Part shown: positions 1-33,946 of the stretch, piece by piece
Numbering within the stretch: the first letter of the stretch is position 1
Layout: every line of letters begins with the position of its first letter
Assembly (NCBI GenBank): GCA_020352775.1
Contig: CP070684.1
Location: 882,378 to 916,323 of the forward strand
From: Candidatus Omnitrophota bacterium
Lineage (GTDB): Bacteria > Omnitrophota > Gorgyraeia > Duberdicusellales > 4484-171
Reading direction: 5' to 3'
Length of the DNA stretch: 33,946 nucleotides
Translations under genes and position numbers: made by a program
Notes under the pieces: generated by a model
What the model was told of the DNA's origin: nothing
What the model saw: only the letters and a program-made list of their open reading frames with translations
Database searches by the model: none

Positions 1-449
1 TACCCACACTGCGTATCAGGTATTAATTGCCCGGCAATTTTTGAAATAGTGCGGGACATGAATATATTGGTGAGCACCCTTACAAGAGGCATTCCTGCAG
101 GATTAGCCATACGGTTTCCAATAACAAAAGCTTCACCCTTCTCTGCTTCTTTTAAAAAGGTATCAACATCTGAAGGAGAATGCTGACCATCGCCATCCAT
201 TGTAATAACATAATCAAAATTAACATTACCCAAAAGATAGCTGATTGCTCTGCTTAGAGATCTTCCTTTACCACGGTTTTCTTCGTTACGAAGCGTTACG
301 TTAGCCAGACTTTTTGCAAGCTCATAAGTGCCATCGCTTGAGCCATCATCAATCACCAGAACCGAGAGTCCTTTCGCTTTTAATTTTTCAAGGATAACCC
401 CCAGGGCTTCCTTCTCATTGTATGCTGGAATAACTACCCAAACCTTCAT
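1..449 (-). CDS. Family 2 glycosyltransferase, N-terminal part (cut by window edge)
   Basis: This is the first 149 codons of a glycosyltransferase family 2 (GT-A fold) enzyme; the C-terminus lies beyond base 1. The protein begins MKVWVVIPAYNE, a typical GT2 first strand. IDDGSSDGT near residues 32-40 and MDGDGQH near residues 86-92 are the nucleotide-sugar and metal-binding motifs. It resembles the dolichyl/polyprenyl-phosphate mannose or glucose synthase-like branch, which transfers a sugar from a nucleotide donor to a lipid carrier. The acceptor cannot be told from this fragment. The ATG overlaps the TGA of the acyltransferase gene upstream in an ATGA (446-449), so translation is probably coupled. 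Its neighbours suggest a role in glycolipid or envelope polysaccharide synthesis (inference). Confidence 0.88.
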   Translation of the reverse strand, partial: MKVWVVIPAYNEKEALGVILEKLKAKGLSVLVIDDGSSDGTYELAKSLANVTLRNEENRGKGRSLSRAISYLLGNVNFDYVITMDGDGQHSPSDVDTFLKEAEKGEAFVIGNRMANPAGMPLVRVLTNIFMSRTISKIAGQLIPDTQCG

Positions 450-1315
450 TTCTTAATATTGCTCCAATATTTCTCAAACATATACCATTGCTCTGGATAT
501 TTCTTTAAATATTTTTCTAAAACAGAGGCATATTTCTTCATTATTGCTTCCTCAGCATTTTCTCCTTCTTTATCAAACTCAATCGGCTCCTCAAAGAATA
601 AATGATAATTTTTTTTATTCTCCCTCACAAAAAAAGTAGGAACAATAACCGCACCTGTTCGTACTGCAAAAAATGCCGCACCTCTGGGTACTGGTGCGAT
701 TCGGGAAAACATCTCTACCGACAAAACCGTACCTGAAAAATCTCTATCTCCCAAAAAGCCAATTGCTCCGCCTTCCTTAAAGACCGAAAAACACCTCCTA
801 ATCGTGCGTCCGGTAGGAATAACATTGACTCCTGCCAGGCGGCGCTGATTATCAAAAAAATTATTTACCCGTGGATCGTTGTGGGGAAGGACAACAACAT
901 GCACCGGGTATCCCAAAAGGGAAATAGCTGCTCCGTCTAATTCATAATTACCCAGATGAGATGATAAAACAATAACGCCTTTTTTTTGGGCAATGGCTTT
1001 ATCAAAATGCTCCCTACCACTGATACGTACATTTTTTTCGATGAAAGCCTGATTCAGGCGAGAATGCCGGAAGAAATCTACCAAATAATAGGCGAAATTT
1101 ATAAAAACCTCTTTGGTATACTGCTCTATTTTTTCCTTGTCCTTAACAATCGGCGAAAGATTGTATCTTACGATTTCCCTATCCCAATTGGATGAACGAT
1201 AATGCAGCAGCGCAAAAAACTTTGCAACCGCATAGGCCAGGCTACGGGGTAAGCTAAGCGCAATTATTTTTGCGAATATATAGAGAAGATAACTTTCGCG
1301 TTCTGCTTTCTCCAT
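446..1315 (-). CDS. LpxL/HtrB-like lysophospholipid acyltransferase
   Basis: This 289-residue protein belongs to the bacterial lipid A acyltransferase (LABLAT, LpxL/HtrB) family. The HX4E catalytic motif is seen as SSHLGNYE (His120, Glu125). Further family marks are LGDRD near residue 190, a PRGAAFFA...TGA stretch near 207-222, and a C-terminal YPEQW. The N-terminal 35 residues are hydrophobic with basic residues, fitting inner-membrane association. Members transfer an acyl chain from acyl-ACP to lipid A precursors or other glycolipids. No other lipid A gene is in the window, so the acceptor is unknown and may be the product of the adjacent glycosyltransferases. The gene starts 3 bases after the MGDG-synthase-like gene ends and overlaps the GT2 gene by 4 bases. 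Confidence 0.88.
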   Translation of the reverse strand: MEKAERESYLLYIFAKIIALSLPRSLAYAVAKFFALLHYRSSNWDREIVRYNLSPIVKDKEKIEQYTKEVFINFAYYLVDFFRHSRLNQAFIEKNVRISGREHFDKAIAQKKGVIVLSSHLGNYELDGAAISLLGYPVHVVVLPHNDPRVNNFFDNQRRLAGVNVIPTGRTIRRCFSVFKEGGAIGFLGDRDFSGTVLSVEMFSRIAPVPRGAAFFAVRTGAVIVPTFFVRENKKNYHLFFEEPIEFDKEGENAEEAIMKKYASVLEKYLKKYPEQWYMFEKYWSNIKK

Positions 1316-1318
1316 TTG

Positions 1319-2446
1319 TTAGCTCATTGTCTTTAAAACTAGATCCACGATTCTTAAAGATGAATCTATAAATGAAATGTGCTTTGCCCTTTCTTTAAGA
1401 TGATACATGCTTTTTTTATCCTCCATAAGCACCTTTACTGCCTCTTTTATCTGAGAAGCACCATCGACTTTCATAATCGCTTCTTTTTGCAAAAGATAGT
1501 TTACATTTCGCTCTTCTTGACCCGGAATAGGATTGGTTATAATCATTGCAAGACCTTTGGCCAAGGCTTCAGAAACTGTTATGCCCCCGGCTTTAGTGAT
1601 AATTATATCGGAGAAATCCATAAGCTTATTTACATAATCTATATATCCAAAGGAAAAAATAGGCTTTTTAAATTCATGTCTGTTATTAACAAGCCAATCG
1701 TAAGCTTTTTTGTTTCTACCGCACACCGTAATTATCTGTAGATTTTGTTCTAAATCATCTAGATGCTTGGCAACTTCCTCAAGCGGCCCAAGCCCCCAGC
1801 CTCCTCCCATAACTAACACCGAGGGTATATCAGCCACAAGCCCTAACTCTTTGGCTATCTCTTTACGAAGAAAGGAGTGCGAAAACTTAACAGAAATGGG
1901 TATACCTAAGATGTTTATCTTCTCTTCTTTGACCCCTTCCCGTACAAGAATGTTTTTTGCCTCGTGACAAGCAACCACATATTTATCAACACCGGGATGA
2001 ATCCAGAAGCGATGCGGAAGATAATCAGTCACCACCGCAATAAGGGGTATTTTTAAGCCGTATTTTTCCTTAAAATCTGCGACCACCCCGCAAGGAAAAG
2101 CCTGCGTTGCCACGAAACAGGAAGGAGAAAAACGCTTGATAAGGAGGTTTAATTTTCTAAAGGCGACTCTATTTACCACTGCCTGAAGAGGAGTCAACTT
2201 CTTTATGACGCGCTTACGGTCGTATATACGGCCCCAGAAAGAAGGAATATGCTTTATCACAGTGCTGTATGCAAAATCAACTATCTTTTCTCCCCGGGGA
2301 TAAAAATATCCTAATCCATTGATACCCAACACCTCCAGCGTTGAGTGCCGGTACTCAAAGGCCTCTTTGATGTTTAAAGCAGCTCTGCTATGGCCCCCAT
2401 ACTCATTAATATAAAAAATAATTATTCTTTTTGATTCTGCAGACAT
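1319..2446 (-). CDS. MGDG-synthase-like glycosyltransferase (GT28)
   Basis: This 375-residue protein matches the monogalactosyldiacylglycerol synthase / processive diacylglycerol glucosyltransferase family. The N-terminal domain begins with a nucleotide-binding-like strand and YGGHSRAALNI (residues 16-26), followed by VVTDYLPHRFWIHP. The C-terminal GT28 domain has VMGGGWGLGPL near 213-223 and KAGGITVSEALAKG near 287-300, which is the UDP-sugar binding region. Such enzymes add hexose from a UDP-sugar to diacylglycerol at the cytoplasmic face of the membrane. It is the first gene after the FtsA-like gene, across a 129-base gap, where ftsZ often sits. MurG shares the fold but has its own copy in this window, and the MGDG-type N-terminal domain separates the two. 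Confidence 0.85.
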   Translation of the reverse strand: MSAESKRIIIFYINEYGGHSRAALNIKEAFEYRHSTLEVLGINGLGYFYPRGEKIVDFAYSTVIKHIPSFWGRIYDRKRVIKKLTPLQAVVNRVAFRKLNLLIKRFSPSCFVATQAFPCGVVADFKEKYGLKIPLIAVVTDYLPHRFWIHPGVDKYVVACHEAKNILVREGVKEEKINILGIPISVKFSHSFLRKEIAKELGLVADIPSVLVMGGGWGLGPLEEVAKHLDDLEQNLQIITVCGRNKKAYDWLVNNRHEFKKPIFSFGYIDYVNKLMDFSDIIITKAGGITVSEALAKGLAMIITNPIPGQEERNVNYLLQKEAIMKVDGASQIKEAVKVLMEDKKSMYHLKERAKHISFIDSSLRIVDLVLKTMS

Positions 2447-2514
2447 AATTGTTTCTTGCCTTTGTCACCTCAACCAATCACTGTCAAAATGGCTCTAAAA
2501 ATATTATCATAATT

Positions 2515-2541
2515 ATTATAGCGGGTAAATGTTTTTATCAA
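2515..2541 (-). promoter_or_regulatory. Possible promoter for the glycolipid gene trio
   Basis: In the 129-base gap between the FtsA-like gene and the MGDG-synthase-like gene, the minus strand has a perfect TATAAT at 2515-2520. TTGATA lies 15 bases upstream (2536-2541), or TTTGAT 16 bases upstream. The spacer is shorter than the optimum of 17. The rest of the gap is AT-rich and holds only a weak 5-base-stem hairpin (AAAGC/GCTTT) without a U-run. The predicted leader is about 60 bases. This would separate the lipid genes from the dcw transcript. Confidence 0.38.
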
Positions 2542-2575
2542 AGCTAAAGGCTTTTCTTTAAACTAATAGGGGGGA

Positions 2576-3727
2576 TCAAAAATATTCTTTATATATCTCA
2601 AGTACACGACCCAAAAACGAACCCTGCCGTAAATGTTTGTTTCTAGTAAAGGGTGCCACCCCATATTTCATGCAACCAAATGACGATGAAGCGCCCAACG
2701 CACAATGAACGATTTCAGCACCAGAAGTAATGAGTTCTCTAAAGAAATGATAAAAACCTTTTTTCGCACTCAATCGGCCGATGAATGCGATGCTAAATTT
2801 ACGCCCCGCTAGTTTACGATTTATTTCATTAAGCAATACCCCAAGGCCTTCTCTTATGTAATTTTTCACAAACGCATTTAAGGTCTGGATGCTTATATGT
2901 AAATAAGAGTCCTCGTTTCTAACGCTTATCTCTTTATGAAAAGGCACCTCATAAAAGGTTACATATCTATTGAAAATTTCTTCGGCCACCAAGGGGGGAA
3001 GTGAAAATCTATAGCCCATGGCTTCGATGATTTTTTTAATTCCGAACTCAAATCCTTTAGAAAAGTCAAAACCCGAAGGCGATAAAATCACATATTTACT
3101 CATCTCATGCCCTATATCTAACACTACCCTCGTGGCACCAGTATCATACCTGTCAAAGGGAGTAGAAAAAGCACTGATCCCGGAATAGATGAATCCAGCG
3201 AATGGCCTTTCCAGATTATCAAAAATATCTTTTGCTTCTCGGTATGTCTTTTCTTTAATCCACACCAGACAAGATTTTAGGCTAAGCTTATTTGCCTTTA
3301 TGCCTATGGGCGGCTCTTTATATATTTTCCCTCCTGCTTCATAGTGAATTATAAAATTATGAAGGCAATGATCGTCCCAGTTTAAAGATATATCTTCCAG
3401 GTGCTGGCGTACACAAGATATATCTCTAGAGCTGATTTTCTTATTTCTTTTTAAAGGAATCGTATCATAAACCATATCGATAGACTCCTCACCTGAGGGC
3501 AAATTAAGAAAAAGTTTATCTACTTTAAGCGATAATTCTTTTTCTTTTTGGCGTATCTCCTCGTTTAAGCTTTCGGCGTTATTTTTAAGATAAGTCAAAA
3601 TATCGCAATCACCTGAAGGCATATCCAGCTCTGCTTCCTGGATAAAAAAAAGACGAGACCGCTTTAGAGTCCCGAAAGATATAAAGGTCTTATCCTTTTG
3701 CGCGTCTATTGCGCAAATCCCTTTCAT
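2576..3727 (-). CDS. ftsA: Divergent FtsA-like actin-fold division protein
   Basis: This 383-residue protein is placed as FtsA by position after ftsQ and by layout. A 1C-like region near residues 95-160 contains ISSRDI and PPIGIKANKL. An actin-like phosphate-2 strand, VVLDIG, lies at 201-206, followed by a GIKKIIEAMGY helix and an AEEIFNRY segment as in FtsA. The C-terminus GSFLGRVLEIYKEYF resembles the FtsA amphipathic membrane-targeting helix. FtsA normally binds ATP and tethers FtsZ to the membrane. Here the nucleotide motifs are degraded: phosphate-1 reads AIDAQKDK instead of DIGTS-like, phosphate-2 reads DIGHEMSK instead of DIGGGTTD-like, and the adenosine motif reads FIGRLSAKKG without the usual GGG. 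It may not hydrolyse ATP. PilM is the main alternative. The ATG has a GGAGTGGGG ribosome binding site. Confidence 0.7.
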   Translation of the reverse strand: MKGICAIDAQKDKTFISFGTLKRSRLFFIQEAELDMPSGDCDILTYLKNNAESLNEEIRQKEKELSLKVDKLFLNLPSGEESIDMVYDTIPLKRNKKISSRDISCVRQHLEDISLNWDDHCLHNFIIHYEAGGKIYKEPPIGIKANKLSLKSCLVWIKEKTYREAKDIFDNLERPFAGFIYSGISAFSTPFDRYDTGATRVVLDIGHEMSKYVILSPSGFDFSKGFEFGIKKIIEAMGYRFSLPPLVAEEIFNRYVTFYEVPFHKEISVRNEDSYLHISIQTLNAFVKNYIREGLGVLLNEINRKLAGRKFSIAFIGRLSAKKGFYHFFRELITSGAEIVHCALGASSSFGCMKYGVAPFTRNKHLRQGSFLGRVLEIYKEYF

Positions 3728-3775
3728 CGCCCCACTCCAGTAACTGATTTAAAATCTTTCATCTTAAACTTTATT

Positions 3776-4555
3776 TTAGCGACGGTGCCCTACATATACC
3801 TTGTTGTAACGCAAATCCACGTAGTCAACCGAAGAAAGATCACCCTGGAATTGCTTTTGCGCCAGATTTTTGAGTATATACACCCTTTTTTTAAGATCCT
3901 CTTTGCCGATAATTATCTTTGCTCGATCCATAATAAAATACAATACCGGCAAAGCTGTGGCATTTATTACCTTTACGCTGAACTCTGCAAGAATGCGTTC
4001 GGTTTTGAGGGCCTCTACTAACTCTAATGCATATTGCAGTCGATCGTCTTTTATTCTTTGGCCCCTCCTAAGACGGCGGTTATAATCAGCGATTTCTATG
4101 GGAACAAGACCTCCCTGCACACGCGAGGTTCCTTCATCAAGAATAACCCCTTGCGCGTCTATGGAATAATACCGCTCTCCTTTTATTTGAGCAACCGCGG
4201 TTCTTTTTTCTACTTCGATGCGCACTGTTGAAGGAAATTCTTTTACCACATGCACTGCTTTATACTCAGGGTGGTCTCCCACTATCAGAGAAAGAACCCT
4301 TTTAGTATCTAAATCAAAGAGAGATTCCCCTGAAATTACATTTTTTACTTCCTCAGTCAGCTCAATATTAGAACGAATGCGCGTTATATTAAAAAAGTCT
4401 GAATTATAAATCCCACTTACCAGATACGCCACAAGAGCAACAACGATAAAAACAAAAACAGCAATGCGCACTGCCCGCGGCGAAATTGCAAACTCGCTCT
4501 CTGCCCCGGATACTGAATCCCGTCTTTTAAATCTCTTTTGCTTATTTCTTGCCAT
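3776..4555 (-). CDS. ftsQ: Cell division protein FtsQ/DivIB
   Basis: This 259-residue bitopic membrane protein has a basic cytoplasmic N-terminus (ARNKQKRFKRR) and one membrane segment at about residues 28-48. A POTRA-like domain follows at about 52-120, including FFNITRIR and EFPSTVRIEVEKRTAVA. A beta-rich FtsQ domain reaches the C-terminus. FtsQ links the cytoplasmic division ring to the periplasmic synthases as part of the FtsQLB complex. The length is usual for the family. The start overlaps the end of ddl by 14 bases, and the FtsA-like gene follows after 48 bases, which is the classical ddl-ftsQ-ftsA order. Confidence 0.85.
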   Translation of the reverse strand: MARNKQKRFKRRDSVSGAESEFAISPRAVRIAVFVFIVVALVAYLVSGIYNSDFFNITRIRSNIELTEEVKNVISGESLFDLDTKRVLSLIVGDHPEYKAVHVVKEFPSTVRIEVEKRTAVAQIKGERYYSIDAQGVILDEGTSRVQGGLVPIEIADYNRRLRRGQRIKDDRLQYALELVEALKTERILAEFSVKVINATALPVLYFIMDRAKIIIGKEDLKKRVYILKNLAQKQFQGDLSSVDYVDLRYNKVYVGHRR

Positions 4556-5474
4556 TTAATGCTAAAGTTGTCATCTTCGCAATAAGTTCTCCAAAGTCTA
4601 TCCCAGAGGCCTTTGCTGAAAGGGGTAAGAGACTATGCGAGGTAAGGCCTGGTATGGAGTTTACCTCCAATACATATGGGATATTATCCGCCCTGAGTCT
4701 GATGTCCACCCGGGCAAAATGCCTGCAACCCAATGCCTTGTGCGCTGCTAATCCTAGCTCCTGAACCTTGCAATAAGTTTCGCAAGGAAGCTGTGCCGGC
4801 GCAATAAACTGGGTGGCGCTATCAGAATATTTAGCATTGAAATCATAATATCCCTGGCGGGGAATAATTTCTACTACTGCCAAAGGCCTCTCTTCTAAAA
4901 CCCCCACAGTAAGCTCTCTACCCGCAATATAATCTTCTAAAATCACTGCATCCTGCAAGGTGAATGCCTTATCCAATGCCTGAGCTAAATCTTCTTTCTG
5001 CTTTACAATTGAGATACCAATGCTTGATCCTGCAAAGTGAGGCTTTACCACCACTGGATAACTTATGTCAATGCTGAGCTTTTCACCTTTTCGTAAAACG
5101 CAAAAGCTAGCAGTAGGGATGCCTTTTTCAATAAAAGTCTTCTTGGAAGCGATCTTATCCATTGCCAAAAAACTTGCCTCTGGTCCAGAACCAGTATATG
5201 AAATTCCTAAATCTTCTAAGATTTTCTGGATTCCTCCATCCTCACCAAACTCTCCGTGCATCGCAACAAACGCGATATCCACCCCATAAGCAGAAAGTAT
5301 CTCTTTTATTTCTTTTTCTTCTCTGGTGGGAATATCAATAAAAACCGTATTGATTTCTCTTGTTTTTAAAGCATTAAGCGCCCCCTGGGCAGAAAGCAAC
5401 GAGATCTCTCGTTCTGAAGATACACCCCCACCCAACACACCAACGCGTATGTTTGCTAACGACATTTTTTCCAT
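4542..5474 (-). CDS. ddl: D-alanine--D-alanine ligase
   Basis: This 310-residue ATP-grasp enzyme joins two D-alanines for the pentapeptide stem that MurF adds. The N-terminus shows VGVLGGGVSSEREISL (about residues 11-26). FVAMHGEFGEDGGIQ lies near 69-83, VVKPHFAGSSIGI marks the ATP-grasp lid region, and EVNSIPGLTSHSLLP near the C-terminus holds metal and substrate ligands. The length is typical for bacterial Ddl. ATG codons at 5474 and 5465 are both possible starts; neither has a strong Shine-Dalgarno sequence. It lies 103 bases downstream of murB, the second widest internal gap of the cluster; that gap holds a GC-rich palindrome. Confidence 0.95.
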   Translation of the reverse strand: MEKMSLANIRVGVLGGGVSSEREISLLSAQGALNALKTREINTVFIDIPTREEKEIKEILSAYGVDIAFVAMHGEFGEDGGIQKILEDLGISYTGSGPEASFLAMDKIASKKTFIEKGIPTASFCVLRKGEKLSIDISYPVVVKPHFAGSSIGISIVKQKEDLAQALDKAFTLQDAVILEDYIAGRELTVGVLEERPLAVVEIIPRQGYYDFNAKYSDSATQFIAPAQLPCETYCKVQELGLAAHKALGCRHFARVDIRLRADNIPYVLEVNSIPGLTSHSLLPLSAKASGIDFGELIAKMTTLALNGKK

Positions 5475-5550
5475 GGAAAGTCTCTTGCAGTTATATATAG
5501 TTTATCACAAAAATGCGTTATTTTAAAGGGGTTTTGGAAGGTCTACGGTC

Positions 5551-5570
5551 CCTGCCTGCCGGCAGGTAGG
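5551..5570. repeat. 20-base GC-rich palindrome between murB and ddl
   Basis: The sequence CCTGCCTGCCGGCAGGTAGG is a near-perfect inverted repeat (nine of ten pairs; the single mismatch is C-T) centred on GCCGGC. It starts 8 bases after the murB stop codon. It stands out against an AT-rich gap. No U-run follows on the minus strand, so it is not a standard intrinsic terminator. GC-rich palindromes of this kind behave as dispersed REP-like elements in many genomes; no second exact copy is in this window. Confidence 0.7.
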
Positions 5571-5577
5571 TTTGGTC

Positions 5578-6435
5578 TTATGTCCAGCGCTCTATTTCTT
5601 CCAGGAGCTTTATTTGGTGAGTATTGTAAACTTTTTCTTTTACGGTCTGGATGAGAGAATCAACATCTTGGTATCGGGCTTTGCCTAAATTTACGATGAA
5701 ATTTGCATGCTTAAGAGAAACCCGGGCATCATTACATCGTAAACCCTTAAGTCCACAACTCTCAATCAAAAAACCCGCTGCGTTTGAGGGTGGATTTTTA
5801 AAAATACAACCACAGCTGGGAAATTCAAAATCCTGCGTTGCGTATCGGGTCTTTAAAAAAGAATCTATTTTGCTTCTCAAATCCGCTTCAGGATTAAGGC
5901 CAAACCAGGCACGCAATATAACCATAGAGTTTTTAACTGAGCTCTGGCGATAATCAAACTTAATCTCCTCTCTTTCTAAAACTTTTAGATTTGCGTTATA
6001 GTCCATGACTTGCAGCTTAACAAGGCTTGATGAGACATCACTCCCAAATGCTGAGGCATTCATTGCCACAAGGCCCCCCACTGTTGCAGGAATTCCTGCA
6101 AATCCCTCAAGGCCCGAAAGACTCCTCCTTAAAGTATAATTTATTACGCTTGAAACAGGGGTTGCTGCTCCTGCTTCTAACAATTCTCCATCATATTTAG
6201 TGTAGCAAAATTTCTCTCCAAGCTTAATTACCGGCCTAGTAATGAATGAGTCGCTGATGAGTAAATTCGAGCCTGCTCCCAAAAGATAAAATTGCCCACT
6301 ACATTCCTCAATAATCTTTCCTAAATCATCACTTGTGTGAGCAATAAAAAAGTGCTCTGCCACTCCCCCGATTTTTATCGTAGTAAAAGGGGCTAAATTA
6401 ACATTATGCTTTTGCTCTATTTTTATCAAACTCAC
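5578..6435 (-). CDS. murB: UDP-N-acetylenolpyruvoylglucosamine reductase
   Basis: MurB is a flavoprotein that reduces UDP-GlcNAc-enolpyruvate to UDP-MurNAc using NADPH. The FAD domain is marked by TTIKIGG, LLGAGSNLLISD and GLEGFAGIPATVGG. YRQSS near residue 162 carries the substrate-binding region, and LLEEIE at the end holds the C-terminal Glu. I chose GTG at 6435 (285 residues) because GGAGG lies 9 bases upstream; a TTG at 6456 in the same frame would begin before that site. The usual catalytic Ser of the GSxFKNP loop reads GCIFKNP here, with Cys at residue 210. The gene overlaps the end of murC by 32 bases. Confidence 0.93.
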   Translation of the reverse strand: MSLIKIEQKHNVNLAPFTTIKIGGVAEHFFIAHTSDDLGKIIEECSGQFYLLGAGSNLLISDSFITRPVIKLGEKFCYTKYDGELLEAGAATPVSSVINYTLRRSLSGLEGFAGIPATVGGLVAMNASAFGSDVSSSLVKLQVMDYNANLKVLEREEIKFDYRQSSVKNSMVILRAWFGLNPEADLRSKIDSFLKTRYATQDFEFPSCGCIFKNPPSNAAGFLIESCGLKGLRCNDARVSLKHANFIVNLGKARYQDVDSLIQTVKEKVYNTHQIKLLEEIERWT

Positions 6436-7783
6436 GGATGACTTCCTCCATAACAATATTAATATCTACTGCGCCCAGCCCCAACACGATATCTCCCTCT
6501 TTAATATCAGGCAAAATCTCTTCCTTTAATCTGTCTTTAGGAATATAGCAAACCTTATCACCGTATTCTTTCCTAATCCCCTCAGTCAAGAATTCTGAGC
6601 TTACTCCCTCAATTATTTCCTCGGAGGCAGCATAAATATCAGTCACTATGATCCGGTCGGCACCTCCAAAGCAGGTTGAGAATTCATTGTACAAAGACTT
6701 TACACGAGAAAAGCGATGCGGTTGAAAAACAGCAAATACTCTTTTGGGATTTAAATAACGCGCTGCTTTTAACACGGCCTGAATCTCAGTAGGATGATGC
6801 GCATAATCATCAACAAACATCACTCCTGCTACTTCTTTCTTAAACTGAAAACGCCTCTTAGTTCCTTTAAATTCTTTAAGGACACTGGCTATTCTTTCCA
6901 TATCTACCCCAAGATAAAACAGAGATGCCAGGACACCTAAAGTATTAAGGATATTATGTTCTCCCAAAAGGGGCACCTTTACGGGCATAACAAACTTATC
7001 TTCAACAATAAAAGAAAAACAACTACAACCGGCTTCAATCGATAACTCTTCGGCTCTTACCTGGTTATCTTTGCCAAACCCAAAACTTATCCCGCCCACC
7101 GCAGAAAGTATCTGTTTAACCTGGGGCTGATCTGCCCATCCAAATACATTTTCGCGTGTTTGGGAGGCAAACTTTAGAAAGCTTTCAGTCAGATTTTCCA
7201 TAGTTTTATGGTAATCAAGATGTTCGTAATCAATATTGGTAATGATCGAAGTCCAGGGTTTGCAGTACAAAAAGGAGCCATCGCTTTCATCGGTCTCAAT
7301 AACAAAATAATCCTTACCCCACCAGGCGTTGCGCGAATAATTAAGAGGCAGCCCTCCCACAAAAACCGTAGGCTCAAAACCAAGACCAATCAATAGATGC
7401 CCCATTAAAGAAGTAGTGGTGGTTTTACCGTGACTCCCTGCGATTGCAATGGATTTTTTATCTTCACAAAGAGACCCTAAAAGCTCCCCTCGCTTTAACA
7501 CCGGAATGCGCCGGTTACGCGCCTCTAAAATCTCAGGGTTATCGCCCTCTATTGCGGAAGAATAAGCAACCAGCTCAACGTCAGATGATAAATTTTGTGC
7601 GCGTTGGCCAAGAATTATATTAATCCCTTCCTCCTCCAGCATTTTTGTGTTCGCGCTCTCTTTAAGGTCAGAGCCGCTAACCCGAAGACCTTTCTCTTTA
7701 AGGAGTAGAGCCAATCCGCTCATGCCTATTCCACCGACACCGACCAAATGGATATTTTTTACTTTTGATAAAATCTTTTCCAT
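6404..7783 (-). CDS. murC: UDP-N-acetylmuramate--L-alanine ligase
   Basis: This 459-residue Mur ligase adds L-alanine to UDP-MurNAc, the first step of the peptide stem. The N-terminal Rossmann motif is HLVGVGGIGMSGLA (residues 12-25). The ATP P-loop is AGSHGKTTTT (115-124), and the MurC-specific DDYAHHPTEI lies near 326-335. The length matches the family. The start overlaps the end of the peptidase-like gene by 25 bases, and the end overlaps murB by 32 bases, so all three are probably read from one messenger. Confidence 0.96.
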   Translation of the reverse strand: MEKILSKVKNIHLVGVGGIGMSGLALLLKEKGLRVSGSDLKESANTKMLEEEGINIILGQRAQNLSSDVELVAYSSAIEGDNPEILEARNRRIPVLKRGELLGSLCEDKKSIAIAGSHGKTTTTSLMGHLLIGLGFEPTVFVGGLPLNYSRNAWWGKDYFVIETDESDGSFLYCKPWTSIITNIDYEHLDYHKTMENLTESFLKFASQTRENVFGWADQPQVKQILSAVGGISFGFGKDNQVRAEELSIEAGCSCFSFIVEDKFVMPVKVPLLGEHNILNTLGVLASLFYLGVDMERIASVLKEFKGTKRRFQFKKEVAGVMFVDDYAHHPTEIQAVLKAARYLNPKRVFAVFQPHRFSRVKSLYNEFSTCFGGADRIIVTDIYAASEEIIEGVSSEFLTEGIRKEYGDKVCYIPKDRLKEEILPDIKEGDIVLGLGAVDINIVMEEVIREFDKNRAKA

Positions 7784-8562
7784 TGCCGCTCTAAATCATT
7801 CATATTTCTTAAGGGGTGAAACCCTTTAGATAAAGATTTTTCGAAATCATCACCAGTTCTTAAGAAAAATAAAAACCGTGAAAAACGGTCCCGACCGTAA
7901 CGCTTAATGAGAAAATGAACAATAGAAAATGACTCTAGATAAAACCGCTTCACATAATCTTCGGATTTTCCCTGTAACTCTGGGGCGCTAAGTTCACCTA
8001 ATTCTGAAAGCGCAATATAACTATCAGTGCTGATTAATCTCTTAAGAATTCGCAGCTGGTTTCGATAGGAAGTGGTATTATACTTATCCTCAATATACAT
8101 TGCAATCGCTTCATCAAGCCATAACGGGAGTCTGCCCCAACCAGCATATTCTCTGAAGATAATATGAGCTAATTCATGCGCAAACATCGAAGAGATATTT
8201 TTTTGACCGGGATAAGTATAAATGAGCTTACCATGATAATTCACACAGGCGCTGGACCAGGGCGGACACTCAAATCTATTTAAGTAGTCATCTCTATCCT
8301 TAGCAATAAATACCTGAGCTCTATTTTCCCAGAGCCAGAGCTCATCCCGCACGAGCTTAAACTCCTGAGTTATTTTGCGATATAACTCTTCACACATATT
8401 TTTTACTTTACGAACATACTCATGCTTTATATCGGGATGATACTGGATGATAAAGTGATCGGTGCGCAGCTCTATTAAGTCTCGCGCAAAAGAGATCCCG
8501 TTAGGCGCAAAACAGACTGACAACATACTACAACAAATCAGTGATTTTAGTAAACTCCTCAA
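7759..8562 (-). CDS. Secreted zinc metallopeptidase, peptidase-MA-like
   Basis: This 267-residue protein has a signal-peptide-like N-terminus with Arg2 and Lys6, a hydrophobic core to about residue 20, and a possible cleavage after SFA at 24-26. HELAH at 129-133 is the zinc-binding HExxH motif, and LPLWLDEA at 146-152 supplies the distal glutamate (Glu151). That layout fits the gluzincin-type peptidase MA-like group. No PDZ or peptidoglycan-binding domain is visible. The substrate is unknown; a periplasmic role in wall or envelope protein turnover is inferred from its place between murG and murC. The start is a TTG with GGGAG six bases upstream; an in-frame TAG at 8566-8568 rules out a longer start. 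It overlaps murC by 25 bases. Confidence 0.75.
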   Translation of the reverse strand: MRSLLKSLICCSMLSVCFAPNGISFARDLIELRTDHFIIQYHPDIKHEYVRKVKNMCEELYRKITQEFKLVRDELWLWENRAQVFIAKDRDDYLNRFECPPWSSACVNYHGKLIYTYPGQKNISSMFAHELAHIIFREYAGWGRLPLWLDEAIAMYIEDKYNTTSYRNQLRILKRLISTDSYIALSELGELSAPELQGKSEDYVKRFYLESFSIVHFLIKRYGRDRFSRFLFFLRTGDDFEKSLSKGFHPLRNMNDLERQWKRFYQK

Positions 8563-8653
8563 ACCCTACTCCCAGCTTTATTTTTCCTAAATTGTCTGTC
8601 ATTTTTTGCCGCAACTCAAAATGAGAAATAATCTCTTCTGTGGTACGCAGGAA
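8528..8653 (-). other. murG 3' remnant after an in-frame stop
   Basis: Directly after the TAA of murG (8654-8656), the same frame stays open for 41 codons to a TAG at 8528-8530. The conceptual peptide (FLRTTEEIISHFELRQKM, then TDNLGKIKLG and on) reads like the amphipathic C-terminal helices of MurG. Adding it would give a 345-residue MurG, close to the family length. It would also overlap the next gene by 35 bases, like other junctions in this cluster. Confidence 0.65.
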
Positions 8654-9565
8654 TTAATCAAATAAGAACTTATCCTGTAAAAATACACGGGCTGATTCTC
8701 TCTCCTCTAAATAAAACGCATTATCCTTCTGATGCCCTCCGGCCAAAGGATGGGGAATTAAAATCGAGGGCACTTGATAATAGGTGAGCTCTCCTACGGT
8801 AGAGGCGCCGGCGCGCGAAACTACTAAATCTGCTGCGCTGTAAAGGACCTCCATAGGATAGTAGAAATCTTTTACAAAGCTTTTTGCCTCCATCTTCTTA
8901 TATATTTGGGAAATTTCAAAGTAATCTCTCTCACCGGTAAGATGAATAAACTGGCACTTCTCTCTCAAGTGAGGAATTAGCTCGATCATAATCCTGTTAA
9001 GAAATGACGAGCCCTGGCTACCCCCGAAACAAAAGATTACCGGCCGCCCGTCAAACCCAAGCATTTCCTTGGCTTTAGTTTTGTCTATTTTTTTGATATT
9101 GTCCCGCAAAAGAATTCCAATCGTCTTTGAATTTTTAATTTCTCTTTCTTGAGGGAAGCCGAACAGCACCTGCTTTGCAAAAAAAGAAAGCACTTTATTT
9201 GCCTTTCCGAATTTAGCATTGGGTTCATAAATCGCAGTATCGCGGCCAAAAAAAGAACTGAAAAGAAGAAGAAAGAAACTATCGCGGCCCCCAAACCCGA
9301 TTACCTTTTGAGGCCTTAATCTAACAAGTAAATAAAGCGCTTCAAGCATTCGCCACGGTATCTCAAAGAATAAAATTCGCAAAGGAAAACTCTTACCGAA
9401 AACAGTAAACCCTTCGTTTTTCAGATAATCTCTAAAGACAGCTGCAGTAGCGAAATAATAAATTTTACTCTCGTCCTCACCAAAAATATGGCGCATTTTC
9501 TTGCCGATCGCAAGGGCAGGAAAAATATGGCCGCCACTTCTTTCACAAACCAATAATACCTTCAT
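8654..9565 (-). CDS. murG: MurG lipid II synthase, C-terminally truncated by an in-frame TAA
   Basis: MurG transfers GlcNAc from UDP-GlcNAc to lipid I to form lipid II at the inner face of the membrane. Visible motifs are the N-terminal SGGHIFPALA (residues 10-19), GFGGRDS, YEPNAKFGKAN, the FGGSQGSSFLN loop, SRAGASTVGEL and GGHQKDNA. These cover both GT-B domains. The frame stops at 303 residues, whereas family members usually have about 350-360. The missing part is the final helices, and matching sequence continues in frame after the TAA. The ATG overlaps the ftsW stop in an ATGA. Whether the short form is active, or the stop is a sequence error, cannot be decided here. Confidence 0.9.
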   Translation of the reverse strand: MKVLLVCERSGGHIFPALAIGKKMRHIFGEDESKIYYFATAAVFRDYLKNEGFTVFGKSFPLRILFFEIPWRMLEALYLLVRLRPQKVIGFGGRDSFFLLLFSSFFGRDTAIYEPNAKFGKANKVLSFFAKQVLFGFPQEREIKNSKTIGILLRDNIKKIDKTKAKEMLGFDGRPVIFCFGGSQGSSFLNRIMIELIPHLREKCQFIHLTGERDYFEISQIYKKMEAKSFVKDFYYPMEVLYSAADLVVSRAGASTVGELTYYQVPSILIPHPLAGGHQKDNAFYLEERESARVFLQDKFLFD

Positions 9566-10728
9566 GTTTCAACTTCTTTAGAGGCGTTAAAAAATAACCC
9601 GATCAAAACATAATGAATAACCAGGCTGCTTCCTCCATAACTTACAAGGGGTAAAGACAACCCCTTAGTGGGGAAAAACCCGCAACTAACCCCGATATTA
9701 ATTGTCACCTCCAGAAAAAAAATAAAAACAATCCCCAATAGAATGCTTCTTCTGAATGCATTTTTTGTGTTTATTGCAACCATAAACATCTTATGAATTA
9801 GAAAAAAGTATAGAGCCAGGAGCCCTAAAGAACCCCAAAGACCAAACTCTTCCGCGATAATAGAATAAATAAAGTCCGTGTGGGCTGCGGGTAAAAAAAA
9901 CAATTTCTGAAGACTCCCCCCCAATCCCACTCCTAATATTCCTCCCTGCCCAAAGGCAATTTGGGACTGGATTAATTGAAAGCCTGCACCCTTGGGGTCA
10001 GCAAAAGGATTAAGGTAGGCAATGATTCTGCGAAAGCGATAGGGATAAAACTTTATAAGAAAAAAAGACAAAACCACACCCAAGATAATAATAACCAAAA
10101 GATGTCTGCCCCTGGCACGATGCAGAAAAAGAAACAAAAGCGTCCAGCTTATCCAAAAAAGAGCGGTGCCTAAATCAGGCTGCACTACTAACAGAGTGAA
10201 AATAACGCTTAATACCACCAGTAGCGGTAAAAGTCCCTTTTTAAAATCTTTTAAAAGTATTCCCTTTCGCCTGGCATAATCAGCACAATACAACAAAAAG
10301 GAAATCTTTAATAATTCCGAGGGCTGAAAATTAAATCCAAACAGCTGAATCCAGCGCCGCGCTCCGCCTACTTTCTTACTCACTAAAAGCACTAATCCCA
10401 AAAGTAGAAAAGTAAAAAGAAGGATTTCTTTACTTTTTTTTCTTAATGATTCTAAATCAGCAAAAAGAGTTAAGAAAAGAAATGCTACCCCAATCAGAGA
10501 GAATGCAAATTGTCTTTTAAAAAAATGAGCAGGGTCAGCAGTAGTGCGATAGGCATAAATACTGGAAGACTCATACACCATCAAAAGGCCAAACAAAGTA
10601 ATACAGAGAATAATAAAAAAAATAGCGCGCCGCTCACGGCTTATGGGGCTTAAGCTCTGAGCTTGCGTGTGTCGGTGGTGGCGTAAATCAGCTATAAAAT
10701 GTCTTGTTCTAAAAATAATGGAATTCAT
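9562..10728 (-). CDS. ftsW: SEDS peptidoglycan glycosyltransferase FtsW
   Basis: This 388-residue polytopic membrane protein is of the SEDS (FtsW/RodA/SpoVE) family and polymerises lipid II at the septum together with the class B penicillin-binding protein FtsI. Family motifs include FNFQPSELLKI, VVQPDLGTALFW, GGSLQKLFFLPAAHTDFIYSIIAEE and SYGGSSLVIHY near the C-terminus. About ten hydrophobic segments are visible after a basic N-terminal tail of roughly 30 residues. FtsW rather than RodA is chosen because it sits between murD and murG. It starts 14 bases after murD ends. Confidence 0.94.
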   Translation of the reverse strand: MNSIIFRTRHFIADLRHHRHTQAQSLSPISRERRAIFFIILCITLFGLLMVYESSSIYAYRTTADPAHFFKRQFAFSLIGVAFLFLTLFADLESLRKKSKEILLFTFLLLGLVLLVSKKVGGARRWIQLFGFNFQPSELLKISFLLYCADYARRKGILLKDFKKGLLPLLVVLSVIFTLLVVQPDLGTALFWISWTLLFLFLHRARGRHLLVIIILGVVLSFFLIKFYPYRFRRIIAYLNPFADPKGAGFQLIQSQIAFGQGGILGVGLGGSLQKLFFLPAAHTDFIYSIIAEEFGLWGSLGLLALYFFLIHKMFMVAINTKNAFRRSILLGIVFIFFLEVTINIGVSCGFFPTKGLSLPLVSYGGSSLVIHYVLIGLFFNASKEVET

Positions 10729-10742
10729 CTCTGAACCTGGCT

Positions 10743-11999
10743 TTAACTGGAATTATCGAGGCTGTTTACAATCTCAATAAACTTCTTGCCTCGCTCTTTA
10801 TAATTAGAAAACATATCAAAACTGGAACACATCGGAGAGAAAAGCACGGTATCTCCGCACTGGGCCTCTCCAAAAGAAGAGGCCACTGCTTCCCTTAACG
10901 TACCAAAGACCTCGGTCTTGATACGTCCCTCTAAATCTTCATGTATCTTAGAAGCTGCTTCACCGAAAAGATTAATCTTTCTTACCCGGCGCATATAAGG
11001 AAGAGCCTCAGAATAGCTTAAGCCCTTATCCTTACCTCCGGCAATAAGAACAATGGGAGTCTTTGTATTTTTAAGGGCCCAAATCGTAGAATAAGGGTTA
11101 GTGGCTTTAGAGTCATTAATAAAAATAACTCCCCCTAAACTTCTTATGAGCTGCATGCGATGCGGCAATCCTTTATGAGAAGAGAAAAGCTGCATGCAAT
11201 CTGCTTTACTTAACCCGAAAATCGAACCGATTCTATATACGCAAGAATAATTTTCATTATCAAACTCTTTAGAGAAAAAGAGCAGCTGCGCCCGAATATG
11301 TTTTTCAATATCAGAACGCAATCCTATTCGTTCATTTATAAGCGCCCAATCATCTCTGCTTTGATTTCTAAATATGTTCATTTTAGCCTTAAAATAATCA
11401 TCTAGGGAAGGATGGCGGTCAAGATGATCCGGTTCAAAATTAAGAAGCGCAGCAACATAAGGCCTGAACTTAATAATAGTTTCCAGCTGACAAGAGCTAA
11501 CCTCAAGCACTACTAAATCCTGCGGCTTTGTTTTAAGGATGAACGAAGAAACCGGAATGCCGATATTACCCCCTAAAAACACTCGTTTTTTATTCTCCTT
11601 TAAGAGCCGGTAGGTCAGAAAAGAGGTGGTAGTTTTTCCGTTAGTGCCGGTAATCGCAATAAATCTAGCCTTTGTTAACCAGAATGAAAACTCTACTTCA
11701 CCACAATAAGGTATGCACAGATCCTTACAATTCTTAACCACCGCTGAAGTAGCTGGATCAACCCCCGGGCTTAAGATAACCAGGTCACAATCTTTAATAA
11801 ACTGAGGGCTGTGGCCACCAAATTCAAACTCCACTCCCCTCTCACTCATGGTATCGATTAATTGTGGAGCGAATTCGTTTCTTTCTCTTAGCTCGGTTAC
11901 CTTCACCTCTTTCTTAAGAGTAAGAAGCAAACGTACCAAAGAGATACCACTCTCGCCCCAACCCACCACACATACTTTCTCAAGATTAGCGGGGTTCAT
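10743..11999 (-). CDS. murD: UDP-N-acetylmuramoylalanine--D-glutamate ligase
   Basis: This 418-residue Mur ligase adds D-glutamate to UDP-MurNAc-L-Ala. The N-terminal substrate-binding domain contains VVGWGESGISLVRLL and VILSPGV. The ATP P-loop is ITGTNGKTTTS at about 116-126, and the MurD signature FINDSKATNP lies near 310-319. The length is slightly under the E. coli enzyme. The ATG overlaps the mraY stop as ATGA (11996-11999). Confidence 0.96.
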   Translation of the reverse strand: MNPANLEKVCVVGWGESGISLVRLLLTLKKEVKVTELRERNEFAPQLIDTMSERGVEFEFGGHSPQFIKDCDLVILSPGVDPATSAVVKNCKDLCIPYCGEVEFSFWLTKARFIAITGTNGKTTTSFLTYRLLKENKKRVFLGGNIGIPVSSFILKTKPQDLVVLEVSSCQLETIIKFRPYVAALLNFEPDHLDRHPSLDDYFKAKMNIFRNQSRDDWALINERIGLRSDIEKHIRAQLLFFSKEFDNENYSCVYRIGSIFGLSKADCMQLFSSHKGLPHRMQLIRSLGGVIFINDSKATNPYSTIWALKNTKTPIVLIAGGKDKGLSYSEALPYMRRVRKINLFGEAASKIHEDLEGRIKTEVFGTLREAVASSFGEAQCGDTVLFSPMCSSFDMFSNYKERGKKFIEIVNSLDNSS

Positions 12000-13078
12000 C
12001 GTAACTTAAGTGTAAGGAGTGCTATTAATGCGCAGAGCGCTGAAACGATCCAGAGCCGAACAATAATTTTGGGTTCTTTCCACCCCAAAAGCTGCAAATG
12101 ATGATGAAAAGGCGCGGCCCGAAACAATCTCTTGCCTCTTAATCTTACCGAGGCCATTTGCAAGATAACACTCACTGCTTCTAATACAAACAGTCCTCCG
12201 GCAATAAAAAGAAGGAATTCCTTCTTTATAAGAAGTGCTACTGCTCCGATTACACCGCCCAAAGACAAAGCTCCTACATCACCCATGAAAACTCCTGCTG
12301 GATAACAATTAAACCATAAAAACCCTAAGCAGGAACCCACCAGCGCAAAACAAAGAATTGCCAACTCTCCGGCTCCAGGAACAAAAGGAATAAATAGATA
12401 ATCCGCAAACTTAACATGTCCAACAAGATAACTAAGCAGACCAAAAATAAATGAATTAGTGATAATGCCTCCAATGGCAAGGCCATCCAGTCCATCGGTA
12501 AAATTTACAGCATTGGAAGTGGCAGCAATGATAAGTGCGGCCCAAAAGACGTAAAAATATCCTAAATCCAATGCGAATTTCTTAAAAAAGGGAACCCCTA
12601 AGGTAGAGGGTAGGTCCTTATGCACCACAACCAGTGCTCCTAATATTATCCCGATTAATCCTTGTAGTAAGAGCTTGGTGGTACGGGAAAGACCTTTTCT
12701 TCTTTTAATCTTTATAAAATCATCGGCTAATCCTACTGCCCCTAATGAAACCATGACAAAAATCCCAATCCAAATAAGGTAATTGTCCAGGCGCGCACAA
12801 AGCAGGGTGGTTACCAACACCGAAAACAGAATCAGTAATCCCCCCATCGTAGGAGTGCCTTTTTTGCCCTCATAAAGTGACTCTAAATGCACATTCCCAT
12901 ACATATCAATGTGTTCGGTAATTTGCATGCGCTTAAGATGTCTTATGGTAAAACGCCAGAACAAAAGCACCAGAACAAAAGAAAGCATAAACGCGCATCC
13001 CCCGCGGAAGGTAATATAACGGGTGAGGTTAAAAGGGAAAAAATATTCTGATAAAGGGTAAAGTAAATGATAAATCAT
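11996..13078 (-). CDS. mraY: Phospho-MurNAc-pentapeptide translocase
   Basis: MraY moves phospho-MurNAc-pentapeptide onto undecaprenyl phosphate, forming lipid I. The 360-residue protein is strongly hydrophobic with about ten membrane segments. It shows the Asp-rich site LADDFIK, the central NAVNFTDGLDGLA, FMGDVGALSLGG, and the PFHHHLQLLGW loop, all diagnostic for MraY and covering its Mg2+ and nucleotide contacts. The start overlaps the murF stop as ATGA (13075-13078) and the end overlaps murD in the same way. Confidence 0.97.
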   Translation of the reverse strand: MIYHLLYPLSEYFFPFNLTRYITFRGGCAFMLSFVLVLLFWRFTIRHLKRMQITEHIDMYGNVHLESLYEGKKGTPTMGGLLILFSVLVTTLLCARLDNYLIWIGIFVMVSLGAVGLADDFIKIKRRKGLSRTTKLLLQGLIGIILGALVVVHKDLPSTLGVPFFKKFALDLGYFYVFWAALIIAATSNAVNFTDGLDGLAIGGIITNSFIFGLLSYLVGHVKFADYLFIPFVPGAGELAILCFALVGSCLGFLWFNCYPAGVFMGDVGALSLGGVIGAVALLIKKEFLLFIAGGLFVLEAVSVILQMASVRLRGKRLFRAAPFHHHLQLLGWKEPKIIVRLWIVSALCALIALLTLKLR

Positions 13079-14454
13079 CCCAGATACTCTGTTATTTTCT
13101 CCAATTCCATCTTACGAGAACCTTTCAAAAAAATCAACCATCCTTTTTGCTCCTGGTTCTCATTTAACTTTGTCTCGCTAAATTTATCCTTGATAAACTG
13201 CGCTAACTCTTTTTGGGAAGAAAAATGAAAGGCATTGTTACATCCCAGTTCTTTTAGTCTTTTATCCAGATAAAATGTATAATCCCCCAGGGTAAGCACA
13301 TATTCAAATTTGCACCTTAGGATAGGAGAAGCCAGGCTCTGATGGTAATAAGCGCTTTTTTTGCCCAACTCCAGCATATCAGCAATAACTGCTATTTTTT
13401 TCTGAGGGTATCGCTTTACGGTATTAAGTGCTTCTTTTAAAGAATAAGGATTGGCATTGTAGGCATCATTAAGCACGGCATAACCTTTATTTTCCTTAAA
13501 CTCCATCCTGAGAGCAGGAAACCCCTTGAAGCGATTCATCCTTGCCAATGAATCTTTTAAGGGGATATTGGCCAGCTGCGCCCCCTGCATTGCTGCCAAA
13601 GCATTATATATAAATCCCTCAAAAGGAACGCCAAGGGTAAGCCTAAACTTATTCTTTACCGTAAACTCACAACTCCTCTGGCCCAGTTTAAGAATCTGGG
13701 CCCAAAGATTATTGGTTTTAGCCCTGCCAAACCAATAGGTGCGCTTATTACTGTTTAATCCCCCTAACAGAGGGTCGTCGCCATTAAGCACTGCCCGCAT
13801 CCTGGGATTGGATTTTAAAAGAGCGGTCTTTTCTTTTCGTATCCCCTTTAAGCTTTTTAAACCTTCTAAATGAACTGCTTTAATAAAAGTGATTATTCCC
13901 ACATCCGGCATACACATTCGGGCCAGGCGCTCTATTTCTCCCGGTGCATTGGTGCCCAGCTCTAATACCAGCATCTCCTGATCCGTTAAGGAAAGTATGG
14001 TTTTAGCTACCCCCAGAATATTATTTTCAGTCTTTTCATTCTTTAATACCTTAAAGCGGCCCTCCAAAATAAAGCTCAGCATCTCTTTAGTAGTGGTTTT
14101 ACCCACCGAGCCAGTGATTGCGAAAACAAAAGGGTTTTTGATCTCGCGAATATAGCGTACTAATTCTTCAAGCGGTGCATAACTGTCTTTGACCACAAAA
14201 ACAGGAACTTTAGATACGGACTGGATATTTTTCTGGGAAATTACACAAGAGGCTCCATTTGTGATAGCCTGAGATATAAAATTATGCCCATCATGATGCC
14301 TGCCATAAAGAGCAATAAAGCAATCTCCCTTTTTAAGAGAACGACTATCAATAGAAAATCCCCCAATGGGCCGAAACCTCCCCTGATTAATCACCTTCAA
14401 GGAATTAATCAATTTTTCTAAAGTTTTGCAGCTTTTTATAAGTGGCTCTTTCAT
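13075..14454 (-). CDS. murF: UDP-MurNAc-tripeptide--D-Ala-D-Ala ligase
   Basis: This 459-residue Mur ligase joins the D-Ala-D-Ala made by Ddl to UDP-MurNAc-tripeptide, completing the pentapeptide precursor. The N-terminal domain has GGFSIDSRSLKKGDCFIAL, typical of MurE/MurF. The P-loop is ITGSVGKTTTKE (about 113-124), and LNDAYNANPYS near 347-357 separates MurF from MurE. It lies 8 bases after murE and overlaps mraY by 4 bases. Confidence 0.95.
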   Translation of the reverse strand: MKEPLIKSCKTLEKLINSLKVINQGRFRPIGGFSIDSRSLKKGDCFIALYGRHHDGHNFISQAITNGASCVISQKNIQSVSKVPVFVVKDSYAPLEELVRYIREIKNPFVFAITGSVGKTTTKEMLSFILEGRFKVLKNEKTENNILGVAKTILSLTDQEMLVLELGTNAPGEIERLARMCMPDVGIITFIKAVHLEGLKSLKGIRKEKTALLKSNPRMRAVLNGDDPLLGGLNSNKRTYWFGRAKTNNLWAQILKLGQRSCEFTVKNKFRLTLGVPFEGFIYNALAAMQGAQLANIPLKDSLARMNRFKGFPALRMEFKENKGYAVLNDAYNANPYSLKEALNTVKRYPQKKIAVIADMLELGKKSAYYHQSLASPILRCKFEYVLTLGDYTFYLDKRLKELGCNNAFHFSSQKELAQFIKDKFSETKLNENQEQKGWLIFLKGSRKMELEKITEYLG

Positions 14455-14462
14455 CTTGATTT

Positions 14463-15902
14463 TTAACTTTTCATTGCCGCTCTTATCACTTTGCTGTCAC
14501 TAAAGGGTATATTTTTATTCTTTATGGTCTGATACCTCTCATGGCCTTTGCCTGCCACCAAAACGCAAGAATTCTTTAGCCTTGGCTTTAATTTAAGCGC
14601 TTCTTTTATGGCATCCTTTCTTTTAAGTATAACGGCGTAATTATTTTTCTTAAAGCCTTTTTTTACCTGTTCACAAATCTTTAGCGGGTCTTCATTGCGG
14701 GGATTATCAGAGGTAATAAAAGAAAACGTAGTGTATTTATCGGCAATTGCACCCATAAGAAGCCGCTTACCCTTATCTCGCTGACCCCCACAGCCAAACA
14801 CACACACCGTATTAGCATAGCCAATATCTTTTAGGGCTAAGAGTACTTTTTCCAACGCATCCGGAGTATGGGCATAATCTATAAATACATCCGCTCCAAC
14901 CTCTTCTAACCTTCCTTCTACGCTAGGAAACGAGCTGCTATGGCCAATAACATCTCTGGGTGAAAACCCCAAGGAAAAAAGTGTTGCCAAAGCTGCCAGC
15001 ACATTAGATACATTATGTTCACCCACTAAAGCGCTGCGTACCCTCCAGGCCTTACTTTTCCAGACAATATCAAAAGTTGTCTGGCGCCTGCCTAATTTTA
15101 TGTTTTTGGCACACAACTTTGCTCCCTGCCTTAATCCGTAAGTAATTGCATTCTTATTTAATTCAGCCAGTTTCTTTCCATAGGGATCATCAATGTTTAT
15201 AATAAATACCGCGTCTTTATTGTTTAAAAAGAAACTTTTTTTGGCATTGAAATAACTTTCCATTGTCTTGTGATAATCAAGATGGTCCCGGCTTAAATTC
15301 GTAAACACACAATGTGAAAATTCAATTCCTTTTATCCTTTCTTGCGCAGCCCCGTGCGATGAAACCTCCATCACCATGTATCTGGCTCTGGCCTTCTCAG
15401 CCTCTGCGATGAGCTTTCGCAACGAAAGATAATCCGGGGTGGTATGAGTTCCCTTTTTCTTCTTTCCTGCGATACAGTAATTTACAGTGCCCACCAAAGA
15501 AGCTTCTTTAGCTAGCTTTTTTAAAAAATAATAAATAAGGTTTGTTACCGTGGTCTTTCCATTTGTTCCGGTCACCCCAATAACTTGCAGATTATTTTTA
15601 TCCCATTTATAAAAGCGCTCTGCTACCCGATGGAATTCTTTTTCTACATCCTTTACGAAGATAACTGCCGCTTTCCTAACTACTTTTTTCACCTTAATCT
15701 TATCTTTAGCATCAGCAACGAGTGCCAGTGCTTTTTGCTCTACCTTAGCCAATACTGAAAATATATCAAAGTTTTTTCTTCTTCTCACAAAGAAAAGCTC
15801 TCCGTCTTTAAGAGAACGGGAATCATCGCAAATACCTTTTACAGTTTTTTGCCCTAAGCTTTTATCCAGATTATGGTCAGAAAAAAGTTCTCTTACGTTC
15901 AT
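14463..15902 (-). CDS. murE: UDP-MurNAc-dipeptide--meso-diaminopimelate ligase
   Basis: This 479-residue Mur ligase adds the third stem residue. The P-loop is GVTGTNGKTTVTN near 109-121, with HTTPDYLSL and the YAHTPDAL motif further on. DNPRNEDP near residue 400 is the signature of MurE enzymes that use meso-diaminopimelate; lysine enzymes lack the DNPR arginine. This points to a DAP-type, Gram-negative-like wall. The start overlaps the ftsI stop as ATGA (15899-15902). Confidence 0.95.
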   Translation of the reverse strand: MNVRELFSDHNLDKSLGQKTVKGICDDSRSLKDGELFFVRRRKNFDIFSVLAKVEQKALALVADAKDKIKVKKVVRKAAVIFVKDVEKEFHRVAERFYKWDKNNLQVIGVTGTNGKTTVTNLIYYFLKKLAKEASLVGTVNYCIAGKKKKGTHTTPDYLSLRKLIAEAEKARARYMVMEVSSHGAAQERIKGIEFSHCVFTNLSRDHLDYHKTMESYFNAKKSFFLNNKDAVFIINIDDPYGKKLAELNKNAITYGLRQGAKLCAKNIKLGRRQTTFDIVWKSKAWRVRSALVGEHNVSNVLAALATLFSLGFSPRDVIGHSSSFPSVEGRLEEVGADVFIDYAHTPDALEKVLLALKDIGYANTVCVFGCGGQRDKGKRLLMGAIADKYTTFSFITSDNPRNEDPLKICEQVKKGFKKNNYAVILKRKDAIKEALKLKPRLKNSCVLVAGKGHERYQTIKNKNIPFSDSKVIRAAMKS

Positions 15903-17578
15903 TGTTTGCTAGTTTTAACTTCACCTTTCATATAGGCGATTGCTTTTTGCGCGATTCTTTGAAAAAGAGGTGCAGCCACTGTTCCGCCCAGGTGAGCCTT
16001 TTGGGGCTCATCAATTGTAACCCCAATCACTAACGCAGGCTCAAAATTACTCACAAACCCTACGAATGAAGCACGATACTTTGTGAGCGAATAACTACCC
16101 ACCTGGGGATCATACTTCTGGGCGGTTCCGGTCTTACCTCCTACGGTCATTCCCTTAATATGGGCAAGCGTACCTGTTCCATCCTCTACCACTTTGATAA
16201 GCACCTGAGCTGTAAGACTTGCTGCTTCCTCTGAAATAACTCGATAACGCTCTAGGGGCACCTCCTTGTCAAACCCATGCACCCGAACTGATTTAACAAT
16301 GGAGGGCGTGACTAAAAATCCGCCATTGGCCACTGCAGCATAAGCACGCACCAACTGCAGGAGTGTAACCCCTACCTCTTGGCCAATAGGAACAATATAT
16401 GAAGAAGTCCGGGACCACTTAGTATAGTGGCGCAGCATCCCTGGTATCTCTCCGGGAAAATCAACTCCGCTAAGTTCACCAAAACCTAATTTTTTTATGT
16501 ATAAATAAAACATATCCTTCTCCAAAGATATGGCAATTTTAGCAACCCCGATATTACTTGAATTCTTAAATGCTTCCATATAACTCAATTCACCAAAAGG
16601 CTTCCAATCATTTAAAACCGTCCCTGGAATCTTCCACTCCCCATTCTCACAGAAAATCCGCCGCTGTGGCTGGAACGCACCGCTATCTATTGCGGCAATG
16701 AGGGTAACGATTTTAAATACTGAGCCGGGCTCAAACATATCGCATACCGCCCTATTCTTTATGAATTTGAGGGATTTCTTTGTTATATTATTGGGGTCAA
16801 AATTAGGATAATTAGCCATCGCTAAAATCTGGCCGCTCTGGGCATCCATAACTATGGCTGCGCCTCCTTTGGCCCTGAATTCACGCACGGTTTCCTCAAG
16901 ATGCTTCTGGGCCCAGTATTGAATCTGCATATCAATCGCCAAGACTATATCAGTTCCGGGCTGGGGAGCAACCGCCTGCGGTGAAAGAATGAGTTGACGG
17001 GAGGCTGAATCCTGTAAAATACGCACCCACCCCTGCTTTCCCCTAAGATAACTATCGTAACTCAGCTCTAACCCCTCCAGTCCTTTATTGTCGATATCAA
17101 CCGTGCCCAGCACACAAGATGCTAATGTTTCCTGAGGATAAAAGCGTTTTTCTTCACGCAACATGCCCACTTCTCTTAAACCTAAGGTTTTTATCTTTTC
17201 CTTTTCCTCCCAGCTAACCTTTCTTTTTAGCCACTCAAATCTTCTATTTTTCTTGTTAAGTGTTTGGATTAATTCCTCTTTTGAGACACCTAAAAGAGGT
17301 GCTAATACTTTTGCGCTTTTAGCGGGATCGCTAGCTAACTGGGGGTCGGCAAAAACCGAATAACACTTTATGTCCGTAACAAAAATCCTTCCTTGACGGT
17401 CAAAGATTTTACCCCTGCTGCCTTCAATAGGGATAATGCGATAATGCTGCTTATTGGCGAGGTTTTGCAAGAAGTCTTTCTGGAATATCTGCAAATAGAA
17501 AATGCGAAGCGCCAGCGCGATAAAGAGGCAAAGAAAGAAATAATAAACGTAATATGCGCGTTTTCCTTTTATTTTCAC
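15899..17578 (-). CDS. ftsI: Septal transpeptidase FtsI (PBP3-like, class B PBP)
   Basis: This 559-residue class B penicillin-binding protein cross-links septal peptidoglycan. A basic N-terminus and one membrane anchor (about residues 9-27) are followed by a pedestal domain with EGSRGKIFDRQG. The transpeptidase domain carries all three active-site motifs: SVFK at 286-289 (catalytic Ser286), SSN at 340-342 and KTG at 482-484. No PASTA domain is present, unlike Spo/Pbp2x-type relatives. The start is a GTG at 17578 without a clear Shine-Dalgarno sequence, after a 91-base gap from ftsL that is unusually wide for this cluster. FtsW is its expected partner. Confidence 0.94.
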   Translation of the reverse strand: MKIKGKRAYYVYYFFLCLFIALALRIFYLQIFQKDFLQNLANKQHYRIIPIEGSRGKIFDRQGRIFVTDIKCYSVFADPQLASDPAKSAKVLAPLLGVSKEELIQTLNKKNRRFEWLKRKVSWEEKEKIKTLGLREVGMLREEKRFYPQETLASCVLGTVDIDNKGLEGLELSYDSYLRGKQGWVRILQDSASRQLILSPQAVAPQPGTDIVLAIDMQIQYWAQKHLEETVREFRAKGGAAIVMDAQSGQILAMANYPNFDPNNITKKSLKFIKNRAVCDMFEPGSVFKIVTLIAAIDSGAFQPQRRIFCENGEWKIPGTVLNDWKPFGELSYMEAFKNSSNIGVAKIAISLEKDMFYLYIKKLGFGELSGVDFPGEIPGMLRHYTKWSRTSSYIVPIGQEVGVTLLQLVRAYAAVANGGFLVTPSIVKSVRVHGFDKEVPLERYRVISEEAASLTAQVLIKVVEDGTGTLAHIKGMTVGGKTGTAQKYDPQVGSYSLTKYRASFVGFVSNFEPALVIGVTIDEPQKAHLGGTVAAPLFQRIAQKAIAYMKGEVKTSKQ

Positions 17579-17669
17579 GTTAAATAACTAATAATGGGGT
17601 ACAAATAGAAGAGGCAATTTCTCCCAAAATCCTACTTAAATTAAAGACGGCAAAAACTGATTTTAGGTT

Positions 17670-18035
17670 TTATCTGCCATCCTCTGCCAGGACTTCGGCA
17701 GAGCCGGTGGGGATTCCCAATAAACGATCGAGCAAAGCGGCGACTTCAATTTTAAATCTGGGCTGGCTCTTTTGTTCTAAATTCAAAGCAATTATCCGCT
17801 CTCGCTCCACAGGAGAAAAATCATTATCCTGTGCCCACTGGTTTATTTTATGCAACGAAACTTGCTTGGCAAAATTATACCGCAGGTGGTCTCTCTTATC
17901 AAGGATGTTGTTGTAGGCCAGATAATTCTCCTGTAATTGGTAGGCAACGACATAAGTATGGACTTTTAAATGAAGATAGAAAAAGGCGATAAAGAAAATA
18001 ATACCGGACACAATAAAATGACGTCTTCTAATCAT
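17670..18035 (-). CDS. ftsL: FtsL-like small division protein
   Basis: This 121-residue bitopic protein has a basic start (MIRRRHF), one membrane helix at about residues 8-26 and then a region likely to form a coiled coil. It is identified mainly by its position between rsmH and ftsI and by its layout, since FtsL sequences are poorly conserved. FtsL would pair with an FtsB-like partner and FtsQ to activate FtsWI. I chose ATG 18035 because it overlaps the rsmH stop as ATGA; a start at 18065 would add ten residues and overlap rsmH by 34 bases. The last 11 codons (GSAEVLAEDGR) are formed by a palindromic element. Confidence 0.75.
   Translation of the reverse strand: MIRRRHFIVSGIIFFIAFFYLHLKVHTYVVAYQLQENYLAYNNILDKRDHLRYNFAKQVSLHKINQWAQDNDFSPVERERIIALNLEQKSQPRFKIEVAALLDRLLGIPTGSAEVLAEDGR
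17682..17703. repeat. Palindromic element in the ftsL 3' end
   Basis: CTCTGCC (17682-17688) and GGCAGAG (17697-17703) form a perfect 7-base inverted repeat around an 8-base loop. It lies within the last codons of ftsL and ends 10 bases before the stop codon. It is GC-rich compared with the flanking DNA and is followed by a 91-base untranslated gap. The loop sequence and lack of a U-run argue against a standard terminator. Confidence 0.6.
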
Positions 18036-18955
18036 AGTTTTTCTGCTACCCTTAATTTTGCACAACGAGAAGCGCTATTCTCTTCAATTTCTCCAAGTGT
18101 AGGAGAAACCGGTTTTTTTGTGATGATCTCTAAAACATGGCTTGATGCTAAATTCTTAAAAGTATGCTTAACAATCCTATCCTCCAGCGAATGAAAAGAA
18201 ATAACCCCGATTCTTCCTCCTTTATTAAGAAGAGAGGTCGCAATCTCAATGCTTTCTCCCAACACCTCAAGTTCTCTATTAACCGCGATTCTTAATGCCT
18301 GAAAGATTCTGGTTGCAGGATGAATCCGACCATATCGTTTTTTGGGCGGGAAAGCCTGCATAACCACTCCTGCCAGCTCCGTAGTACTTGAAATCGGAGC
18401 TCTTCTTCGAGCTTGAACTATAAAATGGGCGATTTTTTTGGCATAGCGCTCTTCGCCGAATTTTTTAAAAATCCGGGTCAATTCCCCCACACTTAAGTTA
18501 TTGACCAAATCATAAGCAGAAACAAAAGCGTCTTTATCCATACGCATATCCAACGGCCCCTCTTTTAAAAAGCTAAATCCTCTCTCGGTACTACTTAGCT
18601 GATAAGTCGAAATGCCCAGGTCAAAAATCAATGCATCTACCCCGAGAATGCCTAAGTCTTTAAGTACTCCGGCTACATTAAAAAAGTCACTCTTTCGTAA
18701 AACAAATCTACCCTCAAAAGGTCCTAAATTGCGCCTTGCCACCTCAAGCGATTCGCCATCTTTATCAATGCCGATTAGAAATGCATCCGGCTTCATTGCC
18801 TCAAAAAACTTCAACGCCAGAGACCCCACCCCAATCGTACAATCCACAATGAGTTTGCGCCGATTGATCGCGAGCAACTCTAAGACCTCCCGATACAATA
18901 CTGGATAGTGCCATAGCTCTTCCATTAGTTCTGGCTCTGAATATAGAACACCCAT
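18032..18955 (-). CDS. rsmH: 16S rRNA (cytosine1402-N4)-methyltransferase RsmH (MraW)
   Basis: RsmH methylates N4 of C1402 in 16S rRNA using S-adenosylmethionine. The 307-residue protein shows HYPVLYREVLELL at about 16-28, LIFDLGIS, EGPLDMRMD, and GRIGVISFHSLEDRIVKHTF near 254-273, all strong family marks. Motif I reads DCTIGVGSLALKF, where most members have a GGHS-like sequence. The gene begins 3 bases after the 49-codon ORF and has no clear ribosome binding site at 18955 or at the internal ATG at 18925, so it probably depends on coupling. Its place after mraZ is the conserved dcw order. Confidence 0.94.
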   Translation of the reverse strand: MGVLYSEPELMEELWHYPVLYREVLELLAINRRKLIVDCTIGVGSLALKFFEAMKPDAFLIGIDKDGESLEVARRNLGPFEGRFVLRKSDFFNVAGVLKDLGILGVDALIFDLGISTYQLSSTERGFSFLKEGPLDMRMDKDAFVSAYDLVNNLSVGELTRIFKKFGEERYAKKIAHFIVQARRRAPISSTTELAGVVMQAFPPKKRYGRIHPATRIFQALRIAVNRELEVLGESIEIATSLLNKGGRIGVISFHSLEDRIVKHTFKNLASSHVLEIITKKPVSPTLGEIEENSASRCAKLRVAEKL

Positions 18956-18958
18956 TTT

Positions 18959-19108
18959 TTAGTTAACGCCGACTTTTTCAGCCTTAGAATACATCTGGCA
19001 AATCTGAAATCCTGAAAGAGGAAAAAGTTTTGAATGCATGATACGCTTCATGGCTTTCTGCGTAGCCTCTTTTTTGGTGAGTTTAGGGCGAATGATACGT
19101 TTTTTCAT
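18959..19108 (-). CDS. Unknown 49-residue basic protein between mraZ and rsmH
   Basis: This ORF of 49 codons plus stop has the strongest ribosome binding site seen in the window, AGGAGGGGAGG at 19110-19120, directly before the ATG. The protein starts MKKRIIRPKLTKKEATQKAM and is rich in Lys and Arg in its first half. The second half contains LFPLSGFQICQMYSKAEK. No membrane segment or signal peptide is visible, and I do not recognise the family. It begins 18 bases after mraZ and ends 3 bases before rsmH, so it fills the junction exactly. A small RNA- or DNA-binding protein is possible from its charge (inference only). Confidence 0.7.
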   Translation of the reverse strand: MKKRIIRPKLTKKEATQKAMKRIMHSKLFPLSGFQICQMYSKAEKVGVN

Positions 19109-19126
19109 GCCTCCCCTCCTTTTTAT

Positions 19127-19561
19127 TTATTCAAAGAGGTTTTCTGCTACCTCTTCAAACCGATCTTTATTTTCTTCAAAGAATTTTTTCCATTCTAAAC
19201 GTGCCCATATTTCGATACGCTCGGCCACTCCCACAATCACGATGTCGCGCTTAATCCTGGCATACTCTTTAAGATACTCAGGGATTATTGCCCGCCCTTG
19301 AGCATCAAAGATTAATTCCTGCGCTCCGCTAAAAAACTGGCGGTTAAAAAGCCGCGACTCTCTCTTGGTAAAAGAAAGGGTCTTTAACTTTTCCACCAGC
19401 TTCTGCCACTCCTCATAGCTATAAAGAGCAAGGCAATGCTCGAAACCTCTTGTTAGGTAAAAAATCCTGTTGTCTAAAGCCTTGACCTTCTCCCGGAACT
19501 TCGCCGGAAGAATAAATCTATCTTTTTCGTCGAGTGTATGGATAAACTCGCCGTACCACAT
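19127..19561 (-). CDS. mraZ: Transcriptional regulator MraZ
   Basis: MraZ is a ring-forming DNA-binding protein that controls the dcw operon. The 144-residue form has two SpoVT/AbrB-like repeats: HTLDEKDRFILPAKFRE near 8-24 and FDAQGRAIIPEYLKEYA in the second half. I chose ATG 19561 because the protein then begins MWYGEFIHTLDEKDR as the family does, GGAGG lies 8 bases upstream, and the longer frame to 19621 would overlap the promoter. Regular TGGA repeats upstream suggest that it regulates its own promoter. The length matches the family. Confidence 0.94.
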   Translation of the reverse strand: MWYGEFIHTLDEKDRFILPAKFREKVKALDNRIFYLTRGFEHCLALYSYEEWQKLVEKLKTLSFTKRESRLFNRQFFSGAQELIFDAQGRAIIPEYLKEYARIKRDIVIVGVAERIEIWARLEWKKFFEENKDRFEEVAENLFE

Positions 19562-19606
19562 TCCACTTTCCTCCATTTTACTCCACATCATAAATATACC
19601 CCTCCA
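19561..19606 (-). promoter_or_regulatory. Putative MraZ operator: TGGA direct repeats
   Basis: On the minus strand TGGAG occurs at 19581-19585 and 19571-19575, and TGGAA at 19561-19565. The spacing is exactly 10 bases, with a fourth TGGAG at 19602-19606, 21 bases further upstream. Known MraZ boxes are TGGG-type repeats at 10-base spacing upstream of mraZ. Here the promoter-distal copy lies inside the -35/-10 spacer, and the other three cover the expected transcript start and the ribosome binding site. Confidence 0.7.
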
Positions 19607-19621
19607 CACCCTCTTTGTCAA
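19593..19621 (-). promoter_or_regulatory. Sigma-70-type promoter of the dcw cluster
   Basis: On the minus strand a perfect TTGACA (19616-19621) and TATATT (19593-19598) are separated by exactly 17 bases. Transcription would begin near 19586, giving a leader of about 25 bases to the mraZ ATG at 19561. A TGGAG repeat lies in the spacer, so a bound repressor could block polymerase directly. It is one of the two best promoter matches in the window. Confidence 0.8.
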
Positions 19622-19646
19622 GACAATCTCATAAATAAATCGCTAT

Positions 19647-19664
19647 TGCACAATAAGTTGTGCA
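19647..19664. repeat. Inverted repeat TGCACAA-N4-TTGTGCA upstream of the mraZ promoter
   Basis: TGCACAA (19647-19653) and TTGTGCA (19658-19664) form a perfect 7-base inverted repeat with a TAAG centre, 25 bases upstream of the -35 box. The 18-base symmetry suits a dimeric regulator. No U-run follows on the minus strand, so a terminator for ribF is less likely. Confidence 0.5.
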
Positions 19665-19707
19665 TAAACACAGAGAGGCCCTACTATATATAGGAAGGAG
19701 TTAAAAG

Positions 19708-19726
19708 AAATTTTTTGGAAAAATTT
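19708..19726. repeat. AT-rich inverted repeat after ribF
   Basis: AAATTTTT (19708-19715) and AAAAATTT (19719-19726) form an 8-base inverted repeat with a 3-base centre, about 22 bases downstream of the ribF stop. It lacks GC pairs and is not followed by a U-run, so it is a poor terminator. It could be a bent AT tract upstream of the dcw promoter. Confidence 0.35.
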
Positions 19727-19748
19727 GGGTGAAAAAAAAGATTAAATG

Positions 19749-20678
19749 TTAGGAAGGAATACAGTAACGTTTGCGGATTGTCTTGATATCGTTCTTAATT
19801 GCACGTTGTAAACCTTTTAACGAAGAGAATTTTTTTTCTTTTCTTACTTTACCTAAGAAACCGACCGTGATTGTTTTTGTCGCAAGCTTCTTTTTTAGAT
19901 TTATAATGTGTGCCTCAGCCACAACTCTTTTTGACTTAGAGACCGTCGGCCTTATACCGATATTGATTGCCGCACAGTAACTCTTCTTTGCTACGCGCAC
20001 ATAACCAGCATACACTCCTGGTGCGGGAAGAACATGTTTGGCAGGAGAAAAATTTATAGTAGGGAATCCGATTTTTTTTCCAATGCCGATTCCTTTAATG
20101 ACATTGCCATGTACAATATATTTGCGGCCCAGTAATCTTTCTGCCTCCTTAAAATCTCCCTTCTGTATCAGATGGCGTATAATAGAGCTACTCATCACAA
20201 ACCCGCTCTTTTTTCTTTTCTTAACCACGCTAAGATCAAACTCATACTTTTGCGCCAGATGCTCAAGATAATAAATATCGTGTCTTCCCCTGTATCCAAA
20301 ACGAAAATCCTCTCCCACGATAAACTTTGTTACTTTAAAATATTTAAGGATATGGGCGATAAATTCCTCTCCGGTCAGCTTTAGAACCGAAGGCCCGGTC
20401 TTAAGAACCCATAAATAGTCTATTCCCGAATTGCTCATGAGACGCTCTTTTTCTTTAAGGTTAGTGATGTAGCCTGAAAAGGGCTTTTTTAAGAAAAGTT
20501 CAGGGGGGTGGTCAAAAGTAATAACGAGTGAGGCGAGTTTTTTATGCTGGCATTCTTTTTTTATTTTACTGATAATAAAGCGATGCCCCAGATGAATGCC
20601 GTCAAAGACACCTACTGTTGCAATGCATTCTATTCGCCTAGAAGGCAGCGTTTCGTAGATGACTTTCATGGATCGCAT
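19749..20678 (-). CDS. ribF: Bifunctional riboflavin kinase / FAD synthetase
   Basis: RibF phosphorylates riboflavin to FMN and adenylates FMN to FAD. The 309-residue protein has the N-terminal FAD synthetase domain with TVGVFDGIHLGH (21-32, HxGH nucleotidyltransferase motif) and TFDHPPELF. The middle has GEDFRFGYRGR. The C-terminal kinase domain shows LLGRKYIVHGNVIKGIGIG and GFPTINFSP, the PTxN motif. MurB of the adjacent cluster needs FAD, though direct coupling is only speculative. The start overlaps truB by 41 bases; an internal ATG at 20669 is also possible. Confidence 0.95.
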   Translation of the reverse strand: MRSMKVIYETLPSRRIECIATVGVFDGIHLGHRFIISKIKKECQHKKLASLVITFDHPPELFLKKPFSGYITNLKEKERLMSNSGIDYLWVLKTGPSVLKLTGEEFIAHILKYFKVTKFIVGEDFRFGYRGRHDIYYLEHLAQKYEFDLSVVKKRKKSGFVMSSSIIRHLIQKGDFKEAERLLGRKYIVHGNVIKGIGIGKKIGFPTINFSPAKHVLPAPGVYAGYVRVAKKSYCAAINIGIRPTVSKSKRVVAEAHIINLKKKLATKTITVGFLGKVRKEKKFSSLKGLQRAIKNDIKTIRKRYCIPS

Positions 20679-21315
20679 CCAACTCTATCGCTTCCTCTAA
20701 TTTAAAGGGCCCAATACCCACTCTTTTTATCTTTGTGATATGGGCTCCACAGCCCAGAGATTGGCCGATATCTTCGGCAAGCTTTCTAATGTAGGTCCCT
20801 TTGGAGCACTTAACGTAAAACCCTACATGCGGGATATTAATATCTAAAATCTTTAAAGTGGATATTTTTATTTTGCGCGGGGCTCGCTCTACTACAATAC
20901 CTTTACGTGCCAGCTCATATAGTCTTTTACCCCCCACCCGCAGCGCGCTTACCATCGGAGGCACCTGTTCAATTTCACCCTCAAAATGGGAAAAAGCTTC
21001 TCGCACCCTCTCCTGGTCTAATAATCCATAATCGTTCTTTTTAAGAAGTTGGCCCTGTGAATCTCCGGTAGTAGTTACCTCCCCTAACTTCAATGCTCCC
21101 AGATATTCCTTATCAAACCCGGCAAAGCGCGCAAAAAGCTTTGTGGCTCTACCCACCAATAATATAAGAAGACCCTCTGCTAAGGGATCAAGGGTTCCGG
21201 CATGCCCCACCCGCTGCATACCCAATTTGTGGCGTACACGATCAACCACATCATGTGAAGTCATTCCTTGAGGTTTATTTATGAGCATGATCCCTTGCTT
21301 ATTATATCCTGCCAT
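20638..21315 (-). CDS. truB: tRNA pseudouridine(55) synthase TruB
   Basis: TruB converts U55 in the T-loop of tRNA to pseudouridine. The N-terminal region has MLINKPQGMTSHDVV, and GHAGTLDPLAEGLL carries the catalytic Asp (residue 43 from the chosen start). GKRLYELARKG and SKGTYIRKLAEDIG follow. I chose ATG 21315 because GAGG is 8 bases away, against 2 bases for ATG 21321. At 225 residues it lacks the C-terminal PUA-like domain of the E. coli enzyme. ribF overlaps its end, so there is no room for one. Confidence 0.94.
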   Translation of the reverse strand: MAGYNKQGIMLINKPQGMTSHDVVDRVRHKLGMQRVGHAGTLDPLAEGLLILLVGRATKLFARFAGFDKEYLGALKLGEVTTTGDSQGQLLKKNDYGLLDQERVREAFSHFEGEIEQVPPMVSALRVGGKRLYELARKGIVVERAPRKIKISTLKILDINIPHVGFYVKCSKGTYIRKLAEDIGQSLGCGAHITKIKRVGIGPFKLEEAIELDAIHESHLRNAAF

Positions 21316-21329
21316 CACCATAACCTCTT

Positions 21330-22301
21330 TTATCTTTTTTTCCTTGTTTTTAAGCCGTTGGTATATCTTTTAACAAAGTGAATCACATTTCTTTCCACTG
21401 ACTCTAAGCTTCCCTCAATGGTTGTGCCGCTGGCGCGCTTATGACCTCCGCCCCCAAAGAACTGCGCAATGTGATTCACATCAACATAATTGCGGGAACG
21501 AAAGTTTACCCGCACCTTTCCTCTATCCAATTTCTTAAAAAGTAAAAATACCTCTACCTCTCGCAGTAACCGCATGACTGAAAAAATCACCTCGGTAAGA
21601 TCAAAGCCTTTATCCTCCCATTTACGTATCAAAGACCAGCATATCTTTTTGCGGCCATCATACTTTAAGGAAGAGGTGATTTTACTAATGAATGATAAAT
21701 CCTGCGGACTGCAGAGACTGTGCAGATTCTCATCAATATGGTGGGGATTAATTTCATACTGCATCAAAGAAGAAATTACTTTATGCGTTTCTTGATTGGT
21801 ATTGGCATAGGTAAAGCTTCCGGTATCAGTAAAAATACCGGTATAAAGACAAACAGCGATATTTCTATCCATAATCCCATGATGTGCGAAAAGCTTATAA
21901 AGCATCTGGCAGGCAGAGCTGTAATTAGGCCCTACCCAGTTAATATCTCCAAAAGAAGTATTGCTGATATGATGATCAATATTAATAATACAGCGGGCAT
22001 TGCTCAGATAATCTTTTACCTTACCCACGCGGGATGAATCAGAACAATCCAAGACCAGGGCCACATCAAACTTCTCATCCTTTAGGCTCGGCCTTATCAC
22101 TCTGGAAAAGGGCAGGAATTCATAAATCTGGGGAGTAGGATCGTTATTGCAAATCAGCACTTTCTTCTTTAATTTCTTAAGAAATAAATACATCGCAAGC
22201 TCTGAACCCAAAGCATCACCCTCCAGGTTCATGTGGGAGGTAATAAGGAAAGTTTTATTGTTTTTTATTTTTTCCAGTATCTTTTTAATCACTTTCTTCA
22301 T
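21330..22301 (-). CDS. nrnA: DHH-family phosphoesterase, NrnA-like
   Basis: This 323-residue DHH/DHHA1 protein resembles NrnA, which degrades short oligoribonucleotides and can remove the 3' phosphate of pAp. Motif I is SHMNLEGDALGS (22-33), slightly changed from the usual PDGD form. VLDCSD lies at 83-88, INIDHHISN at 107-115 gives the DHH motif, FTDTGSF follows, and FGGGGHKRASG near the C-terminus is the DHHA1 motif. The gene overlaps rbfA by 17 bases and sits in the rbfA-nrnA-truB-ribF order seen in many bacteria. Confidence 0.9.
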   Translation of the reverse strand: MKKVIKKILEKIKNNKTFLITSHMNLEGDALGSELAMYLFLKKLKKKVLICNNDPTPQIYEFLPFSRVIRPSLKDEKFDVALVLDCSDSSRVGKVKDYLSNARCIINIDHHISNTSFGDINWVGPNYSSACQMLYKLFAHHGIMDRNIAVCLYTGIFTDTGSFTYANTNQETHKVISSLMQYEINPHHIDENLHSLCSPQDLSFISKITSSLKYDGRKKICWSLIRKWEDKGFDLTEVIFSVMRLLREVEVFLLFKKLDRGKVRVNFRSRNYVDVNHIAQFFGGGGHKRASGTTIEGSLESVERNVIHFVKRYTNGLKTRKKR

Positions 22302-22659
22302 CTTGATTGTGCCTTTGTTTGTCTTCCTCGGTTATCTCCTCTATTTTATGGTAAATATCCACACTGTATCTTATCGTATCATCGGGGATAAACTTAAGCT
22401 GCGGTAAAATCTTTATTCTGATTCTTTTACCCAGGTTCATACGGATGAATTTATTCATCTTATCCAGTGACTCTTTTGCTCTATCGTATTTGCTTTCATC
22501 TAAAAGACTATAATAGACGCGGGCTTCATGTAAATCAGAGCTGGTAGCTACTCTGGTGATTGATAAGAATTCTAAGACCGGGTCATCAATGTCTTCTTGT
22601 ATGATAGCCATAAGCTGCTTTTGGATTTCCTTATTGATTTTATCCATGCGTACTGACAT
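22285..22659 (-). CDS. rbfA: Ribosome-binding factor A
   Basis: RbfA is a small KH-fold protein that binds the 30S subunit late in 16S rRNA maturation. The 124-residue sequence shows the family pattern: MDKINKEIQKQLMAIIQEDI at the start, SITRVATSSDLHEARVYYSL in the middle, and RIRIKILPQLKFIPDDTIRYS towards the end. A charged tail follows. It starts 13 bases after the DUF503 gene and overlaps the DHH gene by 17 bases. Confidence 0.94.
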   Translation of the reverse strand: MSVRMDKINKEIQKQLMAIIQEDIDDPVLEFLSITRVATSSDLHEARVYYSLLDESKYDRAKESLDKMNKFIRMNLGKRIRIKILPQLKFIPDDTIRYSVDIYHKIEEITEEDKQRHNQDEESD

Positions 22660-22672
22660 TTTTTTACCTCTC

Positions 22673-22951
22673 CTAAAGTACTTCTTTTTCGCTCTCTACA
22701 ATATTAATATCGTAAAATCCTCTTATGTACTGTTCAATGCGATCAATCATGCCGTCAACGTGATTACGGGTGTAGTTTACGCAGGTAAATGACAGCTCAC
22801 AGGCTTGCCATTTATCGGATGGCTGCTCTGCTACTGAAACGTTAAAATTGTTTCTTACTCTCTCTTTTACCCTTTTTACAACCTGGCGCTTGTCTTTGAG
22901 GGAACGGCAATGCGGAATAAAAATATTAAGTTTAAGGTATCCGATAAACAT
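22673..22951 (-). CDS. DUF503 (YlxP-like) protein
   Basis: This is a small DUF503 family protein of 92 residues from ATG 22951. The marks are MFIGYLKLNIFIPHCRSLKDKR at the start (SLKDKR is the family signature), a VSVAEQ segment and a C-terminal region like other members. YlxP-type proteins are encoded beside rbfA and have been linked to ribosome assembly; the biochemical role is not settled. A TTG at 22966 would lie inside the predicted -10 box, so ATG 22951 is preferred. It has no clear Shine-Dalgarno sequence and its leader may be very short. Confidence 0.88.
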   Translation of the reverse strand: MFIGYLKLNIFIPHCRSLKDKRQVVKRVKERVRNNFNVSVAEQPSDKWQACELSFTCVNYTRNHVDGMIDRIEQYIRGFYDINIVESEKEVL

Positions 22952-22965
22952 CTTTAAAAGACGCA

Positions 22966-22994
22966 ATTATAACGCAAACTCTCTTTATTATCAA
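22966..22994 (-). promoter_or_regulatory. Sigma-70-type promoter for DUF503-rbfA-nrnA-truB-ribF
   Basis: The minus strand has TTGATA (22989-22994) and a perfect TATAAT (22966-22971) with a 17-base spacer. The promoter fills the 48-base gap after the CCA-adding enzyme gene. Transcription would start near 22959, only about 8 bases before ATG 22951, predicting an almost leaderless first gene. Confidence 0.7.
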
Positions 22995-22999
22995 TATTT

Positions 23000-24286
23000 T
23001 TATAAACCCGGCTCTTTCTTGGTGGCCCGTTGAAAAATCTTTGCGGCCTCTTTGAGTTCTTCTTGTTTTGTCTTAAGGCCCTTATTAAGCTTGGCCTTGA
23101 GTAGTTTTTCAAAAACCCGCGTATAAATCGTGCCGGGCTTTATGCCCAACTTACTAAGATCGCCTCCTTTTGTTTTAAGGCGTACTTTTGCCAGCTCATC
23201 AAAGAATAATTCGATATTTTTCTTTATCATTTTCTGGTTATAGTAGGCGTAGAAAAACACAATTGCCTCAAAGCTCAAAGGATTTAAGAACTGATATACT
23301 ACATAAGGAGTAGTTTTTTTGCCGATTCTTTTTACTTTTTTAAGGTTCTCCTTTATTGAAAGAATACGTATTTTCTCTCCTTTTCGTAAATCAAACCGTT
23401 GTAAAAACTTTACAATCCGCTCCTGCCCCAAATTAATCACCACCGCCGCCAGATACAGGAGCCACTCATCTAATTTTCGATGCTTCTTAAATCTCTTTTT
23501 GTAAGAAGTGATTGCTTTCTTTACCCTTGCCAGAAGCTGGTAGGTAGCCAAGTTCAGTCTTAATCTGTCATCAATAAAAGAGAGCTTGGTAAGCTTATCG
23601 AGTCTTTTAATATAGCGATAAGGCTGGGGCTCCTTTAAGATAAGAATAATTTCATCCCGCAGCCGGTGCGCATGCACAAACCTGATTGCCCCTACCTTTA
23701 GCGCCTCCTTCATTAAGTTGTAGGTATTTTTCTCAATCTTAAAAGAAAACCGTTGCTCAAAGCGAATCGCACGCAAAATCCGGGTAGGGTCCTCAAGAAA
23801 ACTATCAGGATGTAAGATGCGTATCAGGCCTTTTCTTAAATCGGTAAGGCCATTATAGAAATCAATGATCTGGCCGTAGTCTTTCTTATTAAGACTTAAG
23901 GCCATGGCATTTATCGTAAAGTCTCTTCGAAACAAATCCTCTTTTAAAGTTACCGGGCTCACTTTAGGCAGTGCGCCCCAATGAGGATAATGCTCTTTGC
24001 GGGCAGTAGCAAAATCTATTTTATATTTTCCAAAATATACCGTGGCGGTACCAAAAGTATGGTGGCGTCTGAATTTGGTCTTAAAGTGTTGGGCTAGAGT
24101 TTGTGCAAAGCCAATTGCATCGGGCTCAACCACAATATCTAAATCAAAAATGGCTTTTCCTAAAATAAGATCCCTTACTACCCCGCCTACTAGATATATT
24201 TTAAAACCAGAGCGCGCCGCAATCCTAGAGGCAACCTTTAGAATCTCCTGAAAATGCTTGGGAATTTTTTTTAGTTTTCGCTCCAT
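23000..24286 (-). CDS. CCA tRNA nucleotidyltransferase / poly(A) polymerase family
   Basis: This 428-residue class II nucleotidyltransferase has YLVGGVVRDLILG at 31-43 and FDLDIVV at 47-53, with Asp48 and Asp50 as metal ligands. RRDFTINAMAL follows, then DPTRILRAIRFEQRFSF, the family head and neck region. It most likely repairs or adds the 3' CCA end of tRNA. Poly(A) polymerase I is an alternative within the family that motifs alone do not exclude. No clear HD phosphohydrolase motif is visible in the C-terminal half, which is very basic and helical. It follows the Xer recombinase gene by 11 bases. Confidence 0.9.
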   Translation of the reverse strand: MERKLKKIPKHFQEILKVASRIAARSGFKIYLVGGVVRDLILGKAIFDLDIVVEPDAIGFAQTLAQHFKTKFRRHHTFGTATVYFGKYKIDFATARKEHYPHWGALPKVSPVTLKEDLFRRDFTINAMALSLNKKDYGQIIDFYNGLTDLRKGLIRILHPDSFLEDPTRILRAIRFEQRFSFKIEKNTYNLMKEALKVGAIRFVHAHRLRDEIILILKEPQPYRYIKRLDKLTKLSFIDDRLRLNLATYQLLARVKKAITSYKKRFKKHRKLDEWLLYLAAVVINLGQERIVKFLQRFDLRKGEKIRILSIKENLKKVKRIGKKTTPYVVYQFLNPLSFEAIVFFYAYYNQKMIKKNIELFFDELAKVRLKTKGGDLSKLGIKPGTIYTRVFEKLLKAKLNKGLKTKQEELKEAAKIFQRATKKEPGL

Positions 24287-24297
24287 CTAATCAACTC

Positions 24298-25188
24298 TTA
24301 GCCTTTAGCACGGGGGTGAAACCTTCGGTGTATATCTTTTAATCTAGTCTGGTTTATATGGGTATAAATCTGAGTAGTGGTAATACTGGAATGGCCCAGC
24401 ATCTCCTGCACACTGCGTAAATCCGCGCCGCGCTCCAATAAATGAGTAGCAAAGGAATGACGCAGAGTATGAGGGCTTACTTTCTTTTTTATCCCCACCT
24501 TCTTAACAGTTGCTTTTATCATCTTCCAGATACTTTGCCGACTTAGAGTACGCCCGCCTTGGGCCAGAAATAAATACACTGAAATTTTATTCTTGACTAA
24601 TTTAGGCCTTGCGCGCTCAAGATATTTCTCAAGAAACTGCTGGGCGATTTTTCCCATTGGAATAATACGCTCTTTAGAACCTTTACCCTTGCATTTGACA
24701 AACCCTACTTCCAGGTTAAGGTCCGAAGCCTTTAGGGTAGCTAGCTCTGAGACCCGAAGCCCTGCCGCATACATTAATTCCAGAATTGCACGGTCTCTTA
24801 GGCCCTGGACAGTCTTTAAATTAGGAGCTTTTAAAATCCTGGTCACCTCATCAAAGGTTAAATAGGAAGGAATTTTTTTATCAAGCTTGGGGGTCTCTAC
24901 AAGATGAGATGGGTCATTAGGGGTGATTTTTTCCCGCACCAGAAAACGGTGAAAATTTTTAACAGTAGAAAGAGTGCGGGCAATACTATTAGGGGTAATG
25001 CGCTGGCGCAGGGAAAAAAGAAAGTCCGTGATATCTTCGCGCGCAACCCTAGCCGGCTCTGTTACTCCTTTTTTTCCTAAATAATCAAGGTACTTTTTTA
25101 AATCCAACTCGTAAGAAAGGAGGGAGTTTTTGGAAAGACCTCTTTCTATTTTAAGATAGTCAAGAAATGCCTCGCGAAAAACTTCCAT
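24298..25188 (-). CDS. xerD: Tyrosine recombinase XerC/XerD
   Basis: This 296-residue tyrosine recombinase has a SAM-like N-terminal domain (FLDYLKIERGLSKNSLLSY) and a complete catalytic set: Arg145 in AAGLRVSEL, His240 and Arg243 in HTLRHSFATHLL, His266 in LGHSSITTTQIY and nucleophile Tyr275. Xer proteins resolve chromosome dimers at dif together with FtsK. Length and housekeeping context argue against a phage integrase. XerC and XerD are hard to tell apart from sequence alone. Its ATG follows the MBL-fold gene's stop with no spacing. Confidence 0.9.
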   Translation of the reverse strand: MEVFREAFLDYLKIERGLSKNSLLSYELDLKKYLDYLGKKGVTEPARVAREDITDFLFSLRQRITPNSIARTLSTVKNFHRFLVREKITPNDPSHLVETPKLDKKIPSYLTFDEVTRILKAPNLKTVQGLRDRAILELMYAAGLRVSELATLKASDLNLEVGFVKCKGKGSKERIIPMGKIAQQFLEKYLERARPKLVKNKISVYLFLAQGGRTLSRQSIWKMIKATVKKVGIKKKVSPHTLRHSFATHLLERGADLRSVQEMLGHSSITTTQIYTHINQTRLKDIHRRFHPRAKG

Positions 25189-25803
25189 TTAACTTAAAAA
25201 AGGATTGTGTCTTTTCTCTCTTTCTACAGTGGTTGAAGGACCATGCCCCGGATAAATAATAGTATCTTCGGGCAATGATAATATTTTTTTCTTTATGGAA
25301 TTAATCAACTGCTCATGGGAAGCCATGGGAAGATCGGTTCTTCCCACCGAGTCAAAGAAAACAGCATCTCCGCTAAAGAGCCAATTGCCTATTTTTATCG
25401 TTATTGAGCCCGGGGTGTGGCCCGGAGTATGTAAGATTTCAAGATGAAAAGATTCAAGGTCAATTGCAGTCTCCTCTAACAGCAAGGGGTCCTTTTCAAC
25501 TGTAAAGGGTGAGCCAAAAAAACTAGAGCCGTTTAAATCGGGATTTTTAAGAAAAGGGGTATCCTCGCTGTGAACATAAAATGGGCAGCTTAATTTCTCT
25601 ATTGCCCCGATGTGATCAAAATGGGCATGGGTAAGTAAACAGAAACGTAAATCCAGGCTAGTCTCGCGGATAAATTGTTGGATTTCATCACCGGGATGGG
25701 GAGCATCAATGAGAAAGGCTTTTTTGGTATTTTGATCAAAAAGCAGATAACTGTTGGTGGCTAAATCTCCCAGTACAAAGTTTTTTAACGTTATAACATC
25801 CAT
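25189..25803 (-). CDS. MBL-fold metallohydrolase, glyoxalase-II-like
   Basis: This 204-residue metallo-beta-lactamase-fold protein carries the di-metal motif THAHFDHIG (58-66), HTPGHTPGSI, GDAVFFDSVGRTD and a final PGHGPSTTV. This layout fits the hydroxyacylglutathione hydrolase-like (GloB/YcbL) subgroup. No C-terminal glyoxalase II substrate domain is present, so the thioester substrate is uncertain. The start overlaps the lipoprotein gene by 13 bases and the end abuts xerD. Confidence 0.88.
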   Translation of the reverse strand: MDVITLKNFVLGDLATNSYLLFDQNTKKAFLIDAPHPGDEIQQFIRETSLDLRFCLLTHAHFDHIGAIEKLSCPFYVHSEDTPFLKNPDLNGSSFFGSPFTVEKDPLLLEETAIDLESFHLEILHTPGHTPGSITIKIGNWLFSGDAVFFDSVGRTDLPMASHEQLINSIKKKILSLPEDTIIYPGHGPSTTVEREKRHNPFLS

Positions 25804-26273
25804 TTTTCCGCATCAACATAATTGAAATCTTTCTCGAACTCTCTCTTTAAACGCTCTATTTTCTTAATTAAGGTGTTTGCTTTGTTTTCACTCATGGTGC
25901 GGTTCTTTTTTATATCTTCAGCCACCTCAACAAACCCATTATATATGGGGTATATTCTTTCGCGGCCATCATCACTTAAAAAAACCATGATCTGCTCTAA
26001 ATTCATAAGCGTCTCATCAATTGCCCTTCTTTTTCTTTTATAGCTGGTACCTTTATCAAGCGCTCCTAAAAGCTCATCCAACCAGCCCCGCACATAAAGA
26101 TAATAGTTAATATAGGCGTCAGTTGAAGGCACCTCTGGATATTCTTTAAAATCAACATAAACCGGCACCTCTCTTTCAACCCTTTTCTTGCGCACGAATT
26201 TGCGACGCACAGAGTGACAGCCACAGCTAAAAAAAGCCACAAAAATCAATAAAATTAAGCAGATTTTTCTCAT
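25791..26273 (-). CDS. Putative lipoprotein of unknown function
   Basis: This 160-residue protein has a lipoprotein-like signal: MRK, a hydrophobic core LILLIFVAFF, and cysteines at 17 and 19 (FFSCGC), with GC the more likely lipidation point. The mature part is highly charged and mostly helical by appearance. It is basic just after the lipid site (RRKFVRKKRVER). I recognise no family. It is the first gene of its unit behind an extended -10 promoter and overlaps the MBL-fold gene by 13 bases. There is no strong ribosome binding site. Confidence 0.65.
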   Translation of the reverse strand: MRKICLILLIFVAFFSCGCHSVRRKFVRKKRVEREVPVYVDFKEYPEVPSTDAYINYYLYVRGWLDELLGALDKGTSYKRKRRAIDETLMNLEQIMVFLSDDGRERIYPIYNGFVEVAEDIKKNRTMSENKANTLIKKIERLKREFEKDFNYVDAEKWML

Positions 26274-26305
26274 GGAAAGTATTAAATTATCTTATGTAAT
26301 ATAGG

Positions 26306-26314
26306 ATTATACCA
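26306..26314 (-). promoter_or_regulatory. Extended -10 promoter before the lipoprotein gene
   Basis: The minus strand reads TGGTATAAT, an extended -10 (TGN plus a perfect TATAAT at 26306-26311). No -35 match is well placed, as is usual for this class. Transcription would begin near 26299, about 26 bases before the lipoprotein ATG. The rest of the 108-base gap after truA holds short AT-rich palindromes (CCTTAAGG) but no convincing terminator. Confidence 0.6.
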
Positions 26315-26381
26315 TTTTCCTTAAAAAAATCCATCAAATAGTCAGGGAATAAAAATACCTAACGACAAGAATCTAAAGGCC

Positions 26382-27131
26382 TTAAGGATAATTGACCTTA
26401 TAGAGATAAAGCCCCTGGGCCGGTGCGGGCTTATTAACATAAGAGGTTTTAGCCTCTAAGATTGCATTGACATCTCCAGTCTCAAACTCTCCCTTACCTA
26501 CCTTTACCAGGAAAGAGACGATGTTACGTGCCATATTTCTTAGGAAGGCATCAGCCTCAATATCAACGTAAAGCAATCCATCTCGTTGGCTAAAGGTGAT
26601 ATCCTTAACACAGCGGATACAGTGCTTATAATCTTTAGCACTTCTTGCAAACAGAGAAAAATCCCTGCGCCCCACCAAAGCTTTGGCCGCTTTCTTCATC
26701 TTTTCAATATCTAATGGCTCATCAATATGCCAGGTGAAATTTCGCCAGAATACGGACGGTTTTTTTTTGCGAAAGATTAAATAGCGATATTTGTTGGATT
26801 GAGCCTTAAAGCGGGCATTAAAATCGCATCCTAAATACTTTAAGACTTTTATTTTAATATCAGAGGGTAAGAACGAATTCAGGGCCTTCTTTATCTGGGA
26901 AGTCTTGATATTTGTCTTTACTTTAAAGTTTATTGCCTGGGCCCTGGCATGCACTCCGCGGTCAGTGCGGGAAGCATAGTCAATTCTTATTTTTTCTTTA
27001 AAGAGGCGCCCTAATGCTTTTTCAAGGACCTCCTGCACAGTTACTTCGCGTCTGTCTTTTTTATTCTGTATCTGGAATCCAAAATAGCTGGTTCCCTCAT
27101 ACTCCACTTCGGCAAAGATATTTCGCATCAT
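26382..27131 (-). CDS. truA: tRNA pseudouridine(38-40) synthase TruA
   Basis: TruA makes pseudouridine at positions 38-40 of the tRNA anticodon arm. The 249-residue protein shows VEYEGTSYFGFQIQ at 9-22 and SRTDRGVHA at 54-62 with catalytic Asp57. FNARFKAQSNKYRY follows, and AFLRNMARNIV near the end carries the conserved RxMVR-like helix. The length is normal. It follows asd by 43 bases with no obvious ribosome binding site. Confidence 0.95.
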   Translation of the reverse strand: MMRNIFAEVEYEGTSYFGFQIQNKKDRREVTVQEVLEKALGRLFKEKIRIDYASRTDRGVHARAQAINFKVKTNIKTSQIKKALNSFLPSDIKIKVLKYLGCDFNARFKAQSNKYRYLIFRKKKPSVFWRNFTWHIDEPLDIEKMKKAAKALVGRRDFSLFARSAKDYKHCIRCVKDITFSQRDGLLYVDIEADAFLRNMARNIVSFLVKVGKGEFETGDVNAILEAKTSYVNKPAPAQGLYLYKVNYP

Positions 27132-27174
27132 TTTTTGTGGTTTGTTTGCGGAATGTGCCAGGAGAAACTAGCAA

Positions 27175-28197
27175 TTACTTTATGAGCTCTTCGGCAATCT
27201 GTACGGCGTTTAAAGCAGCACCTTTACGTAAGTTATCAGCTACACACCACAGCCAGAATGAATTCTCCTCAAAAGGATCGCGGCGCAGCCTGCCTACATA
27301 GACCTCATCCTTTGCTTCAACCTCAAGGGGCAAAGGAAAAGAATCAGAAAAATAGACTACTCCCTCTGACGCTTTTAAAATCTCCTCTATGCGCGCTAAG
27401 GTAGCTTTTTTTCGCACCGTAAAATAAATCGCCTCAGAGTGAGAAGTAAATACCGGGACTCTTACGCAAGTTGCACTGATATTAATCGTATCATCCCCAT
27501 AAATCTTATGGGTCTCTTTTACTACTTTCCACTCTTCACTGGTATAGTTATCATCACCAAATCCTCCGATTTGAGGAATGACATTAAACGCAATCTGATG
27601 TGAAAACCCTAGCGGCTCACCCTTAATCTCTTTATTAAGATGATCAAAATCATTAGTTTTATTATTTTCAACCAGCTGCTTAGTCTCTTCCCACAACCCT
27701 ATTGCAGGTTTCTTTCCCGCGCCGGAAGTCGCCTGAAAACTAGTAAGGATAAATTTCTTAAGCCCCAGCGCTTTATGGATTCCTCCCAATGCAACCAAAG
27801 CCTGAATCGTAGTACAATTGGGATTGGCAATAAGGCCTTTGTGAGTTTTTATCTTATCCCTGTTTACCTCAGGGATTACCAAGGGCACTCCTTTTTGAAG
27901 GCGAAAATCATTGCCATTATCTATTACTACTGCGCCCTGCTCAATAAACTTCTGGGCATAAAGTACGGAGGCTCCTTTTTCACCTTCAGTGCCGGCAAAC
28001 AGCGCAATATCAATGCCACTAAACTCAGACCCTTCAATGGCTTCTACCTGGTAGGAATCATTATCTACCTTAATTTCTCTGCTTGAACGCGCAAATACGC
28101 GCAGATTATCAAGCGGGAAATTACGCGCCTTTAAGCTGCGTAAAATCTCTATCCCTACTGCTCCTACTCCAATTACTGCAACATTGTATTTTTTCAT
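27175..28197 (-). CDS. asd: Aspartate-semialdehyde dehydrogenase
   Basis: Asd reduces aspartyl phosphate to aspartate semialdehyde, the branch point to lysine/diaminopimelate, threonine and methionine. The 340-residue protein has an N-terminal Rossmann motif (VIGVGAVGIEILR), ANPNCTTIQ with catalytic Cys128, FQATSGAGKKPA, and RVPVFTSHSEA with the catalytic His. By making the diaminopimelate precursor it supports the DAP-type wall implied by murE. The segment FAGTEGEKGAS differs from the more common SAGGS form. A GAGG sequence precedes the ATG. Confidence 0.94.
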   Translation of the reverse strand: MKKYNVAVIGVGAVGIEILRSLKARNFPLDNLRVFARSSREIKVDNDSYQVEAIEGSEFSGIDIALFAGTEGEKGASVLYAQKFIEQGAVVIDNGNDFRLQKGVPLVIPEVNRDKIKTHKGLIANPNCTTIQALVALGGIHKALGLKKFILTSFQATSGAGKKPAIGLWEETKQLVENNKTNDFDHLNKEIKGEPLGFSHQIAFNVIPQIGGFGDDNYTSEEWKVVKETHKIYGDDTINISATCVRVPVFTSHSEAIYFTVRKKATLARIEEILKASEGVVYFSDSFPLPLEVEAKDEVYVGRLRRDPFEENSFWLWCVADNLRKGAALNAVQIAEELIK

Positions 28198-28216
28198 CTC
28201 TGCCTCGGTACTTATT

Positions 28217-29272
28217 TTACAGATTCTTAACTACCAGATCTCCTACTTCACTGGTAGAATATCCCATTTTCCCCGCGGAAAGACTTTCTAGCTTCTCTCT
28301 CACTACCTTTTTTACTGCATCTTCCACTGCTTTGGCTGCCTTCTCCTCTCCCAAGGTATCGAGCATCATTGAGAGCGCACAAATTGCTGCCAGAGGATTG
28401 ATTACATTCTTACCAGTATATTTGGGAGCACTGCCGCCAATAGGCTCAAACATTGAGGTCCCTTTAGGGTTTATATTTGCGCCGGCAGCAATACCCATCC
28501 CACCCTGAATGATTGCACCCAAATCAGTGATGATATCACCGAACATATTGTCAGTGACAATCACATCAAACCACTCCGGGTTTTTAACCATCCACATACA
28601 AGTAGCATCCACGTGAGCATAATCAGTTTTAATATCAGGGTATTCCTTAGCAACCTTATAAAAGACGCGCTCCCACAAATCAAAGGCAAAGGTCAATACA
28701 TTGGTCTTTCCGCAAAGCGTCAGCTGTTTTCTTTTGTTTCTTTTTTTGGCATACTCAAAGGCATACCTAACGCAGCGCTCTACTCCTTTATAGGTATTAA
28801 CGCTCTCCTGCACTGCTACCTCATCAATGGTTCCTTTTTTCGAAAACCCACCGGTTCCGCAGTAAAGGCCTTCGGTGTTTTCTCTTACCACCACAAAGTC
28901 AACATCCTCTTCGCTTTTATCAACCAGCGGACAGAACCGTTTATCATAAAGCACAACCGGCCTTAGATTAATATATTGATCAAGCATAAACCTAAGGCGC
29001 AGAAGAATCCCCTTCTCCAAAATCCCGGGCTTTACGCGGGGATCGCCGATTGCGCCCAGATAAATAGCATTAAAACCCTTGAGTTCCTCTAGCACTGATT
29101 CCGGAAGTATTTCCCCAGTCTTTAAATAGCGCTCCCCACCCAGATCATAATCAGCTCTTTGGGTGCGAAAGCCGAATTTAGACTCTGCTGCAGTCAGTAC
29201 CTTCATTCCTTCCCCCACCACTTCCGGGCCAGTACCGTCTCCGGGTAAAACTGCTATTTTATAGGTCTTCAT
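28217..29272 (-). CDS. leuB: 3-isopropylmalate dehydrogenase, archaeal-type
   Basis: This 351-residue beta-decarboxylating dehydrogenase begins [29 protein letters not shown], the LCGKTNVL region and [13 protein letters not shown] hold the substrate and metal ligands, and [13 protein letters not shown] the cofactor site. I chose ATG 29272 because it overlaps the leuD stop as ATGA and has AGGAG six bases upstream. RENTEGLY is typical of archaeal-type LeuB, isocitrate and homoisocitrate dehydrogenases, so the substrate rests on the adjoining leuCD genes. Leucine synthesis is most likely; leuA is not in the window. Confidence 0.85.
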
Positions 29273-29766
29273 CTTCCGCTCCTGTTTTCTTTTTTGATCC
29301 AACTGATAAGTCCTCCCTCTTTTATGATTTCCTGCATAAAAGGAGGAAATTTCTCAGACTTAAATGTTTTATTTTTTGTCAGATCTTTTATAATACCGTT
29401 TGCTAAGTCTACCTCAAGTGTATCGCCACTAGCTATTTTATCCGCATCACTACATACTAGAATCGGCAATCCGGTATTAATGCAGTTACGATAAAAAATA
29501 CGGGCAAAGCTCTTGGCAATTACAAGCGAGATCCCGCAGCCCTTGATACTCCAGGGAGCATGCTCCCGACTTGAGCCACAGCCGAAGTTTTTACCAGCAA
29601 CAATTATATCGCCTTTAGCGACATTTCTGGCAAAGCCCGCATCGATATTTTCCATGCACTTTGAACCTAAAAAGAGCTCATCCTGGGAATCCAGGTATTT
29701 AGCAGCAATTATATCATCAGTATTTATATTGTCACCAAATTTATGCGCTTTTCCCTTTAATTGCAT
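29269..29766 (-). CDS. leuD: 3-isopropylmalate dehydratase small subunit
   Basis: This 165-residue swivel-domain subunit pairs with LeuC to isomerise 2- to 3-isopropylmalate. Marks are [17 protein letters not shown] near 8-24, [17 protein letters not shown] in the middle, and [13 protein letters not shown]. Length and sequence fit the short archaeal/Thermotoga-type LeuD rather than the roughly 200-residue E. coli type. It begins 3 bases after leuC ends. A homoaconitase role is an alternative, since these subfamilies overlap. Confidence 0.88.
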
Positions 29767-29769
29767 GAC

Positions 29770-31044
29770 TTAACTTACCTCATCAGGGTGGGTAATCCTG
29801 CCTTTAATTGCACTGGCTGCCGCAACTGCGGGTGAGCTTAAATATACAAAGCTCTCCGGATGACCCATGCGCCCGATAAAATTCCTGTTAGTAGTAGCCA
29901 GTGCTACCTCTCCTTTATCTAAAATCCCGCCATGTCCTCCTAAACAAGGTCCGCAGGTCGGCGGGCTCACAATACAGCCGGCTTCAAAAAATACCTTCAG
30001 CAACCCTTCTTTTTCTGCCGCTCGATAAATTATATGGCTGGCAGGAATTACAATGACCCGTAACCCCTTCTTTACTCTTTTTTTCTTTAAAATCTTAGCA
30101 GCAATACGTAAATCTGAAATCCTGCCATTAGTGCAGGAGCCAATCACAACCTGATCCAGCTTTATTTTACGCAGTGCCCCTACACCCTTTACATTGCTGG
30201 GCAGGTGCGGACAAGCTACTTGGGGCTGCATCTTTGTCACATCAATCTCGATTACCTCAGAATATTTTGCGTCCATATCACTTTTGAGTTTACGCATTGC
30301 GGGCTTAAACTTAAATTTCTTTCCCTGAACCTGGCGCAGATACTTAAAGGTAGTCTCATCCGGCTCAATTACCCCGGTCTTTGCCCCGGCTTCAATTGCC
30401 ATGTTAGTCATCGTAAGGCGCTCCTCCACCCCCATCTTTTTTATCACCGGGCCGGAAAATTCCATTACTTTATAAAGCGCACCATCTACGCCTATTTTTC
30501 CAATGGTAGAAAGAATAAGGTCTTTACCGCAAACCCACTTATTAAGCTTTCCTTTATAGATAAACTTAATAGTTTGGGGCATCTTAAACCAACATCTTCC
30601 GCTCTTCATTGCTGCGGCTAAATCCGTCGAGCCCACTCCAAATGATGCTGCTCCAATTCCACCAAAAGTACAGGTATGGGAATCAGCTCCGATTACCAAT
30701 GCTCCGGGACAGACCAGGCCCTGCTCAATTAAGAATACATGCTCAATACCGCAGGTATCAATATCAAAGAAATGTTTGATTTTAAAACGCGTGGCAAATT
30801 CACGCAAAAGCTTTACGTTGTTGGCAGCCTTAAAATCTCGGGCCGGAACAAAGTGATCACACACAAACCCTATTTTATTAGCGTTAAACACCGCGCTAAA
30901 TTGCGCCTTATCAAACTCTTTTACTGCTAAGGGCGCAGTAATATCATTTCCAAAGCAGAAATCAAGCCTGGCATAAATAAAGTCCGCCAGCTCTTTGCTG
31001 GAAGAAGCCCGTAAAAGTATCTTCTCTACCAGTGTTAAGCCCAT
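29770..31044 (-). CDS. leuC: 3-isopropylmalate dehydratase large subunit
   Basis: This 424-residue aconitase-family protein carries the 4Fe-4S cysteines in VIGSCTNGR and PPTCGPCLGG, and the active-site stretch GADSHTCTFGG near residues 120-130. It is of the shorter archaeal-type LeuC/HacA group. With LeuD it forms the isopropylmalate isomerase, although a homoaconitate function cannot be excluded. The gene starts 6 bases after fabF stops with no clear ribosome binding site, tying leucine-type genes to the fatty-acid block. Confidence 0.9.
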   Translation of the reverse strand: MGLTLVEKILLRASSSKELADFIYARLDFCFGNDITAPLAVKEFDKAQFSAVFNANKIGFVCDHFVPARDFKAANNVKLLREFATRFKIKHFFDIDTCGIEHVFLIEQGLVCPGALVIGADSHTCTFGGIGAASFGVGSTDLAAAMKSGRCWFKMPQTIKFIYKGKLNKWVCGKDLILSTIGKIGVDGALYKVMEFSGPVIKKMGVEERLTMTNMAIEAGAKTGVIEPDETTFKYLRQVQGKKFKFKPAMRKLKSDMDAKYSEVIEIDVTKMQPQVACPHLPSNVKGVGALRKIKLDQVVIGSCTNGRISDLRIAAKILKKKRVKKGLRVIVIPASHIIYRAAEKEGLLKVFFEAGCIVSPPTCGPCLGGHGGILDKGEVALATTNRNFIGRMGHPESFVYLSSPAVAAASAIKGRITHPDEVS

Positions 31045-31050
31045 AAATTC

Positions 31051-32292
31051 TTATTTAAATTCTCTAATAAGCAAGGTGGCATTGTGACCACCAAATCCTA
31101 AAGAATTGGACAATGCTACTTTAACATCGCGCTCAACTGCTTTATTTGGTGTATAATTCAGGTCACAATCAGGATCGGGAGTCTCGTAATTGATGGTAGG
31201 AGGAATAACTTTGTTTCTTATGGCTAAACACGCTGCAATAAATTCAATTGCACCAGCTGCACCAATTGTATGGCCGGTCATAGACTTGGTAGAGCTGATA
31301 TTGATTTTATAGGCATTCTTACCCAGGGCAAGCTTAATGGCATTAGTCTCCATCTTATCATTGAGCTTGGTGCTTGTACCATGGGCATTGATATACAGAT
31401 AATCATCTTTCGAAACTCCCCCCATACCAAGGGCAGTCTCAATTGCTTTTGAAGCCGGCGTCCCTTCAGGATCAGGGGCAGTGACATGATGCGCATCACA
31501 AGTAGCCCCATAGCCGGCAAGCTCAGCTAAAATCGGTACTCCTCTTTTTTTAGCGTGCTCATACTCCTCAAGTACTATGGTACCTGCGCCTTCAGCCATA
31601 ATAAACCCGCAACGGTCCAGATCAAAGGGCCGGCTGGCTTTCTGGGGGTTATCATTGTATTTTTTACAAAGAGCTTTAATAGCAATAAACCCGCCGGTGG
31701 CAGTCTTAACTACTGATGCCTCTGTTCCGCCGCAAACCATAACATCTGCACGGCCGCAACGTATCGCCCAGAAACTCTCCCCAATCGCATGGGCTCCGGA
31801 AGCACAGGCAGTTACAGTACAGAAGTTAGGTCCTTTTAACTTATGATGGATCGCAACGTGTCCGGCAGCTTCATTGGTTATAATACGCGGTATGAGAAAT
31901 GGAGAGAGCTTACGCGGTCCCTTCTCAAGAAGGGTCATGTATTCATCTTCGATTGTCTCTAAACTCCCGACCCCGGAACCAATGACAGTTCCTGCCCGGT
32001 AAGGATCCATACTCTCGGTATTAAGCTTTGCCATCTCAATTGCCTCATCAGAAGCTCGCATGGCAAATTGAATAAAGCGCGGAACTCTGAGTAAATCTTT
32101 AGAGGTAAAGTAAGGAGGCGGGACGAAATCATTGGCTTCGCCGGCAATTGCTGAATCAAATCCGGTGGTGTCAAATTGGGTGATTTTTGACACCCCGCTT
32201 TTACCGGCGATCAAAGAATGCCAGTATTTATCAATACCATTGCCAACGGGTGAGACAACCCCGTATCCAGTTACAACAACCCGTCTATTCAA
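31051..32292 (-). CDS. fabF: 3-oxoacyl-ACP synthase II (FabF)
   Basis: FabF condenses malonyl-ACP with a growing acyl-ACP. The 413-residue thiolase-fold enzyme has the Cys-His-His triad: Cys163 in TACASGAH, His304 in NAHGTSTKLND and His341 in SMTGHTIGAAG. The N-terminus VVVTGYGVVSPVG and the end LSNSLGFGGHNA are typical. It follows acpP by 5 bases. Confidence 0.96.
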   Translation of the reverse strand: MNRRVVVTGYGVVSPVGNGIDKYWHSLIAGKSGVSKITQFDTTGFDSAIAGEANDFVPPPYFTSKDLLRVPRFIQFAMRASDEAIEMAKLNTESMDPYRAGTVIGSGVGSLETIEDEYMTLLEKGPRKLSPFLIPRIITNEAAGHVAIHHKLKGPNFCTVTACASGAHAIGESFWAIRCGRADVMVCGGTEASVVKTATGGFIAIKALCKKYNDNPQKASRPFDLDRCGFIMAEGAGTIVLEEYEHAKKRGVPILAELAGYGATCDAHHVTAPDPEGTPASKAIETALGMGGVSKDDYLYINAHGTSTKLNDKMETNAIKLALGKNAYKINISSTKSMTGHTIGAAGAIEFIAACLAIRNKVIPPTINYETPDPDCDLNYTPNKAVERDVKVALSNSLGFGGHNATLLIREFK

Positions 32293-32297
32293 AAGAT

Positions 32298-32540
32298 CTA
32301 TGCTTTACTTTTTACTTTCTCTTCAATATATTTTACGGCTTCACCCACGGTAGTGATTTTCTCGGCATCTTCATCAGGGATCTCAATACCGAACTCCTCT
32401 TCCAATGCCATCACTACTTCAACCGTATCTAAAGAGTCTGCTCCCAAATCATCTACAAAGGAGCTCTCCGGTTTAATTTCTTCTTTCTTTACGCCTAACT
32501 GCTCTGCAATGATATCCTTAATCTTCTCATCCACTGCCAT
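32298..32540 (-). CDS. acpP: Acyl carrier protein
   Basis: This 80-residue acidic carrier protein holds the phosphopantetheine attachment site [11 protein letters not shown], with Ser36 modified. It shuttles acyl chains among FabD, FabG and FabF, encoded around it, and could supply acyl-ACP to the LpxL-like acyltransferase at the other end of the window. A strong AAAGGAGGT lies just upstream of the ATG, fitting a highly expressed protein. Confidence 0.97.
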
Positions 32541-32568
32541 TCTCTACCTCCTTTTCTAAGTTAGCAGT

Positions 32569-33303
32569 TTATATCAAACCGCCGTCTATTACCAATACTT
32601 GACCTGTAATATAATCAGCCTCACTCGATGCCAGAAAAGTCACGGCCTTAGCCACATCAGAGGGTTGTCCGAATCTTCCTAAAGGAATCCTCTTAAACAT
32701 CTCCTCCTTGACCTTTTCATCAAGGGCATCGGTCATGGCTGTTTGTATATAGCCGGGGGCAATTGCATTAACCGTTACACTCCTTGTTCCCAGCTCCTTC
32801 GCCAGAGACTTGGTTAAACCGATGAGCCCGGCCTTTGACGCTGCATAATTGGCCTGGCCCACATTGCCCATTAGCCCGATAACTGATGAAATATTAATGA
32901 TCCTGCCGTAGCGTTGCTTAACCATCAGGCGGCTAACAGCCTTGGTGCAGTTAAATGCTCCTTTTAAATTAACGGTCAGGACTTTATCCCAGTCGCTTTC
33001 AGAGAGCCGTAAAAACAGGCTATCTTTAGTGATGCCCGCATTGTTAACTAATATATCAACTCTTCCCAGCTTGTCAACTACTTTGTTAACATTTTCTTCT
33101 GCCTCCGAAAGATTAGTAACGTCAACTTTCAAAGCCAGGCCTTCTGATACAGCGTTTATTTCCTTTAAAGTCTCCTTTAACTTATCTTCATTTAAGTCAA
33201 AAATCGCTACTTTTGCGCCGGCTTTGGCAAGATGCAGGGCAATTTCCTTACCAATGCCCTGAGCTGCGCCGGTAACTATTGCAACATTGCCTTTTAAATC
33301 CAT
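32569..33303 (-). CDS. fabG: 3-oxoacyl-ACP reductase (FabG)
   Basis: FabG reduces 3-oxoacyl-ACP with NADPH. This 244-residue short-chain dehydrogenase has TGAAQGIGKE at 11-20, NNAG at 87-90, catalytic Ser140 in NISSVIG, and YAASK at 153-157 with Tyr153 and Lys157. It lies between fabD and acpP, the standard order, with GGAGG before its neighbour's start codons. Confidence 0.96.
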   Translation of the reverse strand: MDLKGNVAIVTGAAQGIGKEIALHLAKAGAKVAIFDLNEDKLKETLKEINAVSEGLALKVDVTNLSEAEENVNKVVDKLGRVDILVNNAGITKDSLFLRLSESDWDKVLTVNLKGAFNCTKAVSRLMVKQRYGRIINISSVIGLMGNVGQANYAASKAGLIGLTKSLAKELGTRSVTVNAIAPGYIQTAMTDALDEKVKEEMFKRIPLGRFGQPSDVAKAVTFLASSEADYITGQVLVIDGGLI

Positions 33304-33316
33304 AATTTCCCTCCGA

Positions 33317-33946
33317 TCAGCTTAAATTATCCAGATCTTCTTTCTTCTCGATATTAATCACTTTTGCACCAGGCTCTATTTTTCGCATCAGGCCCCGCAA
33401 TACCTTAGAAGGCCCGATCTCAAAGAACTCATTAATCCCTTCTCTTAACAAATACTGCATCGAGTCATTCCATAATACTGTTGAGACCAGCTGCTCAATG
33501 AGGTTGTTTTTAATCTCTGCTGCAGCAGTATGAGGCTTTGCAGTAACATTAGAGACAATTGCAATTTTAGCATCCTTAAACTCTAGCTCATCCATTACTT
33601 TCTTAAGATACTCTTTAGCAGGCTCAACAAAGGGTGAATGAAACCCGCCGCTTACTGCCAGCTCAATTACTTTTGCACCCAGCGCTTCTAATGTATTCTT
33701 TACTTTTGAGACATCTTGCTTCTTTAAGGATACTACGGTCTGCTGGGGAGAATTTATATTGGCAATATAAAAACTGGAATCAGAAGCGGCTTCTTTTAAT
33801 TTTGCCCGCTCAATACCCATTACCGCAAACATTGTGGAAGGATTAGTACTTGCAGCCTTTTGCATTGCAAATGCCCGCTCCTTAACAAGCTTAACCAGAT
33901 CTGAAAGACTCAATACTCCTGCCGCATAAAGACAACTATACTCACC
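33317..33946 (-). CDS. fabD: Malonyl-CoA:ACP transacylase FabD, C-terminal part (cut by window edge)
   Basis: The reading frame is open to the window edge, so only the last 209 codons are present. The visible part begins GEYSCLYAAGV, which matches the sequence just after the catalytic GHSLG serine in FabD; the serine itself lies outside. Further marks are SGGFHSPFVEPAKE with the catalytic-type His, VSNVTAKPH, QLVSTVLWNDSM and FEIGPSKVLRGLM. FabD loads malonyl groups onto ACP. An internal ATG at 33913 is not the true start. Confidence 0.93.
   Translation of the reverse strand, partial: GEYSCLYAAGVLSLSDLVKLVKERAFAMQKAASTNPSTMFAVMGIERAKLKEAASDSSFYIANINSPQQTVVSLKKQDVSKVKNTLEALGAKVIELAVSGGFHSPFVEPAKEYLKKVMDELEFKDAKIAIVSNVTAKPHTAAAEIKNNLIEQLVSTVLWNDSMQYLLREGINEFFEIGPSKVLRGLMRKIEPGAKVINIEKKEDLDNLS

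Follow-up and report, generated by a model that had tools for sequence, protein, structure and literature searches.

The window analysed here is a stretch of 33,946 nucleotides from a Candidatus Omnitrophota genome. On its minus strand lies a murG open reading frame (8654–9565), which starts with ATG at 9565 and is closed after 303 codons by a TAA at 8656–8654. MurG is the UDP-GlcNAc:lipid I GlcNAc transferase, a member of the GT28 family that adds GlcNAc to lipid I and so forms lipid II. Past the TAA, which stands in the place of codon 304, the same frame continues for 41 codons (8531–8653), FLRTTEEIISHFELRQKMTDNLGKIKLGVGFEEFTKITDLL, and then reaches a TAG at 8530–8528, the expected natural end of the gene; the relatives stop within a few codons of this point. 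With the stop read through, murG has 345 codons. This arrangement had been described in the initial annotation, and its coordinates and codon counts were confirmed.

The gene sits in the order murE-murF-mraY-murD-ftsW-murG-murC-murB-ddl, as known murG genes do, and the genes for peptidoglycan synthesis and division around it in the window, named by sequence recognition rather than each by an HMM, are open. The next gene, on the same strand, encodes a Peptidase_MA_2 protein (7759–8562) and is also found beside murG in most relatives. Its first TTG (8562) lies 35 bases inside the restored murG. In many loci of the relatives the candidate start of the downstream gene is similarly placed, about 32 bases inside murG (position −32), so the 35-base overlap, which the initial annotation had pointed out, is normal for the family.

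The identity of the protein was examined with domain and family models. Both GT28 domains, the N-terminal (PF03033, Glyco_transf_28) and the C-terminal (PF04101, Glyco_tran_28_C), were found above the Pfam gathering score, and the truncated protein matches both of them too. TIGR01133 was the best NCBIfam match, with 180.5 bits for the read-through protein and 172.7 bits for the truncated one; neither form reaches the equivalog cut-off of 250.25 bits, which for the read-through protein we attribute to the divergence of the lineage. No second copy was found in the genome, and murG is thus single copy.

Conservation of the C-terminus among relatives

The read-through protein was searched against 58 related genomes and matches were obtained in 55 of them, most of the same-family matches spanning residues 1 to 338–345 with no internal stop. 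In all 27 same-family relatives aligned at position 304 the codon is a sense codon (for K, E, D, N, Q, S or R), the gene is full-length, about 40 residues follow before its own stop, and that stop, a TAA, TAG or TGA, is at the expected end. Two further relatives have no aligned residue at this position and are outside the 27: in L019 murG runs off the end of a contig, and in L031, which belongs to another family of the same order, the C-terminus is longer and divergent. A wider search of genome contigs gave one weak and partial match only, to an Aestuariivirga locus.

Several relatives have GAA, CAA or AAA at codon 304, and a change of one base, as had been proposed, is the simplest account of the stop. 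The alignment also agrees with the view that 345 residues is the family length. We looked for relatives whose MurG ends naturally at this point and found none. The homology of the 41 codons to MurG C-termini is clear from the alignment and from the conserved residues: F305, the first residue past the stop, does not vary in the alignment, and R319 and F338 hardly vary.

Signs of decay behind the stop, as would be expected in a pseudogene, were not found in the tail. Its mean identity to the relatives (residues 305–345) is 0.34, compared with 0.33 among the relatives themselves; for the body of MurG the corresponding values are 0.51 and 0.50. Only one of the 43 invariant columns is broken in the murG of the window (P152L), and leave-one-out controls lose 0–2. 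The tail is thus conserved to the same degree as in intact relatives and has not decayed, from which it follows that the lesion is very recent, or is absent from the organism, or that the tail is still translated.

The residue of the broken column is encoded by codon 152 (9110–9112), a CTT for leucine, where 26 of 26 compared relatives have proline. This could be another base error or a genuine substitution.

Predicted structure and the part removed by the stop

An AlphaFold model was made of the read-through protein, with an arbitrary glutamate at codon 304 and an alignment of 26 rows. The mean pLDDT was 91.8 and the pTM 0.89, and over residues 291–330 the pLDDT was about 97. The top six PDB matches of the model were all MurG, with TM-scores of 0.78–0.83, and the MurG proteins of A. 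baumannii, E. coli and P. aeruginosa came first. The protein thus resembles known MurG (PDB 1f0k, 3s2u, 7d1i) in its fold as well as in its two GT28 domains and its best family match; it differs from them in that the assembled reading frame ends 41 codons early and in that even the full protein scores below the TIGR01133 cut-off.

In the model the tail forms the helices 302–314, 316–328 and 335–339. The stop falls at the beginning of the first of these, inside the helix and not at a domain border, so that this helix is cut and the other two are lost; the reading frame as assembled lacks the C-terminal helices. The GGH motif at residues 11–13, E259 and Q279 are all upstream of the stop and are kept, and H13, E259 and Q279 are invariant. 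In E. coli MurG, donor binding and catalysis are carried out by residues of the GGH loop and by one Glu and one Gln in the C domain. For the related enzyme Agl24 a predicted C-terminal helix has been reported to touch the N-terminal part, and the C-terminal helix of Alg13 mediates its joining to Alg14 (PMC8993221). By analogy with these helices, a truncated MurG would be expected to be impaired.

Assembly state and other nonsense codons

The genome record is counted as one contig of 1,275,236 bases, with a stated completeness of 84.6. The 714 kb sampled contain 31 gaps, each of them a run of exactly 100 N. Two of these gaps, at genome positions 882,278–882,377 and 916,324–916,423, border the window, which coincides exactly with a single contig. 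The 'single-contig' genome is a gapped scaffold in which 100-N runs link many contigs; the order of these contigs may not be real, and the draft is most likely metagenome-derived. The sole 16S rRNA match (L143, genome 338,984–340,257) stops at a 100-N gap, before position 1215 of the 1533 in the model, and is a contig-edge fragment. Among the 40 tRNAs found there are none for Ala-TGC, Ile-GAT, Thr-TGT, Gly-TCC, Tyr-GTA or Asn-GTT, which were probably lost in assembly gaps.

Other genes interrupted by a nonsense codon were sought with a codon-usage score on either side of an in-frame stop with no nearby start, followed by inspection by eye. The scan covered 714 kb, about 56% of the genome, with a simulated sensitivity of about 51%, and left three cases: murG, a gene of an M16 peptidase and a gene of a TPR-repeat protein. 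The M16 peptidase gene (L075:8291–9571, genome 870,690–871,970) is split by a TAG (L075:8717–8719, genome 871,116), with Peptidase_M16 before the stop and Peptidase_M16_C after it, and in each of the 29 relatives read this position encodes an amino acid. Similarly, the TPR gene (L142:323–2044, genome 955,322–957,043) is split by a TAA (L142:626–628, genome 955,625) with TPR domains after it, and all ten relatives read have a sense codon there. Both lie on contigs other than that of murG. The three cases fall on neighbouring stretches of the scaffold, parted by the gaps that flank the window, and we draw no inference from this. When 400 kb from two relatives were scanned in this way and inspected by eye, no clear case was seen, which is too little sequence for a significant difference.

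A search of 634 kb for frameshifts brought up none that was convincing, and an indel error profile of long reads was rejected on this ground. The one candidate, judged by eye, seems to be a histidyl-tRNA synthetase gene whose start codon is unusual, and it was dropped. Systematic miscalling at GATC was also considered, as the stops in murG and in the M16 gene both follow GAT. The frequency of GATC is 0.53 of expectation and near that of the relatives (0.59), so the motif is not globally lost; miscalling of this kind is also opposed by the stop in the TPR gene, which has a different context. In the literature nothing directly usable was found on the rates of such errors in metagenome-assembled genomes.

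Interpretation of the stop in murG

It seems likely that the premature stop is a consensus or assembly error, or a base from a minor strain, in a gapped draft genome. One contig would carry an isolated nonsense change of a single base that arose as such an error or came into the consensus from a minor strain, and the organism most probably has a normal MurG of full length, about 345 residues, and makes use of it; we infer that most cells lack the stop. This reading agrees with the undecayed tail that keeps F305 and its other conserved residues, with the sole murG among open cell-wall and division genes and intact relatives, and with the gapped assembly, its two more isolated nonsense codons and the absence of a convincing frameshift. 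Against it stands the local context of the TAA, GATTAATTCC, which is not obviously error-prone, and three nonsense codons in the scanned part of the genome, at that sensitivity, could also be reached by real pseudogenes or recent mutations. The lesion is like isolated nonsense errors, minor-strain bases and young pseudogenes of draft genomes, with one stop in an otherwise intact and undecayed frame, no relative sharing it, a gapped assembly and two more cases in the genome. Unlike a typical tolerated pseudogene it hits an essential single-copy gene, and an error is therefore likelier than a tolerated pseudogene.

Less probable, though to be taken seriously, is a genuine nonsense mutation that is very recent and has been fixed in the sequenced strain; cells would then live with a 303-residue MurG of reduced activity, or would be rescued by low natural readthrough. 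The stop is, after all, present in the assembly, the genome has further isolated nonsense codons, and the presumed donor-binding and catalytic residues are all retained in the short protein. On the other hand, murG is single copy here and in E. coli has been described as essential (PMC2170320), the deleted helices are predicted with high confidence in a fold that matches solved MurG, and the tail is undecayed with no relative ending in the same way. That a lineage has adapted to the truncation, with a working short MurG and the tail as dead sequence, is very improbable: the two Pfam matches of the truncated protein would fit it, whereas the normal conservation of the tail, its retention by relatives in many genera and a cut within a helix speak against it. 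Programmed readthrough or recoding of TAA to yield the full-length MurG would explain the apparent selection on the tail, and we give it the least chance of all. TAA is the commonest stop, ending 205 of the 363 complete long reading frames in the sample, which bears out the objection to general recoding already made in the initial annotation; no tRNA that reads a stop codon is among the 40 found, although in a gapped scaffold a missed tRNA is conceivable; and a stop conserved at codon 304, a sign of readthrough, was seen in none of the 27 aligned relatives. Readthrough as a conserved device is for these reasons unlikely. The four options listed in the initial annotation are thus narrowed, with readthrough or recoding and a short MurG of the lineage now unlikely, an error or minor-strain base the more probable account and a real recent mutation the less probable one.

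It is improbable that the living organism truly carries TAA as codon 304 of its sole murG and either copes without the C-terminal helices or translates past the stop. A stop that proved genuine and fixed would mean that an essential cell-wall enzyme works without these helices, or that the organism reads through TAA. The main message is that this draft genome holds a few isolated nonsense codons, which would lead to falsely truncated genes in its annotation.
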